From: Sphingomonas arenae
Lineage (GTDB): Bacteria; Pseudomonadota; Alphaproteobacteria; Sphingomonadales; Sphingomonadaceae
NCBI RefSeq assembly: GCF_016924655.1
Contig: NZ_JAFFJU010000002.1
Location: 620,001 to 684,000 of the forward strand
Direction of reading: 5' to 3'
DNA: 64,000 nt
The notes beneath the pieces were generated by a model. The model searched no databases. It was not told where the DNA came from and saw only the letters and a program-made list of their open reading frames with translations. The translations under genes were made by a program, and so were the position numbers. Shown in pieces: positions 1-64,000 of this stretch; the stretch's first letter is position 1; the number at the start of each line of letters is the position of its first letter.

Positions 1-78
1 CTTGCGGGAGCGACAAGCCGCGCCGCCTTTGGGCTGGGGAGCGGCTTCGTGAGCATTGGCCGCCCCCCCGCATAGAGG
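1..78 (+). CDS. C-terminal end of an unidentified gene (partial)
   Basis: Frame 1 stays open from the window edge to a TAG at 76-78 and reads as a plausible C-terminus rich in Gly, Ala and Ser. The stop lies 9 bases before the FkbM start, and the FkbM ribosome site sits inside this junction, so the two may be co-transcribed. Only 25 codons are visible and no family can be assigned. It could also be chance open frame in high-GC DNA. Confidence 0.3.
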
Positions 79-87
79 AGGGACAGC

Positions 88-999
88 ATGGGTCGATGGA
101 CCAGCGCCTACACGCACGGGGTCAGTTGGCTCCTACGCCCTTATATTCGGCGGGAGCTGCCCGGCTGGGGCATGCTCTATCGCACGTTCATCGGCTCGAA
201 CGAGGCGGATCACCGCTGGGCCGGTCATGGCGAGCGGTGGGTGCGCGGCAAGCTGCACCACTATGAAATGTCGGTGCGAATCTCGGGCTGGTCCAACCGC
301 GCGACCTTCTTTCTCGAACGCTTCTACGACCTGCCGACCCAGCTCCTCATGCAGCACGTTCTGGAGCGCGGAGACACGTTCGTCGACATCGGCGCGAACG
401 AAGGCATGATGACCTTGCTTGCGGCCCGGCTCGTGGGCCCAGGCGGCAAGGTGGTCGCCTTCGAGCCCAGTCCCGTGCCGCGGGCGATCCTCGAGCGCAA
501 CCTCGAACGCAACGGGATCGAGCATGTCCGCGTCCACTCCGTGGGTCTGGGCGACCGGGAGACCGACTTGCAATTGCTCGTTCCCGACCGGAACAGCGGC
601 GAAGCCACCTTCACGCAGATGGACCTTCCCGGGAAGGTCGTGACCTGCCCGGTCAAGGTCGCCGACGCCATGCTCAGGCAAGAGACGCCGAAGTTGATCA
701 AGATCGACGTGGAAGGGTTCGAGACGCGCGTGCTGACAGGCTTGTCCGAGACAATCGCGCGGTCTCAACCGTTGATCAGCATTGAGATGATTGCAGGTCA
801 TCTTCAGCGCGACGGAAGCTCACCCGCAGCGGTGTGCGCCCTCTTTCGCGAGCTCGGCTACGTGGGCAGGCGGCTCGGGTTGCGGCGCGTTGGACGCAGC
901 CACCGCCTGACGCTGAGCGAACCGGAAGACCCTTGGAGCGACGGAGATTATGTTTGGGGCCGCCCCGCCAGCATCGAAGCTTTGGAGCGCAGATTGTGA
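88..999 (+). CDS. FkbM family SAM-dependent methyltransferase
   Basis: A 303-residue protein whose centre is a Rossmann-fold methyltransferase. Motif I reads FVDIGANEGMMTLLAARL (about residues 96-113), followed by an acidic strand end in VVAFEPSP and the FkbM-type motif KLIKIDVEGFE near residue 208. FkbM enzymes O-methylate sugars or polyketides and often sit in exopolysaccharide or glycosylation loci. The substrate cannot be read from sequence. The ATG at 88 has a strong GAGGAGGGA ribosome site a few bases upstream, which decides the start. The first 80 residues, rich in Trp and Arg, are family-variable. It is transcribed towards argD, which is on the opposite strand. Confidence 0.85.
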   Translation: MGRWTSAYTHGVSWLLRPYIRRELPGWGMLYRTFIGSNEADHRWAGHGERWVRGKLHHYEMSVRISGWSNRATFFLERFYDLPTQLLMQHVLERGDTFVDIGANEGMMTLLAARLVGPGGKVVAFEPSPVPRAILERNLERNGIEHVRVHSVGLGDRETDLQLLVPDRNSGEATFTQMDLPGKVVTCPVKVADAMLRQETPKLIKIDVEGFETRVLTGLSETIARSQPLISIEMIAGHLQRDGSSPAAVCALFRELGYVGRRLGLRRVGRSHRLTLSEPEDPWSDGDYVWGRPASIEALERRL

Positions 1000-1024
1000 C
1001 CCGGGGCTAGCCCGCCGGGCGCGA

Positions 1025-2215
1025 TCAGGCCGCGGCGGCGGGAACCTCGTATTCGGCGGCGGCGGCGCTGAGGCCGTCGACGAACTCGCGCACGTGCTGT
1101 TCCTCGATGATCAGCGGCGGAAGTACGCGGACGACGTTGTCGCCGGCCGCGACCGTCAGGATGCCCCGGGTGCGCAGGTAGCCGACGAAGGCGCGGCTGT
1201 CGGTCTTCATCTTGATGCCCAGCATCAGGCCGAGCCCGCGAACGCTGTCGAAAAGGTGGTCGTGGTTGGGGATCATCTGCTCGAGGGCCGAGCGCAGGCG
1301 GTCACCCATGGTGCGGACATGCTCCAGGAACTCAGGGCTCGCGACCACGTCCAGCACCGCCATGCCGGCGGCCATGGCGAGCGGGTTGCCGCCGTAGGTG
1401 GAGCCGTGAGTGCCGATCACCATGCCCTGCGCGGCATTCTCGGTCGCCAGGCAGGCACCCAGCGGGAAGCCGCCGCCGATGCCCTTGGCGGACGCAAGGA
1501 TGTCCGGAGTGATGCCGTACTGCTCATAGGCGTAGAGCGTGCCGGTGCGGGCGACTCCGCACTGCACTTCGTCGAGGACCAGCATGAGGTCGTGCTCGTC
1601 GCAGATGGCGCGCAGGCCCTTCATGAACTCAGGGGACGCGGGGCGGATGCCGCCTTCGCCCTGGATCGGTTCGACAAGGAAGCCGGCGGTGTTCTCGTCC
1701 ACCGCGGCGCGGGCGGCTTCAAGATTGTCGAACTCAACGACCTTGAAGCCCTCCAGCAATGGGGCGAAGCCGTCGCGCAGCTTGACCTGGTCGGTCGCGC
1801 TGATGGTGGCCATGGTGCGCCCGTGGAAGGCATTGGAGAAGGTGATCAGCGTGTGCTTGTGCGGGTTACCCTTGGCATGATGGTAGCGCCGCGCGGTCTT
1901 GATCGAGCATTCCACCGCTTCGGCGCCCGAGTTGGTGAAGAAGACCGTGTCCGCGAAGGTCAGCTCCGTCAGCCGCTGGGCCAGCGCCTCGCCCTGCGGC
2001 GAACCGTACAGGTTCGACACGTGCATCAGCGTTTCGGCCTGCTTCTGAATCGCTCCGATCAGGTGCGGGTGGCTGTGGCCAAGGAGGTTGACGGCAATGC
2101 CGCTGGCGAAGTCGATGTATCGCTCTCCGCCCTCCCCGATCAGATGGACGCCCTCGCCCTTGACCGGCCGCACCTCGCTCCGTGGATAAACGGGCATGAG
2201 CGGAGTGATGGCCAT
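1025..2215 (-). CDS. argD: Acetylornithine/succinylornithine aminotransferase (class III PLP enzyme)
   Basis: Transfers the amino group between N-acetylornithine and 2-oxoglutarate in arginine synthesis; related enzymes also act on succinyl-DAP. Visible class III features are FTNSGAEAVE, the HGRT loop at 131-134, LDEVQCGVARTG (214-225) and the PLP lysine K244 in ASAKGIGGGFPLGA. At 396 residues it matches ArgD length. I start at the ATG at 2215, which has AAGGACG upstream; an open frame to 2260 adds 15 residues with no homology value. The usual alphaproteobacterial partner argF does not follow. Succinylornithine or 4-aminobutyrate specificity cannot be excluded. Confidence 0.88.
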   Translation of the reverse strand: MAITPLMPVYPRSEVRPVKGEGVHLIGEGGERYIDFASGIAVNLLGHSHPHLIGAIQKQAETLMHVSNLYGSPQGEALAQRLTELTFADTVFFTNSGAEAVECSIKTARRYHHAKGNPHKHTLITFSNAFHGRTMATISATDQVKLRDGFAPLLEGFKVVEFDNLEAARAAVDENTAGFLVEPIQGEGGIRPASPEFMKGLRAICDEHDLMLVLDEVQCGVARTGTLYAYEQYGITPDILASAKGIGGGFPLGACLATENAAQGMVIGTHGSTYGGNPLAMAAGMAVLDVVASPEFLEHVRTMGDRLRSALEQMIPNHDHLFDSVRGLGLMLGIKMKTDSRAFVGYLRTRGILTVAAGDNVVRVLPPLIIEEQHVREFVDGLSAAAAEYEVPAAAA

Positions 2216-2292
2216 TCGGGCGTCCTTTTCTGCTGTGCTGTTCGGGTCGGCGGTCCCCACCGCCTGCCGCGCCTATAGCCGCTCCGGAGCGC

Positions 2293-2327
2293 AAAAGAAA
2301 AGGCGCCGCGGTCTCCCGCAGCGCCTT
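2293..2327 (-). terminator. Rho-independent terminator of the secreted Arg/Asp-rich protein gene
   Basis: On the minus strand the stem AAGGCGC...GCGCCTT encloses an inner GCGG-GAGA-CCGC hairpin and is followed at once by TTCTTTT. It starts 20 bases after the stop at 2347 and ends transcription before argD. It is the clearest intrinsic terminator in the window. Confidence 0.85.
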
Positions 2328-2346
2328 AACTCAGTGGAGGCGATCC

Positions 2347-2832
2347 TTAGCCGGGATAGCGGCCGCGGTCGTCCTCGTAGCGGTCGTCACGTCCGTCGCG
2401 ATCGCGGTCGCTCCAGCCGTCGCGGCGGTCCCAGCGGCCATCACGGTCACGGTTGCGGTACTGGCCGTCACGCCAGCCGTTGTTGCCGTCACGAACGTCG
2501 TCGCGGATCTGGCTGCGAAGCCAGGCGATGCGGTTGTCGAGATCGTGACGCTCCCGCGAATTCAGGCCACGGCTCTGGGCATAGCTGCGGGCGCGCTGCT
2601 GCAGGTCGGCAGCATGGCTACGGAGCCAGCGGGCCTCACGCTCGCTGATCCGGTTGCGGCGGTCCAGCTGCTCGATGCGCGACCGGAGCTGGTCGGTCTT
2701 GACGATGTAGTTACGGGAAGACTGGTCGAGCCGATAGCCGTACCCCTGACCCGGGTAATATTGGGCCGCGGCGGGGCTTGCGGCAGCGATGGCGCTGGTG
2801 GCGACGGCGGCGGCGATGAAGAACTTGCGCAT
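2347..2832 (-). CDS. Secreted protein with Arg/Asp-rich C-terminus, unknown function
   Basis: 161 residues. A signal peptide (MRKFF followed by an Ala-rich core, cleavage probably after PAAAQ near residue 24) directs export. The middle (about 40-110) is predicted helical with many Arg and Glu. The last 45 residues are a low-complexity run of RDRDGR/WRDG-like repeats ending in RYPG. I recognise no domain; similar Tyr/Arg/Asp-rich exported proteins are common hypotheticals in sphingomonads. It is monocistronic: a strong terminator follows, and the ABC permease ends about 110 bases upstream. A possible AGGAGAG-type site precedes the ATG. Polyanion or metal binding by the charged tail is speculation. 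Confidence 0.7.
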   Translation of the reverse strand: MRKFFIAAAVATSAIAAASPAAAQYYPGQGYGYRLDQSSRNYIVKTDQLRSRIEQLDRRNRISEREARWLRSHAADLQQRARSYAQSRGLNSRERHDLDNRIAWLRSQIRDDVRDGNNGWRDGQYRNRDRDGRWDRRDGWSDRDRDGRDDRYEDDRGRYPG

Positions 2833-2946
2833 GACACTCTCCTTTCGAGCGTTGATGCGTCCTTCTACGACTCGGCCCCTACCCGGACGCTGAACGTCAA
2901 TGTTAGCTGCCGTTCACTTGTCTTAACTTGTCAGGCCTGGGCGGGT

Positions 2947-3783
2947 TCAGTTCTTGATCTTCCACCCGCTGCGCAACAGGCCGAAGCACAGGCCCCAGAG
3001 CACGAGGTTCAGCACGGCGAGCACCGCGGCCCCGACCCAGATTGGGGAGTCCGCCGCACCCAGGAAGCCGAAGCGGAAGCCGCTGATCACATAGAAGAAG
3101 GGGTTTGCGTGGCTGATCCCGCGCCAGAGGGGGGCGAGTGCCTCCACCGAATAGAAGGTGCCGCTCAGCAGGCTTAACGGCGCCACTACGAAGTTGGTCA
3201 CCGCCGCCGCATGGTCGAACTTCTCCGCCCAGATGCTGGTCAGAAGGCCGAGGAAGCTCAGCATCAGCGCGCCTATCAGGCCGAACCAGAGGACCGCCAG
3301 CGGATGCTGCACGCTCACGTGCACGCCGGGCCATAGAGCCATCGCGAGCCACACCGCGCCCCCGACCAAGAATGCCCGCGTCACCGCCGCCGCGACCAGC
3401 GCCGCAATCAGCTCGCCCGTCGACAGCGGCGGCATCAGGTAATCTACGATGGTACCCTGGATCTTGCCGACCAGCAGGCTGAAGCTGGAATTGGCGAATG
3501 CGTTCTGCATCATCGCCATGACGATCAGGCCCGGCGCGATGAAATCGGCGAAGGGCACGCCCAGTACCGTCCGCTTCACCCCGCCCAGCGCGACGGTGAA
3601 GATCACCAGGAACAGCAGGGTTGTGACCGCCGGTGCCCAGACGGTCTGCGTCTGCACCTTGAAGAACCGGCGCACCTCCTTGATATAGAGGGTCTTCAGC
3701 CCTCCCCAGTTCACGCCCTGGAGACGCGCTTCACCGGGCGCGGTCCGGACCCAGGGCGATGATGTGGAAGGCTGGTCGTTCAC
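2947..3783 (-). CDS. ABC-2 type transporter permease
   Basis: About 278 residues with roughly six hydrophobic segments and the ABC2_membrane pattern: an amphipathic start (LYIKEVRRFFKV), a long first TM, then PFADFIAPGLIVMAMMQN, characteristic of permeases exporting polysaccharide, drug or lipid substrates. The usual Nod/Rfb-type signature GTIVDYLMPPLS is clear. No ATPase gene is adjacent, so the partner must lie elsewhere. Both candidate starts are GTG, at 3783 (chosen) and 3714 (255 residues); neither has a strong ribosome site. The open frame runs on antisense through gcrA, which is not coding. It diverges from gcrA with about 70 bases between starts, so the promoters must be close together. 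Confidence 0.8.
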   Translation of the reverse strand: MNDQPSTSSPWVRTAPGEARLQGVNWGGLKTLYIKEVRRFFKVQTQTVWAPAVTTLLFLVIFTVALGGVKRTVLGVPFADFIAPGLIVMAMMQNAFANSSFSLLVGKIQGTIVDYLMPPLSTGELIAALVAAAVTRAFLVGGAVWLAMALWPGVHVSVQHPLAVLWFGLIGALMLSFLGLLTSIWAEKFDHAAAVTNFVVAPLSLLSGTFYSVEALAPLWRGISHANPFFYVISGFRFGFLGAADSPIWVGAAVLAVLNLVLWGLCFGLLRSGWKIKN

Positions 3784-3852
3784 GGCAAGATCGCCTATCG
3801 GCTGCGGCCAACCGCCGCAACCACCGGCAACAGCAGATACGAAAGAAGTCAC

Positions 3853-4557
3853 ATGTCCTGGACCGACGAGCGGATCGAGCGCCTCAAGAAGATGTGGACC
3901 GAAGGCGCCACCGCCAGCCAGATCGCCGAGGAACTGGGCGGAGTGAGCCGCAATGCCGTGATCGGCAAGGCGCACCGTCTCGGGCTTGAATCGCGTCCCT
4001 CGCCGGTGAAGCCGGGCGATGACAAGCCGGTCAAGGCGGAGCCCGCTCCCAAGGCGGAGGCAGTTCGCTCCGATCCGCCTGCAGAGCCGGAGACGGCGCA
4101 GCAGACCCGCGTCAAGGACCGCCCGGCCATCGCCGCCGCCCTGGAAGCTGCGGCACCGATGCCAAGCGATCCGCTGACGCCGCCGCAGCAGCCTTCCCCG
4201 CCGCAGCGGGCCGAGGCCGGCGTTCAGTATCGTTCCATCGGCCCGGGCGGGTTCATCCGCCAGGGTCCGGGCGAGCAGCAGGCCCCCATCCCGCCAGCGC
4301 CGCCGCGCCGCCTGGTCCCGGCCAAGCCGAGCCCGGAGGTCGCCGACAAGACCAGCCTGCTCGACCTCAACGACCGCATCTGCAAGTGGCCGATGGGCCA
4401 CCCGGGCGAGCCCGACTTCCATTTCTGCGGCCAGCCCTCCAACCCGGGCTTCCCTTATTGCGTCCAGCATTGCGGGGTCGCCTACCAGGCCCAGCTGCCC
4501 CGCCGCGACCGCCGCCCGCCCCCGCCGCTTCCGTTCGGCGGCCCGCGGGTGCGCTAA
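3853..4557 (+). CDS. gcrA: GcrA cell cycle regulator
   Basis: 234 residues. The N-terminus, MSWTDERIERLKKMW followed by the helix-turn-helix GVSRNAVIGKAHRLGL (about 30-45), is the GcrA signature. GcrA binds sigma70-RNA polymerase and activates promoters carrying GANTC sites methylated by CcrM, driving S-phase and division genes. A Pro/Ala-rich linker (50-165) separates this from the C-terminal sigma-interacting region with conserved Cys in CKWPMGHP...FCGQ...YCVQHC. CcrM is not in this window. An AAGAAGTC stretch precedes the ATG. The linker is longer than in Caulobacter, where the protein is about 173 residues. Confidence 0.95.
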   Translation: MSWTDERIERLKKMWTEGATASQIAEELGGVSRNAVIGKAHRLGLESRPSPVKPGDDKPVKAEPAPKAEAVRSDPPAEPETAQQTRVKDRPAIAAALEAAAPMPSDPLTPPQQPSPPQRAEAGVQYRSIGPGGFIRQGPGEQQAPIPPAPPRRLVPAKPSPEVADKTSLLDLNDRICKWPMGHPGEPDFHFCGQPSNPGFPYCVQHCGVAYQAQLPRRDRRPPPPLPFGGPRVR

Positions 4558-4602
4558 GGCGGTCGTCTCCGTCCGGCGTTCTGCAGGGCGGGTAGGCGGA
4601 TG

Positions 4603-5691
4603 TCAGGTCCAGTAGAGAATTCGGGCTGCCGGCAGCATCCGGGAGATCTCGGTTTCGAAGAAGCTGCGTAGCTCGGCCATCGTCTCCCGGTCATAGACAT
4701 GCTTGACCGAGCCGAACTTGGTGCGCTTCTCGATCCGTCGTTCCGGGCTCATGTCCAGCGCGGAGCCAGGATACCAGCTTTGCAGAACCGCTTTCGAGCC
4801 AGCGGTGAACCGGTGGGTGATCAGTTCGATGGTCAGGTCGGGCTCGGTCACGGGGGAGAGCGCCTGGGCTGCCGCGTGGATCAATTCGCCATAGGCTTGC
4901 TGCCAGCCCGGCGCGGCAATGATCGGGGCGACCGTGAGGCCGATTGGGTAGCCTGCCAATCCCATCTTCGCGAGAGCCGCGAGGCGGGCGGCAACGGAGC
5001 TGGCGCCTCCCTCGAAGCGAGCATAAGCGGCGGGATTGACGGAGGCGCGCATTCGCGTGCGGCCTCCGTGGGCAATCCCTAGCAACGGCTCGACGGCGTC
5101 GAACTTGCTGGTGAAGCGCAGTTGCACGAGAGCGTCCCAGGCCCCGAACCACTCCACGAGAGCGGAGAGAGAGCCGGTGAGGTGCTCCAAGGCCAGGGGA
5201 TCCGTGTAGCAACTCGCCTCGAACGTGGTCCCCTCGTGCGCCCGGGCCGATGATCGTGACGTGATGGTCCCCTGCCCCAGCTTGGGCGGCAACTCGGCCA
5301 GGATTTCCGGCAGGTTCGCGTAGACCCGGGTGATCGGGGGTCCGCTGAGCGAGCCGGCGAGGTAGCAGTAGTTGCAGTGCGCCGGACAGCCTTCCGCCAG
5401 GTCCACCCGCCAGTCTGCCGAGGGCGCGATCGGCTGGAGCCGGCGCTTCGAAGGCGGCGCAACGGTGACCGCCAGGGTCTGCTTGGCCAAGGCATAAGCC
5501 TGGCGCGGGTCCTCGGGCAGTCCAAGGGACAGTCGATCCGAGGTGAGCCGTTGAACCTCGATGCCGAGCGACTCCACTTGCTTCACGATGGACCTGCCAT
5601 GCTCCCAATCGAGAGCCGACCGGGTCACGAGCACCCGCTTCGGGTGCCAGAGCCGCGTCCTTGTGCCAGTAGCCGGTTGAACCGAGAGCAT
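4603..5691 (-). CDS. splB: Spore photoproduct lyase family radical SAM protein
   Basis: 362 residues. The radical SAM cluster is C102-x3-C106-x2-C109 within EGCPAHCNYCYLAG, and the thiol Cys of SP lyases corresponds to C161 in FEASCYTDPLALEH. The N-terminal RLWHPKRVLVT is typical of the family. In spore formers the enzyme reverses the 5-thyminyl-5,6-dihydrothymine lesion. Homologues in non-sporulating alphaproteobacteria keep both motifs, and their substrate is unsettled. I chose the ATG at 5691 because upstream open frame has no family character. It diverges from the Flp-type pilin gene across about 160 bases. Confidence 0.85.
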   Translation of the reverse strand: MLSVQPATGTRTRLWHPKRVLVTRSALDWEHGRSIVKQVESLGIEVQRLTSDRLSLGLPEDPRQAYALAKQTLAVTVAPPSKRRLQPIAPSADWRVDLAEGCPAHCNYCYLAGSLSGPPITRVYANLPEILAELPPKLGQGTITSRSSARAHEGTTFEASCYTDPLALEHLTGSLSALVEWFGAWDALVQLRFTSKFDAVEPLLGIAHGGRTRMRASVNPAAYARFEGGASSVAARLAALAKMGLAGYPIGLTVAPIIAAPGWQQAYGELIHAAAQALSPVTEPDLTIELITHRFTAGSKAVLQSWYPGSALDMSPERRIEKRTKFGSVKHVYDRETMAELRSFFETEISRMLPAARILYWT

Positions 5692-5853
5692 CGACGCCCA
5701 ACGCACGAGCAACCGGGTCAGCCGCCGCGCGCCACATGTTTCGAGGCTCGGTCGGAAGATGCGGCCAGGATCACTCTTTCGAGTTACCCAGTCCGACCGT
5801 GCCCGTTTCGGGCGTGTCGCGCCTATCTTCTCCGCCGATCGGCCGTGGGAGCG

Positions 5854-6072
5854 ATGATGACGAGAATGTGGGCCATGCTGGCCGATGACGCCGGCGCTTC
5901 CGCCTCGGACTATGCGCTGCTGCTCGGCGTGATCGGCGGGGCGGTGGCGCTGGGCTCGCTGAACCTTGGCCGGGCCGTGGGCATCGGCATCAATCGCGCG
6001 CGTGACTGCATCAACAAGACGAACGGCGCACAGGACTGGGGCTTGTGCAAGCCGGGCACGCGAGGGGGATAG
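5854..6072 (+). CDS. Flp/Fap-type pilin-like protein
   Basis: 72 residues. After a short positive leader it reads GASASDYALLLGVIGG, matching the type IVb prepilin rule G/xxxxEY, with Asp in place of the conserved Glu and Tyr retained, followed by a hydrophobic helix. Two Cys near the C-terminus (DCINK and GLCKPG) could form a disulphide. The ATG has GGGAG just upstream. A second in-frame ATG follows immediately. No tad ATPase, secretin or prepilin peptidase is adjacent, but three TadE/TadG-type genes lie 31 kb away at 37-39 kb. The family call rests on the short motif only. Confidence 0.6.
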   Translation: MMTRMWAMLADDAGASASDYALLLGVIGGAVALGSLNLGRAVGIGINRARDCINKTNGAQDWGLCKPGTRGG

Positions 6073-6073
6073 A

Positions 6074-6100
6074 GGCCCCGGGAGCAATGCTCCCGAGGCC
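6074..6100. terminator. Bidirectional stem-loop between convergent genes
   Basis: GGCC-CC-GGGAGC-AAT-GCTCCC-GA-GGCC forms a hairpin with a 3-base loop between the pilin stop (6072) and the hsp20 stop (6121). It lacks a long T-run on either side, so termination efficiency is uncertain. Its position between convergent genes suits a shared terminator. Confidence 0.5.
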
Positions 6101-6120
6101 CTTCGGGCGAGGCGGCTGCC

Positions 6121-6612
6121 TCAGGCGTTCTCGGACTGACGCTCCTCCGCCTTCGCCTCGAGCGTGCGCTGCTCCGGCTCCGGCTGCGGAGTGACCGCGC
6201 CGCCGATCTCGATCTTCCGGGGCTTCATAGCCTCGGGGATCTCGCGGACGAGGTCGATCGCCAGCATGCCGTCCTTGAGGTCGGCGCCCGTCACCTGGAT
6301 GTGATCGGCGAGCGCGAAGCGGCGCTCGAACGAGCGGGTGGCGATGCCCCGGTGGACGTAGTCGTTGCCATTCTCCTCGGACTTCTGCCCGCGGATGATC
6401 AGCACGTTCTGGTGGCTGGTGATGTCGATCTCACCGGACTTGAAGCCCGCGACCGCGATCTCGATCCGATACTTGTTGTCATCGACCTTGATGAGATCGA
6501 ACGGAGGGTAGTTCTCCCCGTTCCCAGCGGCGCTGTTCTCCAGCATGTCGAACAGGCGGTCGAAGCCGACGGTGGAACGGCGGAACGGTGAAAAGTCGAA
6601 AGCAGTGCGCAT
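6121..6612 (-). CDS. hsp20: Small heat shock protein, Hsp20/alpha-crystallin family
   Basis: 163 residues. The N-terminus MRTAFDFSPFRRSTVGFDRLF matches the IbpA class of alphaproteobacterial sHsps. An alpha-crystallin domain spans about residues 38-130 (YRIEIAVAGFKSGEIDI through LAIDLVREIPE), and the I-x-I-like C-terminal anchor is KIEIGG. These ATP-independent holdases bind unfolding proteins in the cytoplasm for later refolding by DnaK/ClpB. The C-terminal extension is Glu-rich. The start has a near-perfect AAGGAGGA ribosome site that lies inside a predicted heat-sensitive hairpin (see the ROSE entry), so translation is probably temperature-controlled. Confidence 0.93.
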   Translation of the reverse strand: MRTAFDFSPFRRSTVGFDRLFDMLENSAAGNGENYPPFDLIKVDDNKYRIEIAVAGFKSGEIDITSHQNVLIIRGQKSEENGNDYVHRGIATRSFERRFALADHIQVTGADLKDGMLAIDLVREIPEAMKPRKIEIGGAVTPQPEPEQRTLEAKAEERQSENA

Positions 6613-6703
6613 GTCTGTCCTCCTTGTTTGAGCAACAGGCGGACTGCGGGTGCCTTGGCTGGGCTCCCCTCAGCCCGTCGCCGGACCTCGTCTGAGCGTC
6701 CGG
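6613..6703 (-). promoter_or_regulatory. Probable ROSE-type RNA thermometer in the hsp20 leader
   Basis: Reading the minus strand there are three consecutive stem-loops before the ATG: CCGGA...TCCGG (6681-6703), GGGCT...AGCCC (6661-6676), and a last hairpin (6615-6638) pairing CTGTTGCT with AGGAGGACAG. The last one buries the Shine-Dalgarno sequence using the TTGCT element that defines ROSE, with a bulged G opposite G. ROSE elements repress sHsp translation at low temperature in rhizobia and other proteobacteria. The call rests on the motif, its position and the gene class; no folding was computed. Confidence 0.6.
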
Positions 6704-6782
6704 CAGCGCTGATGTGGTAAATATGTCGCAGGGTTCAAGAGGCTGTGGCGTGCGCCCGTGAGCGCGCTATAGCTGGGAACAA

Positions 6783-8765
6783 ATGACGGACCTGTTCGGC
6801 TCATCTTCCTCCGCTTCCTCCACTCCGGAAAGCTATGACGCTTCGGCGATCGAGGTACTGGAAGGGCTGGAGCCCGTTCGCCGCCGGCCGGGCATGTACA
6901 TCGGCGGCACCGACGAGCGGGCGTTGCACCACCTCGCCGCCGAGGTCATCGACAACTCGATGGATGAAGCGGTCGCCGGTCATGCCAGCCGCATCGAGGT
7001 AACGCTGGAGCCGGGCAACCGGCTGACGGTCAGCGACAATGGCCGCGGCATCCCGGTCGATCCGCATCCCAAGTATCCGGGCAAGTCGGCGCTCGAGGTG
7101 ATCCTTACAACGCTCCACTCCGGCGGCAAGTTCGAGGGCAAGGCCTATTCGACCTCCGGTGGCCTGCATGGCGTCGGCGTATCGGTGGTGAATGCGCTCT
7201 CCACGGAAACGATCGTGGAGGTGGCCCGCGAGAAGAAGCTGTTCCGCCAGCGGTTTGCCAAGGGCATGGCCGTGGGTCCGCTGGAGGAAGTCGGCGCGGC
7301 TCCGAACCGGCGGGGCACGACCGTCAGTTTCTCGCCCGATCCGGAGATCTTCGGCGCGCTGACGTTCGATCCGGCGCGCCTGTACCGGCTGGCACGGTCC
7401 AAGGCGTACCTGTTCGCGGGCGTCGAGATCCGCTGGCGCTGCGATCCCTCGCTCGCCTCGGCCGAGGTGCCGGAGCAGGCGACCTTCCAGTTCCCGGGCG
7501 GGCTTGCCGATCACCTGGCCGAGCAGATCGGCGAGCGGCCGGCGGTCACCAACCAGCCGTTCGCGGGACGGCAGGACTTTCCCGACGGGCAAGGCTCTGC
7601 GGAGTGGGCGGTGGCGTGGCCGCTCTACTCGGATGGCTCCGAGAGCTATTATTGCAACACGATCCCCACTCCGGACGGCGGCACGCATGAGGCGGGGCTG
7701 CGCGCCGCTTTGACCAAGGGGATCCGCGCGTTCGGCGAGCTGGTCGGCAACAAGAAGGCGAAGGAGATCACGGCCGACGACGTGTTCAACGGCGTCGAGC
7801 TGATGCTGTCCGTCTTCATCCGCAACCCGCATTTCCAGAGCCAGACCAAGGACCGGCTGACAAGCCTGGAGGCCGCGCGCTTCGTGGAGGCTGCGGTTCG
7901 CGATCATTTCGACCATTTCCTGGCCGACAACATGGATCGCGGGCGGGCGCTGCTCGGATCGATCATCGAGCGGGCGGAAGAGCGGCTGAAGCGCCGGGCC
8001 GAGCGCGAGGTCAAGCGCAAGACGGCGACTTCGGCCCGCAAGCTGCGGCTGCCCGGCAAGCTCACCGACTGCGCCAGCGATGCTCCGGAGGGAACGGAGC
8101 TGTTCATCGTCGAGGGCGACAGCGCCGGTGGCTCGGCCAAGCAGGCGCGCGACCGCAAGACGCAGGCGATCCTGCCGATCCGCGGCAAGATCCTGAACGT
8201 CGCCAGCGCCACGGCCGACAAGATCCGGGCAAACAGCGAGATCAGCGACCTCCAGCAGGCGCTGGGCTGCGGAATCCGCGACAAGTGGGATGAGAGCGCG
8301 CTCCGGTACGAGCGGATCATCATCATGACGGACGCCGACGTGGACGGCGCCCATATTGCGACGCTGCTGATGACCTTCTTCTTCCAGGAAATGCCGGAGC
8401 TGGTCCGGCGCGGTCACCTGTTCCTGGCCCAGCCGCCGCTCTACCGGCTGACCGCGGGAGCCAAGAGCCTCTATGCGCGCGATGACGCCCACCGCGCGGA
8501 ACTCGAGGCCAAGGAGTTCAAGGGCAAGAAGGTCGAGGTGAGCCGCTTCAAGGGTCTCGGCGAGATGAACCCGCAGCAGCTCAAGGAGACTACCATGAAC
8601 CCGAAGAGCCGTTCGCTGCTGCGGGTCACGCTGCCCAGCCAGTATGAGGATCGGCAGCCGATCAAGGATCTGGTGGAGCGGCTGATGGGCAAGAACCCGG
8701 AGCATCGCTTCGCCTTCATCCAGTCGCGAGCGTCCGCGATCGAAGACGACGTCATCGACGCTTGA
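6783..8765 (+). CDS. parE: DNA topoisomerase IV subunit B
   Basis: 660 residues. The GHKL ATPase motifs are EVIDNSMDEAVAGHA (N-box), DNGRGIPV, and GGLHGVGVSVVNALS. The transducer is followed by the TOPRIM motifs IVEGDSAGGSAKQARDR and DADVDGAHI. ParE with ParC decatenates daughter chromosomes. Short length and the absence of a GyrB-type insert favour ParE over GyrB. ParC is not in the window. The ATG at 6783 follows a weak GGGAAC site. The C-terminal IKDLVERLMGKNPEHRFAFIQ is typical for the family. Confidence 0.95.
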   Translation: MTDLFGSSSSASSTPESYDASAIEVLEGLEPVRRRPGMYIGGTDERALHHLAAEVIDNSMDEAVAGHASRIEVTLEPGNRLTVSDNGRGIPVDPHPKYPGKSALEVILTTLHSGGKFEGKAYSTSGGLHGVGVSVVNALSTETIVEVAREKKLFRQRFAKGMAVGPLEEVGAAPNRRGTTVSFSPDPEIFGALTFDPARLYRLARSKAYLFAGVEIRWRCDPSLASAEVPEQATFQFPGGLADHLAEQIGERPAVTNQPFAGRQDFPDGQGSAEWAVAWPLYSDGSESYYCNTIPTPDGGTHEAGLRAALTKGIRAFGELVGNKKAKEITADDVFNGVELMLSVFIRNPHFQSQTKDRLTSLEAARFVEAAVRDHFDHFLADNMDRGRALLGSIIERAEERLKRRAEREVKRKTATSARKLRLPGKLTDCASDAPEGTELFIVEGDSAGGSAKQARDRKTQAILPIRGKILNVASATADKIRANSEISDLQQALGCGIRDKWDESALRYERIIIMTDADVDGAHIATLLMTFFFQEMPELVRRGHLFLAQPPLYRLTAGAKSLYARDDAHRAELEAKEFKGKKVEVSRFKGLGEMNPQQLKETTMNPKSRSLLRVTLPSQYEDRQPIKDLVERLMGKNPEHRFAFIQSRASAIEDDVIDA

Positions 8766-8827
8766 GGACGGATGGCGCAGCCGACCGGACATTGCCGGTT
8801 CAGGGGCTCGGGGCCACAGGGTCAGCG

Positions 8828-9985
8828 ATGGATGTGATGGCGCGTGTTCGATCGGGCCTGGTGGCCGTTGTGGTCCTCGGCTCCATGGGCTGGGCTCCGG
8901 CCGCAGGCGCAGGGGCGCGCCCGGACCCCGTGGCGAGCCCGCGCGGGCTGACCGGGATGGAGCCGATCGCCTCCGAGTTCGATGTCATGACCAGGCTCCA
9001 GAAGAGCTGGGGGCATGGCAAGGCCGCCAAGGACAACGGCAAGGATGTCGTCGGCGCCTTCCGGATGCTGTGCGGGGCGGGTGTCATCAAGGATGTGGAC
9101 AACATCGTAGCCTTCGGCAGGCGCTCGCCGCACACGCACCAGATCGCGGGCAACGAAGGGACCACAGCGACGTCGACCTACCGCGACCTGCGCACTTCGG
9201 GCAGCAGCTCCTGCGGGAACGAGGCGAACCGGACCAACTACTGGATGCCGGTGCTGCTGAACGGCCGGGGAGAGTATGTGCAGCCGGACTATCTGCTGCT
9301 CTATTACAAGCGCCGTCCGGCGTCCGACCCCAAGTGCCAGGGCTTCAACGATGCGGTGCAGGCGCAGGGCAAGTGCGTTCCCCTGCCGAATGGCCTGCGG
9401 ATGATCGCCGGCTACGACTTTGCGACCGGAAAGGCCGAAGGGCTGCACTTCAACTGCGCCGGTGGGCCGGACACGAAGAACAAGCGGAATCTGGAGGAGC
9501 TGCAGGCGACCTGCCCGGCCAACAAGCAGTTCATTGCCACCGTGACGTTTCCGTCGTGCTGGGACGGCGAGAACCTGGATAGTGCCGACCACCGGAGCCA
9601 CATGGCCTATCCGGGCTATGGCTCACGCGGGTGGCTGAAGTGCCCGTCGAGCCACCCCTATGTGATCCCGACGCTGGAGCAGAAGTACGCGTTCAGCCAG
9701 GCTCCGGGCGAGGTGTACAGCTATGCCAGTGACGCGCAGGTGCCCGGCGCCAAGCGCGGCGAGACGGGCCATGGCGATTTCTTCGAGGCTTGGGACCCTG
9801 TCGCCAAGCAGATGTGGGAAGATAATTGCCTCAACAAGCGGCTGAACTGCTCAGGGGGGGACCTTGGCAACGGCTGGCAGATCAAGGGCGCCGACAAGCC
9901 CCGCTACGGGTGGAAGAACCCGCGCCGGCTGGTCAGGATGACGGAAGCGCAACCCGAGCAGGGCCACTCGGCGCACGGGCACTAG
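8828..9985 (+). CDS. Secreted DUF1996 domain protein
   Basis: 385 residues. An N-terminal hydrophobic segment ending in Ala-rich AAGAGARP indicates export. The rest matches the DUF1996 pattern: HTHQIAGNEG, LRTSGSSSC, NRTNYWMPVL, YLLLYYKRR, TFPSCWDGENLDS followed by HRSHMAYPG, and CPSSHPYVIPTLEQK. At least eight Cys suggest disulphides, consistent with a periplasmic or extracellular location. DUF1996 occurs in fungi and bacteria, sometimes with carbohydrate-binding WSC domains; its activity is unknown. I chose the ATG at 8828 (AGGGTCAGCG upstream) over upstream open frame. It follows parE by about 60 bases. Confidence 0.85.
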   Translation: MDVMARVRSGLVAVVVLGSMGWAPAAGAGARPDPVASPRGLTGMEPIASEFDVMTRLQKSWGHGKAAKDNGKDVVGAFRMLCGAGVIKDVDNIVAFGRRSPHTHQIAGNEGTTATSTYRDLRTSGSSSCGNEANRTNYWMPVLLNGRGEYVQPDYLLLYYKRRPASDPKCQGFNDAVQAQGKCVPLPNGLRMIAGYDFATGKAEGLHFNCAGGPDTKNKRNLEELQATCPANKQFIATVTFPSCWDGENLDSADHRSHMAYPGYGSRGWLKCPSSHPYVIPTLEQKYAFSQAPGEVYSYASDAQVPGAKRGETGHGDFFEAWDPVAKQMWEDNCLNKRLNCSGGDLGNGWQIKGADKPRYGWKNPRRLVRMTEAQPEQGHSAHGH

Positions 9986-10015
9986 GCACGCGCGCGCCTC
10001 GCTCAGGGCGTGCGG

Positions 10016-11332
10016 TCAGGCTTTGACCTCGCCGCGCCCGACGCCGCGGTAGCTCAGACCCACGCGGGCAACCTCCTGCGGTTCGTAGATGTTGCGCAGG
10101 TCGATGAGCGCATTGCCCTTCATGGCGCCGGCGATCCGCTTGAGGTCGAGAGCGCGGAATTCGTCCCATTCGGTTACGAGCACGAGCGCGTCGGCCCCTT
10201 CCGCCGCGGCATAGCTGTCGTTGGCGAAGTCTACGTTCTTGAGCAGCGGGCGGGCGGCTTCGATGCCGACGGGATCGAATGCGACCACCGAAGCGCCGCC
10301 CTGCTGAAGGCGCTCAATCAGCGCCAGGCTAGGAGCGTCGCGCATATCGTCGGTGTTGGGCTTGAAGGTCAGGCCGAGGACTGCGACCCGCTTGCCCTCG
10401 AGGGAGCCGCCCAAGGCATCGCGGACGCGATCGGCCATGCTGACCTTCCGCTCCTCGTTGACGTCCACGACGCTGTTCACGATGCGCATGGGCACGCCGT
10501 ACTTCTGGCCGGTCTGGAGCAGGGCGAGCGTGTCCTTGGGGAAGCAGCTGCCGCCGTAGCCCGGGCCGGCATGGAGGAACTTGGGGCCGATGCGATTGTC
10601 GAGGCCGATGCCGCGCGCCACGTCCTGCACGTCGCCGCCGACCGTCTCGCACAGGTCCGCCATCTCGTTGATGAAGCTGATCTTGGTCGCGAGGAAGGCG
10701 TTGGCGGCGTACTTGATGATCTCGGCCGTGCGCCGACCGGTGAACAGGATTGGCGCCTTGTTGAGGAACAGCGGTCGGTAGACCTCGCGCAGCACCTCGC
10801 GGGCGCGGTCGTCCTCGGCGCCGACCACGATGCGGTCGGGAATCTTGAAGTCGCGGATGGCGGCGCCTTCGCGCAGGAACTCCGGGTTGGAGGCGACGCT
10901 GGTGCCTTCCGGCGCATTGTTCTCGGCGAGGATGCGCGCGATTTCGTCGCCGGTGCCGACGGGGACGGTCGACTTGGTGACCACCACGGCCGGGCCGGTC
11001 AGGGTCTCCGCAATCTCCTTGGCGGCGGCGTAGACGTAGGTGAGGTCGGCGTGGCCGTCTTCCTTGCGCGACGGGGTGCCGACCGCGATGAACACGGCAT
11101 CGACATCCTTCAGGCCCTCGGCAAGATCGGTCGTGAAGTTCAGCCGCCCGCGCTTGACGTTATGGGCGACCAGCGCCTCCAGCCCCGGTTCCCAGATCGG
11201 CATCCGCCCGGCATGGAGCCCGTCGATCTTGGCCTGGTCCTTGTCGACGCAGGTCACCTGATGCCCGAAATCGGCGAAGCAGGCTCCGGACACCAGGCCG
11301 ACGTAGCCCGTCCCGATCATCGCAATGCGCAT
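10016..11332 (-). CDS. ugd: UDP-glucose 6-dehydrogenase
   Basis: 438 residues. Oxidises UDP-glucose to UDP-glucuronate with two NAD+, feeding capsule, exopolysaccharide or glycolipid synthesis; sphingomonads also need glucuronate for glycosphingolipids. The N-terminal Rossmann motif is IGTGYVGLVSGACFA, followed by WEPGLEALV (47-55). The catalytic cysteine is C263 in GPGYGGSCFPKDT, and the C-terminal UDP-binding domain has GLTFKPNTDDMRDAPS. GDP-mannose dehydrogenase is the main alternative, but the WEPGL and GYGGSC context favours UDP-glucose. The FkbM gene at the window start may serve the same glycan route, which is speculation. It converges on the DUF1996 gene. Confidence 0.9.
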   Translation of the reverse strand: MRIAMIGTGYVGLVSGACFADFGHQVTCVDKDQAKIDGLHAGRMPIWEPGLEALVAHNVKRGRLNFTTDLAEGLKDVDAVFIAVGTPSRKEDGHADLTYVYAAAKEIAETLTGPAVVVTKSTVPVGTGDEIARILAENNAPEGTSVASNPEFLREGAAIRDFKIPDRIVVGAEDDRAREVLREVYRPLFLNKAPILFTGRRTAEIIKYAANAFLATKISFINEMADLCETVGGDVQDVARGIGLDNRIGPKFLHAGPGYGGSCFPKDTLALLQTGQKYGVPMRIVNSVVDVNEERKVSMADRVRDALGGSLEGKRVAVLGLTFKPNTDDMRDAPSLALIERLQQGGASVVAFDPVGIEAARPLLKNVDFANDSYAAAEGADALVLVTEWDEFRALDLKRIAGAMKGNALIDLRNIYEPQEVARVGLSYRGVGRGEVKA

Positions 11333-11436
11333 TCAACACTCCTCAAGGCCCCCGGCCGCGGACGGCGTCTGTAGCCAGCAACAAACATGGTGGCCAGTCG
11401 TTGCATGGCCGGTTCGTTCGACGCAGAAAGTGGGGA

Positions 11437-12519
11437 ATGACAAGGGAGTTCGTGTCACGCCGTCCCAGCCCGGGACCATGGCGACAGATCAGGGACCCCA
11501 ATCACCTGCTCCTGCGGCGGCAGCCGACGCTGAGCGGCTGGGCGCAGTTCTTCATCCGCATGGCCCTGGCATTCGGGCTGCTGGCGCTGGTGATCGCCTT
11601 CCACTGGGTGGAGCGGGACAGCCTCAAGGACAACTACGACAATCACATCAGCTTCGCCGACATCATCTACTTCACGATGATCAGCGCCACGACGACGGGC
11701 TATGGCGACATCGTCCCGATCACCGAGCGAGCCCGCCTGTTCGACGCGCTGATCGTCACTCCCATTCGGATCTTCTTCCTGCTGATCCTGGCAGGAACCG
11801 CCTACACCTTCGTCATCAAACGCCTCTGGAGCAAATGGCTCATGCAACGGCTGCAGCAGACCCTGACCGGCCATACGGTGGTCGTGGGCTATGGAACGTC
11901 CGGTTCCGAGACCATCAACGAACTGATCGCCCGCGGCACGCCGCCAAAGGACATCGTCGTGGTCGAGTGCGACCCGGCCGCGGCCGAAGAAGCCGAATCG
12001 ATCGGCTGCACCGTGCTCGAGGGGGACGCCACCCGAGATGCGACGTTGAGCGCCGTGAGGATCGCCAATGCTCGCGCCCTGCTCGTCTCCGCAGGGCGGG
12101 ACGACACTTCGATCCTCGTGTGCCTGACCGCCCGTCACCTGGCCCCAGACCTGCCCATCACCGTGCTGGTGAAGGCCGGCGACAACGAGGTGCCCGCCCG
12201 CGCGGCCGGCGCGACGACCGTGATCAATCCGGTCAGCTTCGCCGGCCTGCTGATGGCGGGATCGGCGCAGGGACTGGGTATCGCCGACTATATGGCAGAC
12301 CTTGCTTCCGCCGCAGGCCGGGTGCAGCTGCGCGAACGGGTGGTGACCCCGGAAGAGATCGGACGCCCGCTATCGGAAATTCGCTCCGGCATGGGGTTGC
12401 GCATCCTGCGCAGGGGGCGCCCGATCGGCTTCTGGGAGGAAGGCACCACCATCCTCCAGCAAGGCGACCGGCTGATCGAGATCGTGCCCAACCACCCGCC
12501 GGTCGGAGCGCCGGCCTAA
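11437..12519 (+). CDS. Two-TM potassium channel with RCK domains
   Basis: 360 residues. TM1 (about 37-57) precedes a pore loop with the K+ selectivity filter TTTGYGD (85-91) and TM2 (105-127). A cytoplasmic TrkA-N/RCK domain then begins VVVGYGTSGSE (148-158), with acidic VVVECDP closing the nucleotide-binding strand. A TrkA-C-like domain occupies about 270-350. The plan matches MthK/GsuK-type ligand-gated channels, tetrameric in the inner membrane. The ATG at 11437 has GGGGA directly upstream; TTG at 11401 is a weaker alternative. Sequence does not tell whether it gates on nucleotide or calcium. Confidence 0.88.
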   Translation: MTREFVSRRPSPGPWRQIRDPNHLLLRRQPTLSGWAQFFIRMALAFGLLALVIAFHWVERDSLKDNYDNHISFADIIYFTMISATTTGYGDIVPITERARLFDALIVTPIRIFFLLILAGTAYTFVIKRLWSKWLMQRLQQTLTGHTVVVGYGTSGSETINELIARGTPPKDIVVVECDPAAAEEAESIGCTVLEGDATRDATLSAVRIANARALLVSAGRDDTSILVCLTARHLAPDLPITVLVKAGDNEVPARAAGATTVINPVSFAGLLMAGSAQGLGIADYMADLASAAGRVQLRERVVTPEEIGRPLSEIRSGMGLRILRRGRPIGFWEEGTTILQQGDRLIEIVPNHPPVGAPA

Positions 12520-12564
12520 GCGCCTCGATTTTGCCTGAAATTTCGGCTAAGGGCGCCGCCTCCC

Positions 12565-13926
12565 ATGGCAACTGTACTCCCCTCCCCGCCGCGTGTCGGC
12601 ATGGTCTCGCTCGGCTGTCCCAAGAATCTGGTCGACTCCGAGCGCATCCTGTCGAAGCTTCGCGCCGACGGCTATGAGATGTCCGCCGACTATGCCGGCG
12701 CGGACGTTGTGCTGGTCAACACCTGCGGCTTCCTCGACTCCGCCAAGGAGGAGAGCCTGGAAGCGATCGGCGAGGCCATTGCCGAGAACGGCCGCGTGGT
12801 CGTCACCGGCTGCATGGGCCGGGAGGCCGAGGTCATCCGCGAGCGCTTCCCGCAAGTGCTGGCGATCACCGGCGCGCACCAGTATGAGCAGGTGGTCGAG
12901 GCCGTGCACGAGGCGGCTCCGCCGGTGCCGTCGCCCTATCTCGACCTGGTGCCGCAGGCGCGGCCCGAGACGGGGCTGAAGCTGACGCCGCGGCACTATG
13001 GCTATCTCAAAATCTCCGAAGGCTGCAATCACCGCTGCGCCTTCTGCATCATCCCGCAGATCCGCGGCGACCTGGTCAGCCGGCGGCCGGACGCGATCCT
13101 GCGCGAGGCGGAAAAGCTGGTGGCGGCGGGCACGAAGGAACTGCTGGTCATCAGCCAGGACACGAGCGCCTACGGCCTCGACCTGAAGCATGCCGCCTGG
13201 CCGTGGAAGGGCGGCGAGGTTCGCGCGCACATGACCGACCTGGCGCGGGCGCTCGGTGGGCTGGGCGCCTGGGTGCGCCTCCACTACGTCTACCCCTACC
13301 CGCACGTGGACCGGGTCATTCCGCTGATGGCCGAAGGGCTGGTGCTTCCCTACCTCGACATTCCTTTCCAGCACGCCAGCCCCAAGGTGCTGAAAGCGAT
13401 GCGCCGGCCGGCGAACGAGGCCAAGGTGCTGGAGCGCTTGCGCGAATGGCGGGCCCTGGTGCCGGACCTCGCCGTGCGGTCGAGCTTCGTGGTCGGCTTC
13501 CCCGGCGAGACCGAGGAAGACTTCGACTATCTTCTCCAATGGCTCCAGGAAGCTCAGCTGGACCGCGTCGGGGCATTCCGCTTCGAACCGGTCGAAGGCG
13601 CGCCTGCCAACGACCTTCCGGGCCATGTCCCCGAAGAGGTCAAGGAAGAACGCTACGCCCGGGTCATGGAGCTGACCGCGCGCATCTCTGCCGCGAAGCT
13701 GGCGGCGAAGGTCGGCAAGACCATCGACGTGATCATCGATGCCGTCGACGCGGAGACGGGCGGCGCGACCGGTCGGTCCAAGGCCGATGCGCCGGAGATT
13801 GATGGCGAAGTCCACCTGCGCGACGCCGGACATCTGGCCGCGGGCGACATCGTTCGGGTGCTGGTGGAGGAATCCGACGAGCACGACCTGTTCGGCGTTC
13901 CGGAGCGCGTAGCGGCGGCGGCCTGA
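12565..13926 (+). CDS. rimO: Ribosomal protein S12 methylthiotransferase
   Basis: 453 residues. RimO adds a methylthio group to Asp89 (E. coli numbering) of ribosomal protein S12. The N-terminal UPF0004 domain carries the three auxiliary-cluster Cys (C18 in SLGCPKN, then NTCGF and TGCMGR). The radical SAM cluster is C154-x3-C158-x2-C161 in [18 protein letters not shown] domain closes the protein (about 370-440), and [11 protein letters not shown] is typical of RimO rather than MiaB. It starts 45 bases after the K+ channel stop. Confidence 0.95.
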
Positions 13927-14000
13927 GCTTCACGAGGCTTGCCCCCCTGCTCCCCCGCCGCTAGGGGCGGACTCAAATCATTCTGGGAGGATACAGGGAC

Positions 14001-14237
14001 ATGAGCGAGACTGCCGAACGCGTGAAGAAGATCGTTGTCGAGCACCTCGGCGTCGAGGCGGAGAAGGTCACCGAGGAGGCGAGCTTCATCGACGATCTGG
14101 GCGCCGACAGCCTCGACATCGTCGAGCTGGTGATGGCTTTCGAGGAGGAATTCGGGGTCGAGATCCCGGACGATGCGGCCGAGAAGATCACCACCGTCAA
14201 GGACGCGATCGACTACATCGACCAGAACCAGGGCTAA
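14001..14237 (+). CDS. acpP: Acyl carrier protein
   Basis: 78 residues, acidic, with the phosphopantetheine serine S37 in [19 protein letters not shown]. The carrier holds growing acyl chains during type II fatty acid synthesis. The leader CTGGGAGGATACAGGGAC gives a strong GGAGG site about 12 bases before the ATG. It lies upstream of fabF and mltG in the usual alphaproteobacterial order, here separated from fabF by a palindromic repeat. Confidence 0.97.
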
Positions 14238-14259
14238 GGATTTCCGGGCTCAGCCGGTC

Positions 14260-14358
14260 CTTCGATACGCCGCTCACGCGGCTACTCAGGATGAGCGGAC
14301 TGACCTATACCGCTCATGCTGAAACAGGCATGAAGCGGAGCGGATTGCCGTATCGAAG
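14260..14358. repeat. Imperfect palindromic intergenic repeat, copy 1
   Basis: Arms CTTCGATACG (14260-14269) and CGTATCGAAG (14349-14358) are exact inverse complements. Inner arms ATGAGCGG (14291-14298) and CCGCTCAT (14310-14317) add a second stem. The same building blocks recur at 45356-45462 and 47081-47165, and a related form at 26607-26700. It fills the gap between acpP and fabF, and no reading frame is evident. Confidence 0.75.
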
Positions 14359-14412
14359 CACAGGCTCAGCCCCTCGGGGTTGGGCCTGTTTCGCTTGAAC
14401 GAGGAATACAAG

Positions 14413-15675
14413 ATGCGCCGTGTCGTGGTTACCGGTCTGGGTCTCGTCACTCCGCTCGGGGCGGATGTGGAGACCACGTGGAAGAACATCCTGGCGGGCA
14501 AGAGCGGCGCTGGGCCGATCACCCGCTTCGACGCTTCCGACCAGAAGTGCCGGATCGCCTGCGAGGTGAAGCCGGCCGACCATGACTATGGCTTCGACGC
14601 GAGCAAGCGGGTCGACCACAAGATCCAGCGCCAGGTCGATCCCTTCATCGTCTACGGCCTCGACGCGGCCGGGCAGGCAATCGAGGATGCCGGCCTGCTG
14701 GACATGCCGGAAGAGATGAAATTCCGAGCCGGCTGCTCGATCGGCTCGGGCATCGGCGGGCTTCCGGGAATCGAGTCCGAGAGCCTGGTCCTCCACGAGA
14801 AGGGTCCTGGCCGGGTCAGCCCGCACTTCGTGCACGGGCGGTTGATCAACCTCATCTCGGGGCAAGTCTCCATCAAATACGGCCTGATGGGTCCGAACCA
14901 TGCGGTGGTGACGGCCTGCTCGACCGGTGCGCATTCGATCGGGGACGCGGCGCGGATGATCCGTGACGACGATGCCGACATCATGGTGGCCGGCGGCGCG
15001 GAAGCGACCATCTGCCCGATCGGCATCGCCGGGTTCGCCCAGGCGCGGGCGCTTTCGACGGCGTTCAACGACCAGCCGGAAAAGGCCTCGCGTCCCTACG
15101 ACAAGGATCGCGACGGCTTCGTCATGGGCGAAGGCGCGGGCGTGGTTGTTCTCGAGGAATATGAGCATGCCAAGCGGCGCGGCGCGAAGATCTACGCCGA
15201 GGTCGTGGGCTATGGGCTGTCGGGTGACGCCTACCATGTGACGGCGCCGCATCCGGAGGGCTCGGGCGCCTACCGGTCGATGGAGATGGCGATGAAGAAG
15301 TCGGGGCTGGACCTCGGCGACATCGATTACATCAACGCCCACGGCACCTCGACGCCGCTCGGCGACGAGCTGGAGCTGGGCGCTGTGCGCAAGCTGTTCG
15401 GCAACCACCTGGGTGACATGTCGATGAGCTCGACCAAGTCCGCGATCGGGCACCTGCTCGGCGGCGCGGGCGCGGTGGAGAGCATCTTCTGCATCCTCGC
15501 GATCCGGGACCAAATCGTCCCGCCCACGCTCAACCTCGACAATCCCTCGGACGGCTGCGTCGGCGTCGACCTGGTCCCGCATACCGCCAAGCCGCGGCGG
15601 GTGCGGGCGGCGCTGAACAACAGCTTCGGCTTTGGCGGGACGAATGCGTCGCTGGTGATGAAGGCGGTCGACTGA
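14413..15675 (+). CDS. fabF: Beta-ketoacyl-ACP synthase II
   Basis: 420 residues, the usual FabF length. The condensing cysteine is C169 in VVTACSTGAHSIGDAARM; the catalytic histidines are in YINAHGTSTPLGD and KSAIGHLLGGAGAVES; the Gly-rich C-terminal NNSFGFGGTNASLV is intact. It elongates acyl-ACP with malonyl-ACP. The ATG at 14413 has GAGGA eight bases upstream; an upstream TTG-type extension to 14380 lacks family similarity. mltG follows 8 bases after the stop. Confidence 0.95.
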   Translation: MRRVVVTGLGLVTPLGADVETTWKNILAGKSGAGPITRFDASDQKCRIACEVKPADHDYGFDASKRVDHKIQRQVDPFIVYGLDAAGQAIEDAGLLDMPEEMKFRAGCSIGSGIGGLPGIESESLVLHEKGPGRVSPHFVHGRLINLISGQVSIKYGLMGPNHAVVTACSTGAHSIGDAARMIRDDDADIMVAGGAEATICPIGIAGFAQARALSTAFNDQPEKASRPYDKDRDGFVMGEGAGVVVLEEYEHAKRRGAKIYAEVVGYGLSGDAYHVTAPHPEGSGAYRSMEMAMKKSGLDLGDIDYINAHGTSTPLGDELELGAVRKLFGNHLGDMSMSSTKSAIGHLLGGAGAVESIFCILAIRDQIVPPTLNLDNPSDGCVGVDLVPHTAKPRRVRAALNNSFGFGGTNASLVMKAVD

Positions 15676-15683
15676 CAGCGACG

Positions 15684-16646
15684 ATGAAGCGGCTGCTCCT
15701 GATTGCCGTAGCGGCTGGCCTGCTTGTTGGCACTCTCGGCGCCTGGCTCCTGTGGTGGGGAGGCGGCGCGCCAAAGGACGAGACCATCGTCGTCGAGGAA
15801 GGCGCCACGCTGACCAGCCTGTGCCCGGGCCTCGAGCGCAAGGGACTGATCCCGGGCAATTGCACGACCTATCGGGCCATGGCGCGGCTGTTCGGCTCGG
15901 CCGACGGCATCCAGGCGGGCGAGTTCGAGGTGCCGGCGGGGACGAGCGGCGCGGCACTGCTCGACCTGCTGCAGCATGGGCAGCCCGTGTCGCGGCTGGT
16001 GACCATCCCCGAGGGCACGCCGTCGATCATCGTGCAGGAGAAGGTTGCCGCCCTGCCCTTCCTGACGGGTGCGGCGCCGCTGCCGGCGGAGGGGTCGGTG
16101 CTCCCGGACAGCTATGGCTACAAGCGCGGTGAAGCGCGGGCGGCGGTGATCGGGCGAATGCAGGCGGCGATGACGCGGACGGTGGACGAGCTTTGGCCGA
16201 AGCGGACGCCGACCTGCCCGGTGAGCACGAAGCAGGAGGCGGTGACCCTGGCCTCCATCGTCGAGAAAGAGACCGGCAAGGCCTCCGAACGGCGCGCGGT
16301 GGCGGGCGTCTACTGCAACCGACTGAAGATCGGCATGAAGCTGGATGCGGACCCGACCGTCATCTATCCGGTGACCAAAGGCAAGCCGCTCGGCCGCCGC
16401 ATCCTGCGGTCGGAGCTGAACGCCGACACCGGCTACAATACGTACCGCCGGGCAGGCCTGCCGCTCGGCCCGATCGCCAACCCAGGGCGGGAGAGCATCG
16501 CGGCTGTGCTCGATCCCGAGCAGCACCAGTACATCTACTTCGTCGCCGACGGCACGGGCGGCCATGTCTTCGCCCGCACGCTCGCCGAGCACAATGCAAA
16601 CGTCGCCAAGTGGTACGCGATCAGGCGACAGCGCGGCGAGATGTGA
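15684..16646 (+). CDS. mltG: Endolytic transglycosylase MltG
   Basis: 320 residues. One N-terminal TM anchor (LLLIAVAAGLLVGTLGAWLLW) is followed by a LysM-like subdomain (AGEFEVPAGTS) and the YceG catalytic domain. The catalytic glutamate is in LASIVEKETG, with the conserved GMKLDADPTVIYP, YNTYRRAGLPLGPIANPG and YFVADGTGGHVF. It cleaves nascent glycan strands in the periplasm and so sets glycan length. The fabF-mltG pair is a standard alphaproteobacterial arrangement. Confidence 0.95.
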   Translation: MKRLLLIAVAAGLLVGTLGAWLLWWGGGAPKDETIVVEEGATLTSLCPGLERKGLIPGNCTTYRAMARLFGSADGIQAGEFEVPAGTSGAALLDLLQHGQPVSRLVTIPEGTPSIIVQEKVAALPFLTGAAPLPAEGSVLPDSYGYKRGEARAAVIGRMQAAMTRTVDELWPKRTPTCPVSTKQEAVTLASIVEKETGKASERRAVAGVYCNRLKIGMKLDADPTVIYPVTKGKPLGRRILRSELNADTGYNTYRRAGLPLGPIANPGRESIAAVLDPEQHQYIYFVADGTGGHVFARTLAEHNANVAKWYAIRRQRGEM

Positions 16647-16664
16647 CGCCGAGGCGGCGGCGCT

Positions 16665-16683
16665 GACCCGAGGCTCTCGGGTC
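16665..16683 (+). terminator. Stem-loop after mltG
   Basis: A perfect 8-bp stem GACCCGAG / CTCGGGTC with a GCT loop begins 18 bases after the mltG stop. A GT-rich stretch follows rather than a run of T. It probably ends the acpP-fabF-mltG transcript, with moderate certainty. Confidence 0.5.
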
Positions 16684-16788
16684 GTGTGTTCGCTCGAGTC
16701 TACGCCGTTCCGAAGAACATTCGTCGAAGCCGCCGGCCGTTTGCCGAAGCAAGATTTGGTTCGATTCTGGAAGTGTCAGTGGTGGGAC

Positions 16789-16953
16789 ATGGGTCCCGAC
16801 ATTGAAACCATTGCCGATACGCCATCAGACCGCCGCGATCCCGGCGAACAGGAGCCGAAAGCCGACCGCAGCACGGACGAGCACGCCGGTTACGTGGGCG
16901 TCCCCAACGACCTGATTCCGTACCTGGACCTGATGTTTCCGCCCGAGGGCTGA
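16789..16953 (+). CDS. Possible small protein of 54 residues
   Basis: In the 326-base gap between mltG and the SH3 relic, an ATG at 16789 (preceded by GTGGTGGGAC) opens a 54-residue acidic frame beginning MGPDIETIADTPSD and ending LIPYLDLMFPPEG. The composition (Asp, Glu, Pro) is soluble and non-repetitive, and the C-terminal Tyr/Leu/Phe patch looks protein-like. No family is recognised and the frame extends upstream without a better start. The rest of the gap holds only the mltG stem-loop. Confidence 0.3.
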   Translation: MGPDIETIADTPSDRRDPGEQEPKADRSTDEHAGYVGVPNDLIPYLDLMFPPEG

Positions 16954-16972
16954 CGGCTTCAGGCGTCGGCGT

Positions 16973-17263
16973 TCAGCCGAGCGCCCCGCTGCGCACATAG
17001 CCGACGCGCCGGTCGTCGCCCGCATAGCCCCAAGCCCAGCCACGGCTGTTGTCGAGCATGTCGAGGGTTGCGCCGGCGGGCAGCTGGGCGAGCGTCTCGG
17101 ACGCCTCGTCGGGAGCCCTCTTCAGGCTGGCGGCAGCGCTGAGGGTGCGGCGGAGCGGCTCGGCGAAGTGCGACGCGATAACCTCTCCCGCCAGCGCCAC
17201 GTCCGCCAGGTCCTTGCGATAGGCGTGGGTCGCCGGATCGGGCAGGCGGGATGGTCCGCTCAG
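16973..17263 (-). pseudogene. SH3-domain fragment of a C40 (NlpC/P60) peptidase, catalytic domain missing
   Basis: About 96 residues read like the N-terminal part of the SH3 plus NlpC/P60 peptidases of sphingomonads: RLPDPATHAYRKDLADVALA, then the SH3 core ETLAQLPAGATL and GWAWGYAGDDRRVGYVRS. Translation stops at 16973 right after this domain; the expected Cys-His-His peptidase domain of some 150 residues is absent downstream in all frames I read. There is no ATG, GTG or TTG at the expected N-terminus; the best candidate is a CTG at 17263. A deletion remnant is my first reading. A functional stand-alone SH3 wall-binding protein is possible. Confidence 0.55.
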
Positions 17264-17282
17264 GGGAAAGCCGCCCTGAGGG

Positions 17283-17669
17283 CTATCGATGGGCGTGCGC
17301 GAGCTGGGTGAGCGCTGGGCGGCGGTTGCCTCCGTCGCCTTCTGGCCGATCGCCGGAGCCCCGGATGTTGCGCTTGAAGCCTTCAAGAAAATCTGCCCCG
17401 GAGCTGGTGCGGACGACAAACACGTTACGGCGGTCGTCCTGATCGCGTTCGCGGCGCAGATAGCCGAGTGCACCCAGCGTATTCAAGGCGCGCGTCACGA
17501 CCGGCTTGGAAACCCCGAGAACCCGAGCCAGCCCGCGAACCGTGTGAGGCCCCGGGGTGAGGTAGACAATCATCAGGAGGGCCATCTGCCGGTTGGTGAG
17601 GTCAGGCTCGCCAGAGCGCACATACGCAACCAGCGCTCGCATCCACCCGCTTAGCGAAACATCGCTCAT
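17283..17669 (-). CDS. MarR-family winged-helix transcriptional regulator
   Basis: 128 residues. The winged helix spans roughly 18-100: LTNRQMALLMIVYL, the recognition region GLARVLGVSKPVVTRALNTL, then the wing RRERDQDDRRNVFVV. The ligand and targets are unknown. The tail after residue 97 (GSGDRPEGDGGNRR...) is low-complexity and may come from a local rearrangement next to the SH3 fragment that follows. It lies downstream of the leucyl aminopeptidase on the same strand, about 100 bases away. A GGAAACTC-like sequence, not a strong ribosome site, precedes the ATG. Confidence 0.85.
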   Translation of the reverse strand: MSDVSLSGWMRALVAYVRSGEPDLTNRQMALLMIVYLTPGPHTVRGLARVLGVSKPVVTRALNTLGALGYLRRERDQDDRRNVFVVRTSSGADFLEGFKRNIRGSGDRPEGDGGNRRPALTQLAHAHR

Positions 17670-17773
17670 TGGACTGGGAAACTCCCTTCCTCGCGCACTG
17701 CCACGGTTAACCGAGGAGGAAGAGAAATGTTGCGTGAACGACGCAGCTTAGCCCGAAAAAAGAGACGTTCCCG

Positions 17774-19153
17774 TTACGGAACCGGAAAGCGGCCCGCCAG
17801 TGCTGCATAAACCGCCCGCAAGCCGAGCGCCTCACCGCCCTTGGGCCGACCAGGCTTGGCGACCGGTCGCCAGGCGAAAGTGTCGAGGTGGGCCCAGGCG
17901 GTGCCCTCGGGCACGAACCGGCGGAGGAACAGCGCGGCCGTGACGGACCCGGCGAACGATGAGTCGGCGCTGTTGACCATGTCGGCGATGTCGGACTTCA
18001 GCATGTCGTCATATCCGTCCCACAACGGCATTCGCCAGAGCGGGTCCGATGCCTCGCGCGAGGCGGCTAGCAACTGCTCGGCGAGCGAATCGTCGTTGAC
18101 GAACAGCGCCGGCAGGTCCGGCCCGAGTGCCACTCGCGCCGCTCCGGTCAGCGTTGCAAAGTCGACGATCAGCTCCGGTTGCTCCTCGCCCGCGCGGGTC
18201 AGCGCGTCCCCCAGGATCAACCGGCCTTCCGCGTCGGTGTTGTCGATCTCGACGCGGGTTCCGGCCTTGCTGCGGAGAATGTCGCCAGGCCGGAAGGCTC
18301 CGCCGGCGACGGCATTCTCGACGGCGGGGATGAGCAGATGCAGCCGCACCGGCAGCCGCGCGCCCGCGATCAGCCGCGCAAGGGCCAGCGCGTGCGCCGC
18401 CCCGCCCATGTCCTTCTTCATCAGGCGCATCCCGCTGGCGGGCTTGAGGTCGAGGCCCCCGCTGTCGAAGCAGACGCCCTTGCCGATCACGGCAATCCGC
18501 GGATGTGCCGGGTTGCCCCAGCTGGCCTCGATCATTCGCGGCGCACGCCCTGGCACAGCCGCGGCGCCGACAGCGGCGACCATCGGATAGCCTCGCTCGA
18601 GATCCTCGCCGGACGTGACGGTCACCTCCGCACCGACCTCCCTGGCCCAGGCCCGGACCGCCCCTTCGAGCTCGGCGGGTCCGAGGTCGCCGGCAGGCGT
18701 GTCGACCAAGTCACGCACCATCGCTGTCGCTTCGGCGAGCCGCACTGCCTCATCGATGCGCGCTGCCTCGCCCGTGAGCAGGACGCGGGCGCCGCGATCC
18801 GGCGAAGGCTTGCTCTTGTACTGGTCGAACCGGTGCTGGGCGAGCAGCCAGCCGAGTGTCGCCGGACCGACGCTGCCCTCCGCGGGCCGATAGGAGCCAG
18901 CCGGCAAGCGGTCCGCTGCTCCCGCAAGGCACCAGGGTGACAGTGCCGACCGGTCCTTCACGGCCAGCGCGACCTCGAACTCGCCGCCGTCGCGCGGCAG
19001 GATCAGGAGCGCGCCCTCCGACTTGCCGTCGAAGCGCTGCGCCTCGGCAAGCGCGCGGTCGCTGGCGGGACGCGTCTTCAGCCATTCTTCGGTGCTTGCC
19101 GCATCGAGGAGGTGGATTCGGCGAGCCGTCTGGGCCCGGTCCGGCTGAAGCAA
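17774..19153 (-). CDS. Leucyl aminopeptidase family protein (M17)
   Basis: 459 residues from a TTG at 19153. The M17 core is clear: metal and catalytic residues in GKGVCFDSGGLDLK and MKKDMGGAA, and the family signature NTDAEGRLILGDAL. It hydrolyses N-terminal residues from peptides in the cytoplasm using two metal ions. A CTG at 19171 would add LTDFAA, which resembles the usual MTDFAALLQ start of homologues, and it has GGAG seven bases upstream, so the true start may be that CTG. The N-terminal domain is shorter than in PepA, as in the sphingomonad subgroup. MarR and the SH3 fragment follow. Confidence 0.9.
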   Translation of the reverse strand: MLQPDRAQTARRIHLLDAASTEEWLKTRPASDRALAEAQRFDGKSEGALLILPRDGGEFEVALAVKDRSALSPWCLAGAADRLPAGSYRPAEGSVGPATLGWLLAQHRFDQYKSKPSPDRGARVLLTGEAARIDEAVRLAEATAMVRDLVDTPAGDLGPAELEGAVRAWAREVGAEVTVTSGEDLERGYPMVAAVGAAAVPGRAPRMIEASWGNPAHPRIAVIGKGVCFDSGGLDLKPASGMRLMKKDMGGAAHALALARLIAGARLPVRLHLLIPAVENAVAGGAFRPGDILRSKAGTRVEIDNTDAEGRLILGDALTRAGEEQPELIVDFATLTGAARVALGPDLPALFVNDDSLAEQLLAASREASDPLWRMPLWDGYDDMLKSDIADMVNSADSSFAGSVTAALFLRRFVPEGTAWAHLDTFAWRPVAKPGRPKGGEALGLRAVYAALAGRFPVP

Positions 19154-19183
19154 GGCAGCAAAGTCGGTCAGGGCTCGTCTCCG

Positions 19184-20257
19184 TCAAGGAAGGATGGTGG
19201 TCATGAGATAGGCGGCGAAGATCACCAGGTGGATTGCGCCGTGGAGGTAGGTGGTTCGCCCCCGTGCCAGCGACAGCGAAGCGACGAACAGCGTCAGGGC
19301 CAAGAGCGTCATGCCGGTGTTGTTCAGGCCCAAGGCCAACGGCAGGTCCAGCGAGAAGGACACCACCGTCACGACCGGGATGGTCAGCCCGATCGTCGCC
19401 AGTGCTGAGCCGAGCGCAAGGTTGAGGCTGGTCTGCATGCGGTTGGTGCGAGCAGCGCGGACAGCGGCCACGCTTTCCGGCAGAAGAACGATGGCCGCGA
19501 TCGCGATGCCGACGACGGCCCGGGGCAGGCCCGCAGACGCGACGGCACCTTCGAGCGGGCCGGACAGCGACTTGGCCATCAGCACCACGACGACCAGGCT
19601 CACCAGCAGCGCGGCGAAGGACAGCCATGCAGCCTTGTCCGTCGGCGGTTCGGCATGGACCCCGGGGACCTCCTTGAGCGGTCCATGCGGCAGGAAATAG
19701 TCGCGGTTCCGGACCGTCTGCACGAACACGAAGGTGAGATAGAGAATGAGCGAGAAGCTCGCGACGAAGGCGAGCTGGGCGGGCGAATAGACCGGTCCCG
19801 GCACAGTCGTCGTATAGTTGGGCAGGACCAGGCTGAGAATCAGCAGGGTTGCAAGGGTGCTGAGCGCGGCCGTTGCGCCGGTTCGGGTAAACCGAGCCTC
19901 CTTCTGGTGACGCGCGCCCGCGAGCAGGCAGAGCCCGAGCAACAGGTTGAGGATGATCATGGCGGCCGCAACAACGGTGTCGCGGGCGAGCGTGGACGCG
20001 GCTTCCCGATTGGCGAGCATCAGCGAGACGATCAGTCCCGCTTCGATCACCGTTACCGCTACGGCGAGGATCAACGTGCCGAAGGGCTCGCCCACCCGGT
20101 GCGCTACAACCTCTGCATGATGGACCGCGGCCAGCACGACGCCGATGAGCACCAGTCCCGTCAGCCACGGAGCCACCAGGCCGAGGGCCTGTCCGGCGAG
20201 TTCCACCAGCCCAAGGACCGGCAGGACCCATACCCAGCTGCGTACGGAAAGCCTCAT
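19184..20257 (-). CDS. chaA: Calcium/sodium:proton antiporter, ChaA type
   Basis: About 357 residues and ten or eleven hydrophobic segments. The two CaCA alpha-repeat motifs are visible: GEPFGTLILAVAVTVIEAGLI in the first half, and LPESVAAVRAARTNR with LNLALGSALATIGLTIP in the second, the latter carrying the family's acidic residue. ChaA exports Ca2+, Na+ or K+ in exchange for protons at alkaline pH. I chose the ATG at 20257; an ATG at 20269 and a TTG at 20293 are alternatives. It lies just upstream of the aminopeptidase on the same strand. No regulatory domain is seen. Confidence 0.85.
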   Translation of the reverse strand: MRLSVRSWVWVLPVLGLVELAGQALGLVAPWLTGLVLIGVVLAAVHHAEVVAHRVGEPFGTLILAVAVTVIEAGLIVSLMLANREAASTLARDTVVAAAMIILNLLLGLCLLAGARHQKEARFTRTGATAALSTLATLLILSLVLPNYTTTVPGPVYSPAQLAFVASFSLILYLTFVFVQTVRNRDYFLPHGPLKEVPGVHAEPPTDKAAWLSFAALLVSLVVVVLMAKSLSGPLEGAVASAGLPRAVVGIAIAAIVLLPESVAAVRAARTNRMQTSLNLALGSALATIGLTIPVVTVVSFSLDLPLALGLNNTGMTLLALTLFVASLSLARGRTTYLHGAIHLVIFAAYLMTTILP

Positions 20258-20343
20258 CGGCTCGCACATGGCGAGTCGGCCGGACGAGGGCAACCCGGGT
20301 GTAGAGGCTGGAACCCGGCGGGCGATCGGCTATTCCTGAGCCC

Positions 20344-20805
20344 ATGCCCCGCCGTGCCTCACGCCCACTGACGTCCGGGGAGATCGCCATCTCCCGCAGC
20401 GTGTTCGGGGACGCGATCGACTATGAGCCGGTGCGGATGATCCGGGGCAAGTGGTGGCCGTTCCAGCCGCGCGGGATCGTGATGGCTCCAACCGGGCACA
20501 TCCACTTCCACCCGGACGATCCGAACTGGCGGGAGGACTTCAGTGACGCGGTGCTGAGCCTGCAGGGGCTCTTCATCCACGAGATGACGCACGTCTGGCA
20601 GGCGCAGGTCCGTGGCCGTTTCTACCTGCCGCTGATGCGGCATCCGTTCTGCCGCTATGCCTACCGCTTCGAACCGGGCAAGCCGTTCCACGCTTATGGG
20701 CTGGAGCAGCAGGCGGAGATCGTGCGCCACGCCTTCCTGCTGAAGCGGGGCGCGCAGCTTGCGAACGTCGCTGATCCCGGAATTCTGCCGTTTGCGAGCG
20801 CCTGA
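20344..20805 (+). CDS. Putative zinc-metallopeptidase-like 'vgr-related' protein
   Basis: 153 residues with a central FIHEMTHVWQAQ, an HExxH-like motif (HEMTH) followed by Glu in LEQQAEIVRHAF that could supply a third metal ligand. Proteins of this type in sphingomonads are usually labelled vgr-related, and no activity is established. It has no signal peptide or TM segment, and Trp/Arg-rich stretches precede the motif (RGKWWPFQPRGIV). It diverges from chaA with about 85 bases between starts and lies upstream of the TonB receptor. The metallopeptidase role is inferred only from the motif. Confidence 0.7.
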   Translation: MPRRASRPLTSGEIAISRSVFGDAIDYEPVRMIRGKWWPFQPRGIVMAPTGHIHFHPDDPNWREDFSDAVLSLQGLFIHEMTHVWQAQVRGRFYLPLMRHPFCRYAYRFEPGKPFHAYGLEQQAEIVRHAFLLKRGAQLANVADPGILPFASA

Positions 20806-20915
20806 GCCGCTGTCACCTCGCTGCAACAGGGCTGTCGCGAAAGCGCACCCCCTCTTCCCGCCGCCGCTTTGTTAAGGTTAGTCTCTCCCCGAGTACTCAA
20901 CGGGGGTATTAACTC

Positions 20916-23564
20916 ATGCGAACGATGACGCTCACCACGCGGGCCCTGATGGCTGGCACCGCGGCCTTTGCGCTTGCCATCCCGGCGGCGGCGCAGACCA
21001 CTCAGGAAGACACGGCACAGGCGGTCAATCCGACCGTCGAGGAGCCGTCCAACCAGCAGGAAGAGATCATCGTCACCGCGACCAAGCGCGCGTCGACGGT
21101 CCAGGACGTGCCTTTCTCGATCAATGCGCAAACCTCCGCCGACATCCAGCGGACCAACGCCCAAACAATCGAGGACATCAGCCGTAACGTGGCGGGCCTT
21201 ACGGTCCAGAACCTCGGGCCGGGCCAGAGCCAGGTGTCGGTTCGCGGCGTGTCGGCCGGGCAGATCGTGCGCGATCAGCCGGGCGTGAAGGAACAGGTCG
21301 GCGTTTACCTCGACGAGAGCGTGGTTTCGCTGTCCCTGTTCACGCCCGACTTCGACCTGTTCGACCTCAACCGGGTCGAGACCCTTCGTGGTCCGCAGGG
21401 AACGCTCTTCGGATCGGGTAGCGTCGGCGGCACGATCCGCTACATCACCAACCAGCCGCGGCTCGACCGCACCGAAGGCCTGATCGAGGGCAACCTCAAC
21501 ACGGTCAAGGACGGCGGCCGTGGCGGTCACCTGAAGGCCGCGCTCAACATCCCGGTGGGCGAGACGGTCGCGGTGCGGGCGGTGGGCTATTTCACCAAGT
21601 TCCCCGGCTTCATCGATGCCATCGGACCGGCGGCCGGCAAGGACGTGAACGACGGCACCCGCAAGGGCTTCCGCCTGTCCGCGCTGTTCCAGCCGAGCCC
21701 CAGCGTGAAGATCACCCCGCGCGTGGTGTGGCAGGAGATCGAGGCCGACGGCTTCAACCGAGAGGACCGGTACAATCTCTACTCCAACCCGTTCGTCACC
21801 TCGCAGCCCGATCTCGGCCGGCGCGAGCAGTATCTTCGCCTACGGGAGAAGTTCCGTGACGAGACCTGGGTTGCCGACCTCACCGGCAGCGTGGACCTTG
21901 GCGGAGTTGAACTGACCTCGGTCACAAGCTTCATCAACCGCGACATCCTGGTCAGCCGCGATGCCTCGGCCCTGACCGGGTCGGTTTATGTCTCCTTCGC
22001 CGGCGATCCTCCCGATCCGGCGATTTCTCCCGGAGCATTCCTGAACTCGAACCTGCGCGATACCACCGACCTCAAGCAGTGGACGCAGGAGTTGCGGGTC
22101 GCCTCTACCGGTGACGGGCCTTTCCAGTGGGTCGTCGGCGGCTTCTACTCCAACGTGAACCGCAAGTATAAGCAGCGGTTGCCAACGCCAGGCGCGGACG
22201 TCTTCAGCCAGGCGTTCCTGGACGTGATCGCCCCGGGAACTCCGGTTTCCGCCACCTACAACGGCTTCCCGGCCGACAGCCCCTACAATGCCGACATTCC
22301 CTACGACATCAACCAGTCGGCGGTATTCGGCGAGGCCAGCTACGACCTTGGCCAGATCAAGATCACCGGTGGCGCGCGCTACTACAACTTCAAGGAAGAG
22401 CGCGACTTCGTTTCCGGAGGCATCTTCTCCAACAGCGATACCTTCATCGGCGACAAGACCAAGTCGAACGGCATCAGCCCACGCGCGATCATCACGTGGG
22501 AACCGAGCCGCGACCTGAGCGTGAACATTCAGGCTGCGAAGGGCTTCCGTCTTGGCGGCGTGAACGATCCGCTGAATATCCCGCTCTGCGGACCGTCCGA
22601 CGCTGCAACCTTCGGCGGTCGTCCGACCTACGACGACGAGACGCTGTGGAACTATGAGGCGGGCTTCAAATACAGCCGCGGCCCGATCACGTTCAACGCG
22701 GCTGCCTTCTACAACCGGATCCGTGACCTCCAGGTGACGGCCGATGCCGGCAGCTGCTCGTCGCGCGTGGTCTTCAACGTGCCCAAGGCCCATTCCAAGG
22801 GCGTGGAGGCGGAGTTCAGCGTGCGTCCGCTGCGCGGGCTCGAGCTCTCCTTCGCGGGTAGCCTGCTGAACGCCGAGTTCGACAGCAGCGTCGTGACCGA
22901 GGACGATCCGGCTACCCCGGCCAACGAAGGCGGCGCGATCATCGCCGGCATCCGCGAAGGGAACCGCCTGCCGACCGTGCCGAAGTACCAGTTCGCGGCG
23001 ACGGCCGACTTCGCGGTCCCCGTCAGTGACCGGGCCGAGTGGTTCAGCAGCGCCAGCCTCCAGCGCGTCGGCAATCGTTTCACCCAGCCGTCCGATCAGG
23101 AACCCGGAGCGGGGCTCTTCCCGACGGCCGTGTTCGCTGACCCCGTGACGGGCGTGGTGGACGTGGGATCGTTCAACTTCGGAAGCCTTCGCCTGCCGGC
23201 CTACACGCTGGTCAACCTGTCGACTGGCATCAACCTCGACAGCGGCCTGACCGTGCAGCTCTACGCCAACAACATCTTCGACAAGTCGCCGAAGCTGTCG
23301 CTGGACCGAGAGCGCGGCGGGCGGGCTCGCCTGGGCTACAACATCGGCACGCCGCGCACGATCGGCATCACCGTGCGGCAGGCGTTCCGGTCGGATCGGG
23401 TGGAGGCTGCACCGCCGCCCCCACCGCCCCCGCCGCCGCCCCCTCCGGCGCCGCCGCCCGCCACGCAGACCTGCGCGGATGGATCGGTGATCCTGGCGAC
23501 GGACAGCTGCCCGCTGCCGCCGCCTCCCCCGCCTCCGCCGCCGCCGGCGCCGGAACGGGGCTGA
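20916..23564 (+). CDS. TonB-dependent receptor with poly-proline C-terminal tail
   Basis: 882 residues. A signal peptide ends at IPAAAQ (residue 27). The TonB box region EEIIVTATKR (about 50-59) leads into a plug domain with VETLRGPQGTLFGSGSVGGTIRYIT, then a long beta-barrel (about 190-830). The barrel end at GITVRQAF would normally close the protein. Here about 55 residues follow: two proline runs separated by a 20-residue insert with two Cys (TCADGS, TDSCPLP). Such receptors import siderophores, vitamins or glycans across the outer membrane; the substrate is unknown. The plug resembles the large sphingomonad expansion. The FAD oxidoreductase starts 10 bases later and is probably co-transcribed. 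Confidence 0.93.
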   Translation: MRTMTLTTRALMAGTAAFALAIPAAAQTTQEDTAQAVNPTVEEPSNQQEEIIVTATKRASTVQDVPFSINAQTSADIQRTNAQTIEDISRNVAGLTVQNLGPGQSQVSVRGVSAGQIVRDQPGVKEQVGVYLDESVVSLSLFTPDFDLFDLNRVETLRGPQGTLFGSGSVGGTIRYITNQPRLDRTEGLIEGNLNTVKDGGRGGHLKAALNIPVGETVAVRAVGYFTKFPGFIDAIGPAAGKDVNDGTRKGFRLSALFQPSPSVKITPRVVWQEIEADGFNREDRYNLYSNPFVTSQPDLGRREQYLRLREKFRDETWVADLTGSVDLGGVELTSVTSFINRDILVSRDASALTGSVYVSFAGDPPDPAISPGAFLNSNLRDTTDLKQWTQELRVASTGDGPFQWVVGGFYSNVNRKYKQRLPTPGADVFSQAFLDVIAPGTPVSATYNGFPADSPYNADIPYDINQSAVFGEASYDLGQIKITGGARYYNFKEERDFVSGGIFSNSDTFIGDKTKSNGISPRAIITWEPSRDLSVNIQAAKGFRLGGVNDPLNIPLCGPSDAATFGGRPTYDDETLWNYEAGFKYSRGPITFNAAAFYNRIRDLQVTADAGSCSSRVVFNVPKAHSKGVEAEFSVRPLRGLELSFAGSLLNAEFDSSVVTEDDPATPANEGGAIIAGIREGNRLPTVPKYQFAATADFAVPVSDRAEWFSSASLQRVGNRFTQPSDQEPGAGLFPTAVFADPVTGVVDVGSFNFGSLRLPAYTLVNLSTGINLDSGLTVQLYANNIFDKSPKLSLDRERGGRARLGYNIGTPRTIGITVRQAFRSDRVEAAPPPPPPPPPPPPAPPPATQTCADGSVILATDSCPLPPPPPPPPPPAPERG

Positions 23565-23574
23565 TCTCGCCGCC

Positions 23575-24849
23575 ATGGCCGAGGGAAGCACATCGCGACC
23601 CGAAGCCGTCGGCCTGAATGTCACGCGCCGCTCGCTCCTCATCGGGGCGGGCGGCGCTGCCGTTTCCGCGCCTGCGATCGTTCGGGCCCAAGGGCTCAGC
23701 AGGCCGCACACGGCGGTGATCGGAGCCGGCGTGTTCGGTGCGTGGACGGCCGAGCAGCTTCGACGCGCGGGGCACCGGGTCACGTTGGTCGATCCGTGGG
23801 GTCCCGCGCACAGCCGGGCGAGCTCGGGCGGCGAGAGCCGGATGACTCGCGGCGCCTACGGCAAGGACGAGATCTATACCCGAATGGCGCTGGCGAGCCT
23901 GGCGGAATGGAAGCAGCTTAGCGCTGCCGCGGGATTGCCGATCTTCGCGCCGCACGGGGTGCTGTTCTTCTTCCCGCGGGAGGAGGACTACCTTCGCGAC
24001 AGCCTTGCCGTGCATCGCCGCCTGGGGCTGGCGACGGAGGCGCTGAGCGCGGCCGAGATGGCGCGGCGGTTTCCGATGATCGACTTCGCGGGGATCAGCA
24101 CTGGCCTGTTCGAGCCGGAGTTCGGTGCGCTGATGGCGCGCCGGGCGGTGCAGACGCTGGTGGCGGGATTCATCGCAGCAGGGGGCGAATATCGTAGCGC
24201 GATGGTGACCCGCCCGGAGGCGGCAGGGAAGAAATTGCAGGCCGCAACACTTGCATCGGGAGAACGGTTGGAGGCAGACAAGTTCGTGTTTGCCTGTGGT
24301 CCCTGGATGGGCAAGCTGTTCCCGGAGCTGCTGGCGAAGCGGATCGTGGCGACGCGGCAGGAGGTCTTCTATTTCGCGGCGCCTCCGGGCGACCCGTTGT
24401 TCCAGCCGGGGCGGATGCCGGGCTGGGCGGACTTCAACGATGGCGACATCTTCTACGGCTTCCCGGACCTGGAGGCGCGAGGGATGAAGTTCGCGCACGA
24501 TGCGCATGGCGCGGTTGTCGACCCCGATACGCAGAGCCGGCGCCCGACGGAGCAGGCCATTGCGGAGGTCATCGCCTTTCGCGATCGGCGCTTCCCGAGG
24601 TTACGCGGCGCCCCGCTCATCGGCGCAGAGGTCTGCCAGTATGAGAACAGTTCCAACGGCGACTTCCTGATCGACCGCCACCCAGAGTGGGAGGATGTGG
24701 TGCTCGTCGGCGGCGGTTCAGGCCACGGCTTCAAGCATGGGCCGGAGGTCGGGCGCTATGCGGCAGGGTTGGTGACCGGCGCGATGCCGGTGGAGCCGCG
24801 GTTCAGCCTGGCGACCAAGGGCGAGACGCAAAAGCGAGAGGTGCACTGA
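23575..24849 (+). CDS. Tat-exported FAD-dependent oxidoreductase (DAO/sarcosine oxidase-like)
   Basis: 424 residues. A twin-arginine signal (NVTRRSLLIGAGGAA, about 15-29, cleavage near VRAQG) precedes the FAD-binding fold beginning HTAVIGAGVFGAWTAEQL, with VTLVDP as the second strand. The C-terminal VLVGGGSGHGFKHGPEVG is typical of DAO-family amine oxidases such as sarcosine or N-methyl-tryptophan oxidase. SSGGESRMTRGAYG matches the N-terminal loop of that group. The substrate is unknown; tight linkage to the TonB receptor suggests it acts on the imported compound in the periplasm. The downstream small gene overlaps its stop (TGATG). Confidence 0.85.
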   Translation: MAEGSTSRPEAVGLNVTRRSLLIGAGGAAVSAPAIVRAQGLSRPHTAVIGAGVFGAWTAEQLRRAGHRVTLVDPWGPAHSRASSGGESRMTRGAYGKDEIYTRMALASLAEWKQLSAAAGLPIFAPHGVLFFFPREEDYLRDSLAVHRRLGLATEALSAAEMARRFPMIDFAGISTGLFEPEFGALMARRAVQTLVAGFIAAGGEYRSAMVTRPEAAGKKLQAATLASGERLEADKFVFACGPWMGKLFPELLAKRIVATRQEVFYFAAPPGDPLFQPGRMPGWADFNDGDIFYGFPDLEARGMKFAHDAHGAVVDPDTQSRRPTEQAIAEVIAFRDRRFPRLRGAPLIGAEVCQYENSSNGDFLIDRHPEWEDVVLVGGGSGHGFKHGPEVGRYAAGLVTGAMPVEPRFSLATKGETQKREVH

Positions 24850-25004
24850 TGCCCCGCAAGCGGATAGACATCGCAGCTATTCCCGACTTCCAGGCCGGCG
24901 ACCTGATCACAGCCCCGGCGCTCAACCGGCTGTTGGACGCGATCAGGGATCTGAACGCGCGACTGGCGACGCTGGAGAAGAAGTGCGGCTCTAAATCAGC
25001 CTGA
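24849..25004 (+). CDS. Small protein of unknown function (51 residues)
   Basis: Starts at an ATG sharing its A with the TGA stop of the oxidoreductase, a sign of translational coupling. The sequence, with AIPDFQAGDLITAPALNRLLDAI followed by LNARLATLEKK, predicts an N-terminal extended part and a C-terminal amphipathic helix that could pair as a coiled coil. One Cys is near the C-terminus. It ends inside the last codons of convergent grpE (9-base overlap). No family is recognised. Confidence 0.55.
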   Translation: MPRKRIDIAAIPDFQAGDLITAPALNRLLDAIRDLNARLATLEKKCGSKSA

Positions 25005-25538
25005 CTTCGCGACACCGACCAGGGCCGGGCGGAGCAGGCGGTCCTTGAGCATGTAGCCGGCCTGCATCTCCTCGACGATCGTGCCTGGCTCAGCATCCGC
25101 CGAGGGGATCTCGATCATCGCCTGGTGCTTGTTGGGGTCGAGCGGCTGGCCCTTGGCCTCCACCCGGGCGATGCCGTTGCGGGCGAAGACCGCGTCGAGT
25201 TCCCGGGAAGTAGCCTCGATGCCCTCGATGAAGTTCTTCAGCCGCTCGTCCTCGCGCGCGCCTTCCGGCACGTGGGACAGGGCTCGGTCGAGGTTGTCCT
25301 TCACGCTCAGCATGTCGCGGGCGAATCCGGCGTTGGCATAGGCCGCGGCCTGCACCTTCTCCTGCTCCAGCCGACGGCGCACATTCTGCACCTCGGCGGC
25401 GGCATAGAGCGCCTTCTGGTTGGCCTCGGCCAGTGCGTTTTCCAGCTCGGCGATGCGATCGTGCTCCTGCAGTTCGGGCGCGTCGGCGGCCGTGCCTTCG
25501 CGAATCTCTTCGGCCTCGTCGTGAAGCTTGTCCGTCAT
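24996..25538 (-). CDS. grpE: Nucleotide exchange factor GrpE
   Basis: 180 residues. An acidic N-terminus and a long coiled coil (about 25-95: RIAELENALAEANQKALYAAAE, then NVRRRLEQEK) lead to the beta domain ending with PNKHQAMIEI, GTIVEEMQAGYMLKDRLLRPALV. GrpE releases ADP from DnaK and acts as its thermal sensor. The ATG at 25538 overlaps the hrcA stop by four bases (ATGA), so the two form an operon; I trimmed a long upstream open frame that runs antisense-like through hrcA. DnaK/DnaJ are not in the window. Confidence 0.95.
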   Translation of the reverse strand: MTDKLHDEAEEIREGTAADAPELQEHDRIAELENALAEANQKALYAAAEVQNVRRRLEQEKVQAAAYANAGFARDMLSVKDNLDRALSHVPEGAREDERLKNFIEGIEATSRELDAVFARNGIARVEAKGQPLDPNKHQAMIEIPSADAEPGTIVEEMQAGYMLKDRLLRPALVGVAKSG

Positions 25539-26569
25539 GTTCCCATCAATCTCGTGAGTGCTTGCGCTGTGTAATCCACCATGGGCACCACTCGCGCATA
25601 GTTCAACCGTGTCGGTCCGATCACCCCCACAACGCCAAGCACGCGGCCTTCGCTCCCCCGGTAAGGCGCGGCGATGACGCTGGAGCCGCTCAGCGCAAAC
25701 ATCCGGTTTTCGGAGCCGATGAAGATGCGGCACCCCTCCCCTTCCCTTGCGCTCTCGAGCAGCCGGACGATTTCCTGCCGGTCCTCCAGCTCGTCGAGCA
25801 AGCGGCGGACGCGGTCGAGGTCGGCGGCGGCATGTTCGTCGAGGAGGTTGGCCTGACCGCGGACGATCAGCACCGGACGGCGCTGGGCGTCCTCGCGCCA
25901 TTCGGCAAGGCCGGTAGCGACGAGTTCGGCGGCGGCCGAGTCGAGCGCTTCGCGACGATCACGGATCTCGGCGCGCAGGCGTGCTTCGGACTCCTGCAGC
26001 GTCAGGCCGCTGAGCCGCGCACTGACGTAATTGCCGACTTCGACCAGCGCAGAGGCCGTCATTCCGGGAGGGAGAGCCACGACCCGATTTTCCACGTTGC
26101 CGTCCTCGCCGACCAGGATGGCGAGGGCTTGTCCCTGCCCAAGGGGAACGAACGAGAGCTGGCGAAGCCGCGGCTCGAACTTGGGCGCGATCACGACGCC
26201 CGCGCAGGCCGACAGTCCGGACAGGGCCGCGGTCGCGTTCGAGAGCGCCTCTTCCAACGGGCGATCGCGGACCTGCCGCTCAATGGCGGCGCGCTCCTGC
26301 TTGCTTGGCAGGTGCGCCTGCATGATGCCGTCGACGAACAGGCGGAGGCCGGTTTCGGTGGGGATTCGGCCGGCGGAGGTATGTGGATGCGTGAGCAGGC
26401 CGCGCTCCTCCAGTTCCTGCATGACGGACCGGATGGACGCGGAGGACAGATTGATGGTTCCGGCCAGCGCCTTGGAGCCGACCGGCTGACCGCGGTCGAG
26501 ATAGGCTTCGACCACCAGGCCGAAGATGGCCCGCATGCGGTCGGTCAGTTCTCCGATCGGTGGGGTCAT
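25535..26569 (-). CDS. hrcA: Heat-inducible transcription repressor HrcA
   Basis: 344 residues. The N-terminal winged helix contains YLDRGQPVGSKALAG and LSSASIRSVMQELEERGLLTHPHTSAGRIPTE, the HrcA signature. The GAF-like and dimerisation domains follow (about 100-340). HrcA represses groESL or dnaK operons by binding CIRCE, with GroEL as corepressor. I saw no CIRCE inverted repeat upstream of hrcA or elsewhere in the window, so autoregulation is not evident; its targets lie elsewhere. Divergent from rph across a long palindrome. Confidence 0.94.
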   Translation of the reverse strand: MTPPIGELTDRMRAIFGLVVEAYLDRGQPVGSKALAGTINLSSASIRSVMQELEERGLLTHPHTSAGRIPTETGLRLFVDGIMQAHLPSKQERAAIERQVRDRPLEEALSNATAALSGLSACAGVVIAPKFEPRLRQLSFVPLGQGQALAILVGEDGNVENRVVALPPGMTASALVEVGNYVSARLSGLTLQESEARLRAEIRDRREALDSAAAELVATGLAEWREDAQRRPVLIVRGQANLLDEHAAADLDRVRRLLDELEDRQEIVRLLESAREGEGCRIFIGSENRMFALSGSSVIAAPYRGSEGRVLGVVGVIGPTRLNYARVVPMVDYTAQALTRLMGT

Positions 26570-26606
26570 GGGGCAGAATTAGGCACAGCAGGGCTCCTAC
26601 TCAATC

Positions 26607-26700
26607 CGCTCGTCCTGAGCGGAGGCTCGGAGAGCCGTAGTCGAAGGGCGCTCCCGGCGAAACGCCCTTCGACTTCGCTGCGCTCCGCTCAGGACGAGCG
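26607..26700. repeat. Long inverted repeat between divergent hrcA and rph
   Basis: Outer arms of 18 bp, CGCTCGTCCTGAGCGGAG (26607-26624) and its exact inverse complement (26683-26700), enclose inner arms GTCGAAGGGCG (26640-26650) and CGCCCTTCGAC (26663-26673). The arms resemble, at CCGCTC..CCTGAG and TCGAAG, the repeats at 14.3, 45.4 and 47.1 kb. No reading frame or transposase is present. The element lies within the promoter region of both genes. Confidence 0.85.
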
Positions 26701-26770
26701 ATTACCTAGCTGGCTCGCAATGACGTCTCCACGGCGCTAAAGCGCCCGCGAACAACCTTGAGGAGTCCCC

Positions 26771-27481
26771 ATGCGCCCCAGCGGCCGCGCGCCTGACCAG
26801 ATGCGTACCCTTTCGTTCGAACCCGGCTTCACACGCCACGCGGAGGGGAGCTGTCTCGTGAGCTTTGGCGACACGCGGGTGCTGGTCACCGCGTCACTCG
26901 AGGAAAAGGTTCCGCCGTTCCTGCGCGGCAAGGGCCAGGGCTGGGTCACGGCCGAGTACGGGATGCTACCCCGGGCGACCCACACCCGCGGCGCGCGCGA
27001 GGCGGCCAAGGGTAAGCAGTCCGGCCGCACGCAGGAAATCCAGCGACTAATCGGGCGTTCGCTGCGGGCTGTGACGGACCTCCAGAAGCTCGGCGAGCGG
27101 CAGATCGTGCTCGACTGCGACGTCATCCAGGCCGATGGGGGCACGCGGACCGCGGCGATCAGTGGGGCCTGGGTAGCGCTGCGGCTGGCGGTGGATGGGA
27201 TCATGGGACAGCTGTCAGGCGACCCGATCCGCACGCAAGTAGCGGCCGTTTCCTGCGGCATCCACCAGGGTACGCCGGTGCTGGACCTCGATTACCTGGA
27301 GGATTCGACTGCGGGCAGCGACGGCAATTTCGTGCTTACCGCCGATGGCGCGATCGTCGAGGCGCAGCTGACGGCGGAGGGCGAGACGTTCGACGAGGAA
27401 GGACTCCTGCGCCTGCTGAGGCTGGCACGGATCGGCTGCAACGACATCTTCGCGGCTCAGCGGCAGGCAGTCGGACGATGA
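26771..27481 (+). CDS. rph: Ribonuclease PH
   Basis: 236 residues, the usual size. Phosphorolytic 3'-5' exoribonuclease that trims tRNA 3' ends; forms a hexameric ring. Motifs are [46 protein letters not shown] and [18 protein letters not shown], all conserved in Rph. A TTGAGGAGTCCCC ribosome site precedes the ATG. It overlaps rdgB by four bases (ATGA) and begins the rph-rdgB-hemW operon typical of alphaproteobacteria. Confidence 0.96.
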
Positions 27482-28089
27482 GGACGATCGGCCCCAAGCT
27501 GGTCATCGCGACCCACAACAGCGGCAAGCTGCGGGAGATCCGCGAGCTGATGGAGCCGTTCGGGATCGAGTGCGTCGGTGCCGCGGAGCTGGACCTGCCC
27601 GAGCCGGAGGAGACGGGGACGACCTTTGTGGACAATGCCGACCTGAAGGCAAGGCAGGCGGCGGACCTCTCCGGTCTTCCGGCGCTGGCCGATGACAGCG
27701 GCCTGGCGGTGGATGCGTTGGGTGGACGGCCCGGCATCTTCTCGGCGCGCTGGGCGGAAGACGAGGCGGGCAACCGGGATTGGGCGCGCGCAATGGAGCG
27801 GGTCTGGCGCGAGGTCGAGGCGCAGGGGCCGGATGCGGGCCATGACGCGCACTTCGTTTGCGCGCTGGCGCTGGCGTGGCCGGAGGACGGACAGGCCGAG
27901 AGCTTCGAAGGGAAGGTGTATGGGACGCTCGTCTGGCCGCCCCGTGGGGACAGGGGCTTCGGCTATGATCCGATGTTCGTGCCGGTTGGCGGCGAGCAGA
28001 CGTTTGGCGAGATGGAGCCCGCCGCAAAGCATGCGATCAGCCATCGGGCGGATGCGTTTGCCAAGCTGGTGAAGTGGCTTGGCGGCTGA
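27478..28089 (+). CDS. rdgB: Non-canonical purine NTP pyrophosphatase (XTP/dITP)
   Basis: 203 residues. The N-terminal [13 protein letters not shown] is the RdgB/HAM1 nucleotide-binding signature; [14 protein letters not shown] and the C-terminal [20 protein letters not shown] followed by [10 protein letters not shown] complete the family pattern. It removes dITP and XTP from the nucleotide pool. It overlaps rph by four bases and hemW by eleven. Confidence 0.96.
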
Positions 28090-29212
28090 CCTTGCCCTGT
28101 ACGTGCACTGGCCGTTCTGCGTGTCCAAGTGCCCCTATTGCGACTTCAACAGCCATGTGCGCGACAGCATCGACCAGGACGAATGGCGCCAGGCACTGCT
28201 GGCGGACCTGGCACATGAGGCTGCACTGCTGCCGGACCGCCGGCTGACGAGCATCTTCTGCGGCGGCGGAACTCCATCGCTGATGGAGCCGGACACGGTC
28301 GCCGCCATCATCGAGGCAGCCGGGCGCCACTGGAGCCCTGCCGGTGAACTCGAGATCACGCTGGAGGCCAACCCGTCTTCGGTCGAGGCCGCGCGATTCG
28401 CCGACCTCGCGGCGGCAGGTGTGAACCGCGTAAGCCTTGGCTTGCAGTCGCTGGACGATGCGGCGCTGCGCTTCCTCGGGCGGGCGCATTCCTCGGCCGA
28501 GGGTCTCGCCGCGCTGGAGGTGGCCCAGCGCCACTTCCGCCGGGTCAGCTTCGACCTGATCTATGCACTGCCGGGACAGACGGCGGATGAGTGGCGTGCG
28601 ATGCTGGAGCGCGCGCTCGCGTTCGGGACAGGGCACCTGTCGCTCTACCAGCTCACGATCGAGCCGGGGACGCGCTTCGCGGCGCTGCACGCGGCAGGCA
28701 AGTTCGAGCCGCTCGATCCGGATGCGGCAGCGGACCTGTTCGAACTGACACAGGAGTCGACGAGCGCCGCCGGATTGCCGCTGTACGAGATCAGCAATCA
28801 TGCCCGGCCCGGACAGGAGAGCCGCCACAACCTGACCTATTGGCGCTATGGCGACTATGTCGGCGTGGGGCCGGGGGCCCACGGCCGACGGCTGGGGATG
28901 CGCACCGTGCGGCATCGCAAGCCGGAGAATTTCCTGTCAGGACTGCGGCGCAACGGTCACGGGATGGTGGAAGAGGCTCAACTGACACCGCAGGAGCGTG
29001 CCGACGAAGCGCTGGTGATGGGTCTGAGGCTCGCCGAGGGCATCGATCCGGCGGGCCTTGCCGACCGGACCGGGGCCGAGCGACTCATTGATGAAGCGGC
29101 GGTGAGGCGCCTGTCGGATCTGGGCCTTGTCGTGCGAAGCGAGTCACGGCTCGCCGTAACTCCGCAGGGGCGACTATTGCTCGACCGGATCTTGGCGGAG
29201 ATCGCGGCCTAG
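28079..29212 (+). CDS. hemW: Radical SAM heme chaperone HemW
   Basis: 377 residues from a TTG at 28079 inside the rdgB end. The radical SAM cluster is C14-x3-C18-x2-C21 in [16 protein letters not shown], with the extra Cys of coproporphyrinogen III oxidase absent, which is the HemW pattern. GGGTPSL, the SAM-binding GLQSL and [12 protein letters not shown] follow, and the C-terminal HemN_C domain is present. HemW is thought to insert heme into respiratory enzymes. It ends with the CTAG shared with the convergent small gene. Confidence 0.93.
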
Positions 29213-29532
29213 TTGGCGGTCATGCGCAGCTGGTAATTGTCCTTTGCGCCGGCGAGCCGGTCTTCGATCATCATCTGCGCATCGCTGGTGGCAGTCTTCC
29301 GCGCCACGCCGTTCGATACGTCGAAACCGATCAGCGCGTTCTTGAGGGCCGTGGCCTGCGCTTCGCAGCGTCCCATCACGAAGGCTTCGTAGCCGTCCAC
29401 CGCGACCTTGCTCTGCTTGGCCGCTGCCGTAGCTTCCTGGATGCAGCTGTTGAACGCCTGCCGATTGCTGTTGATGGACGCCTGACTGGGGGCTGCCGAA
29501 ACTGCGGCAGCCATCACGAGAAGAGACAACAT
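29209..29532 (-). CDS. Small exported protein of unknown function
   Basis: 107 residues. MLSLLVMAAAVSAAPS is a signal peptide with cleavage near residue 14-16. The mature part is helical with two Cys (NSCIQEAT and GRCEAQAT) spaced to form a disulphide. No family is recognised. A stem-loop ends 5 bases before the ATG, and the ribosome site AGGAGCT lies at its base. Its four-base stop overlap with hemW leaves no room for a terminator. Confidence 0.65.
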   Translation of the reverse strand: MLSLLVMAAAVSAAPSQASINSNRQAFNSCIQEATAAAKQSKVAVDGYEAFVMGRCEAQATALKNALIGFDVSNGVARKTATSDAQMMIEDRLAGAKDNYQLRMTAN

Positions 29533-29537
29533 AGCTC

Positions 29538-29563
29538 CTGCTCCCGAACAGTTGCGGGAGCAG
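29538..29563. other. Stem-loop in the leader of the small exported protein gene
   Basis: CTGCTCCCG (29538-29546) and CGGGAGCAG (29555-29563) form a perfect 9-bp stem with an 8-base loop. On the plus strand it is followed by AATGACTCTTTTT, like a terminator. On the minus strand it directly precedes the ribosome site of the gene starting at 29532. It may end the PBP-activator transcript or limit translation of the small gene; the sequence cannot separate these. Confidence 0.55.
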
Positions 29564-29594
29564 AATGACTCTTTTTCAGTGCCGCGTGAAGAGC

Positions 29595-30713
29595 TTAGTT
29601 CGGGAAGCTGCCGGGCGCCGGAGACACCACGGTCGAACCTCCGGACGTGACCTGCCGTACCTCGAATGCCCGTTGTGCGACATTGTCCCGGCCGAAGCGG
29701 AAAATGCCGTCGACACCAGCGAAACCTTCCGGTTCGTTGAGGGCGCGCACCGGGAAGCGCCGGCCCGGTTGCCAGGTGCGCGCCGCGCGTACGGTCAGAA
29801 GCATTGAGTCATAGCCCAAACTCGCAAGCCGCATCGGCGCCTTGCCGTAGCGTGCGCGGTAGCGGGTCACGAGCTGCTGGAACCGGGCATCCGGCGCAGC
29901 GGCGTACCAGGCACCGCGAAGGCGAGCGGTGGAGCCGAGCGTCCGGTCCGAAGCCCAAAGCTCGGTCCCCAGCAGGCGTGGGCCGACGCGAACGGAAGGC
30001 GCGATGCTCGCTGCTGCCCGCCCGCCGTCGGCGATCAGGACCGCATCGACGGCGCCCCGGTTGCCCAGGCGCCGCGCGGCGGCACGGGCGTCTGCAACCG
30101 TGCCGTAGGTCTCGACCGCGACGGCCTGGCCACCCGCGCGCTGGACTGCGGAGAGGAAGGCACGGCTCGACCGCTCGCCATACATGCCGGCGGGGACCAG
30201 CGCGGCGAACCGTGTGGCACCCTGCTGCCGGGCGTGGAGGACCACCCGCTCGATCGCTTGTGCCGGGCTGAAGCCGAGAATGTAGACACCGGGCGCCGCC
30301 ACCTGTGCGTCATTGGAGTAAGCGATCACCGGCACGCGCGCACGCTGCGCCAAGGGGGCGACCGCGCGAACTTCGTCGGAGAGCAAGGGTCCCAGGATGA
30401 GCTGGTTGCCTTGGGCAAGGGCCCGGCTGGCGGCAGCCGCCGCGCCGCCTTCCGCCGTGTTGAAGATGCTCAGCTGGATCTGCTGGTTGTTCGTATCGAA
30501 CAGCGCGAGCTTGGCCGCGTTGGAGATGGCTTCACCGACAGCGGCATCCTCCCCCGTCAGCGGGACCAGCACGGCGACTTCCAGCTTCTGCGGCGGCGGG
30601 GGCGCAACTGGACCTCGCCGGGGCCCGGTCTGGCAGGCCGTCAGTGCGACAGAGGCGATCGCCGATAGGACGAACAGGCGACGTGCTTGCAGGCGAGGTG
30701 AGGAAGATGTCAT
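29595..30713 (-). CDS. Penicillin-binding protein activator, LpoA-like lipoprotein
   Basis: 372 residues. A lipobox VALTAC near residue 27 predicts a lipoprotein, followed by a short Pro-rich linker (APPPPQ). The rest is a periplasmic-binding fold: VAVLVPLTGEDAAVGEAISN, RVPVIAYSNDAQVAAPGVYILGF and a second lobe. This is the LppC/LpoA C-terminal domain that stimulates PBP1a in enterobacteria; here the N-terminal TPR part is absent. The ATG at 30713 has GGAG nine bases upstream. It is divergent from rsmI with only 14 bases between the chosen starts. Confidence 0.85.
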   Translation of the reverse strand: MTSSSPRLQARRLFVLSAIASVALTACQTGPRRGPVAPPPPQKLEVAVLVPLTGEDAAVGEAISNAAKLALFDTNNQQIQLSIFNTAEGGAAAAASRALAQGNQLILGPLLSDEVRAVAPLAQRARVPVIAYSNDAQVAAPGVYILGFSPAQAIERVVLHARQQGATRFAALVPAGMYGERSSRAFLSAVQRAGGQAVAVETYGTVADARAAARRLGNRGAVDAVLIADGGRAAASIAPSVRVGPRLLGTELWASDRTLGSTARLRGAWYAAAPDARFQQLVTRYRARYGKAPMRLASLGYDSMLLTVRAARTWQPGRRFPVRALNEPEGFAGVDGIFRFGRDNVAQRAFEVRQVTSGGSTVVSPAPGSFPN

Positions 30714-30727
30714 GTCCCGCAACTCCA

Positions 30728-31567
30728 ATGAACGCATCCCTACCCCCAGGCCTCTATATCGTCGCGACGCCGATCGGCAATCTCGGCGACCTTTCGCCCC
30801 GTGCCGCCCAGACGCTGCGCGGCGCGAGCCTGATCCTGGCGGAAGACAAGAGGGTCAGCGCCAAGCTCCTCGCCCACACCGGCGCGACGGCGCCGATGTG
30901 GACCTACCACGACCATAGCAGCGAGGCGGACCGCGACGCCGTGCTCGCTCGCCTGGCGAATGAGGCGGTGGCGCTGATCAGCGATGCGGGAACGCCGCTG
31001 ATCTCCGACCCGGGCTACAAGCTCGTGCGCGCTGCCAGGGTGGCGGGGCACCAGGTACACACCATTCCCGGACCATGCGCGGCCGTGGCGGCCCTGACGC
31101 TTGCGGGGCTGCCAACCGACCGCTTCCTGTTCGTCGGCTTCCTGCCGGCCAAGGCCAAGGCCCGCGGGGAGGCGATTGCGGAAATCGCCTCCATTCGCGC
31201 CAGCCTGGTGCTCTACGAAAGCGGTCCGCGCCTTGGCGAGGCCCTCCTGGCGCTGAGAGACGGGCTGGGTAGCCGCGATGCCGCCGTGGTTCGCGAGATC
31301 AGCAAGCTGCACGAGGAATGCCGCACCGGCACGCTGGCCGAACTGGCGGACCGCTATGCCGGCGCCGCACCCAAGGGCGAGATCGTGATCGTCGTGGGTC
31401 CGCCTCCGGAGCGGGAAGCCGCGAGCGATGAGGAACTGGACGCCGCGCTTCAGGCAGCCTTAACCTCGATGACTGCATCGCGCGCTGCCGCCCACGTGGC
31501 CGAGCTGCTCAACCTGCCGCGCAAGCGGGTTTATGCCCGGGCCCTGACCCTTGGACCTGATCGATGA
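30728..31567 (+). CDS. rsmI: 16S rRNA (cytidine(1402)-2'-O)-methyltransferase
   Basis: 279 residues. The tetrapyrrole-methylase fold starts GLYIVATPIGNLGDLS and continues with LAEDKR, ISDAGTPLISDPGYKLVRAA and VHTIPGPCA, the RsmI signature. It methylates C1402 ribose in 16S rRNA. I chose the ATG at 30728 by homology; the ATG at 30707 adds seven residues and has a better GAGG site, but would overlap the lpo start. The downstream secreted-protein gene overlaps by four bases. Confidence 0.93.
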   Translation: MNASLPPGLYIVATPIGNLGDLSPRAAQTLRGASLILAEDKRVSAKLLAHTGATAPMWTYHDHSSEADRDAVLARLANEAVALISDAGTPLISDPGYKLVRAARVAGHQVHTIPGPCAAVAALTLAGLPTDRFLFVGFLPAKAKARGEAIAEIASIRASLVLYESGPRLGEALLALRDGLGSRDAAVVREISKLHEECRTGTLAELADRYAGAAPKGEIVIVVGPPPEREAASDEELDAALQAALTSMTASRAAAHVAELLNLPRKRVYARALTLGPDR

Positions 31568-31950
31568 TCGCCGTTGCCGCCCTTTTGCTCGCCGCCCAGC
31601 CGCAAGCCGCCAAGCCCAGCACGGAGTGGCTGACAGGCCTGTGGGTCGAGCAGGCCGACCCCAAGCGGCGCAGTCTCGACGGCTGCGCAAGCTGGTCCGC
31701 CCTTTTCTATCGGGCGGACAGCACCTTCTCCCATGGCGACCGTGAGGGATATTGGGTGCTGCGCGACAATCGCGTCTACGAACTCGATCGCTCCCCTGAC
31801 CGCGTGCCCGTCGACGAGCTTCTGTCCGCGAGCGAGGACAGTGCGCAGGTCGTGCGCCTGGCGGCGGACCGCATGCGAAAGGTGCTGCCGGGCGGCAAGT
31901 CCGTGACATTCCTGCGCTGCCCCAAGCCCGAGACGCCGGTTGCGCTCTAG
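31564..31950 (+). CDS. Exported protein of unknown function
   Basis: 128 residues. MIAVAALLLAAQPQAAKP is a short signal peptide. The mature part begins STEWLTGLWVEQ, a pattern seen in small lipocalin-like or lysozyme-inhibitor-like exported proteins (a G-x-W near the N-terminus), and contains two Cys (DGCASW and LRCPK) likely joined by a disulphide. It overlaps the rsmI stop (ATGA) and yraN, so it is in the rsmI-yraN-gshB operon. The fold suggestion is weak; no function is assigned. Confidence 0.65.
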   Translation: MIAVAALLLAAQPQAAKPSTEWLTGLWVEQADPKRRSLDGCASWSALFYRADSTFSHGDREGYWVLRDNRVYELDRSPDRVPVDELLSASEDSAQVVRLAADRMRKVLPGGKSVTFLRCPKPETPVAL

Positions 31951-32296
31951 CCGCCGGCAAGCCGAAGAAAGGGGACGTCGGGCGGAGACGCTGGGCGCGT
32001 GGTGGCTGCGACTTCATGGCTGGCGCATCCTGGCACGCCGGGCCCGCGTTCCCGGCGGTGAGGTGGACCTTGTCGTCCGGCGCGGACGGACCCTGGCGTT
32101 CGTGGAGGTGAAGGCGCGCGCAGATTCGGCGAGCGCCGCCATTTCTCTCGATCGCAGCCGGCTGCGCCGGGTGGCGGTGGCGGCGGAGCGCCTTGCCCCG
32201 CGCTATGGCGAAGGCTGCGACACGGTGCGGATCGATGCCTTGTACATGGTGCCGGGCAAGCTCCCGCGGCACGTGCCGGACGTCTGGGCCGGGTGA
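31940..32296 (+). CDS. yraN: YraN/UPF0102 family putative endonuclease
   Basis: 118 residues from a TTG at 31940. The UPF0102 pattern is intact: RAETLGAWWLRLHGWRIL, then GGEVDLVVRRGRTLAFVEVKAR with the PD-(D/E)xK-like residues. This family resembles Holliday-junction resolvase folds, though its role is not established. The rsmI-yraN neighbourhood is conserved across proteobacteria. The start overlaps the previous gene by 11 bases. Confidence 0.9.
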   Translation: MRSSRRQAEERGRRAETLGAWWLRLHGWRILARRARVPGGEVDLVVRRGRTLAFVEVKARADSASAAISLDRSRLRRVAVAAERLAPRYGEGCDTVRIDALYMVPGKLPRHVPDVWAG

Positions 32297-32327
32297 CAAA
32301 GCGGCTGCGCTCGCTTACGCGCCCGGC

Positions 32328-33287
32328 ATGAGCCTGACCGTCGCTGTCCAGATGGACCCGCTGGAGTCGATCTCCATTCCCGGAGACTCGACCTTCGCCC
32401 TGATGCTCGAGGCGCAGGCTCGGGGCCACCGGTTGCACCATTATCTTGCCGACGACCTGTCCTACGAGGAAGGCCGGCTGCGAGCCACGGCGCGGGCGGT
32501 GCGCGTCCAGCGGGTGGAGGGAAATCACTTCAGCGCGGAGCCGGCCGCTAGCCTGGACCTCGAAGCGGACGTCGATGTGGTCCTGATGCGCCAGGACCCG
32601 CCCTTCGACGTCGCCTACATCACCGCCGCGCACCTGCTCGAGCGGCTCGAAGGCAAGACCCTGGTCATCAACAATCCGCGCAGCGTGCGCGACGCCCCGG
32701 AAAAGCTGTTCGTTCTCGACTTTGCGCACTTCATGCCGCCGACGCTGATTACCCGCTCGCAGGAGCAGCTGGAGGCCTTCCACGCCAAGCATGGGGAGAT
32801 CGTCCTGAAGCCGCTTCACGGCAATGCGGGGGCGGCAGTCTTCCGCGTGGGTCCAGACGGGACCAACCTGCGGGCCCTGGCCGAACTGTTCAGTGAGGTC
32901 TGGAAGGAACCCTTCATTGCGCAGGCCTTTCTTCCTGCCGTGGCAGACGGAGACAAGCGCATCATCCTGGTGGACGGCGAGCCGATCGGAGCGATCAACC
33001 GCGTCCCGGGCAAGGGCGAGATCCGCTCGAACCTGGCGGCGGGTGGTACCGCGCATCCCACCGAGCTGACCGATCGCGAGCAGGAGATTTGCGCGGCGCT
33101 TGGACCGGAACTGAAGGCACGCGGACTGCTGTTCGTCGGCATCGACGTCATCGGGGGGCGTCTGACGGAGATCAACGTAACCTCCCCAACGGGCATCGTT
33201 GCGCTGGACCGATTCAACGGCATCAACAGCGCGGGCCTCATCTGGGACGCGATCGAGCGCCGCCACGCCCAGCAGATCGCCGCCTGA
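32328..33287 (+). CDS. gshB: Glutathione synthetase
   Basis: 319 residues. The prokaryotic GSH-S N-terminal domain (VAVQMDPLESISIPGDSTFALMLEAQ) and ATP-grasp domain are clear: VLMRQDPPFD, VINNPRSVRDAPEKL, VLKPLHGNAGAAVF, and the metal-binding INVTSPTGIVALDRF near the end. It ligates gamma-glutamylcysteine with glycine. Glutathione reductase (gor) sits in the same window at 47-48 kb but is not linked. The dedA GTG follows one base after its stop. Confidence 0.95.
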   Translation: MSLTVAVQMDPLESISIPGDSTFALMLEAQARGHRLHHYLADDLSYEEGRLRATARAVRVQRVEGNHFSAEPAASLDLEADVDVVLMRQDPPFDVAYITAAHLLERLEGKTLVINNPRSVRDAPEKLFVLDFAHFMPPTLITRSQEQLEAFHAKHGEIVLKPLHGNAGAAVFRVGPDGTNLRALAELFSEVWKEPFIAQAFLPAVADGDKRIILVDGEPIGAINRVPGKGEIRSNLAAGGTAHPTELTDREQEICAALGPELKARGLLFVGIDVIGGRLTEINVTSPTGIVALDRFNGINSAGLIWDAIERRHAQQIAA

Positions 33288-33288
33288 C

Positions 33289-33894
33289 GTGGCAGACTGG
33301 GTCATCCGCCTGATCGAGCAGTCCGGCTATCTGGGCGTCGCCTTCCTGATGTTCCTGGAAACGGTGTTCCCGCCGATTCCTTCGGAAGTCATCATGCCGG
33401 TCGCCGGTGTCGCCGCCTCGCAGGGCCGGATGTCGCTGGGTTGGGTGATCGCCAGCGGCACCGCGGGAGCGATGCTAGGCAACATCGTCTGGTACCTGGC
33501 CGCGCGGGCGCTCGGGATTATTCGCCTCCGGCCCTTCATCGACAAGCACGGCCGCTGGCTGACGATGAGTTGGCGCGACGTGGAGCGGGCGGAGCATTGG
33601 TTCCGGCTTCACGGCACCTTCTTCGTCTTCCTCGGCCGGATGCTCCCGACGGTGCGGAGCCTGGTCTCCGTCCCGGCGGGCCTGCTGAAGATGCGGTTCA
33701 AGAGCTTCTTCATCGCGTCCACCATCGGTACGGCGGGCTGGACGGCAATGCTGGCCACCGCCGGCTATCAGCTTCGCGAGAACTTCGGCGATGTGGACCG
33801 GTTTGTCGGGCCCGTGTCGAACGCCGTCATCATCACTTTGGTGATCGGCTACCTGTGGCGCGTGTGGCGCTACAAGCCGCATAACGAAGGCTGA
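33289..33894 (+). CDS. DedA family membrane protein
   Basis: 201 residues from a GTG at 33289. The family pattern is clear: GVAFLMFLETVFPPIPSEVIMP, GNIVWYLAARALG, and the signature FVFLGRMLPTVRSLVSVPAGLLKMRFKSF with the essential Arg. Four or so TM segments. DedA/VTT proteins translocate polyprenyl-phosphate or lipids across the inner membrane. The gap after gshB is a single base, so translation is probably coupled. About 110 non-coding bases follow, with no clear terminator. Confidence 0.9.
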   Translation: MADWVIRLIEQSGYLGVAFLMFLETVFPPIPSEVIMPVAGVAASQGRMSLGWVIASGTAGAMLGNIVWYLAARALGIIRLRPFIDKHGRWLTMSWRDVERAEHWFRLHGTFFVFLGRMLPTVRSLVSVPAGLLKMRFKSFFIASTIGTAGWTAMLATAGYQLRENFGDVDRFVGPVSNAVIITLVIGYLWRVWRYKPHNEG

Positions 33895-34006
33895 TCCACT
33901 CCAGAACGGAGCGAGGGCTACCGTTCCGGTAAGCTCTGCCGGTCAGAAGGGCGACGTCCCGCGCGCTTCTGCTCAACCCCACACTGCAGGAGCGCGCGGG
34001 CGAACC

Positions 34007-34933
34007 TCAGGCCCGCGGATGGGCGTTCCGGTAGACGTCCAGCAGGTGGGCCGCGTCGACTCCCGTATAGATCTGCGTCGAGGACAGGCTGGCGTGGCCC
34101 AGCAGCTCCTGGAGCGAGCGGAGATCCGCGCCGCGCGCCAGCAGATGCGTGGCGAAGCTGTGGCGAAGCGCGTGCGGCGTGAGGGTGTCGGGCAAACCCA
34201 GCCGGCGCCGCGCAGCCTGCACTGCACGACGCACCAGGTCGGGATTGAGCGGACCGCCTCGTGCTCCGACGAACAGCGTGCCGTCGCCCCGAACTGGCCA
34301 CGGGCATTGCTTCACATAGTCGTTGATCGCGTCGCGCACCGCGGGGATGAGTGGAACGACCCGCGGCTTGTTCCGCTTGCCCACGATCCGCAGCGTGGAG
34401 CCGAGCGGCAGCACCCGGGCAGTCAGTGACAGCGCTTCGGCGATCCGAAGGCCCGAGCCATAGAGCAGCAGCAGGATGGCGAGGTCCCGGGCTCCGATCC
34501 ATGGTTGGGAGGCACCCTCCCCCGCATCTTCCGCGAGGGCAACCGCGTCGGTCGGAGACGCCGGGCGCGGCAGGGTACGAGGACGGCGCGGCGCGCGGGT
34601 GCGAGGCAACTGCGGCTGCTCGCCCGCATCTTCCGCGGCGAAGGTCAGGAAGGCACGCACGGCGGACAGCTCCCGTGCCGCCGAGGAGGGGCCCAGGCCG
34701 CTTGCCCGCCGATCCGCCAGGAAAGCGCGGAGGTCCGTCGGATCGACGTTGAGGAGAGCATAGCGGCCGATCGACTCGCCGCGATGTCGCCCAAGGAACT
34801 GGATGAACCGGTGTGCCGTCGCGACATAGGCGCGCACCGTGTGAGCACTGCGGCGGCGGTCGTGGGCGAGATGGCCGCCGAACTTGGCGGCCAGGGCCGA
34901 AACGGGTTGCGGGTCTAGGCTTCGCTCATCCAC
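34007..34933 (-). CDS. xerC: Tyrosine recombinase XerC
   Basis: 308 residues from a GTG at 34933. The catalytic residues are visible: R163 in GSGLRIAEALSL, K186 in IVGKRNKPR, H254 and R257 in TPHALRHSFATHLL, H280 in LLGHASLSSTQIYT and nucleophile Y289. The N-terminal SAM-like domain covers 10-110. XerC with XerD resolves chromosome dimers at dif. A loop at 108-125 is Arg/Pro-rich. It overlaps the DUF484 gene by 19 bases in the conserved DUF484-xerC order. The open frame upstream of the GTG is antisense-like and was trimmed. No integrase-type accessory genes are nearby, so a housekeeping role is favoured over a phage integrase. Confidence 0.93.
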   Translation of the reverse strand: MDERSLDPQPVSALAAKFGGHLAHDRRRSAHTVRAYVATAHRFIQFLGRHRGESIGRYALLNVDPTDLRAFLADRRASGLGPSSAARELSAVRAFLTFAAEDAGEQPQLPRTRAPRRPRTLPRPASPTDAVALAEDAGEGASQPWIGARDLAILLLLYGSGLRIAEALSLTARVLPLGSTLRIVGKRNKPRVVPLIPAVRDAINDYVKQCPWPVRGDGTLFVGARGGPLNPDLVRRAVQAARRRLGLPDTLTPHALRHSFATHLLARGADLRSLQELLGHASLSSTQIYTGVDAAHLLDVYRNAHPRA

Positions 34934-35520
34934 CGGCGGATCATAGCCGACAGACTCCGGCCGAGGAACATCAGCAATTCGCTGTTGTGGCGCGCATCCA
35001 GGCTCTGCTGCGCACGCTGTCCGAGCGCGATCAGGCCGCCCGGAGCATCGCCGTCGAGCCGGATCAGCGCTTCCGCCCGGATGAGGTCGCACGCCGGTCC
35101 GAACAGCGGATGTCCGCGCTCCACACCGCGCAGGACGACGCCGTCCACCTGGTCCAGCGATCGTTGCAACAGCGCTGCATCGACCATCTGGACGCCGCCC
35201 GCATCCACCCGAAAGCCGCGATCTCCGACCACAAGGGCCAGAGCAACCGCGTCGAGGCCCAGGATCAGCGGCCACTCCTGAGTTACGACATGGAGCAGCG
35301 CGTCCCAGCTCTCCGCCTCCATCACCGCGACCACGGCGTGGTGAATCGAACTGACCGCACCGGAATGGCCACGCGCAAAGGCTATGAGATCCTGGTTGGC
35401 TTCCTCGGCAGCAGCCACGCGGGCGCGCAGCCGGGCCAGGGCATGCTCTTCGAAGTGGATCACGCGCGCCATGCCAAGGAGTGTACGCGACGGAAGGTTA
35501 ATTTCCAGTGGCGAGGTCAT
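34915..35520 (-). CDS. DUF484 family protein
   Basis: 201 residues. A short basic coiled coil (ARLRARVAAAEEANQDLIAFA) leads into a GAF-like domain, the layout of DUF484 proteins that precede xerC in many proteobacteria. The function is unknown. The ATG at 35520 has GAGAGG upstream; an internal ATG at 35472 (MARVIHF) matches homologue starts but lacks a ribosome site. A hydrophobic C-terminal helix (LLMFLGRSLSAMIRR) ends the protein. Confidence 0.85.
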   Translation of the reverse strand: MTSPLEINLPSRTLLGMARVIHFEEHALARLRARVAAAEEANQDLIAFARGHSGAVSSIHHAVVAVMEAESWDALLHVVTQEWPLILGLDAVALALVVGDRGFRVDAGGVQMVDAALLQRSLDQVDGVVLRGVERGHPLFGPACDLIRAEALIRLDGDAPGGLIALGQRAQQSLDARHNSELLMFLGRSLSAMIRRWMSEA

Positions 35521-35577
35521 GACCTCTCTGTCAGCGCTGACGCGCTAACATCTCCCCCAAAGGGGAAGTAGCTGGAC

Positions 35578-36231
35578 TCACCCGATCTTCTGTCCCGTGG
35601 CTTCCCAGTCCTTGAGGAAGCTGGCGATGCCGTTGTCGGTCAGCGGGTGCTTATAGAGCTGGTGGATGATCTTGGGCGGCGCCGTCATCACGTCCGCGCC
35701 GAGCTTCGCCGCTTCCACGACGTGCATCGGATGGCGGACGCTGGCGACCAGGATCTGCGTGGCGAAGTCGTAATTGTCGTAGATCATACGGATGTCGGCG
35801 ATTAGGTCCATTCCGTTGAACCCGACATCGTCATGCCGGCCGACGAACGGAGAGATGAAGGTCGCGCCCGCCTTGGCCGCGATCAGGGCCTGAGCGGCCG
35901 AGAAGCACAGCGTGACGTTGACCATCGTGCCACCGTCGGTCAGCGCCCGGCAGGCCTTCAGGCCGGCGGACGTGAGCGGAACCTTGATCGTGATGTTCGG
36001 AGCGATAGCGCGCAGGATATCCGCCTCACGCATCATCCCGTCATGGTCCAGCGCGACCACTTCAGCGCTGACCGGGCCCGGGCAGATGGCAGCGATCTCG
36101 CGGATGGTCTCGATGAAGTCGCGTCCGGACTTGTGCACCAGCGTCGGGTTGGTGGTCACGCCATCGAGCAGCCCGGTCTCGGCAAGCTCGCGGATCTCGG
36201 CGATCTCGGCGGTGTCGGCGAAGAACTTCAT
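35578..36231 (-). CDS. fsa: Fructose-6-phosphate aldolase / transaldolase-like
   Basis: 217 residues, the short single-domain class of transaldolases. [16 protein letters not shown] and [20 protein letters not shown] are typical; the Schiff-base lysine is in [15 protein letters not shown], and [13 protein letters not shown] follows. These enzymes form or cleave fructose 6-phosphate, or act as transaldolases. The ATG at 36231 is preferred over the in-frame GTG at 36234. Divergent from the enoyl-CoA hydratase gene across about 60 bases. Confidence 0.9.
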
Positions 36232-36292
36232 CACATCGTCCTGGGCTATGGGGCAGTTGCGCGGGCCTTAGCGGCTGGGCACAAGGGCGTCC

Positions 36293-37051
36293 ATGACCGA
36301 GCATGTCCTAGTGGAGCGGCGAGGGCCGCACCTTGCGCTGACGATGAACCGGCCGGAGCGGCGCAACGCGATCACGGTCGCCATGTATGCAGCGCTGGCA
36401 GACGCGATGGAGCAGGCCGCCGGGGACGAGTCGATCCGCGTCATCACGCTCGAGGGCGCGGGCGTGGACTTCACCGGCGGCAACGATCTTGCCGATTTCA
36501 TGAACGCGCTTCCTCAGGACGGAGGCGACATCCCGGTGTGGCGCCTGCTGCGGGCGCTCGCCGTCAATCAGGTGCCGCTGATTGCGGCCGTGCACGGCAA
36601 TGCGGTGGGGATCGGGACCACCATGCTGTTCCATTGCGACCTGGTGGTCGCGGAAGAAGGCAGCCGGTTCGTGATGCCGTTCACGGACCTCGGCCTGGTG
36701 CCGGAGGCGGCGAGTTCGCTGATCCTGCCTCAGCTGGCCGGACGTCGCGTCGCGGCCAAGCACCTCCTGCTGGGCGAACCGTTCGGGGTGGAGGAAGCCG
36801 AGCGCTACGGTCTGGTCAGCCATCGCGCGGGCGCGGGTGAACTGGCAGTCACCCTGGAGCGGGTCGTGCAATCGCTGCTCGCCAAGCCGGCGCAAGCGGT
36901 CCGGCTGACCCAGCGGCTGCTGCGCGGCCATTCGCAGGACCATGTGCTGGAGCGCATGAACTGGGAGAACGGACACTTCTCCGAACGCCTGACCTCCGAC
37001 GAGGTCAGGCAGGCGATCATGGCCTTCTTCGCAAAGCGCGCCAGCGCCTAG
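36293..37051 (+). CDS. Enoyl-CoA hydratase/isomerase family protein
   Basis: 252 residues. The crotonase fold is indicated by LTMNRPERRNAIT, the CoA-binding and oxyanion-hole region FTGGNDLADF, and VAAVHGNAVGIGTTMLFHCDLVVAEEGSRF. Position-specific catalytic Glu are not obvious: the second site reads LGLVPEAAS. It may be a hydratase, isomerase or hydrolase in fatty acid or amino acid breakdown. It ends in the CTAG shared with the convergent TadE gene. Confidence 0.88.
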   Translation: MTEHVLVERRGPHLALTMNRPERRNAITVAMYAALADAMEQAAGDESIRVITLEGAGVDFTGGNDLADFMNALPQDGGDIPVWRLLRALAVNQVPLIAAVHGNAVGIGTTMLFHCDLVVAEEGSRFVMPFTDLGLVPEAASSLILPQLAGRRVAAKHLLLGEPFGVEEAERYGLVSHRAGAGELAVTLERVVQSLLAKPAQAVRLTQRLLRGHSQDHVLERMNWENGHFSERLTSDEVRQAIMAFFAKRASA

Positions 37052-37434
37052 GTCGTGAGGTAAGCGGTCTTCTGCCGAGTCAGCGTGACCGGCGGCAAGC
37101 TGAAGAACAGCAAGTTCGGGGTCATCGTGTAGGTGATCTGCAGATTGACCGTGCCGCCGGTGAGCGGGCGTACCGGATCGCTGATCGTGAAGGTGCCGTA
37201 ACCCATCTTGAACAGCTTGTCCGTCATGCGCTGCTTGATTTGCGCGTCGGTCGGAGACGGCCAGATCGTGGCGAAGCGCGCGCCTTCACCCAGCGCGTGC
37301 TGCATGCCGGCGTCAGAGCCGAACAGCACGCCGAACTGGAAGATGCCCCACATCATCGTGACGAGGACCGGGAACGCCAGTGCGAACTCGGTCGCCGATG
37401 CACCCTCTTCGTTGCGGCGGAGTTTACGGATCAT
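37048..37434 (-). CDS. TadE-family pseudopilin-like protein
   Basis: 128 residues. The N-terminus has the prepilin-like rule G/xxxxEF (NEEGASATEFALAFPVLV) then a hydrophobic helix, as in TadE/TadF minor pseudopilins of Flp pili. The mature region contains FATIWPSP and ends TRQKTAYLTT. The ATG overlaps the upstream TadE-like gene by four bases. No tad secretion ATPase is adjacent. It is the last gene of a three-gene unit. Confidence 0.85.
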   Translation of the reverse strand: MIRKLRRNEEGASATEFALAFPVLVTMMWGIFQFGVLFGSDAGMQHALGEGARFATIWPSPTDAQIKQRMTDKLFKMGYGTFTISDPVRPLTGGTVNLQITYTMTPNLLFFSLPPVTLTRQKTAYLTT

Positions 37435-37901
37435 TGGATCCTCACCGTGGCTGCGCCGGTCAGCGTGTAGGTGTTCGCTGTCCGGTTGTGGAATTTGTAA
37501 TTGAAGAACGGTGTGTAGGTCTTGGTGATGCTGACCGACATGTAACGCGCGTAGTTGGTGCAGGTCGTATAGTACGTCGAGTTCCGGGTACCGTTGCACT
37601 CCAGCCAGAAGTCAGTTGTGACGTTCGTATCCGGAACGCCAGCCGCCGATGCCGCTTCCGTCTTCAGGGCACCCATGGTGGTGGTGTTCCCCGTGGTGTT
37701 CATGCTGAGGATGGCGCGGCCGTTCATCACCTTCTCGACCGCCCTTTGCGCGGCCTGCTCCAGCCGCAGCTTTTCGGAGAAGCCATTGCTGAGATCGATG
37801 ATGCCGATGGTCAGCACGGCCAGGATCGGGGCCGCGAGGGCCAACTCGATCACCGAGGTGCCGCGCTCGTCCGAGCGGAGGCTAGTGATGCGGTGCGCCA
37901 T
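37431..37901 (-). CDS. TadE/TadF-family pseudopilin-like protein
   Basis: 156 residues. The N-terminus reads DERGTSVIELALAAPILAVL, a G/xxxxEL pseudopilin processing site and hydrophobic helix. The extracytoplasmic part is Thr/Asn/Tyr-rich with two Cys pairs (LECNGT and TTCTNY). Start and stop overlap the neighbouring genes, so the three genes are translated as a unit. These proteins are thought to help assemble the Flp fibril. Confidence 0.82.
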   Translation of the reverse strand: MAHRITSLRSDERGTSVIELALAAPILAVLTIGIIDLSNGFSEKLRLEQAAQRAVEKVMNGRAILSMNTTGNTTTMGALKTEAASAAGVPDTNVTTDFWLECNGTRNSTYYTTCTNYARYMSVSITKTYTPFFNYKFHNRTANTYTLTGAATVRIQ

Positions 37902-39154
37902 CAGCCCACGAGCCTCACATGGTGGCCGGTAATATCCGGCGTTCCGCTGTTCGCGGGGCAGTTGTTCAGCAGCTTGGAGTTGCCCATGAAGGTCACGCGG
38001 CGGACGACCAGCTGCACGCAGTTGAACACCAGGCCGGCCGTTCCCGTATATTCCACTTGGGAGTTGGGGAAGTAAAAGGCCCCTTGCAGAGTCGACTGGC
38101 TATTGCCGTTGATCTTGCTGGTGGTCTGGGGTGCACCGCGGTTCTGGTAGAACAGGATGCCCTGGTACGGCTGACCCTCCGTGGGCGCACTTAGGTCGAG
38201 CTCCGCGCCGCCGTTGATGTCGACGGTTCCGGTTCCCGACGCCGGATCATCGGTCAGAACGAACGTGCAGCCGGTGCACTTGATGTGCGCGCTTGAGTTC
38301 ACGTTCATGTCGCCCTTGATCACGTAGACGCCAGGGCTGAACGTCACGTCTCCCTTGAGTGTGAGGTTATTGAAGCAGGTCGGCGTGGTGCCGTCGGACT
38401 GCTTCGCATTGATCGTCGTGACGCTGTTGGGACTATCGCTGAAGTTGTTGCAGCCGGAGTTGGGGATCGGCGGCGGATCGATGTCGGCGAAGGGATCCGG
38501 CTGCGGCAGCGTGAACGGCATCAGGGTCGTGCCGCTGGCCCAGTTGTCGGTGCTGTCCAAACCACCCACAGCGGCGATCGGGGTTGCCTTCACCTGCGAA
38601 CTGCCGAAAGCGATTGCCGCGTCCATCGATACCGAATTGGTGATCATGCCGCAGCCGAAGTCGACGTTCGTGTTACCGCCCGCAGTGATGCCCGTGGAGC
38701 TGGTGTTCTCCAGGCTGACAACGCAGTATTCGCCCGTCTCGATACCGCCGGCGATGGCCGTCGCCTCGATCAGCGGCGCTGTCGACATGAAGAATTTGGA
38801 GAACGGCAAAGCCTGGCGAACGGCTAGCGTGACCTGCACCGGCCGATCCCAGTTGGCTGCGTCAGCCAATGGCGTGACGATCGGATAGCCGGTGGCGAAT
38901 GCGATACCGGTGCGGCTGTTCTTGGCGAGGTCGTTGGTGACCGCCGTGTTGAGATTCTGGCTTGCGAACCGTGCGTAGACGCCGGCGAGCGCCGCGCTAT
39001 CCGCTTGGCGCTGTAGCTGCCGCTTCCACAAGCTCCACTGAATGGTGTCGTTCGCAAGGCCGGCGAAGCCGATCAGCAACGGCATTCCCAGCGCCGCGAT
39101 AATGAGGGCATTGCCCCGCTCGTTGCGAAAAAGCTTCTTCAGAAAGCTCTTCAT
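37901..39154 (-). CDS. TadG-like pilus assembly protein with beta-helix-like C-terminal region
   Basis: 417 residues. The N-terminal NERGNALIIAALGMPLLIGFAGLANDTIQW matches the Flp pilus-assembly TadG-like domain: a single TM helix and a following WKRQLQRQADSAALAG. No von Willebrand A (MIDAS) motif is seen in the rest, unlike many TadG. Instead the C-terminal two-thirds has short repeating strands around LKGDVTFSPGVYVIKGDM and CTGCTFVLTDD, resembling a right-handed beta-helix, with several Cys. I chose the ATG at 39154 (GGAGCGAG upstream) over an extension to 39265. It leads the three-gene unit. Confidence 0.8.
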   Translation of the reverse strand: MKSFLKKLFRNERGNALIIAALGMPLLIGFAGLANDTIQWSLWKRQLQRQADSAALAGVYARFASQNLNTAVTNDLAKNSRTGIAFATGYPIVTPLADAANWDRPVQVTLAVRQALPFSKFFMSTAPLIEATAIAGGIETGEYCVVSLENTSSTGITAGGNTNVDFGCGMITNSVSMDAAIAFGSSQVKATPIAAVGGLDSTDNWASGTTLMPFTLPQPDPFADIDPPPIPNSGCNNFSDSPNSVTTINAKQSDGTTPTCFNNLTLKGDVTFSPGVYVIKGDMNVNSSAHIKCTGCTFVLTDDPASGTGTVDINGGAELDLSAPTEGQPYQGILFYQNRGAPQTTSKINGNSQSTLQGAFYFPNSQVEYTGTAGLVFNCVQLVVRRVTFMGNSKLLNNCPANSGTPDITGHHVRLVG

Positions 39155-39291
39155 CCGCGTCTCGCTCCCACTGCAGGCAGGCGTCCCCGCTTGCTTCAGG
39201 TGCCGGATTACGCGGGTTACGGTGAGCAAATGCTTCAGGAACAGGGTTAACGAAAGCTTCCCCACAAGTTCGAAGGCATCCGGAGCGCTTC

Positions 39292-39319
39292 TTGCAGGCT
39301 GCTGTTATATACCTATAAT
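39292..39319 (+). promoter_or_regulatory. Sigma70-like promoter for the telA operon
   Basis: TTGCAG (39292-39297), a 16-base spacer, then TATAAT (39314-39319) within an AT-rich stretch. The start of transcription would lie near 39326, giving a leader of about 60 bases before the telA ATG. The rest of the 233-base gap (39155-39387) shows no reading frame of interest. Confidence 0.55.
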
Positions 39320-39387
39320 ACAGCTGCGACGCTTGCGCGGAGGATGGCTGGTGGCCATCTTGCCGCTCTGAGCGAAAGGGAGTGAGA

Positions 39388-40590
39388 ATGGCCACGACGA
39401 CCACCGCGACGGAGACCAGGCTGAAGCTCGATCCGCCCGACGTCCTTCAGCCCGTTGCCCCGGCCGAGGCAGCCGGTCTCGTCCCCTTGAAGGACAAGGA
39501 GCGGGATCAGCTCGAGGAGCGGGTGGACTCCTTCGTGAACGACCTGGTTGCGCTCGATGCGAACAGCCCGGAGTTCGGCAAGAAGGTCGACCAGCTGACC
39601 GCCATGGGCCGCAAGGAGATTGCGGAGGCGGCGGGCGCCTCCAATCGCTTCCTCGACCGGCCGGTCAAGGCGATCGACAGCGACACGGGGATTGGCGCGG
39701 ATCTGACGGAGCTGCGTCGGACGGTGGAGGCGCTCGACCCCAAGCGCAACGGCGCCATGAGCCCAGGCCGCAAGCTGTTCGGGCTGATTCCGTTCGGAAA
39801 CAAGATCCAGAACTACTTCCGCCAATACCAGTCCTCGCAGACCCACATCGCGCAGATCCTGGCGCGGCTGCAGTCCGGCAAGGACGAACTGCTGATGGAC
39901 AATGCGGCGATCGACACCGAGCGCGCCAACCTGTGGAAGACGATGCATCGCCTCGAGCAGATGATCCACATTTCCAAGGCGCTCGACGGCAAGCTGGAGG
40001 ACAAGGCGAACGAGCTGGACGCGACCGAACCGGCCAAGGCCAAGGCGATCCGCGAAACGGCGCTGTTCTACACGCGGCAGCGCACCACCGACCTGCTGAC
40101 GCAGATGGCGGTCACCGTGCAGGGCTACCTGGCGCTGGATCTGGTCAAGAAGAACAACGTCGAGCTGGTGAAGGGCGTCGATCGCGCGTCGACGACCACC
40201 GTTTCGGCGCTGAGGACTGCAGTGACGGTGGCACAGGCCCTCACCAACCAGCGGCTGGTGCTGGAGCAGATCGGGGCCCTCAACACCACCACCGCGGGCA
40301 TGATCGATTCCACCGGCGAGATGCTTCGCACGCAGTCGGCCGCGATCCACGAGCAGGCGGCGAGCTCGACCATCCCGCTGGAGACGCTGCAGCGGGCATT
40401 CCAGAACATCTACGATACCATGGACTCGATCGACGCGTTCAAGCTGAAGGCGCTCGAGAACATGAAGCAGACGGTCAACACGCTGGGCAATGAAGTGGAG
40501 AAGTCGCGCGGCTATATCGCCCGGGCCGAGGGTGCCCAGCAGGGCCGGCTGGAAGGCCCATCTGTGCTCAGTCCGCTCGAGGTGAAGTGA
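39388..40590 (+). CDS. telA: Toxic anion resistance protein, TelA family
   Basis: 400 residues, largely helical, with the family hallmarks LDRPVKAI, IPFGNKIQNYFRQYQSSQTHI, then DNAAIDTERANLWKTMHRLEQM. TelA (YaaN/YceH) proteins are linked to tellurite and antibiotic-envelope stress in several bacteria, without a settled mechanism. The ATG at 39388 has AAGGGAG upstream; an in-frame GTG at 39382 is an alternative. The downstream 244-residue gene overlaps by four bases (GTGA), so the two form a pair. Confidence 0.9.
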   Translation: MATTTTATETRLKLDPPDVLQPVAPAEAAGLVPLKDKERDQLEERVDSFVNDLVALDANSPEFGKKVDQLTAMGRKEIAEAAGASNRFLDRPVKAIDSDTGIGADLTELRRTVEALDPKRNGAMSPGRKLFGLIPFGNKIQNYFRQYQSSQTHIAQILARLQSGKDELLMDNAAIDTERANLWKTMHRLEQMIHISKALDGKLEDKANELDATEPAKAKAIRETALFYTRQRTTDLLTQMAVTVQGYLALDLVKKNNVELVKGVDRASTTTVSALRTAVTVAQALTNQRLVLEQIGALNTTTAGMIDSTGEMLRTQSAAIHEQAASSTIPLETLQRAFQNIYDTMDSIDAFKLKALENMKQTVNTLGNEVEKSRGYIARAEGAQQGRLEGPSVLSPLEVK

Positions 40591-41321
40591 GCACGGAGCT
40601 TACCCGCAAGGTCGAGCGCACGCTCGAGATGGTCGAGCGGGTGAACCGCTCGCTGGACGAGAAGGGCGGTGCGGTCGCGGCGCAGCGCCGCCGGGAGCGG
40701 GCAAGGGTAAATCGTGCCCTTGGCCGCCGGGTTGCCGCCATTGGGGTGGCCGTGGGAGTCATCTCCATCCTGACGATCATCGTCGGGCTGATCACCCCGA
40801 TCGGCATCCTGGGCTTCCTGGCCGCCGTCGGCATCGCGATCGGGATCGCCGCGCTGCTCTTCTTCTGGCCGGGCGACGACGCCACCCCGACCGTGCCGCA
40901 GGACGTACCGAATGGCGAGATGGTGCAGCGGTTCGACAGCTATCTCTACAAGACCCGCCGAGCCCTCCCCGCCCCTGCGCAGACCGTTGTCGATGGGATC
41001 AGCGCGGAGCTGGGCACCTTGAAGGCGACGCTGGAGCGGGTCGATCCGCTCGACCCCGATGCGCAGGATGCGCGGCGGTTGATGAGCGTCCACCTGCCGG
41101 GGCTGATCGAGCGCTACGTCAACGTCCCGCCGGCGTACCGCGGCGAACCGGACGCCGAAGGGCTAACCGTCGATCAGCGGCTGGTCGAAGGGCTCGGGGC
41201 TGCCCGATCGGCCTTGGGCGAAGTCGGCGAACGGCTCGCCAAGCGCGACATGGACGCATTCCAGACGCAGGGCCGCTTCATCCAGTCGCGCTACGGTGAG
41301 GGTGGCGCCCCCACGCTCTAG
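40587..41321 (+). CDS. Membrane protein, XpaC-like partner of TelA
   Basis: 244 residues from a GTG. A charged helical N-terminus (about 1-45, many Arg/Glu) is followed by two hydrophobic segments (about 47-92: VAVGVISILTIIVGLITPIG through GIAALLFFW), then a soluble helical domain. In Bacillus the TelA homologue YaaN is encoded beside XpaC, another small membrane protein; the architecture and linkage here are analogous, though direct homology is not shown by motif. It ends in the CTAG shared with the L,D-transpeptidase gene. Confidence 0.7.
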   Translation: MSTELTRKVERTLEMVERVNRSLDEKGGAVAAQRRRERARVNRALGRRVAAIGVAVGVISILTIIVGLITPIGILGFLAAVGIAIGIAALLFFWPGDDATPTVPQDVPNGEMVQRFDSYLYKTRRALPAPAQTVVDGISAELGTLKATLERVDPLDPDAQDARRLMSVHLPGLIERYVNVPPAYRGEPDAEGLTVDQRLVEGLGAARSALGEVGERLAKRDMDAFQTQGRFIQSRYGEGGAPTL

Positions 41322-42610
41322 CTGGCGGACGCAACCCGCAGCTGCGGACCGAACATCTGCGGCATGGCCTGCGCGTCGAAACCGTACGGATCGCCCCGGA
41401 ACACGACGCCATTGGGGCTAGGCGCCACCGTCAGGTAGGTCATGTAGATGGGCACGGGCCGTGGCAGCGGGATGACCTGCTCGGGCTGCGAGCTCGGCTG
41501 GACACCGCGCGGGAAGACCCAGGTGGCGAACCGGCGGTAATCCTGCAGCCGGACGCAGCCGTTGCTGATCCAGCGGTCGGTCAGGTTGAACTTCTCCTTG
41601 AGTGGCGTGTCATGGAGGTAGATGCCGAAGTCGTTCGGCATCTCGAACTTCATCTCGCCCATCGAATTCCACGGACCCGGCTTCTGGCGGACCAGGATAG
41701 TCGGCTCCTTGCGGGCCGACGCGATCGCCCGCCAGTTGATCGTCTTCGGGTCGACCCGTCGCGCGTTGGGACCCCAGTCGGACAGCACCTCGTAATGGAA
41801 CTGCTGGAAGTAGGACGGCCCCATCTCCTTGACCTTCTTGGCGGTCATGCTGCGGATCAGGTCCGGCGGAACGTGCCAGTAAGGGTTCGCCTTGGCGTTG
41901 CGCATCAGCACGGCCATCATCGGCGTCTTGCTCTCCGGCGCGCCGACGATCACCTTCATGCCGTCCACAAGCCGGTCGCGCTGGAACAGGTACGTCTGGG
42001 CCGAGCCGCTATCCACCACAACATAGCGATCGAAGGTACCGGTGGTCGGCAAGCGCCAGGCCCGCTCCATGTTGATCGCGATCCGGCGCGCGTAATAGGT
42101 CGAGCCACGGTTCAGGGACGCGATGGTCGCCCGACCGGCAACTCCGTCGGGGTTCCCGAGGCCATGGACCTGCTGATAGGCGGAGACCAGCTGGGCGACC
42201 CGATCGTCGTAGCCCCCAGCCGCGGGCAGCCCGAGCCGCTGGCGCAGCGCCGCCACGCGCTTGCCGGTCGATCCGCGCTTCAGCGCCGGGCCGGCCGAGA
42301 CCTTGACCTGCGGAAGCCTGCCCCAGCTTGCCTGATATTGCTGCAGCCCCCGTGCAAGGTCGAGGAACATGGGGTTCGGCTGGTTGCGGCGGGAGGCCGC
42401 GGGGTTGAAGATCCGGGCCAGCCAGTTCTGCGGCCGCTGCTTCTTGCGCGCCACGGTGCTCATCTGCGGATCGACGTAGACGAAGTCGATGCCCTGCTTG
42501 ATGGTGCGCGGGACGGCAATGGGTTCATCGCCGCGCGGCTCGGCCGCCTGCGCGGGCGAAAGGGCGACGAGGCTCACCGCAGCAAGGCCGAACATCAGTC
42601 TAACGTGCAC
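41318..42610 (-). CDS. L,D-transpeptidase with peptidoglycan-binding domain
   Basis: 430 residues. A signal peptide ends near SPAQAAEP (about residue 23). A PG-binding-1 domain (about 110-170: LKRGSTGKRVAALRQRLGL through GVAGRATIASLN) precedes the YkuD catalytic domain, with the active-site Cys in DRWISNGCVRLQDYRR and the His in FGIYLHDTP. It forms 3-3 crosslinks or attaches proteins to peptidoglycan in the periplasm. The GTG at 42610 is chosen; an ATG at 42595 is also possible. The long spacing in the YkuD domain is typical of the YcbB/LdtD subgroup. Confidence 0.9.
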   Translation of the reverse strand: MHVRLMFGLAAVSLVALSPAQAAEPRGDEPIAVPRTIKQGIDFVYVDPQMSTVARKKQRPQNWLARIFNPAASRRNQPNPMFLDLARGLQQYQASWGRLPQVKVSAGPALKRGSTGKRVAALRQRLGLPAAGGYDDRVAQLVSAYQQVHGLGNPDGVAGRATIASLNRGSTYYARRIAINMERAWRLPTTGTFDRYVVVDSGSAQTYLFQRDRLVDGMKVIVGAPESKTPMMAVLMRNAKANPYWHVPPDLIRSMTAKKVKEMGPSYFQQFHYEVLSDWGPNARRVDPKTINWRAIASARKEPTILVRQKPGPWNSMGEMKFEMPNDFGIYLHDTPLKEKFNLTDRWISNGCVRLQDYRRFATWVFPRGVQPSSQPEQVIPLPRPVPIYMTYLTVAPSPNGVVFRGDPYGFDAQAMPQMFGPQLRVASAS

Positions 42611-42925
42611 GCTCTCTGCGCCAGCTTTCGCGGCACACTCCCAGGTTGATCGCTATCGTCAACTCCCTTGCAACTGCCCGGTTGCGCGAAGCTGAACGCA
42701 GCGGCACTGGGTCCGCGCGCGAATGTTCACAATGTTCACGGTCACGCCAAGCCCCACCATGCTGCGCGGCTGGGCTGAGAAGGAACATGCGGTGAGCCGC
42801 GGTACGAATTGGAGCAGGCGAAATCCTACTGTTCAAGGGTGATGCGAACGTCCGCCGGGGGGAAGCAGAGATGCGCCATGGGCTCATTCCGGCTCAGCTC
42901 GCCTCGGGTGCTCCGCCCTACCTGC
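42611..42925. other. Intergenic stretch without a gene
   Basis: I see no convincing coding frame on either strand in these 315 bases. The notable element is a tandem 9-mer AATGTTCAC at 42722-42730 and 42731-42739 followed by GGTCAC, which could be an operator or chance. The region marks the change from the high-GC ldt gene to the lower-GC small-gene island. Confidence 0.5.
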
Positions 42926-43135
42926 TCACCCAACTGACCGCTTCACCAGATAGGCGAAACCTATCAGAAGACCCCCGGCGAGCGCGAAAAGGAACACCTC
43001 CAGAAAGGTCACTTCAAAGCGCAGTTGTTCCTTAAACGAGAACATCAGGATCATCGAGAGAACTGCTACCCCATAGGACAGCACAGTCATCCTCCACATC
43101 CTTCGGAGCGCTGATAGATTGATCTTCATTCTCAT
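42926..43135 (-). CDS. Small two-helix membrane protein
   Basis: 69 residues. A basic N-terminus (MRMKINLSALRRMWR) is followed by two hydrophobic helices, TVLSYGVAVLSMILMFSF and VFLFALAGGLLIGFAYLV, so it is a small inner-membrane protein. No family is recognised. The start could be the ATG at 43135 or the one six bases inside. The DNA is visibly less GC-rich than the flanks, like the next two genes, which suggests separate ancestry. Confidence 0.5.
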   Translation of the reverse strand: MRMKINLSALRRMWRMTVLSYGVAVLSMILMFSFKEQLRFEVTFLEVFLFALAGGLLIGFAYLVKRSVG

Positions 43136-43187
43136 CGATCCAGTTGTTCGCCGTTCGCGCGAACTGCCCTAGCTGACTTAGGTCGGG

Positions 43188-43205
43188 AGTGGGTGGAAAG
43201 CGGAC
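43188..43205. repeat. GGGTGGAAAGCGGAC repeat, copy A
   Basis: Contains GGGTGGAAAGCGGAC (43191-43205), identical over 15 bases to copy B and near-identical to copy C, all in one orientation. It lies just downstream of the lipoprotein gene that ends at 43239. I recognise the family as a dispersed intergenic repeat common in sphingomonads, often mistranslated as small proteins. Confidence 0.7.
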
Positions 43206-43238
43206 GTTCGATCTCCCTCATCCGACGTATGTGGGGAG

Positions 43239-43706
43239 TTACTCTCCGCAGGAGAGATCCAATGTCTTCTCGTCGCTTGGAGTGAGTAGAAGCGGTCGGA
43301 ACTGACTATCCTCAGGCATACGGAAGTACAGTTCGCCGGACCCATCTCGGAGGAACTCCACGCTGAACTTCTGGTGTGCCTCGGGCCCGCTCCTGTTTCC
43401 CGTCCAGCCGTCAAAGCTCATGCGGCCATCAGAAACTGTGAAGCGGCCATAGGTGTCCCCCCATCCGCTCGCTTTTATGAATGTACCGTCTGCCTGGATA
43501 ATCAGCGGCCCTACGTCGCAAGGGTAGGGTCGCTCATCAATAAAGTGACCGGGTATACGAGCCAGCAACTCCTTCGCTGGCACTGGAGTCATCTGCCTAG
43601 TTGCCGACGGGAGTTCTTCCTTACCCTTCTCTGCCGCAGAACAGCTCACAAGCAGAACTGCAGCGAGACCTGCACCCAAACTGGCGCGAGTAATTCGGGC
43701 GAGCAT
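43239..43706 (-). CDS. Lipoprotein of unknown function
   Basis: 155 residues. The N-terminus ends in the lipobox VLLVSC (Cys near residue 22), predicting a lipid-anchored protein. The mature part has an IPGHFIDERPYPCD start and a beta-rich core with FIKASGWGDTYGRFTV; three Cys outside the lipobox. No family is recognised. Base composition is lower in GC than the neighbours, and a same-orientation repeat lies on each side (43188 and 43767). Confidence 0.6.
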   Translation of the reverse strand: MLARITRASLGAGLAAVLLVSCSAAEKGKEELPSATRQMTPVPAKELLARIPGHFIDERPYPCDVGPLIIQADGTFIKASGWGDTYGRFTVSDGRMSFDGWTGNRSGPEAHQKFSVEFLRDGSGELYFRMPEDSQFRPLLLTPSDEKTLDLSCGE

Positions 43707-43766
43707 AGGACGACCCTATCGGAGTGGTTAACGTCCGCAATAGGTCGATTTCAGACGTTCGGCCGG

Positions 43767-43793
43767 AATGTCGCGAATGGGTGGAAAGCGGAC
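43767..43793. repeat. GGGTGGAAAGCGGAC repeat, copy B
   Basis: AATGTCGCGAATGGGTGG followed by AAAGCGGAC. A partial inverted partner, GTCCGCAATAGGTCG, begins at 43733, so this copy can form a stem of moderate quality. It abuts the stop of the membrane-protein gene ending at 43795 and lies upstream of the lipoprotein gene start (43706). Confidence 0.75.
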
Positions 43794-43794
43794 G

Positions 43795-44130
43795 CTACTG
43801 CCAACCCAAAATCCAGAGTTCCGTGGCCCGTTCGAAATTGCGTTTCAAGCGCCGACCGAGTGGTAGGTCTTCTGCCGGTTGAGCGGTAGGCGCTCGCTTG
43901 CGAACATCCCGGATGAGCAACTGCACCAGAGTTATGACAAGGGCCAAGATTGCGCTTAGCAGAACGAAGAGCATGACACCGCCAGTCCCGCCCAAAAGAC
44001 CTCCGAGGACGCGATTACTGTTCGTTAGAATTGCTCCTCCGAGGGCACCAGCCGCAAAGACCAGTATCAAGGTCGTTAGGACCGGATGCCGCTCTCCGAA
44101 CCATGGGCTGGCTGGCTTTTGTTCGCTCAT
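43795..44130 (-). CDS. Small membrane protein of unknown function
   Basis: 111 residues with two hydrophobic helices (TTLILVFAAGALGGAIL and VMLFVLLSAILALVITLVQLLI) around a Gly-rich loop, and a basic C-terminal tail ending ELWILGWQ. No family is recognised. Repeats of one family flank it at 43767-43793 and 44155-44181. The DNA is lower in GC than the surrounding chromosome. Confidence 0.55.
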   Translation of the reverse strand: MSEQKPASPWFGERHPVLTTLILVFAAGALGGAILTNSNRVLGGLLGGTGGVMLFVLLSAILALVITLVQLLIRDVRKRAPTAQPAEDLPLGRRLKRNFERATELWILGWQ

Positions 44131-44154
44131 TGAGGATGAATGGCTCGGCCACCG

Positions 44155-44181
44155 AATGTCGGCAATGGGTCGTAAGCGGAC
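44155..44181. repeat. GGGTCGTAAGCGGAC repeat, copy C
   Basis: AATGTCGGCAATGGGTCG followed by TAAGCGGAC, the same orientation as copies A and B. The form with ATGGGTCG is the one I recall most often in sphingomonad intergenic DNA. It separates the small-gene island from the CoA-transferase stop at 44196. Confidence 0.75.
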
Positions 44182-44195
44182 ACCCTGGTCCTCGC

Positions 44196-45350
44196 TTACT
44201 CCACCTCCGCCAGCACCTCTTCGGTGTGCGCGCCGAGCCTAGGGGGTGGGCGATCCGCACCGGCGGGCTCTCCATCCAGCCGCAGGGGTGAGCCGACGAG
44301 GCGGAAGCTGTTCAGGTGCTGGACCATTTCGCGGTAGGCTGCTTGCGGGTCGGCGAGGGCCTGGCTGATTGTGTTGATTGGACCGGCGGGGATGCCGGCG
44401 GCGTCTAGCTCGGCGAACCAGTCGGCGGCGGGGCGTTCCTTGAGGCGCTGCTCGATCAGCGGGATGAGGTCGGCCCGGTTTGCGACGCGGGCGGCGTTGG
44501 TGGCGAAGCGCTCGTCCTGCGCCCATTCGGAGGCTCCCAGGATGGCGGCAAGGCGGGCGAACTGGCGATCGTTGCCGACGGCGATGATGAGGGGCTGATC
44601 GGCGCAGGCGAACGGCTGGTAGGGCACGATGTTGGGGTGAGTGTTGCCCTGTCGCGGCGGGTCCTGGCCCGACACCAGCGCGTTGCTTGCCTGGTTGGCG
44701 AGCATGGCAAGGCTGACGTCGAACAACGCGCTGTCGATGGTGGCGCCCTCCCCCGTTACGCCGCGGCGGACCAGGGCGGCAAGAATGGCGCTGGCGGTGT
44801 ACATGCCGGTGAACAGGTCGACGACCGCCACGCCGACCCGCATCGGCTCGCCGCCGGGGGCGCCGTCGGGCTGGCCGGTGATGCTCATCAGCCCGCTCAT
44901 GCCCTGAATGATGTAATCGTAGCCGGCGCGATCCGCGTACGGGCCATCCTGGCCGAAGCCCGTAATGCTGGCGTAGATCAGGCGGGGGTTGGCTGCTCGA
45001 AGAGTGGCGGCGTCCAGGCCGAACTTGCTGAGACCCCCGACCTTGAAGTTCTCGACGAGGACGTCGGATTTGGCGGCGAGGCGGCGCACGAGGTCAGCGC
45101 CTTCCGGCGTGCCTAGGTCGATGGCCGCGGAGCGCTTGCCGCGGTTGGCGGCGAGGAAATAGGCGGCGACGCGATCCTCGCCCTCACCGTGCCAGGGCGG
45201 GCCCCAGTGGCGGGTGTCGTCGCCGGCGCCCGGGCGCTCGATCTTGATGACGTCCGCACCGAGGTCGGCAAGGAGCTGGGTGCACCAGGGTCCGGCGAGG
45301 ACACGGGAGAGGTCGAGGACGCGAATGCCTTCGAGGGGTTTGGTGCTCAT
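44196..45350 (-). CDS. CaiB/BaiF family CoA-transferase
   Basis: 384 residues. The class III CoA-transferase motifs are clear: LEGIRVLDLSRVLAGPWCTQLLADLGADVIKIE, VLVENFKVGGLSKFGLD, and the catalytic aspartate region ADRAGYDYIIQGMSG. It moves CoA between carboxylic acids; the substrate is unknown. A GGTTCTG sequence precedes the ATG with no strong ribosome site. Palindromic repeats lie upstream (45356-45462) and the small repeats downstream. Confidence 0.9.
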   Translation of the reverse strand: MSTKPLEGIRVLDLSRVLAGPWCTQLLADLGADVIKIERPGAGDDTRHWGPPWHGEGEDRVAAYFLAANRGKRSAAIDLGTPEGADLVRRLAAKSDVLVENFKVGGLSKFGLDAATLRAANPRLIYASITGFGQDGPYADRAGYDYIIQGMSGLMSITGQPDGAPGGEPMRVGVAVVDLFTGMYTASAILAALVRRGVTGEGATIDSALFDVSLAMLANQASNALVSGQDPPRQGNTHPNIVPYQPFACADQPLIIAVGNDRQFARLAAILGASEWAQDERFATNAARVANRADLIPLIEQRLKERPAADWFAELDAAGIPAGPINTISQALADPQAAYREMVQHLNSFRLVGSPLRLDGEPAGADRPPPRLGAHTEEVLAEVE

Positions 45351-45355
45351 CAGAA

Positions 45356-45462
45356 CCGCTCACCCTGAGTAGTCACGGAGTGGCGTATCGAAGGGGTGTC
45401 CGCGCTCGCGAAGAGAGAAGCGGTGCTTCGATACGCCGCTGCGCGGCTACTCAGCATGAGCG
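45356..45462. repeat. Imperfect palindromic intergenic repeat, copy 2
   Basis: CCGCTCACCCTGAGTAG...GGCGTATCGAAG on one side and CTTCGATACGCC...CTACTCAGCATGAGCGG on the other form a long hairpin. It uses the same blocks as the repeats at 14.3 and 47.1 kb and fills the gap between the phytoene-desaturase-like gene and the CoA-transferase start. Confidence 0.8.
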
Positions 45463-45477
45463 GGTTGGGAGTATGCG

Positions 45478-47061
45478 TCACGCCCGCCGCCGCCAAGGCT
45501 TGCGGTCGGCCAGGATGGCCTGGGCCGCATTGTGTCCCGGCGCGCCCGTCACCCCGCCGCCGGGGTGCGCACCGGAGCCGCAGAGATACAGGCCCGCCAG
45601 CGGCATGCGGTAGTCGGCGGCGCCGACCATGGGCCGCGCGCTGAAGAGCTGGTCGAGACCCATCTTGCCGTGGAAGATGTCGCCGCCGATCAGGCCGAAG
45701 CGGCGCTCCAGGTCGAGGGGCGAGTGGATCTGGCGGCCAATGACCGAGGCGGCGAAACCCGGGGCATGGCTGTCGACCGTGGCGATGACGTGATCGGCGA
45801 CCTTCTCGCGGACCTTGTCCCAGCTCTTGTTGCCCGGCAGCTGGTAGCGGAAGTGCTGGCAGAACAGGCTGGCGACATGCTTGCCCTTAGGCGCCAGACT
45901 GTCGTCCAGGGTGGAGGGCAGCAGCATCTCGATGATCGGCTGCTTGGACCAGCCGTCCCGCTTCGCATCGATGAAGGCGCGGTCCATGTAATCGAGGCTC
46001 GGCGCCATGATGATGCCGGCGGTGAGATGGTCGCCCTTCTCCGGCAGAACGGTGAAGCGGGGTAGCTCGGATAGCGCAACGTTCATGCGGAAGGTGGCGC
46101 TCTCGCATGACCAGTGGGTCATGTGCTGCTCTACCGCGCTCGGTACGGCTCCTTTCGGGATGAGCTTGTCGAACAGCAGCCGCGGATTGACTCCAGCGAC
46201 AACACTTGCTGCGCGCCAAGCTTTGCCGCCAGCAACAACGCCAACGGCGCGGTCCCGCTCGACGATGACCTCTTCCACGGGTGAGTTGAGGACGATGTCG
46301 ACGCCTGCCTCGCGCGCGGCGCGGGCCATGGCCTGGGTGATTGCGCCCATGCCGCCGATGGCGTGGCCCCAGGCGCCGGGCACTCCGGCCGCCTCGCCGA
46401 ACAGATGGTGCAGGAGGACGTAGGCCGTACCCGGAGTATAGGGCGAGGCGAAGTTCCCCACCACGCCATCGAAGCCGAAGAGCGCCTTGGTGAGGTCACC
46501 CTTGAAGTGACGGTCGAGGATGTCGCCGGCCGATTTGGTGGCATATTCGTGGACGATGCGGATCTGGTCCGTCGATAGCCCGCGCATGTCGTTGGCGAGG
46601 CTGAGCATGGACGGCAGCCCGCGAACACCGGCCCCGGCCTCGGGCGGGCTCTTAAGGAGCCACTTCTGGATCAGGGGGACCACGGTCTCCAGTTCCGCCA
46701 TGTAGCGGTCGTAGGCGTCCCCATCGGCAGCGTGGTGGCGCACGATCTCGCTCCGGGTCAGGCCATTGCGGCCGCCGAGGAGATAGTCGCCGTCGCCGGG
46801 AAGGAAGTTGTCGATCTTCCTGAGGACGACCTTGAGCCCATGCCGCTCCAGCTGCATGTCTCGGATGACCTTGGGCTGAAGCAGGCTCACGGTGTAGCTT
46901 GCCGCCGAGTTGCGGAAGCCCGGCAGGAACTCGTCCGTCACCGCGGCACCGCCAACGGTGCCCTGGGCTTCAAGGATGGCGACCTTGAGGCCCTTCTTCG
47001 CGAGATAATAGGCGCAGGTCAGGCCGTTGTGGCCGCCACCGATGATGATTGCGTCGTGCAC
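45478..47061 (-). CDS. Phytoene-desaturase-like FAD/NAD(P) oxidoreductase
   Basis: 527 residues. The N-terminal DAIIIGGGHNGLTCAYYLAKKGLKVAILEA is an ADP-binding Rossmann motif, followed by GTVGGAAVTDEFLPGF and, at the C-terminus, LYLCGSGAHPGGGVTGAPGHNAAQ, the CrtI/PYROXD2 pattern. The subgroup is broad and the substrate is unknown; no carotenoid genes are adjacent, so a carotenoid role is not supported. Related palindromic repeats bracket the gene (45356-45462 and 47081-47165). The ATG follows a TGCACG stretch without a clear ribosome site. Confidence 0.85.
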   Translation of the reverse strand: MHDAIIIGGGHNGLTCAYYLAKKGLKVAILEAQGTVGGAAVTDEFLPGFRNSAASYTVSLLQPKVIRDMQLERHGLKVVLRKIDNFLPGDGDYLLGGRNGLTRSEIVRHHAADGDAYDRYMAELETVVPLIQKWLLKSPPEAGAGVRGLPSMLSLANDMRGLSTDQIRIVHEYATKSAGDILDRHFKGDLTKALFGFDGVVGNFASPYTPGTAYVLLHHLFGEAAGVPGAWGHAIGGMGAITQAMARAAREAGVDIVLNSPVEEVIVERDRAVGVVAGGKAWRAASVVAGVNPRLLFDKLIPKGAVPSAVEQHMTHWSCESATFRMNVALSELPRFTVLPEKGDHLTAGIIMAPSLDYMDRAFIDAKRDGWSKQPIIEMLLPSTLDDSLAPKGKHVASLFCQHFRYQLPGNKSWDKVREKVADHVIATVDSHAPGFAASVIGRQIHSPLDLERRFGLIGGDIFHGKMGLDQLFSARPMVGAADYRMPLAGLYLCGSGAHPGGGVTGAPGHNAAQAILADRKPWRRRA

Positions 47062-47080
47062 TAGCTCCGCTTCCCCCCAA

Positions 47081-47165
47081 CCCGCTCATGCTGAGTAGCC
47101 GCACGGGCGGCGTACCGAAGCACTGCCCTTCGATATGCGCCTGCGGCGCTACTCAGGGTGAGCAG
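47081..47165. repeat. Imperfect palindromic intergenic repeat, copy 3
   Basis: CCCGCTCATGCTGAGTAGCC...GTACCGAAG and CTTCGATATGCGCC...GCGCTACTCAGGGTGAGCAG form a long imperfect hairpin of the same family as copies 1 and 2. It lies between the gor stop (47179) and the start of the desaturase-like gene (47061). Confidence 0.8.
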
Positions 47166-47178
47166 AAGATCAATCCGT

Positions 47179-48525
47179 TTACCGCATCAGGACCAGTTCT
47201 TCGGCCATGGTCGGATGCAGCGCCACCGTGGCGTCGAAATCGGTCTTCTTCAACCGAGCTTTGACGGCAATCGCCGCGGCTTGGAGGATTTCCGGGGCGT
47301 CTGGCCCGATCATGTGCAGTCCAACCACCTCGTCGGAGGCCGCGTCGACCACGAGCTTGTACAGCGAGCGCTCGTTTCGGCCCGCCAGCACATTCTTCAT
47401 CGCGCGGAAGTCGGACGTGAAGGTTCGAATGACGCCAAGCCTGTTCTTGGCCTGCGCCTCCGTTAGTCCCACCGCGCCGATCGGTGGATGGCTGAAGACC
47501 GCGCTCGGGATGCAGCCATAGTCTACGCGCTGAGGTTTGTTGCCGAAGAAGGTGTCCGCGAAGGCATGCCCCTCACGGATCGCGACAGGGGTGAGCTGGA
47601 TGCGATCGGTGACGTCACCGACCGCGAAGATGGAGGGGACGCTCGATCGGTTGTCGGCATCCACCTTGATCGCGCCCCGCTCGGTCACCTCGACCCCGAC
47701 CTCCTCGAGCCCAAGCTCCTCGGTGTTGGGCTGACGACCGATGGCGAACAGGACCTCGTCGGCTTCGATGTCGTCGCAGCCCTTCATGACGCAGCGAAGG
47801 GAGCCGTCCGGCTGCTTTTCGATCCGGTCGAAGCCGGAATTGAAGCGGAAGTCGATCCCCTTAGCCAAGCTGATCTTGACCAGGCGATCGACGATCTGCT
47901 CGTCATAGCCGCGCAGGATCGTATCGGAGCGGTTCACGATCGTGACGTGCGCTCCGAACTGGTGGAAGATGCCGGCGAACTCGTTGGCGATGTAACCGCC
48001 GCCGGCGATCACGACGCGCTTCGGCAAACGTTCGAGGTGGAAGACCTCGTTCGAGGTGATGATGTGCTCCACGCCCTCCAGCTTTGGAAGGGAAGGACGC
48101 GCACCGACAGCAATGAGTATCTTGCCCGCGGAAACCGTGCGGCCCGAGGCCAGACGCACCTGGTTGGGACCGACCAGGGTCGCGCGCTCCTTGAAGACGG
48201 TGACCTTGTGGTTGGCGAGTGTTTCTCCGTAAAGGCCCTCGAGCCGCGCCACCTCCCCAAGGACGTTGTCGCGCAGGACCGGCCAGTCGAACCGGCATTC
48301 CGGAACGTCCCAGCCGAACATGGCGGCATCGGCGATGTCCTCGGCGAAATGCGCGCCATAAACGAGCAGCTTCTTGGGCACGCAGCCGCGGATCACGCAG
48401 GTGCCGCCCATCTTGTGCTCTTCGGCCACCGCTACGCGAGCGCCATGCCCCGCGGCGATCCGCGATGCCCGAACACCTCCGGACCCACCACCAATCACGA
48501 ACAGATCGAAGTCGAAATCGCTCAT
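47179..48525 (-). CDS. gor: Glutathione-disulfide reductase
   Basis: 448 residues. The FAD motif FVIGGGSGGVRASRIAA, the redox pair in GGTCVIRGCVPKKLLVYG, the second Rossmann VIAGGGYIANEFAGIF, and the dimer-interface end TVALHPTMAEELVLMR identify Gor. It keeps glutathione reduced with NADPH. The Arg residues of the second Rossmann region (VNRSDTILRG) fit NADPH use. It overlaps the pgi start by four bases (pgi is upstream on the same strand). Confidence 0.94.
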   Translation of the reverse strand: MSDFDFDLFVIGGGSGGVRASRIAAGHGARVAVAEEHKMGGTCVIRGCVPKKLLVYGAHFAEDIADAAMFGWDVPECRFDWPVLRDNVLGEVARLEGLYGETLANHKVTVFKERATLVGPNQVRLASGRTVSAGKILIAVGARPSLPKLEGVEHIITSNEVFHLERLPKRVVIAGGGYIANEFAGIFHQFGAHVTIVNRSDTILRGYDEQIVDRLVKISLAKGIDFRFNSGFDRIEKQPDGSLRCVMKGCDDIEADEVLFAIGRQPNTEELGLEEVGVEVTERGAIKVDADNRSSVPSIFAVGDVTDRIQLTPVAIREGHAFADTFFGNKPQRVDYGCIPSAVFSHPPIGAVGLTEAQAKNRLGVIRTFTSDFRAMKNVLAGRNERSLYKLVVDAASDEVVGLHMIGPDAPEILQAAAIAVKARLKKTDFDATVALHPTMAEELVLMR

Positions 48526-50027
48526 AGTCCAGCCTTCTCGACCAGTGCCCGGGTGGACGGATCGAAGCCGGCAAGCTGGTCGGGATCGTCGATGGCGTGG
48601 GCGATGCTCTTGCCGAGCTCGACGCCGAACTGGTCGAAGGGATTGATCCCCAGCAGCACCGCTTCGGCGAACGTCCGGTGCTCGTAGAAGGCGAGCAATG
48701 CTCCCAGGGTTCGAGGATCGAGTTGCTCCAACAGGAGCGTCATGGACGGGCGATCCCCGGGATAGTGGCGCGCCGGATCCTCGCTTGCACGACCGCTCAT
48801 CAGGGCCGCGCCTTGCGCAAAGGCGTTGAGCAAGAGCTCGCGATGGTGGGCCGGGTCCTGATCATCGTCGCCCTCCGCGACCGCGACGAACTCGACCGGC
48901 ACCAGTCGAGTGCCCTGGTGGAGAAGCTGGAAGACAGCATGCTGGGCATCGGTCCCGACACCACCCCAGACGATGGCGGAGCTGGGCCTGCCGAGCGGCT
49001 GACCGTCCACGGTCACCGACTTTCCGTTGGATTCCATAATGAGTTGCTGAAGGTAGTCGGGCAGCAGTCGCAAGCGCTCATCGTAGGCGAATACGGCCCG
49101 CGTCTCGCAACCGAGACGCTGAGAGTAGAACAGGTCGGAGAGCGCCGCCAGGAATGGGACATTGGCCGCGGGCTCGGCATGACGGAAGTGACGGTCCATC
49201 TCGGCCGCCCCTTCCAGCAGTTCCTCGAAAGCGGCGAAACCCAGCGCCAGCGCCGCCGGGAACCCGATCGCCGACCAGAGCGAGTAGCGGCCTCCCACGC
49301 TTTCGCTGAACGGAAGGATGCGCGTTTCGTCGATGCCGAACTCGAGCGCGTTCCCGGGCGAGGCCGTGACCGCGATCAACTTGCCATAGGGATCCTCGAC
49401 ACCTCCCTCCTGGAGCCAAGCGAGAGCCGCTTGGGCATTGCGCAGCGTCTCGGCCGTCGTGAAGGTCTTGGACGCAAGGACGACCAGGGTCGTGCCGGGA
49501 TCAAGGTCCTGCACTGCGGCATCAAAGGCCTGCCCGTCGATGTTGGACAGGACGCCCACATTGTAGCGCTGTTCGCGTCGACCGAGCGCATCGACCAGCA
49601 GGGCGGGTCCGAGCGCCGATCCTCCGATCCCGATATGAAGGATGCCGGTGACGTCGCCGAAGGCTCCCGCCTCGACCGCGTCGATCAGGGACCGCATCCG
49701 GTGACGACGCTCGGCCGCGAGATGCACCGCTTCGGGCGCGCCGCTGCCACGTTCCGCGGCATGCTCGGCGGCGCGACCTTCGGTTCGGTTGATGATCTGA
49801 CCCGTGAACAGCTGGTCCTGCGCCTCGGCGAGCCCTCCTTCGGCGAAAAGTCGGGCTGCCGAGTCGAGCACCGACCTACCCAGGTGGGTCTTCGAGAAGT
49901 CGAAGCGGATGCCGGCAACCTCACTCGCCAATCGACTGACACGCTCCGGATCTTGCGCGAACAGTTCGGTGATCGGAGTGGTTTCCGCCTCCGTGAGGAT
50001 GGACCAGAGCGCTTCGGACAGAGGCAT
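48522..50027 (-). CDS. pgi: Glucose-6-phosphate isomerase
   Basis: 501 residues. SIS-fold motifs are HIGIGGSALGPALLVDAL, VVLASKTFTTAETLRN, SESVGGRYSLWSAIGFPAAL, and the C-terminal PFDQFGVELGKSIA carrying the catalytic lysine. It interconverts glucose 6-phosphate and fructose 6-phosphate. The ATG at 50027 is chosen by homology; upstream open frame to 50276 is antisense to lepB. It is divergent from lepB, about 100 bases between starts, and overlaps gor by four bases. Confidence 0.94.
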   Translation of the reverse strand: MPLSEALWSILTEAETTPITELFAQDPERVSRLASEVAGIRFDFSKTHLGRSVLDSAARLFAEGGLAEAQDQLFTGQIINRTEGRAAEHAAERGSGAPEAVHLAAERRHRMRSLIDAVEAGAFGDVTGILHIGIGGSALGPALLVDALGRREQRYNVGVLSNIDGQAFDAAVQDLDPGTTLVVLASKTFTTAETLRNAQAALAWLQEGGVEDPYGKLIAVTASPGNALEFGIDETRILPFSESVGGRYSLWSAIGFPAALALGFAAFEELLEGAAEMDRHFRHAEPAANVPFLAALSDLFYSQRLGCETRAVFAYDERLRLLPDYLQQLIMESNGKSVTVDGQPLGRPSSAIVWGGVGTDAQHAVFQLLHQGTRLVPVEFVAVAEGDDDQDPAHHRELLLNAFAQGAALMSGRASEDPARHYPGDRPSMTLLLEQLDPRTLGALLAFYEHRTFAEAVLLGINPFDQFGVELGKSIAHAIDDPDQLAGFDPSTRALVEKAGL

Positions 50028-50127
50028 GGCGGCTACATAGTAGAGCGCCGTGCAAAAGCCAGCCTTCTGCCCGTGCACAGCCCGGGAGCGCTTGACCGCG
50101 GGCTGCGCAGCCGGGAGAAGCGCGCCG

Positions 50128-50931
50128 ATGGCCACCACTACCGTTTCCGCAGCGAAGAAGCCCGGCAGCAGCATCAAGACATTGCTGCTGTTCCTGCTGT
50201 TCGCTTGGGTCCTGCGCAGCTTCATCGTGGCGCCGTTCAGCATCCCCTCGGGGTCGATGCTGCCGCGCCTGTTCATCGGCGACTATCTGATGGTCGCGAA
50301 ATGGCCTTACGGATACAGCCGGGCCAGCTTTCTGTTCGGCTTCCCACCCATCAGCGGGCGGGTCTTCGGGAGCCTTCCGGAGCGGGGTGACGTGGTCGTC
50401 TTTCGCGGGCCCGAGGGGAACGACGTCATCAAGCGGGTGATTGGTCTCCCCGGTGATACCATCGCGACCGTCGATGGAATGCTGGTGCTGAATGGGAAAC
50501 CGCTGCCTCGTGAGGCTCTGGGATCGTTCCCGATGCCAATCTCGCCCAACAGCCCCTGCCGGGTGGTGCCACCCGCGCGCGCCCAGATCGTCCAGAGCGG
50601 CGAGCAGCAGGTCTGCCTCTACGCCACCTATCGCGAAACATTGCCGAACGGCCACAGCTACACGGTGATCGACCAGGTCGAGCGTGCCGATGCCGACGAA
50701 TTCGGACCGGTGCGGGTGCCGGATGGAACCGTGTTCGTGATGGGCGACAATCGGGACGACAGTGCCGACAGCCGATTTCCGCCGCCCTACGGCATGGGCT
50801 ACGTTCCGGTGGAAAATCTAATCGGGCGGGCGCTGGTGACTTTCTGGTCGACCGACGGGAGCGCCGAATGGCTGAAGCCATGGACCTGGTTCACCGCGCT
50901 TCGACCCGACCGGATCGGCCGAGGTTTCTGA
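50128..50931 (+). CDS. lepB: Signal peptidase I
   Basis: 267 residues. An N-terminal TM (LLLFLLFAWVLRSFIV) precedes the catalytic serine in FSIPSGSMLPRL, the lysine in GNDVIKRVIGLPGD, and the SPase I signature VFVMGDNRDDSADSRF. It removes signal peptides from exported proteins on the periplasmic side. The ATG at 50128 has GGGAGAAG upstream. The lepB-rnc-era order is standard. Confidence 0.95.
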   Translation: MATTTVSAAKKPGSSIKTLLLFLLFAWVLRSFIVAPFSIPSGSMLPRLFIGDYLMVAKWPYGYSRASFLFGFPPISGRVFGSLPERGDVVVFRGPEGNDVIKRVIGLPGDTIATVDGMLVLNGKPLPREALGSFPMPISPNSPCRVVPPARAQIVQSGEQQVCLYATYRETLPNGHSYTVIDQVERADADEFGPVRVPDGTVFVMGDNRDDSADSRFPPPYGMGYVPVENLIGRALVTFWSTDGSAEWLKPWTWFTALRPDRIGRGF

Positions 50932-50933
50932 CC

Positions 50934-51599
50934 GTGGCAGGAGGTGTTCGGGACTGGGTCAAACTGGCACTCGGCCATGACCCGAAGGACGTGAAGCTGT
51001 TCGAGCGCGCCTTGAGCCATGCGAGCGCTGGACGGGACAGCTACGAACGGCTGGAGTTCCTTGGCGATCGCGTCCTGGGGCTGGCCGTGGCCCGCTGGCT
51101 GTTCGAACGTTTCCCCGATGAGCCCGAAGGCAAGATGTCGCGGCGTTACAACGTGCTGGTCGCTCGTGAGACCTGCGCGGAGGTGGGTCGGGAACTGGGG
51201 GTTCCGGCGCAGATCATCCTGGGCAAGCAGGCCCGTGAAGATGGTGCGTCGTTCAGCGACAACGTCATTGGCGACGTCGTCGAGGCCTTGCTGGGAGCCC
51301 TGCTGATCGATGGCGGCATGGACCAGGCAGAAACGCTCGTTCGACGCGTCTGGGCGCCGTATCTAGACAGTCAGAAACGCGCTCCGCAACATCCCAAGTC
51401 CCAGCTGCAGGAAGTGGCCGCCGCCAAGGGCCTCAGGGCTCCCGAATATGAATTGTTGGGGCAATTTGGGGCGCACCATTCCCCCACGTTCCGGGTGAAG
51501 GTCGGCATTCGCGGCGCAGGGGCTGCAGAGGCGGAGGGGTCGAGCAAGCAGGAAGCGGAGACCGCCGCGGCCGCGGCATTGCTGGAGCAGATGCGATGA
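50934..51599 (+). CDS. rnc: Ribonuclease III
   Basis: 221 residues from a GTG at 50934 that has GAGG nine bases upstream within the end of lepB. The signature YERLEFLGDRVLGLAVA and the acidic second site GDVVEALLGALLID are intact; a dsRNA-binding domain fills the last 70 residues. RNase III cleaves double-stranded rRNA precursors and mRNAs. An upstream in-frame start at 50868 would overlap lepB extensively. It overlaps era by four bases. Confidence 0.93.
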   Translation: MAGGVRDWVKLALGHDPKDVKLFERALSHASAGRDSYERLEFLGDRVLGLAVARWLFERFPDEPEGKMSRRYNVLVARETCAEVGRELGVPAQIILGKQAREDGASFSDNVIGDVVEALLGALLIDGGMDQAETLVRRVWAPYLDSQKRAPQHPKSQLQEVAAAKGLRAPEYELLGQFGAHHSPTFRVKVGIRGAGAAEAEGSSKQEAETAAAAALLEQMR

Positions 51600-52489
51600 C
51601 GCAGCGGTGCGGACTGGTAGCGGTGCTTGGCGCCCCGAACGCGGGAAAGTCCACGTTGGTGAATGCGCTGGTCGGCCAGAAGGTCGCGATCGTCAGCCCC
51701 AAGGCGCAGACCACGCGCGCGCGGCTGATGGGGATTGCAATTGAGGACCAGGCGCAGATCCTTCTGGTCGACACACCCGGCATCTTCGCCCCGCGGCGGC
51801 GCCTCGACCGCGCCATGGTTCAAGCGGCGTGGGAAGGTGCCGAAGACGCGGACCGCGTATTGCTCGTGATCGACGCCGCAGCGAAGGTCGGGGCCAGGGT
51901 CGAAGGTGTCCTCGAAGGCGTGGAGAGCCGCCCTGAACCCCGGATCCTGGTCCTGAACAAGGTCGACCTCGCCGAAAAGGAGCAACTGCTGGTCCTGGCC
52001 GCCGGGCTTGCGGAACGGCTTCAGCCCGAAGCGGTGTTCATGGTATCCGCGACGGACGGAGATGGCGTCGCGGATCTGAAGCGGCACCTGGCCAGTGTCA
52101 TGCCGGAGGGACCTTGGCACTTCCCCGAGGACCAGCTCTCCGACGCCACCGATCGCATGGTGGCTGCCGAGCTGACCCGGGAGCAACTGTACCTGCAGCT
52201 TCATGCCGAGCTGCCGTATGCATCAGCCGTCGAGACGGAGAAATGGGAGGACCGGAAGGATGGCTCGACGGTCATCCACCAGCAGATCCTGATCGAACGC
52301 GACAGTCAGAAGGCGATCGTGCTGGGCAAGGGTGGCGCCAAGCTGAAGGCCATCGGCGCGGCGGCACGACAGGCGATCTCGGAGCACCTCGGCCGCAAGG
52401 TGCACTTGTTCCTGCACGTGAAGGTCAATCCGCGCTGGGACGAGGATCGCGGGCTGTACCGCGATATCGGTCTTGAGTGGACGGATTAG
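51596..52489 (+). CDS. era: GTPase Era
   Basis: 297 residues. G1 GAPNAGKSTLVNAL, G3 VDTPGIF and G4 LNKVDLA are intact, and the C-terminal KH domain has IVLGKGGAKLKAIGAAARQ. Era binds the 3' end of 16S rRNA and helps assemble the 30S subunit. It ends in the TTAG shared with the convergent sirtuin gene. Confidence 0.96.
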   Translation: MTQRCGLVAVLGAPNAGKSTLVNALVGQKVAIVSPKAQTTRARLMGIAIEDQAQILLVDTPGIFAPRRRLDRAMVQAAWEGAEDADRVLLVIDAAAKVGARVEGVLEGVESRPEPRILVLNKVDLAEKEQLLVLAAGLAERLQPEAVFMVSATDGDGVADLKRHLASVMPEGPWHFPEDQLSDATDRMVAAELTREQLYLQLHAELPYASAVETEKWEDRKDGSTVIHQQILIERDSQKAIVLGKGGAKLKAIGAAARQAISEHLGRKVHLFLHVKVNPRWDEDRGLYRDIGLEWTD

Positions 52490-53199
52490 GTCAGCAGTTC
52501 CGCAACCCAGGCCGGCACCAGCTCCGAGGCACGCCCGAGCCGAGTCTCGTGGAAGAAGATGCTGCCTTGGCTCGGCTCCAGGTTGATCTCGAGGCAGCGG
52601 GCACCGCGGTAGCGCGCGGTCTGAACGAACCCGGCGGCGGGGTAGACCGCTCCTGACGTTCCGATCGATACGAACAGGTCGGCGGTCATGAGCGCCTCAT
52701 CAATCCGTTCCATTTCGTAAGGCATCTCACCGAACCAGACGATGTCTGGGCGGACCTGTCCTGTTTGGCCGCATCCTGGGCAAACCGCAGGTTCGCCCAT
52801 GGGTCCGCTCCAGGGGAAGCGCCTGTCGCAAGCAGTGCACCAGCCGCGCTTCAACTCGCCATGCATGTGGAGCAGCCGCCTTGCTCCGGCTCGTTCGTGG
52901 AGATCATCCACATTCTGGGTCACGATCAAGAGGTCGCCCGGCCACTGAGCGTCTAGCCTGGCGAGAGCATGATGTCCCGCGTTCGGCTCGACATTATCGA
53001 GCTTGGCCCGGCGCGCATCGTAGAATGCATGAACGAGAGCCGGGTCACGGCGGAACGCTTCCGGTGTCGCGACATCCTCGACACGGTGCCCTTCCCACAA
53101 ACCATCAGGACCACGGAAGGTGGCTACGCCACTGTCCGCGGACATTCCGGCTCCAGTCAGGACGACAATGGAGCGATATCGTTCAAGCGACGCAACCAT
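52486..53199 (-). CDS. cobB: NAD-dependent protein deacylase, Sir2 family (CobB-like)
   Basis: 237 residues. VLTGAGMSADSGVATFRG and TQNVDDLHERAG are the NAD-binding signatures, the catalytic histidine is H113 in LHMHGE, and the zinc Cys are C121/C124 and C140/C143. Y60 and R63 in FYDARR match the class III sirtuin desuccinylase/demalonylase pair, so removal of acidic acyl groups is likely in addition to deacetylation. Divergent from the thioesterase gene with about 50 bases between starts. Confidence 0.92.
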   Translation of the reverse strand: MVASLERYRSIVVLTGAGMSADSGVATFRGPDGLWEGHRVEDVATPEAFRRDPALVHAFYDARRAKLDNVEPNAGHHALARLDAQWPGDLLIVTQNVDDLHERAGARRLLHMHGELKRGWCTACDRRFPWSGPMGEPAVCPGCGQTGQVRPDIVWFGEMPYEMERIDEALMTADLFVSIGTSGAVYPAAGFVQTARYRGARCLEINLEPSQGSIFFHETRLGRASELVPAWVAELLT

Positions 53200-53215
53200 C
53201 CGCTAACCCGTTTGT

Positions 53216-53229
53216 TGACACTATTGTCA
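53216..53229. promoter_or_regulatory. Short inverted repeat in the cobB-thioesterase divergent promoter
   Basis: TGACA-CTAT-TGTCA, overlapping a consensus-like TTGACA (53215-53220) oriented towards the thioesterase. It resembles a small repressor operator, but the arms are only 5 bp, so chance is not excluded. I see no matching -10 box at the right distance. Confidence 0.3.
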
Positions 53230-53249
53230 GCAGCCTGCACCCTGCCGAC

Positions 53250-53657
53250 ATGGGGCCTAACATGTACCGCCACGCCATCGGGATCATTCCAGCCGACATC
53301 GACCACATGGGTCATGTCAACAACAGCGTCTACCTGAAGTGGGTTCAGGAGGCGGTGGTCCGCTATTGGGAAAAGGTGGCGCCCGCCGATGCGGTTACCT
53401 CCCACCTCTGGGTCGCCCTGAAGCACGAGATCAGCTACCGACGACCCGCCTTTCTCGATGACACGGTGGTTGCCGACGTCATCGCCGAGCAGGTCCAGGG
53501 AGCGCGTGCATTCTTCACGACAGTGATCAAGCGGGGTGAGGATGTCATCGCCGAGGTGAAGAGCACCTGGTGCTGCCTCGATGCGGCTTCGCGTCGGCCA
53601 GCTCGTCTCGCGAGAGACGTCATCGCACGCTTCTTGCCACCTCTACCCGAGGCGTGA
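53250..53657 (+). CDS. Acyl-CoA thioesterase, 4HBT/hotdog family
   Basis: 135 residues. The hotdog pattern IIPADIDHMGHVNNSVYLKWVQEA with the catalytic-type Asp and the GHVNN core is clear, with EISYRRPAFLDDTVVADV following. It hydrolyses acyl-CoA or acts in ester cleavage; substrate unknown. The ATG at 53250 is used, but one at 53262 is equally near the homologue start. The open frame extends far upstream antisense to cobB and was trimmed. DUF72 follows with a GTGA overlap. Confidence 0.85.
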   Translation: MGPNMYRHAIGIIPADIDHMGHVNNSVYLKWVQEAVVRYWEKVAPADAVTSHLWVALKHEISYRRPAFLDDTVVADVIAEQVQGARAFFTTVIKRGEDVIAEVKSTWCCLDAASRRPARLARDVIARFLPPLPEA

Positions 53658-54412
53658 GCAGCGGTCGGATCCGCGTCGGCATCGGCGGGTGGACCTACCC
53701 TCCCTGGCGCGGTTCCTTCTACCCGCAGGGCCTGCCTCAGTCGCGAGAGTTGGAATATGCGTCGCGGCAGCTCGGCGCGATCGAGATCAACGCGACATTC
53801 TACGGCCGTCAGAGCCCATCCAGCTGGAAGGCGTGGGCCGCTGCTGTCCCCGACGATTTCCAGTTCGCGATCAAGGGAAGCCGCTTCTGCGTTACCCGTC
53901 CCAAGCTGGCGGACGCCGGCGAGGGGGTCGAGACGTTTCTCGCACAGGGCCTCGGTACCCTGCGGGAGAAGCTCGGACCCATTCTGTGGATGCTGGCAGC
54001 TCGACGGCAGTTTGATCGCGAGGATATCGCCGCTTTCCTGAGCGTGCTTCCAGAACGACTGGATGGCGTCCGCCTGCGGCACGTTATCGAGCCGCGGCAC
54101 GAGAGCTTCCGTGACGAAGCTTTCTTCAAGCTCTGTCGCGATCATGACATCGCAGTGGTCTTCGGAGACGATGACGAGTTTCCATGCATCGACGCAGACA
54201 CCGCGAGCTTCACCTATGCCCGGCTCCAGCGCATGCGTGAGGAGGTCGAAACCGGCTACGAGGAAGAGGCGCTGACCTCATTTGCGGCACGCGCCCGGCG
54301 CTCGGCAGATGCAGGGCGCGACGGGTACATCTTCATGATTAATGGCTCAAAGGTTCGAGCTCCGTCCGCGGCTCTCCGTTTGCAGGAGAAGCTCGGCATT
54401 GCACCAGCCTGA
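53654..54412 (+). CDS. DUF72 family protein
   Basis: 252 residues from a GTG overlapping the thioesterase stop (GTGA). The family pattern is GIGGWTYPPWRGSFYP, ASRQLGAIEINATFYG, PDDFQFAIKGSRF, and LRHVIEPRHESF. DUF72 proteins have a TIM-barrel fold and no established function. Co-translation with the thioesterase is suggested by the overlap. The dapB ATG follows about 20 bases after the stop. Confidence 0.88.
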   Translation: MSSGRIRVGIGGWTYPPWRGSFYPQGLPQSRELEYASRQLGAIEINATFYGRQSPSSWKAWAAAVPDDFQFAIKGSRFCVTRPKLADAGEGVETFLAQGLGTLREKLGPILWMLAARRQFDREDIAAFLSVLPERLDGVRLRHVIEPRHESFRDEAFFKLCRDHDIAVVFGDDDEFPCIDADTASFTYARLQRMREEVETGYEEEALTSFAARARRSADAGRDGYIFMINGSKVRAPSAALRLQEKLGIAPA

Positions 54413-54433
54413 GGGCTGGGTCATCACGCGCGG

Positions 54434-55144
54434 ATGCGCACCGACGAACAGCCAATCCGCCTGTCCCTGATCGCTCCGCACGGCAAGATGGGCCATGCGA
54501 TCAGGGCGGCCGTCGATGAAGACCCCCGCTTCGCCATCGATCAGGATCATGCCGATATGCTGGTGGATTTCTCTTCCCCGGCAGCCCTGCCGTCCAGCCT
54601 CGATCGGGCTATTCGCGCAGCTGTCCCGATCCTGGTTGGGACGACGGGACTGGATGATCTTGCGTCCAGGAGGATTGAGGAGGCCGCTGAGAGTGTCGCT
54701 GTTCTGAGGGCCGCAAATACATCGGTCGGTGTCGCGCTCCTATCGGACCTGGTCGAGCGTGCCGCACGCGTGCTTGGAGCCGGATGGGACATCGAGGTGG
54801 TCGACATCCACCACCGACGCAAGGCGGACGCGCCGTCCGGAACGGCGTTGGTCCTCGGCGAAGCCGCGGCGCGCGGGCGGGATGCAATGCTCGAGGCGGA
54901 AGTGGGCCGAAGTGGAACCGGTCTGGCGAGAAAGGAAGGAGCAATCGGCTTCGCGGCCCTGCGCGGCGGAACAGCGGCGGGAGACCACGATGTGCTCTTC
55001 CTCGGGCCGGAAGAGCGGCTCGTTCTCTCCCATCGCGCGGAAAGCCGGATGATCTTCGCTCGCGGGGCGCTCGCCGCTGCCAGGTTCCTCCACGGCAAGC
55101 CTGCTGGACTCTACACCATGCGCGACGTCATCGCCGCAGCATGA
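54434..55144 (+). CDS. dapB: 4-hydroxy-tetrahydrodipicolinate reductase
   Basis: 236 residues. The signature DIEVVDIHHRRKADAPSGTAL contains the catalytic histidine pair and lysine. The N-terminal LIAPHGKMGHAI is the nucleotide-binding loop. It makes tetrahydrodipicolinate on the lysine/DAP pathway. At 236 residues it is a shorter form than the E. coli 273. It overlaps nth by four bases (ATGA). Confidence 0.93.
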   Translation: MRTDEQPIRLSLIAPHGKMGHAIRAAVDEDPRFAIDQDHADMLVDFSSPAALPSSLDRAIRAAVPILVGTTGLDDLASRRIEEAAESVAVLRAANTSVGVALLSDLVERAARVLGAGWDIEVVDIHHRRKADAPSGTALVLGEAAARGRDAMLEAEVGRSGTGLARKEGAIGFAALRGGTAAGDHDVLFLGPEERLVLSHRAESRMIFARGALAAARFLHGKPAGLYTMRDVIAAA

Positions 55145-55830
55145 AGAAGGCCGAAGTCTTCGAGTTCTACCGGCGCCTGGCCGAAGTCAATCCCGAGCCG
55201 CAGGGAGAGTTGGAGTGGACCAACCCGTACACCCTCCTCGTGGCGGTGGCACTCTCGGCCCAGGCGACGGACGTGAGCGTCAACCTCGCGACCCGCAAGC
55301 TGTTCAAGCTTGCCGAAACGCCCGACAAGATGATTGCGCTGGGTGAGGAGCGGCTGAAGGAGCAGATCAAGACCATCGGCCTGTTCAACACCAAGGCCAA
55401 GCACGTCATTGCCCTCTCGCGAAAGCTCCTGGACGAGTTTGGTGGAAACGTGCCCACGACACGCGACGAATTGCAGCAGCTGCCAGGCGTTGGTCGCAAG
55501 ACAGCCAATGTCGTGCTTAATACCGCGTTCGGGCAGCCGACGATTGCTGTCGACACTCACCTGTTCCGCGTCTCGAACAGAACCGGGCTAGCGAGCGGCA
55601 AGACGCCCTTGGATGTCGAATTGAAGCTCGATCGGATCACGCCAGGGCTGTTCAAGCGACACGCGCACCACTGGCTGATCTTGCACGGCCGCTACGTCTG
55701 CAAAGCCAGACGACCCGATTGCTGGCGTTGTCCGGTCGTGGACCTGTGCCGCTACAAGCAGAAGAACCTGGTACCGCCCAAAGGATCAGTGCCAGTGGCG
55801 CTCGAACCGGTGACCGAGACCGGTCAGTAG
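55141..55830 (+). CDS. nth: Endonuclease III
   Basis: 229 residues. The helix-hairpin-helix LPGVGRKTANVVLN carries catalytic K120, D138 sits in VDTHLFRV, and the 4Fe-4S cluster is C187-x6-C194-x2-C197-x5-C203. It excises oxidised pyrimidines and nicks abasic sites. The ATG overlaps the dapB stop. Its 3' end overlaps the convergent alr by 45 bases. Confidence 0.95.
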   Translation: MKKAEVFEFYRRLAEVNPEPQGELEWTNPYTLLVAVALSAQATDVSVNLATRKLFKLAETPDKMIALGEERLKEQIKTIGLFNTKAKHVIALSRKLLDEFGGNVPTTRDELQQLPGVGRKTANVVLNTAFGQPTIAVDTHLFRVSNRTGLASGKTPLDVELKLDRITPGLFKRHAHHWLILHGRYVCKARRPDCWRCPVVDLCRYKQKNLVPPKGSVPVALEPVTETGQ

Positions 55831-56814
55831 CTCGTATTGGCTCTTGCCCGACTGCTCGGCCGCTCGCTCCAGCTCGAAGTCGAGGGAAATCCAGTCACCT
55901 TCCTTCAACCCCGGACGGGCGCCACAATCGAGCGCGACCAGGTCCATCGACACGCGGCCGAGCACGGGGAGAGCCGCGTCGTCGAACCTTGCGCTTCCGA
56001 CCGACGAGAAGCCGCGCCAGTAGCCATCGGCGTAACCGATGTTCGCGATAGCTACTTGGGTCTCTTGTGCTGCAACGAAGGTGGCGCCGTATCCGCAGCT
56101 TTCCCCGGCAGGGATGGTACGTCGTTGAACAACCTGCGCCTCCAGTTGAACAACTGCCTCGATATGACCGCGTGCTTCCAGCCGGGGTATGCCGCCATAA
56201 AGCGAAAGACCGGGACGCACGAGATCGAACGCATAATCCGGCCCCAGCAGGATACCGGCGCTGTTTGCCAGGCTGTAGCGCTCAGCAGGGATGGCTGCAG
56301 CGGCGGCCCGGAATTGCCGAAGTTGTTTCCCGTTCAGCAGGTGATCCTCGTCGGCGCATGCGAGATGGCTATGAAGGGTGTGGATCCTAAGCCCGGCCAG
56401 AACACCGCCTTCCTCCGGCCGCAAGCCAAGACGGTTCATGCCAGTATCGATCATCACGTCACAGGGACGTTCCGGCGCTATCTGCTTCCAGCGAGCCACT
56501 TGGTCAGGCGTGTTCAAAACAGGCCTGCAACCGGGAACATCCCCGGAGCGCAGGTCATCCGGTCCGATACCATGCAGAACGGCCAGCGAGGCCTCAACCG
56601 GCAAGAGGCCAAGCTGCTCAGCCTCCCACCAAGTCGAGACGAAGAAGTCCCGACACCCCGCGGCCACGAGAACGGACACGACCTCTCGCGCTCCAAGCCC
56701 GTACCCGTCAGCTTTTACTGCGGCAGCGCACCTGACGCCCGCTCGAGCAGCCAGCCATTTCCAGTTCGTGGCAAGTGCGTCCTTGTTGCAAATCATTCTG
56801 AGCGGTTGATGCAT
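55786..56814 (-). CDS. alr: Alanine racemase
   Basis: 342 residues. The PLP lysine is K34 in AAAVKADGYGLGA, with the barrel RPGLSLYGG and the catalytic tyrosine in ESCGYGATF; ANIGYADGYWRG follows. It makes D-alanine for peptidoglycan. It overlaps nth over 45 bases at the tail. The GTA cluster lies just upstream on the same strand; the last GTA-region gene (DUF2793) ends 85 bases before alr. Confidence 0.93.
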   Translation of the reverse strand: MHQPLRMICNKDALATNWKWLAARAGVRCAAAVKADGYGLGAREVVSVLVAAGCRDFFVSTWWEAEQLGLLPVEASLAVLHGIGPDDLRSGDVPGCRPVLNTPDQVARWKQIAPERPCDVMIDTGMNRLGLRPEEGGVLAGLRIHTLHSHLACADEDHLLNGKQLRQFRAAAAAIPAERYSLANSAGILLGPDYAFDLVRPGLSLYGGIPRLEARGHIEAVVQLEAQVVQRRTIPAGESCGYGATFVAAQETQVAIANIGYADGYWRGFSSVGSARFDDAALPVLGRVSMDLVALDCGARPGLKEGDWISLDFELERAAEQSGKSQYELLTGLGHRFERHWH

Positions 56815-56899
56815 CGGCGAGGCCCTAGCCCCGCTCTTGCCAACCGTCGAGAGAGTGCCTGATGCAGGGCTTCAGCACCGCGGCCTGCGTTTCCTACAG

Positions 56900-57397
56900 T
56901 TACGTGGCACTGATCAGTCCGTGCAGGCGCAAAGCATTGAGAATTTGCACGATCGAGCCCCTCGCCTGCTGATCAACGGTAGTGCCCGCAGTAGGGTCCG
57001 GGATCGCTGGGGCTCGCGAGCCGACAACCTTTTGTCCCCCGATAAGAACCGCGCTGGCCAAGACCTGGCCGGTGTCCCACTGCCCGCTGGCGTACCGCAT
57101 CTTCAGCCCGCTTGACGTGGAAACCTCCATCCCCTCGAATGGCTCGACAAAGCGCCACCCACCATCGCTCCAAGCAGCTACAGCCCCGGGGTGATCGGCC
57201 CACGCTCCCGTGGGCGACGGACCCACGATGTAAGTCGCCCCGAGAGCCGGATCGGATGGCGGATCGTTCGCCGGACCACCCTTCACCACAGGCTGCACGA
57301 TGGTATCTAGAATCTGGAGCGCTTCGTTGTGGAATAGCTCCTTCTGCGCCTGCCCCGGGAGGATGAAGGGAAGCGCTAATCGATTGGTCTCGTCCAT
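56900..57397 (-). CDS. DUF2793 domain protein of the GTA/phage tail cluster
   Basis: 165 residues. The N-terminal LALPFILPGQAQKELFHNEALQILD is the DUF2793 signature, and the domain continues with GATYIVGPSPTGAWADHPG. DUF2793 is found in phage and GTA tail regions of alphaproteobacteria; its role is unknown, and a position after the tail-tip genes suits a fibre or decoration. The ATG at 57397 has GGAG eight bases upstream. The last 35 residues are helix-forming and end HGLISAT. Confidence 0.85.
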   Translation of the reverse strand: MDETNRLALPFILPGQAQKELFHNEALQILDTIVQPVVKGGPANDPPSDPALGATYIVGPSPTGAWADHPGAVAAWSDGGWRFVEPFEGMEVSTSSGLKMRYASGQWDTGQVLASAVLIGGQKVVGSRAPAIPDPTAGTTVDQQARGSIVQILNALRLHGLISAT

Positions 57398-57411
57398 GTT
57401 CGTATCTCCGA

Positions 57412-59547
57412 TTAAAGCATAAAGGTCGCTGACACGGCTTCCGAGATGGCGCTGTCGCCGATCTGCTCGACGGAGCATGTCACCGATCCGGGTTCGAAGA
57501 GATCGAGGTCTGGTGGTCGCAGCGAGAGGATCGGCTCGCTGACCTCGAACAACCGTTCGCTTTGCGAACCCTGCAGTCGCACGCGATAACGTTCTGCCGA
57601 TTCACCGAGCGGAGTCTCTGCATGATCCAGCCAAGACCAGCCTCGGCGACTCCGACGAACCCATCGGATTTGAACCGCCCCGTCTGGCAGTTGCTCGACC
57701 CGCAGATGCACTGGACTTGGTGGTCGAAGCGCCAGTCCAGTCGCCACATGGGCCTGCCAGGCTCCGGTATCGTCTCCTAATCCGCGCGACCCAACACGGA
57801 CTTGGGTCGGGCTGCTGGCCGCCGGGACATGGATTGGCGCCAAGGCATTGGGGTCCAGCAGAACGAACCGCTCCCCAGCGACGTGTCGAGCAGAAGCATG
57901 CTCCGTGCCCTGCCTCCCCCGCAGCAAGCGACTGAGACGAAACCCGCCCTGCCCCAAGGGAAGGGCATGCCCGAACTGGATGAGCTCATCTCCGACCAGG
58001 GCCAGGTTGCGGCCAGAACCCAAGGAAGCATCATCACAGCTCTGGAGCCAGTCGGCATCCTCGACTTGAACGGTGAGTTCGTTCTTCAAGTCGAGAAGCG
58101 CGGACCCGGCTGGGGCGAGAGTGCCAAGCGCTACCCCGATCACCGCCTTCTTCGGCGCGCACGACTGTGTGCTGATTTCGCCGCCCTCGTCCACCTCAAG
58201 GGGGATCGGCCGCCATGGTGAGCTTCCTCCCGCGACAGCTGCATATACCGTGACCTGACCGTCTGCTGCACTGAAGTCATTCGGCAGTTCGAAGAGTTCA
58301 ACGAGGCTGGGCTGGGCGGGGAGGTCCGCCTGGATGATTGAACGACCTCCATCGGCCGGAGCGACATCCCCGTTTTGCCGTTCGGCTCGCACCAACTCGA
58401 CCGTGACCACGAAGCCTTCGAACACGGAGCGAACGACCCGCCACACCTCACTCGCACCCGAGACCTGCAGCCTGTCACCCAGAAGCAGGCTCGAGTAGGC
58501 CGGTGGAAGCCTCAAGATCATGCGCTGACGCTCACGCCAGTGCCGATCAAGCATCTGCTGGGTCAGCAGCTTGGCCGTGCCAGCCTCCATGACCGCGGGC
58601 AACTCGATGCGACGCTCGCGCCGGCCAACCCCTTCCGCCCTCAAGCGGCTCTGGCCGACCTGATAGTCTCTCGATGCATCATAGTAGGTGATTGCCAAGG
58701 CGCGGGGAGCATCCGCTTCGGCTCCGATGCTCATCTCGCTAGCGGGAGCCGGTGCAGTGTCAAAGGAGCAGCCCAGCTCCTCGGGCCGCACGACGATGGG
58801 ACCGCCTTCGCCGATGCGCTGAATCTTGCCGCCAGTGACCACCAGATCGAGCCCACAGGTATCGACCAATGGCGTCACCGCTGAAGCAAGGTCATCACCA
58901 TGCGACGCAAAGCCACAAACCGGCAAAGCGACATCAGCAACTGAGCTCCCCAGACCCGCTTCGTCGAGAAGGTCACCAACCGTGATCTCCTCGTCGGCGC
59001 CCTCGATCTCGAATGTCAGGGAGGGTATCCGATTGCCGTAGGTCGCAAGTTCGAGGCCCTCGAATACCGCAACGGCCAGGCCCCGGAACGCCGGCGCTCG
59101 GTCAACTCCCTCGATCGCCGCGATAAGCGGATCCACGGGTTGATCCTCCGTACCGGGATACAGGCGAAAGTCCGTCCGGACCTTGAAGTCTCCCTCGACA
59201 CCCCGGAGCAGGGATCCTTCGGCCCAAATGCGTCGAACGCCCTTGATTCGCCGTGATGACAGAGCCACCGCAAAGTTCGCGGAGTAAGAGTAGCCGCCTG
59301 CATCTGCGGCTCGCTCCTGGATGTCCGTAGACCAGACGATCGTCCCCGCGGCTCTCATGGTGCCGTAGATCTTCGGGATGGCAGCACCGTAGCTCGAAGC
59401 CTGAACCGAGAGGTCTCCGAGCCGCGGCCCTCGTCTTCCGGAACCGAAGAAGCCTTGGTCAAGGGATTGACCGAGCATCGCTCCCAAGGCTCCGCCAAGG
59501 GGTCCACCGACAGCACTGCCGACAGCACCAAGCACAAGGGTGGCCAT
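57412..59547 (-). CDS. GTA gp15-like tail tip / host specificity protein
   Basis: 711 residues. A Gly-rich N-terminus (GAVGSAVGGPLGGALGAMLGQ) and ASSYGAAIPKIYGTMRAAGTIVW are typical of the GTA megatron protein. After LATYGNRIPSLTFEIEGAD (about 165-183) the sequence moves directly into the putative phage-tail domain. In Rhodobacter gp15 (about 1300 residues) a TIM-barrel-like domain lies between these parts; it is missing here. The C-terminal third is Ser/Pro-rich with FN3-like strands. It should contact the host envelope at the tail tip. Preceded by gp14. Confidence 0.88.
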   Translation of the reverse strand: MATLVLGAVGSAVGGPLGGALGAMLGQSLDQGFFGSGRRGPRLGDLSVQASSYGAAIPKIYGTMRAAGTIVWSTDIQERAADAGGYSYSANFAVALSSRRIKGVRRIWAEGSLLRGVEGDFKVRTDFRLYPGTEDQPVDPLIAAIEGVDRAPAFRGLAVAVFEGLELATYGNRIPSLTFEIEGADEEITVGDLLDEAGLGSSVADVALPVCGFASHGDDLASAVTPLVDTCGLDLVVTGGKIQRIGEGGPIVVRPEELGCSFDTAPAPASEMSIGAEADAPRALAITYYDASRDYQVGQSRLRAEGVGRRERRIELPAVMEAGTAKLLTQQMLDRHWRERQRMILRLPPAYSSLLLGDRLQVSGASEVWRVVRSVFEGFVVTVELVRAERQNGDVAPADGGRSIIQADLPAQPSLVELFELPNDFSAADGQVTVYAAVAGGSSPWRPIPLEVDEGGEISTQSCAPKKAVIGVALGTLAPAGSALLDLKNELTVQVEDADWLQSCDDASLGSGRNLALVGDELIQFGHALPLGQGGFRLSRLLRGRQGTEHASARHVAGERFVLLDPNALAPIHVPAASSPTQVRVGSRGLGDDTGAWQAHVATGLALRPPSPVHLRVEQLPDGAVQIRWVRRSRRGWSWLDHAETPLGESAERYRVRLQGSQSERLFEVSEPILSLRPPDLDLFEPGSVTCSVEQIGDSAISEAVSATFML

Positions 59548-59550
59548 GGT

Positions 59551-59940
59551 TCATACTCCTGATCGACGATAGACGCCCAGCAGCGGCCAAGGAGGTTCCC
59601 CCGGAACCTCCACGATCCGTCGCAGCCCGGCGTCAGCGTGAATGAATGAGGCACCGCAGTGCACGGCCAAGTGGACTTGCTCAGCCGCCACTTGCAGCAA
59701 CAGGATATCTCCCGCCTTCGCCGAGGGGGAAGTAACCTCACGAAAATGTGTCCGGAGGATGCGCTGCGCCAACTCGGAATGGCTCCCCCGCAGCCGGTAG
59801 TTGCGTGGGATCTCGTCCGCGGGCACGCCATGGACGTTCGCCACCACGCCGACGCAGTCCAGTCCCGTGCACGGATCCCGACCTTGAGGTCGGAATGGCA
59901 CCCCGATCAGGCTGCGGGCTGCCGACACGGCCAGCGCCAT
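59551..59940 (-). CDS. GTA gp14-like NlpC/P60 cell-wall peptidase
   Basis: 129 residues. The catalytic Cys is in GLDCVGVV and the His in QVHLAVHCGASFIHA, the pattern of phage-type NlpC/P60 (TIGR02219) peptidases that open the host wall during DNA entry. It has no signal peptide, consistent with being a particle component. The gene follows gp13 with a 2-base gap and leads to gp15. Confidence 0.9.
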   Translation of the reverse strand: MALAVSAARSLIGVPFRPQGRDPCTGLDCVGVVANVHGVPADEIPRNYRLRGSHSELAQRILRTHFREVTSPSAKAGDILLLQVAAEQVHLAVHCGASFIHADAGLRRIVEVPGEPPWPLLGVYRRSGV

Positions 59941-59942
59941 CG

Positions 59943-60743
59943 TCAGCTTCCCGGGTAACGCGCTAGCAAGTCGTTGCCGGGAAGATGCGGCTCGCCCCGG
60001 AAGTTCGCCGCATTGCCGAACCGCTCTGCGCAGGTGGAAAAGCGTCGATCGCAGCCTTCTACGAGTTCGACCTGCGCCCCTGGGCGAATGTCCCCTGCCG
60101 CCACCTCACGCAACCGGACTACACTTCCATCGACGGAGATGATTGCACTCGAGAGACCGCAGTTCGTTCCGCTGAGGTAGCGCAAGCGTCCCCACCGGTA
60201 GGCGTCAGGGATCGGCTGATCCAACATGAGGCCTTCAGGATCGAGCCGCACAACCGCTGCACGCATGGATTGACCACGAAGATCGACCCGGCACGCCCGA
60301 TCTCCCAGTGACGCCCTGCATTCCGGAGAGGTCACGGGGCATGCGGGAATGGAGAGCTTCGCAAGTGGCCCGGCGAGCTCCGCCCTGAACTCGCCATCCG
60401 CGAGCGAGACCTCTCCCAGTTCACCTTGGAAGAGATCGGTAAACTCGGTCTCGTCCGACCACGATACCGCAGTCAGTCGGGTCCGCGCACCGCGCCACCG
60501 ACCCACGCGTAGGTCTTCCGTGCCAAGGCCGTCGTCTCCAACCGATCCATGCACTTCAGCCGGCTCATTCACGAGACCCGCGGACCGAGTAACGGCCGCC
60601 GGCGAAACCCCTTGGGAGGGTTGATGGAGGTCGCCGTTCACCACCAATGGGCGATCATGACTCGTGAGCGCAACGCCCGCACCATCGCGCCGCTCGAGCG
60701 TCCAGCAGAATGCCAGGGCGGACAATGTCTTTTCCGTGTCCAT
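59943..60743 (-). CDS. GTA gp13-like DUF2163 protein
   Basis: 266 residues. The cysteine-rich C-terminal GCDRRFSTCAERFGNAANFRGEPHLPGNDLL and the middle CPVTSPECRASLGDRAC are the signature of the DUF2163/phage BR0599 family; Cys pairs probably bind iron-sulfur or form a metal site (a 4Fe-4S cluster is reported for the Rhodobacter GTA hub; its presence here is inference). It forms part of the baseplate hub. Three bases separate it from the DUF2460 gene. Confidence 0.9.
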   Translation of the reverse strand: MDTEKTLSALAFCWTLERRDGAGVALTSHDRPLVVNGDLHQPSQGVSPAAVTRSAGLVNEPAEVHGSVGDDGLGTEDLRVGRWRGARTRLTAVSWSDETEFTDLFQGELGEVSLADGEFRAELAGPLAKLSIPACPVTSPECRASLGDRACRVDLRGQSMRAAVVRLDPEGLMLDQPIPDAYRWGRLRYLSGTNCGLSSAIISVDGSVVRLREVAAGDIRPGAQVELVEGCDRRFSTCAERFGNAANFRGEPHLPGNDLLARYPGS

Positions 60744-60746
60744 GGC

Positions 60747-63047
60747 TCAGCCCTCCCGCACTTCCACGAGGGGCACGCTCGCAGCTTCCCCTGCGCGAAA
60801 ACTTGCTCGATTGATCTCCAGGCGGTCTTCCGCGAAGCGCACCGGCACGTCGAACAGAAACCCTGCCCGGACCTCCGCGCCCGCAGGCGGCGGCGAGTCG
60901 AACTGGATGATCCCTGCTTGATCCAGACTCCAGTCGGTGACCAACTCCTGGCGATCCACGGAGACGCGAACGCTTCCGGGCGATGGACGAGTGATCCTCC
61001 GGCTCTCTCCTCCGCCGTAGCTTTTCACCAGAGGGAACCTGACCTTCGCGCCGTCTCCTAGACCCAACAGCTGGTCCTCGGGGCCAGCCTCGTCCGTCAT
61101 CCCGCTGGAACTGAAATCGTAAGGGTCTCGAAAGCGGAAGCCGATCGCGCTCCCCCGCCTTGCCCTGAAGAATGCCAGCAAGGTCTGCATCTCCGCATCC
61201 CCCCGCACACCGGGGCCCGCGTCGAACCGCAACTTGGCTTGGCTCCAGTTCACGTTTCGATACTCATGGCCGCTGGCGCTGGTCACGACCGCGGTCGAAA
61301 ATTGGGGCGCAACGCTGGCCTCCGCCCCGATCTCGATCGGGAACAGCACATCGTCGAATGCTTGCACGTCATCGTCCTTGCCAAAGATGGTGAGGCCGTC
61401 GCGAACGACTTGAGGAAAGGCCCAGAGAAATACTTCCGCGACCCCGCGCCTCCGCGCATCCTCGGCCGCGATCAGCACCTCGCTCCATTGCTCCCGATCC
61501 TCCGGTCGGGCGACGAAGCCGCTGAGATAATGCTGCTCACCGGGCGAATAGCCGAGCCGAGCGGCGGCGCGTTCGACCTCGGACCGCCGCTTCGTCCGGC
61601 GCCCTGCAGTTACCCACTCGTAGTCTTCCAGCTGCAGCACATCGAAAGCGGGCCTGCCCCAGCCCAGTGGCAGGTTAGCTCGTCGAAGCTCGGGAGCATC
61701 GCGGGAGAGAGATCCTGGCAGATAGGTCAGCAGCAGCGTCGAAGCCTCGGCATCCACCTGCTTCACGCCGGCGGCAATCGTCGCGGTGGACTGCGCCAGC
61801 AGCGCGCCCGCTCGATCGAGGAACGCACACTCTGTCTCGCTCTTCGGCCCACGGACGTCAGGGATATGGACGGCGTTCGCGCCCCATGCGGCCCGTGCAG
61901 CAGGGTCGTAGCAGCAGATTTCGTGATCGGGGGTGACCCACCACCATGGCTCCCCCACCTGAACGCGGACCGGCATCCCCGCCCGCTGAGCAACACGCGC
62001 CAGCGACTGAGCTACCGTCTTGAGGTAACCGATGGCCTCCACGCTCGCAGGCGAGACCAGTGTCGACGGTGGCTGGTAGCCAGTGGCGGCCGCGCGACCC
62101 GCCCAGTCCCGCTGCTTCCAGTCGTCGGGGCAAAACATGTCCAGGATTTCGTACGAAAGTGACCAGATCACTCCGTACCCACGTCGCTGCGCTTCCCTTG
62201 CGAAGGCCTCGTGCCAAGCCAGAGCGGGTCCGTTCATCGCGCGCGCAACCGAGACGAGCCCATCACCGCCCAGCGCGAAATAGTGGCTCATGCCCACGTA
62301 ATGGGTGATCAGCTTCCGGAACCCCAGCCGCTCGATGCTGTCGACGACCCGCTCGGGCGGGAGGTGGTACATGTCGTCGTACGCCGTGCAGATCCGAAGT
62401 TCGTGCTCGGGCACCATGGCATCATTGATCGCCAGAACGCTTCCCGATCCCTCGCAGCGGATGTTCCGCAGGGCGAGCCGCGCCTCGATCGGCTGCTGGA
62501 AGCGGACCTCGCTTCCGCCCTCATACCCGGGCGGCACAAGGCTGATGAACATGCGATCGATGTCGCCAGGGAACACTCGGTCGGCATCGTTGGGGAGAGA
62601 GAACCCGCCGTCCAGCTGGTCGAAGTCCAGCCGGATCGTCGCGGCGGTCCCGCCTCCCTGGGCATAGTTCCACAGACGCACATACCAGCTGCGCGCCTGG
62701 CCTTCGGCGTCGCGGCCCTCAATCGTCAGCGTCGGGCCGTTCACCGCGTCGAGCGGCGCCACGCCCGTCGACTCCCACTCGAAACTGAGAGTGCAGTGCG
62801 AGTAGTCGCGCTTCAGTTCCCTTCGGTGCGCGGGATGCGCATGCCGATCCTCACTTTCGAAGATGAGCCCGACGAGGTCCCCGCGGCGCAGGAAGCTGGC
62901 ATGCGCGACGATGGAGTGCGCATCCTCGCCCGCCACGACACTGGCCATGGCTCCGCGCGGGAAGTCGACGACCCAATGTCGTGGATCGAAGCGCTTCACC
63001 CAGGTGCGGTCCAGCGGCGCATCCGCGCGGGTGAACCAGTGCTTCAT
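60747..63047 (-). CDS. GTA gp12-like DUF2460 protein fused to a TIM-barrel-like N-terminal region
   Basis: 766 residues. The last 205 residues (from about 560) are a DUF2460 domain: FPIEIGAEASVAPQFSTAVV, NWSQAKLRFDAGPGVRG, and FRDPYDFSSSGM. The first 550 are unlike Rhodobacter gp12 and contain a region that looks like a glycosidase-type TIM barrel: GVIWSLSYEILDMFCPDDW, RVQVGEPWWWVTPDHE, and QLEDYEWV. A jelly-roll-like start (VVDFPRGAMASVVAG) precedes it. I infer that the barrel absent from gp15 resides here, giving a different hub layout. The fused form is known from sphingomonad phage-like clusters, where it may be a tail-sheath or adhesin protein. It overlaps the tape-measure stop by four bases. 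Confidence 0.83.
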   Translation of the reverse strand: MKHWFTRADAPLDRTWVKRFDPRHWVVDFPRGAMASVVAGEDAHSIVAHASFLRRGDLVGLIFESEDRHAHPAHRRELKRDYSHCTLSFEWESTGVAPLDAVNGPTLTIEGRDAEGQARSWYVRLWNYAQGGGTAATIRLDFDQLDGGFSLPNDADRVFPGDIDRMFISLVPPGYEGGSEVRFQQPIEARLALRNIRCEGSGSVLAINDAMVPEHELRICTAYDDMYHLPPERVVDSIERLGFRKLITHYVGMSHYFALGGDGLVSVARAMNGPALAWHEAFAREAQRRGYGVIWSLSYEILDMFCPDDWKQRDWAGRAAATGYQPPSTLVSPASVEAIGYLKTVAQSLARVAQRAGMPVRVQVGEPWWWVTPDHEICCYDPAARAAWGANAVHIPDVRGPKSETECAFLDRAGALLAQSTATIAAGVKQVDAEASTLLLTYLPGSLSRDAPELRRANLPLGWGRPAFDVLQLEDYEWVTAGRRTKRRSEVERAAARLGYSPGEQHYLSGFVARPEDREQWSEVLIAAEDARRRGVAEVFLWAFPQVVRDGLTIFGKDDDVQAFDDVLFPIEIGAEASVAPQFSTAVVTSASGHEYRNVNWSQAKLRFDAGPGVRGDAEMQTLLAFFRARRGSAIGFRFRDPYDFSSSGMTDEAGPEDQLLGLGDGAKVRFPLVKSYGGGESRRITRPSPGSVRVSVDRQELVTDWSLDQAGIIQFDSPPPAGAEVRAGFLFDVPVRFAEDRLEINRASFRAGEAASVPLVEVREG

Positions 63048-63610
63048 CGGTCACTCGCCAGGATCGCCGAACGGACGGCCCGGGCAATCTGCCGTGACGA
63101 CTGCCGCATGACCTGGGGCTCAGACGCGCCGGTGGAATGCAGCGCGATCGACACCCGCACGTCCTTGCCCCCGCCGCGCAAGGTCTCGACCCGACCGGAT
63201 GAAGACGGGACGAACAGTTCCGGTCCGCGCTCGCCGACCAGATAGGGTCGGCCTTGGTTCACCGGCCCGCCCGTGGCTCTGCCCGGAAGCCCCAGCAGGC
63301 TTCCCCCGAGGCTTGCAAGCACGCCCCCGAGACCCGCGCCGCCACCTCCACCAGCGCCTGCGAAGAGCCCACGCAGCGAGGCCGCCGCAATGTCACTCAT
63401 CGCCGACAGGGCTGCCTTCTTCAGGTCATCGAACCCGAACTTGCCGCTGGTGACCGCGCGCGCCAGCGAACCTTCGATCAGGCGCCCGGCCCGTCCCGCA
63501 CCAGCTGCGAGCGGACCCTCCAATTCTCCCCGCATGGCGGAAACATCCCGTGCGAAAGCAGAAGTGTCCGCCCGTACGCTGATGACCAGTCTTTCAATCT
63601 CATCGTCCAT
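63044..63610 (-). CDS. GTA gp11-like tail tape measure protein
   Basis: 188 residues, very short for a tape measure, consistent with a short GTA tail. DDEIERLVISVRADTSAFARDV starts it, followed by a helical region, a Gly-rich stretch near 108-125 and the phage-typical C-terminal GRPYLVGERGPELFVPSS. It scaffolds tail length. The ATG at 63610 lies inside the 3' end of the chaperone gene (11-base overlap). Confidence 0.85.
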   Translation of the reverse strand: MDDEIERLVISVRADTSAFARDVSAMRGELEGPLAAGAGRAGRLIEGSLARAVTSGKFGFDDLKKAALSAMSDIAAASLRGLFAGAGGGGGAGLGGVLASLGGSLLGLPGRATGGPVNQGRPYLVGERGPELFVPSSSGRVETLRGGGKDVRVSIALHSTGASEPQVMRQSSRQIARAVRSAILASDR

Positions 63611-63809
63611 TCTGGCTTGTCCCGTCGTCAGGAAATTGTTGCAGGAGCTCTGACAGCATCTCGCGCGATGCGAGCGGAACATCGGCTTCGTTCGCGGTGA
63701 GGCACGCCGCCAGCTCGGCCGGGGTGCTCATCCAGAACTCGCCGGGCCGCCATCCCAGCAGTTGAGCCGCCGCCCCGCACAGGCGGGCAGCGCCCTTGCC
63801 GAAGGTCAT
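63600..63809 (-). CDS. Phage/GTA tail assembly chaperone (TAC)
   Basis: 69 residues. The pattern FGKGAARLCGAAAQLLGWRPGEFWMSTPAEL is the small alphaproteobacterial GTA chaperone (rcc01693 type). It is thought to chaperone the tape measure. It starts one base after the gp10-like stop and overlaps gp11 by 11 bases. Confidence 0.85.
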   Translation of the reverse strand: MTFGKGAARLCGAAAQLLGWRPGEFWMSTPAELAACLTANEADVPLASREMLSELLQQFPDDGTSQNGR

Positions 63810-63810
63810 G

Positions 63811-64000
63811 TCATCGTCCCTGCAGGATCTGGCCTAGGAGCAACCGCAAGGCGGGAGTCGTCCGGCTCAGCCCCTGCTCGACGACTGCCTGACCGATGCG
63901 CTCACGGGTGATCGCAGGGGGGCGTTCAGCCGAGAGATGATCGAACAAGGCCGCAATCTCCTGCAGCGTCAGTTTCCCCTCGGCTGCGCGTTCGACCAAC
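63811..64000 (-). CDS. GTA gp10-like gene transfer agent protein, partial (cut by window edge)
   Basis: The visible 62 codons are the C-terminal part. GKLTLQEIAALFDHLS and SRTTPALRLLLGQIL suit the GTA TAC_11/gp10 family, and position directly upstream of TAC matches GTA gene order. The start and N-terminal domain lie outside the window. Confidence 0.65.
   Translation of the reverse strand, partial: LVERAAEGKLTLQEIAALFDHLSAERPPAITRERIGQAVVEQGLSRTTPALRLLLGQILQGR

What the first reader, a model, noticed from the sequence alone, without database searches (positions are those of the whole stretch)
60747..63047. GTA hub with the TIM-barrel-like region moved from gp15 to the DUF2460 protein
In Rhodobacter GTA the DUF2460 protein (gp12) is short, and a TIM-barrel-like domain is embedded in the long gp15. 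Here the DUF2460 protein is 766 residues with about 550 extra N-terminal residues that look like a glycosidase-type barrel, while gp15 (57412-59547) runs straight from its N-terminal domain to the phage-tail domain at 711 residues. This suggests either relocation of a host-contact or glycan-cleaving module within the same cluster, or independent acquisition. The extra region carries Trp- and Glu-rich loops (VGEPWWWVTP) suited to sugar binding.
Basis: partly seen in the sequence, partly recalled or inferred. Interest (0 to 1): 0.72.

Follow-up and report, generated by a model that had tools for sequence, protein, structure and literature searches.

The report
GTA tail-ring protein with borrowed barrel
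In sphingomonad bacteria, the tail-ring protein of the gene transfer agent (a virus-like particle that carries DNA between cells) has a large sugar-enzyme-like barrel fused to its front, related to one in the tail of phage N4 rather than to the barrel that Rhodobacter particles carry on another tail protein.

Summary
gp12 (60747-63047, minus strand, 766 aa) is a DUF2460 distal tail protein preceded by about 560 residues; gp15 (57412-59547, 711 aa) has no barrel. Pfam already models the extra part: NCTSP_N and TIM-barrel_NCTSP, named for the N4 non-contractile tail sheath. AlphaFold (pLDDT 90.8) shows a beta-sandwich then a beta/alpha barrel; the closest solved chain over the barrel is N4 gp64.

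"Relocation from gp15" is not supported: the Rhodobacter gp15 barrel (GTA_TIM) and this one do not match profile to profile (probability 0.4%). Independent capture of another phage barrel fits better.

The fusion belongs to the order, not to this genome. In the order sample, 70 of 73 DUF2460 genomes carry the NCTSP barrel and 0 of 147 have GTA_TIM. Of 81 tail loci, 35 have the module on gp12, 3 on the hub gp13, 22 have GTA_TIM in gp15, 13 another gp15 insert, 8 none of these or unclear; none holds both NCTSP and GTA_TIM. The module is under purifying selection.

Most likely role: a six-copy glycan-binding or glycan-cleaving crown at the tail tip. Copy number and enzyme activity are inferred, not shown.

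The parts
60747..63047 (-). gp12: distal tail protein (Rcc01695 family) with N-terminal NCTSP module, 766 aa; its ATG overlaps the gp11 stop (ATGA)
62427..62999 (-). NCTSP_N beta-sandwich domain, gp12 residues 17-207
   Evidence: PF23844 E 6.3e-79, same place; strands 2-208
61395..62411 (-). TIM-barrel_NCTSP domain, gp12 residues 213-551; invariant E300, E366 (in GEPWWW) and E474
   Evidence: PF23845 E 1.9e-140, same place; invariant in 24 and 84 sequences; model
60756..61355 (-). DUF2460 distal-tail domain, gp12 residues 565-764
   Evidence: PF09343 E 1.1e-72, same place; RcGTA Rcc01695 E 5.5e-46
59943..60743 (-). gp13 baseplate hub, 266 aa, no module attached
   Evidence: PF09931, PF09356; TIGR02218
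59551..59940 (-). gp14 NlpC/P60-like cell-wall peptidase, 129 aa
   Evidence: PF00877 and TIGR02219 matches below their cut-offs; position
57412..59547 (-). gp15 megatron homologue without a peripheral TIM-barrel domain, 711 aa
63044..63682 (-). gp11 short tape-measure protein, 212 aa
   Evidence: phrog_30701 E 2.1e-63 (function unknown) and weaker tape-measure PHROGs; position
56900..57478 (-). DUF2793 ORF directly after gp15; relatives found in 127 loci
   Evidence: PF10983 E 2.4e-25

Best explanation
The sphingomonad GTA distal tail protein (gp12) has captured a two-domain phage module: a beta-sandwich plus a glycosidase-like TIM barrel of the NCTSP family, known from the N4 tail sheath. 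The module is fused to the N-terminus of the ring protein, while gp15 lacks the unrelated GTA_TIM barrel that Rhodobacter-type gp15 carries. If the ring is a hexamer as in RcGTA, each particle would show six barrels around the tail tip, joined by a flexible linker (about residues 552-563). In RcGTA the N-terminus of this protein lies at the joint with hub and megatron, so the crown would stand near where the three gp15 barrels stand there. The barrel probably binds and perhaps cleaves a surface or capsule glycan so that the particle can reach the outer membrane. Shown here: domain content, fold prediction, distribution, no detectable homology to GTA_TIM at profile level, purifying selection. 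Inferred: stoichiometry, placement, glycan binding or cleavage.
For: Domains. Fold: (pLDDT 90.8, 84 sequences); Foldseek gives N4 gp64 chains at ranks 1-2 (E 2e-23, TM 0.64 on the target), R4C distal tail protein at rank 3, and from rank 7 of the 50 listed almost only carbohydrate enzymes (beta-amylase, PgaB, Cwp19, GH66, GH31, GH156, GH191). Sequence: N4 Gp64 E 3.6e-44, 3.7e-88 by profile, N4 sheath 1.2e-32. E300, E366 and E474 are invariant in 24 sequences, in 84, and by eye in 9 of 9 rows spanning GTA, hub-fused, Lokivirus-type, rV5, Acinetobacter and N4-like forms. Distribution: DUF2460 in 73 of 147 order genomes, barrel in 70, NCTSP_N in 71, GTA_TIM in 0. In 289 class genomes GTA_TIM is in 32, NCTSP in 5, none in both. 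All 80 kept genome-contig relatives (of 562, capped, nearest first) are Sphingomonadales. gp15 junction gap: 21-30 aa in 34 type A loci, 497-754 aa in 22 type C loci. Median dN/dS: barrel 0.145, NCTSP_N 0.128, DUF2460 0.129.
Against: I saw no measured activity for any NCTSP barrel; the only functional name seen ('baseplate protein with EPS depolymerase activity', rV5_ev156) is an annotation. The conserved carboxylates are at the ends of strands 3, 4 and 6, not the strand 4/7 pair recalled for clan GH-A, so catalysis is uncertain; no coordinates were available to measure distances. One listed fold neighbour is itself a noncatalytic beta-amylase relative. No sphingomonad GTA particle has been shown here, and the terminase does not lie beside the portal in this genome. 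In the barrel tree type A is not one side of a branch, though that is not rejected (p-AU 0.429).
Confidence: 0.62

Rival explanations
1. Relocation: the gp15 TIM-barrel module itself moved from gp15 to gp12 within the cluster.
For: The two states exclude each other: none of 81 loci has both, and the modules are of like size (about 535-560 aa on gp12; 497-754 aa insert in gp15).
Against: Profile comparison of module and gp15 insert: probability 0.4%, 0.5-0.7%. Conserved glutamates differ in setting. The NCTSP module has N4/rV5/Lokivirus proteins as relatives; the gp15 insert profile finds RcGTA and R4C megatron and, weakly (E 0.22), endo-mannanases. The rV5, Loki and Lebethron tail proteins tested gave no significant match to the gp15-insert profile.
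Confidence: 0.05
2. Purely structural or receptor-binding role: the barrel is a dead enzyme that braces the tail tip or binds a protein receptor, as the N4 sheath is thought to do with NfrA.
For: The N4 sheath gp64:gp65 is a six-fold, receptor-binding assembly (PMC12633501 passages). Catalytic geometry is not shown. The RcGTA gp15 barrel also has no known function (PMC13420450 passage).
Against: Three glutamates and an aromatic-rich loop stay invariant across particles of very different build, more than a brace should need; beyond phage proteins the listed fold neighbours are mostly carbohydrate enzymes.
Confidence: 0.28
3. One ancestral capture shared by gp12-fused (type A) and hub-fused (type B) elements, followed by a jump of the module between the neighbouring genes gp12 and gp13.
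For: Core tail genes weakly group A with B (SH 0.764); the tree holding A+B together had a log-likelihood 3.42 higher than the free quick search (p-AU 0.564). The module profiles are clearly homologous.
Against: In the barrel tree type B groups with Lokivirus-type and N4-like barrels (99/99), not with A. A+B in the barrel tree is not rejected either (p-AU 0.331), so the question stays open.
Confidence: 0.3
4. The cluster is a decaying prophage and the fusion has no present function.
For: 9 of 11 sampled genomes of the window's genus lack DUF2460, and several order members have interrupted barrels.
Against: Median dN/dS of about 0.13-0.15 over 43-44 usable pairs per domain among relatives, an intact reading frame here, short tape measure, host-type genes at the gp15 side (read by eye), GTA-type gene order.
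Confidence: 0.06

Closest known systems
Phage N4 non-contractile tail sheath, gp64 and gp65 (PDB 9lc0, 9yf4, 9yf5)
   Same: gp64 is homologous to the barrel (residues 256-552, E 3.6e-44) and gp65 to NCTSP_N and the start of the barrel (217-257); six-fold arrangement around the tail (PMC12633501 passages).
   Different: N4 is a podophage; the module is split over two proteins and is not joined to a DUF2460 ring protein.
RcGTA gp12/gp15 (Rcc01695, Rcc01698) and roseophage R4C
   Same: Same ring, hub, peptidase and megatron order and families; a glycosidase-like barrel near the tail tip.
   Different: There the barrel is a GTA_TIM insert in gp15, three copies, mannanase-like in R4C (PMC10276861 passage); gp12 is only about 210 aa.
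Hub-fused elements (type B: L034, L039, L045; phrog_6040)
   Same: Same two-domain module on a neighbouring tail gene; gp15 also lacks the insert.
   Different: Module precedes the hub gp13 instead of DUF2460; L034 and L039 have tape-measure ORFs of 815 and 722 aa, so they are phage-like.
Vequintavirinae tail protein (rV5_ev156) and Lokivirus ORF17
   Same: NCTSP_N plus barrel with all three glutamates.
   Different: In rV5_ev156 a separate 690-aa protein with a Calx-beta match; in Loki a 900-aa protein after the ring gene whose C-terminal domain matched neither hub nor DUF2460 profiles.

Membership tests
NCTSP module (Pfam PF23844 + PF23845) | Both domains above the curated cut-off, in order | tested here: met
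   264 and 468 bits against a cut-off of 27 each
NCTSP module (Pfam PF23844 + PF23845) | Beta-sandwich followed by a beta/alpha barrel similar to N4 gp64 | tested here: met
NCTSP module (Pfam PF23844 + PF23845) | Forms a non-contractile sheath around a podophage tail | not testable with these tools
   Needs a particle structure; the name comes from N4
Rcc01695-type distal tail protein (TIGR02217 / DUF2460) | DUF2460 domain over the curated cut-off | tested here: met
   244 bits, cut-off 30.4; TIGR02217 197 bits, cut-off 136.65
GTA megatron equivalog (NF048004) | Whole-protein score of at least 800 bits | tested here: not met
   gp15 scores 386 bits; peripheral domain missing
GTA_TIM barrel (PF13547) | PF13547 match | tested here: not met
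   No hit in gp12 or gp15, none in the genome
RcGTA-like gene transfer agent | Portal, protease, capsid, tail tube, gp10, gp12-gp15 in GTA order with a short tape measure | tested here: met
   an extra 800-aa gene lies between capsid and head-completion genes
RcGTA-like gene transfer agent | Terminase beside the portal | tested here: not met
   The two PF03237 hits lie at C2:263906 and 850256; ORFs upstream of the portal that were scanned had no terminase match
RcGTA-like gene transfer agent | Particles that package host DNA | not testable with these tools
   -
Retaining or inverting glycoside hydrolase | Two catalytic carboxylates at suitable distance and measured activity | tested here: inconclusive
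   E300, E366, E474 invariant at barrel strand ends; distances and activity not measured

The most novel reading that the evidence does not exclude
Alphaproteobacterial GTAs and related phages keep one functional 'peripheral slot' at the tail tip that must hold a glycan module. The slot has been filled by unrelated modules on different proteins: GTA_TIM or a third module in gp15 (three copies), NCTSP on the hub gp13, or NCTSP on the ring gp12 (six copies). Sphingomonadales replaced the mannanase-like trimer by a hexameric crown of active glycosidases shared with the N4 sheath, perhaps to match their unusual LPS-poor surface.
Probability: 0.3. Interest if true: 0.72.

Novelty: new variant of a known kind. 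Interest (0 to 1): 0.5.

Why it matters
The barrel of the best-studied GTA (RcGTA gp15) has no assigned function; a 2026 preprint says so outright (PMC13420450, passage). Sphingomonad GTAs offer a natural swap: the gp15 domain is absent and an unrelated phage barrel sits on the ring protein next to it. If both serve the same step, that step matters more than the barrel's ancestry, and it can be tested by one gene deletion. The case also links GTA tails to the N4 sheath and to E. coli myophages, and gives a marker (fused gp12) that separates sphingomonad GTAs from phage relatives: of 50,697 phage records, 322 match the module, but only 1, an unverified 5.4-kb scaffold, covers 80% or more of the fused gp12 in one place.

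Tried and rejected
Relocation of the same barrel: rejected on profile comparison and relatives. Loki ORF17 C-terminal domain as a hub relative: hmmsearch and hhalign found nothing significant (probability 0.6%; only three of the four Lokivirus-type tails entered, the Lebethron piece came out empty), so no claim is made that Lokivirus has a hub fusion. A one-step jump of the module between gp12 and gp13: left open, the core tree and the barrel tree disagree. The gp15 insert of type D as a diverged GTA_TIM: hhalign 1.2%, no Pfam match over the insert above cut-off in 5 of 13 scanned (one weak propeller-repeat match, Reg_prop E 0.22), no PDB hit for a profile of 9 of 13; propeller-like by eye only. 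Single-gene trees did not recover A and B cleanly: A was one side of a branch only for gp15N, B only for DUF2460, A+B for none. Literature: no held paper has two of 'non-contractile tail sheath', 'TIM barrel', 'DUF2460'. The search listings (titles and abstract starts), and passages of PMC7296036, PMC13420450, PMC6821227, PMC10883770, PMC8601537, PMC10276861 and PMC11409702, did not mention the fusion. PMC5381585 (the 'ancient prophage of Sphingomonadales' paper) is not held and may mention it; only the free-licence part of PMC was searched.

Rows dropped: alignment A1 used 23 of 37 module loci besides the window; A3 used 83 of 145 full-length gp12 relatives; A5 66 of 82 gp15 relatives; A6 19 of 22 GTA_TIM inserts (L054, L064, L065 left out); A7 9 of 13 type D inserts. 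The concatenated tree dropped L046, L077 and L081; one search also dropped the 5 E rows and 1 '?' row. dN/dS medians use pairs with dS under 2 (43, 44 and 43 of 45 pairs). Fold-search statements rest on the 50 listed rows of 1617 and 1869 matches.

Full report
What is there. The two ORFs are as described. gp12 (60747-63047, minus strand, 766 aa) contains NCTSP_N (17-207, E 6.3e-79), TIM-barrel_NCTSP (213-551, E 1.9e-140) and DUF2460 (565-764, E 1.1e-72); the query began at residue 2, so its printed positions are one lower, and searches give the same places. gp15 (57412-59547, 711 aa) matches only Phage-tail_3 and Rcc01698_C in Pfam and aligns to RcGTA gp15 residues 2-206 and 855-1271. It therefore skips the peripheral domain, residues 230-744 (PMC7296036, passages). 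The order of genes (gp11 short tape measure, gp12, gp13 hub, gp14 peptidase, gp15) is that of an RcGTA-like cluster. At and beyond the window's end the gp10, tail tube, head-completion, capsid, protease and portal genes follow. An ORF at 55786-56814 that I read by eye as alanine racemase flanks the gp15 side. The terminase is not next to the portal.

Structure. The gp12 model (84 sequences, pLDDT 90.8) shows a beta-sandwich to residue 208, eight barrel strands between 218 and 541, a low-confidence linker near 559-562, and the ring domain. Foldseek places N4 gp64 first (E 2e-23, TM 0.64 on the target), the R4C distal tail protein third, N4 sheath chains next, and then, in the 50 rows listed, almost only carbohydrate-active enzymes: beta-galactosidases, beta-amylases, PgaB, Cwp19, GH66, GH31, GH156, GH191. 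Among viral models the best are Acinetobacter phage IMEAB3, jumbo phage Goslar, Aeromonas phage MJG and Pseudomonas phage uligo. The gp15 model (67 sequences, pLDDT 87.6) has no beta/alpha barrel; its listed matches are tail-tip and spike proteins (JBD30, R4C megatron, RcGTA gp15, Chi, T5, lambda, VgrG) and fibronectin-type chains.

Conserved residues. E300, E366 and E474 are invariant in alignments of 24 and 84 sequences. By eye they are also invariant in all 9 rows of an alignment spanning GTA, hub-fused, Lokivirus-type, rV5, Acinetobacter and N4-like proteins. They sit at the ends of barrel strands 3, 4 and 6. In the GTA_TIM insert the conserved glutamates lie in GSE and TELG contexts (95% and 100% of 22 rows), which I recall as typical of strands 4 and 7 in clan GH-A. 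The two barrels thus seem to differ in layout as well as in sequence.

Distribution. In 147 genomes of the order, 73 have DUF2460, 70 the NCTSP barrel (all 70 are among the 73), 71 NCTSP_N, 0 GTA_TIM, and 102 Phage-tail_3. The three DUF2460 genomes without barrel are G020, G033 and G057; in a few of the 70 the fused gene is interrupted. In 289 genomes of the class, 50 have DUF2460. Of the 46 outside the order, 29 also have GTA_TIM, 1 (G277) the NCTSP barrel and 16 neither; no genome has both.

Architectures. Of 81 loci read in detail, all picked for a DUF2460 match: type A, module on gp12, 35; type B, module on the hub gp13, 3 (confirmed with Pfam); type C, GTA_TIM insert in gp15, 22; type D, another insert of 351-440 aa in gp15, 13; type E, none of these, 5; incomplete or unclear, 3. 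The gap between the gp15 N-terminal and central parts is 21-30 aa in A, 30-31 in B, 497-754 in C, 351-440 in D and 94-132 in E (34, 3, 22, 13 and 4 loci measured). So in all 37 measured A and B loci a gp15 without insert goes with a module on a neighbouring gene. The exceptions are the E loci, one of them in the order (G033). Type D loci often have an enlarged hub too, so 'one module per cluster' is shown only for NCTSP against GTA_TIM.

Evolution. On a tree of core tail domains with the modules left out, type A is one side of a branch (SH 0.998; SH-aLRT 99), and the four labels need 4 changes against a minimum of 3 and a shuffled mean of 32.3 (72 rows). A and B are weakly joined (0.764); held together they even gained 3.42 log units over the quick search (p-AU 0.564). 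In the barrel tree B joins Lokivirus-type and N4-like barrels (99/99), away from A, but A+B is not rejected there either (p-AU 0.331), and A itself is not one side of a branch though not rejected as such (p-AU 0.429). I read this as one old capture on gp12 in the sphingomonad GTA lineage and probably a separate one on the hub; the second part is uncertain.

Against relocation. The modules do not align by profile (0.4%; 0.5-0.7%). The gp15 insert profile finds RcGTA and R4C megatron and, only weakly, endo-mannanases (E 0.22); R4C's authors also call that domain mannanase-like (PMC10276861 passage). The gp12 module profile finds N4 gp64 (3.7e-88) and gp65 (1.2e-32). Phage searches show the module in E. 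coli myophages, Lokivirus-type siphophages and N4-like phages.

Function. Purifying selection on the barrel (median dN/dS 0.145) is like that on the ring domain (0.129). Placement is inferred: in RcGTA the ring is a hexamer whose N-terminus contacts hub and megatron (PMC7296036 passages), so an N-terminal fusion would set six modules near where three gp15 barrels stand. In N4 the related sheath is six-fold and binds the receptor (PMC12633501 passages). A host-surface glycan as target is the likeliest reading; cleavage rather than binding is a guess supported by the invariant glutamates. That sphingomonads have glycosphingolipids in place of LPS is recalled, not looked up.

Verdict. A real and well-conserved arrangement that I did not find described in the papers searched (and the passages listed), built from domain families already in Pfam. 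It is a new variant of a known kind. Its interest lies in the swap of one barrel type for another at the same tail tip.

Noticed in passing
L002:11412-13814 (-), i.e. G000:C2:686411-688813, just outside the window: An 800-aa protein with a weak right-handed beta-helix match (E 0.02) sits between the capsid gene and the head-completion genes of the GTA cluster; relatives were found in 18 loci. It could be a spike protein; I recall no such gene at this place in RcGTA.
   Followed up: partly
Genus of the window, order sample: 9 of 11 sampled genomes of the window's genus have no DUF2460; G119 and G144, among these, keep a Phage-tail_3 ORF of 572 and 549 aa. The GTA tail seems to have been lost in much of this genus.
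   Followed up: no
L037, L043, L056, L070, L072-L075, L078-L080, L082, L085 (gp15): A third, unnamed insert of 351-440 aa occupies the gp15 slot; no Pfam (5 scanned), PDB (profile of 9) or GTA_TIM match. By eye it looks repeat-like, perhaps a beta-propeller.
   Followed up: partly
L037, L043, L056, L072, L073, L074, L080 (gp13): In these type D loci the hub match spans about 334-827 residues instead of about 260, so the hub seems to carry an insert of its own.
   Followed up: no
G010, G031, G039, G064, G110, G118, G122: The fused gp12 appears interrupted (stop, frame change or gap) in these genomes: decay or sequencing error, not resolved.
   Followed up: no
G000:C2:263906-264661 and 850256-850855: Two large-terminase genes lie far from the GTA cluster, which itself has none recognised beside the portal.
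   Followed up: no
L260:4423-12337: Near the hub-fused prophage-like locus of G013, genes that look by eye like a cysteine desulfurase and a PAPS-reductase-type protein lie in a row, as in DNA-phosphorothioation islands; not searched.
   Followed up: no
IMG/VR loci L169-L248: Contigs with fused gp12, many only 4-18 kb long, are filed as viral in IMG/VR; if they are GTA clusters they could inflate counts of sphingomonad proviruses.
   Followed up: no
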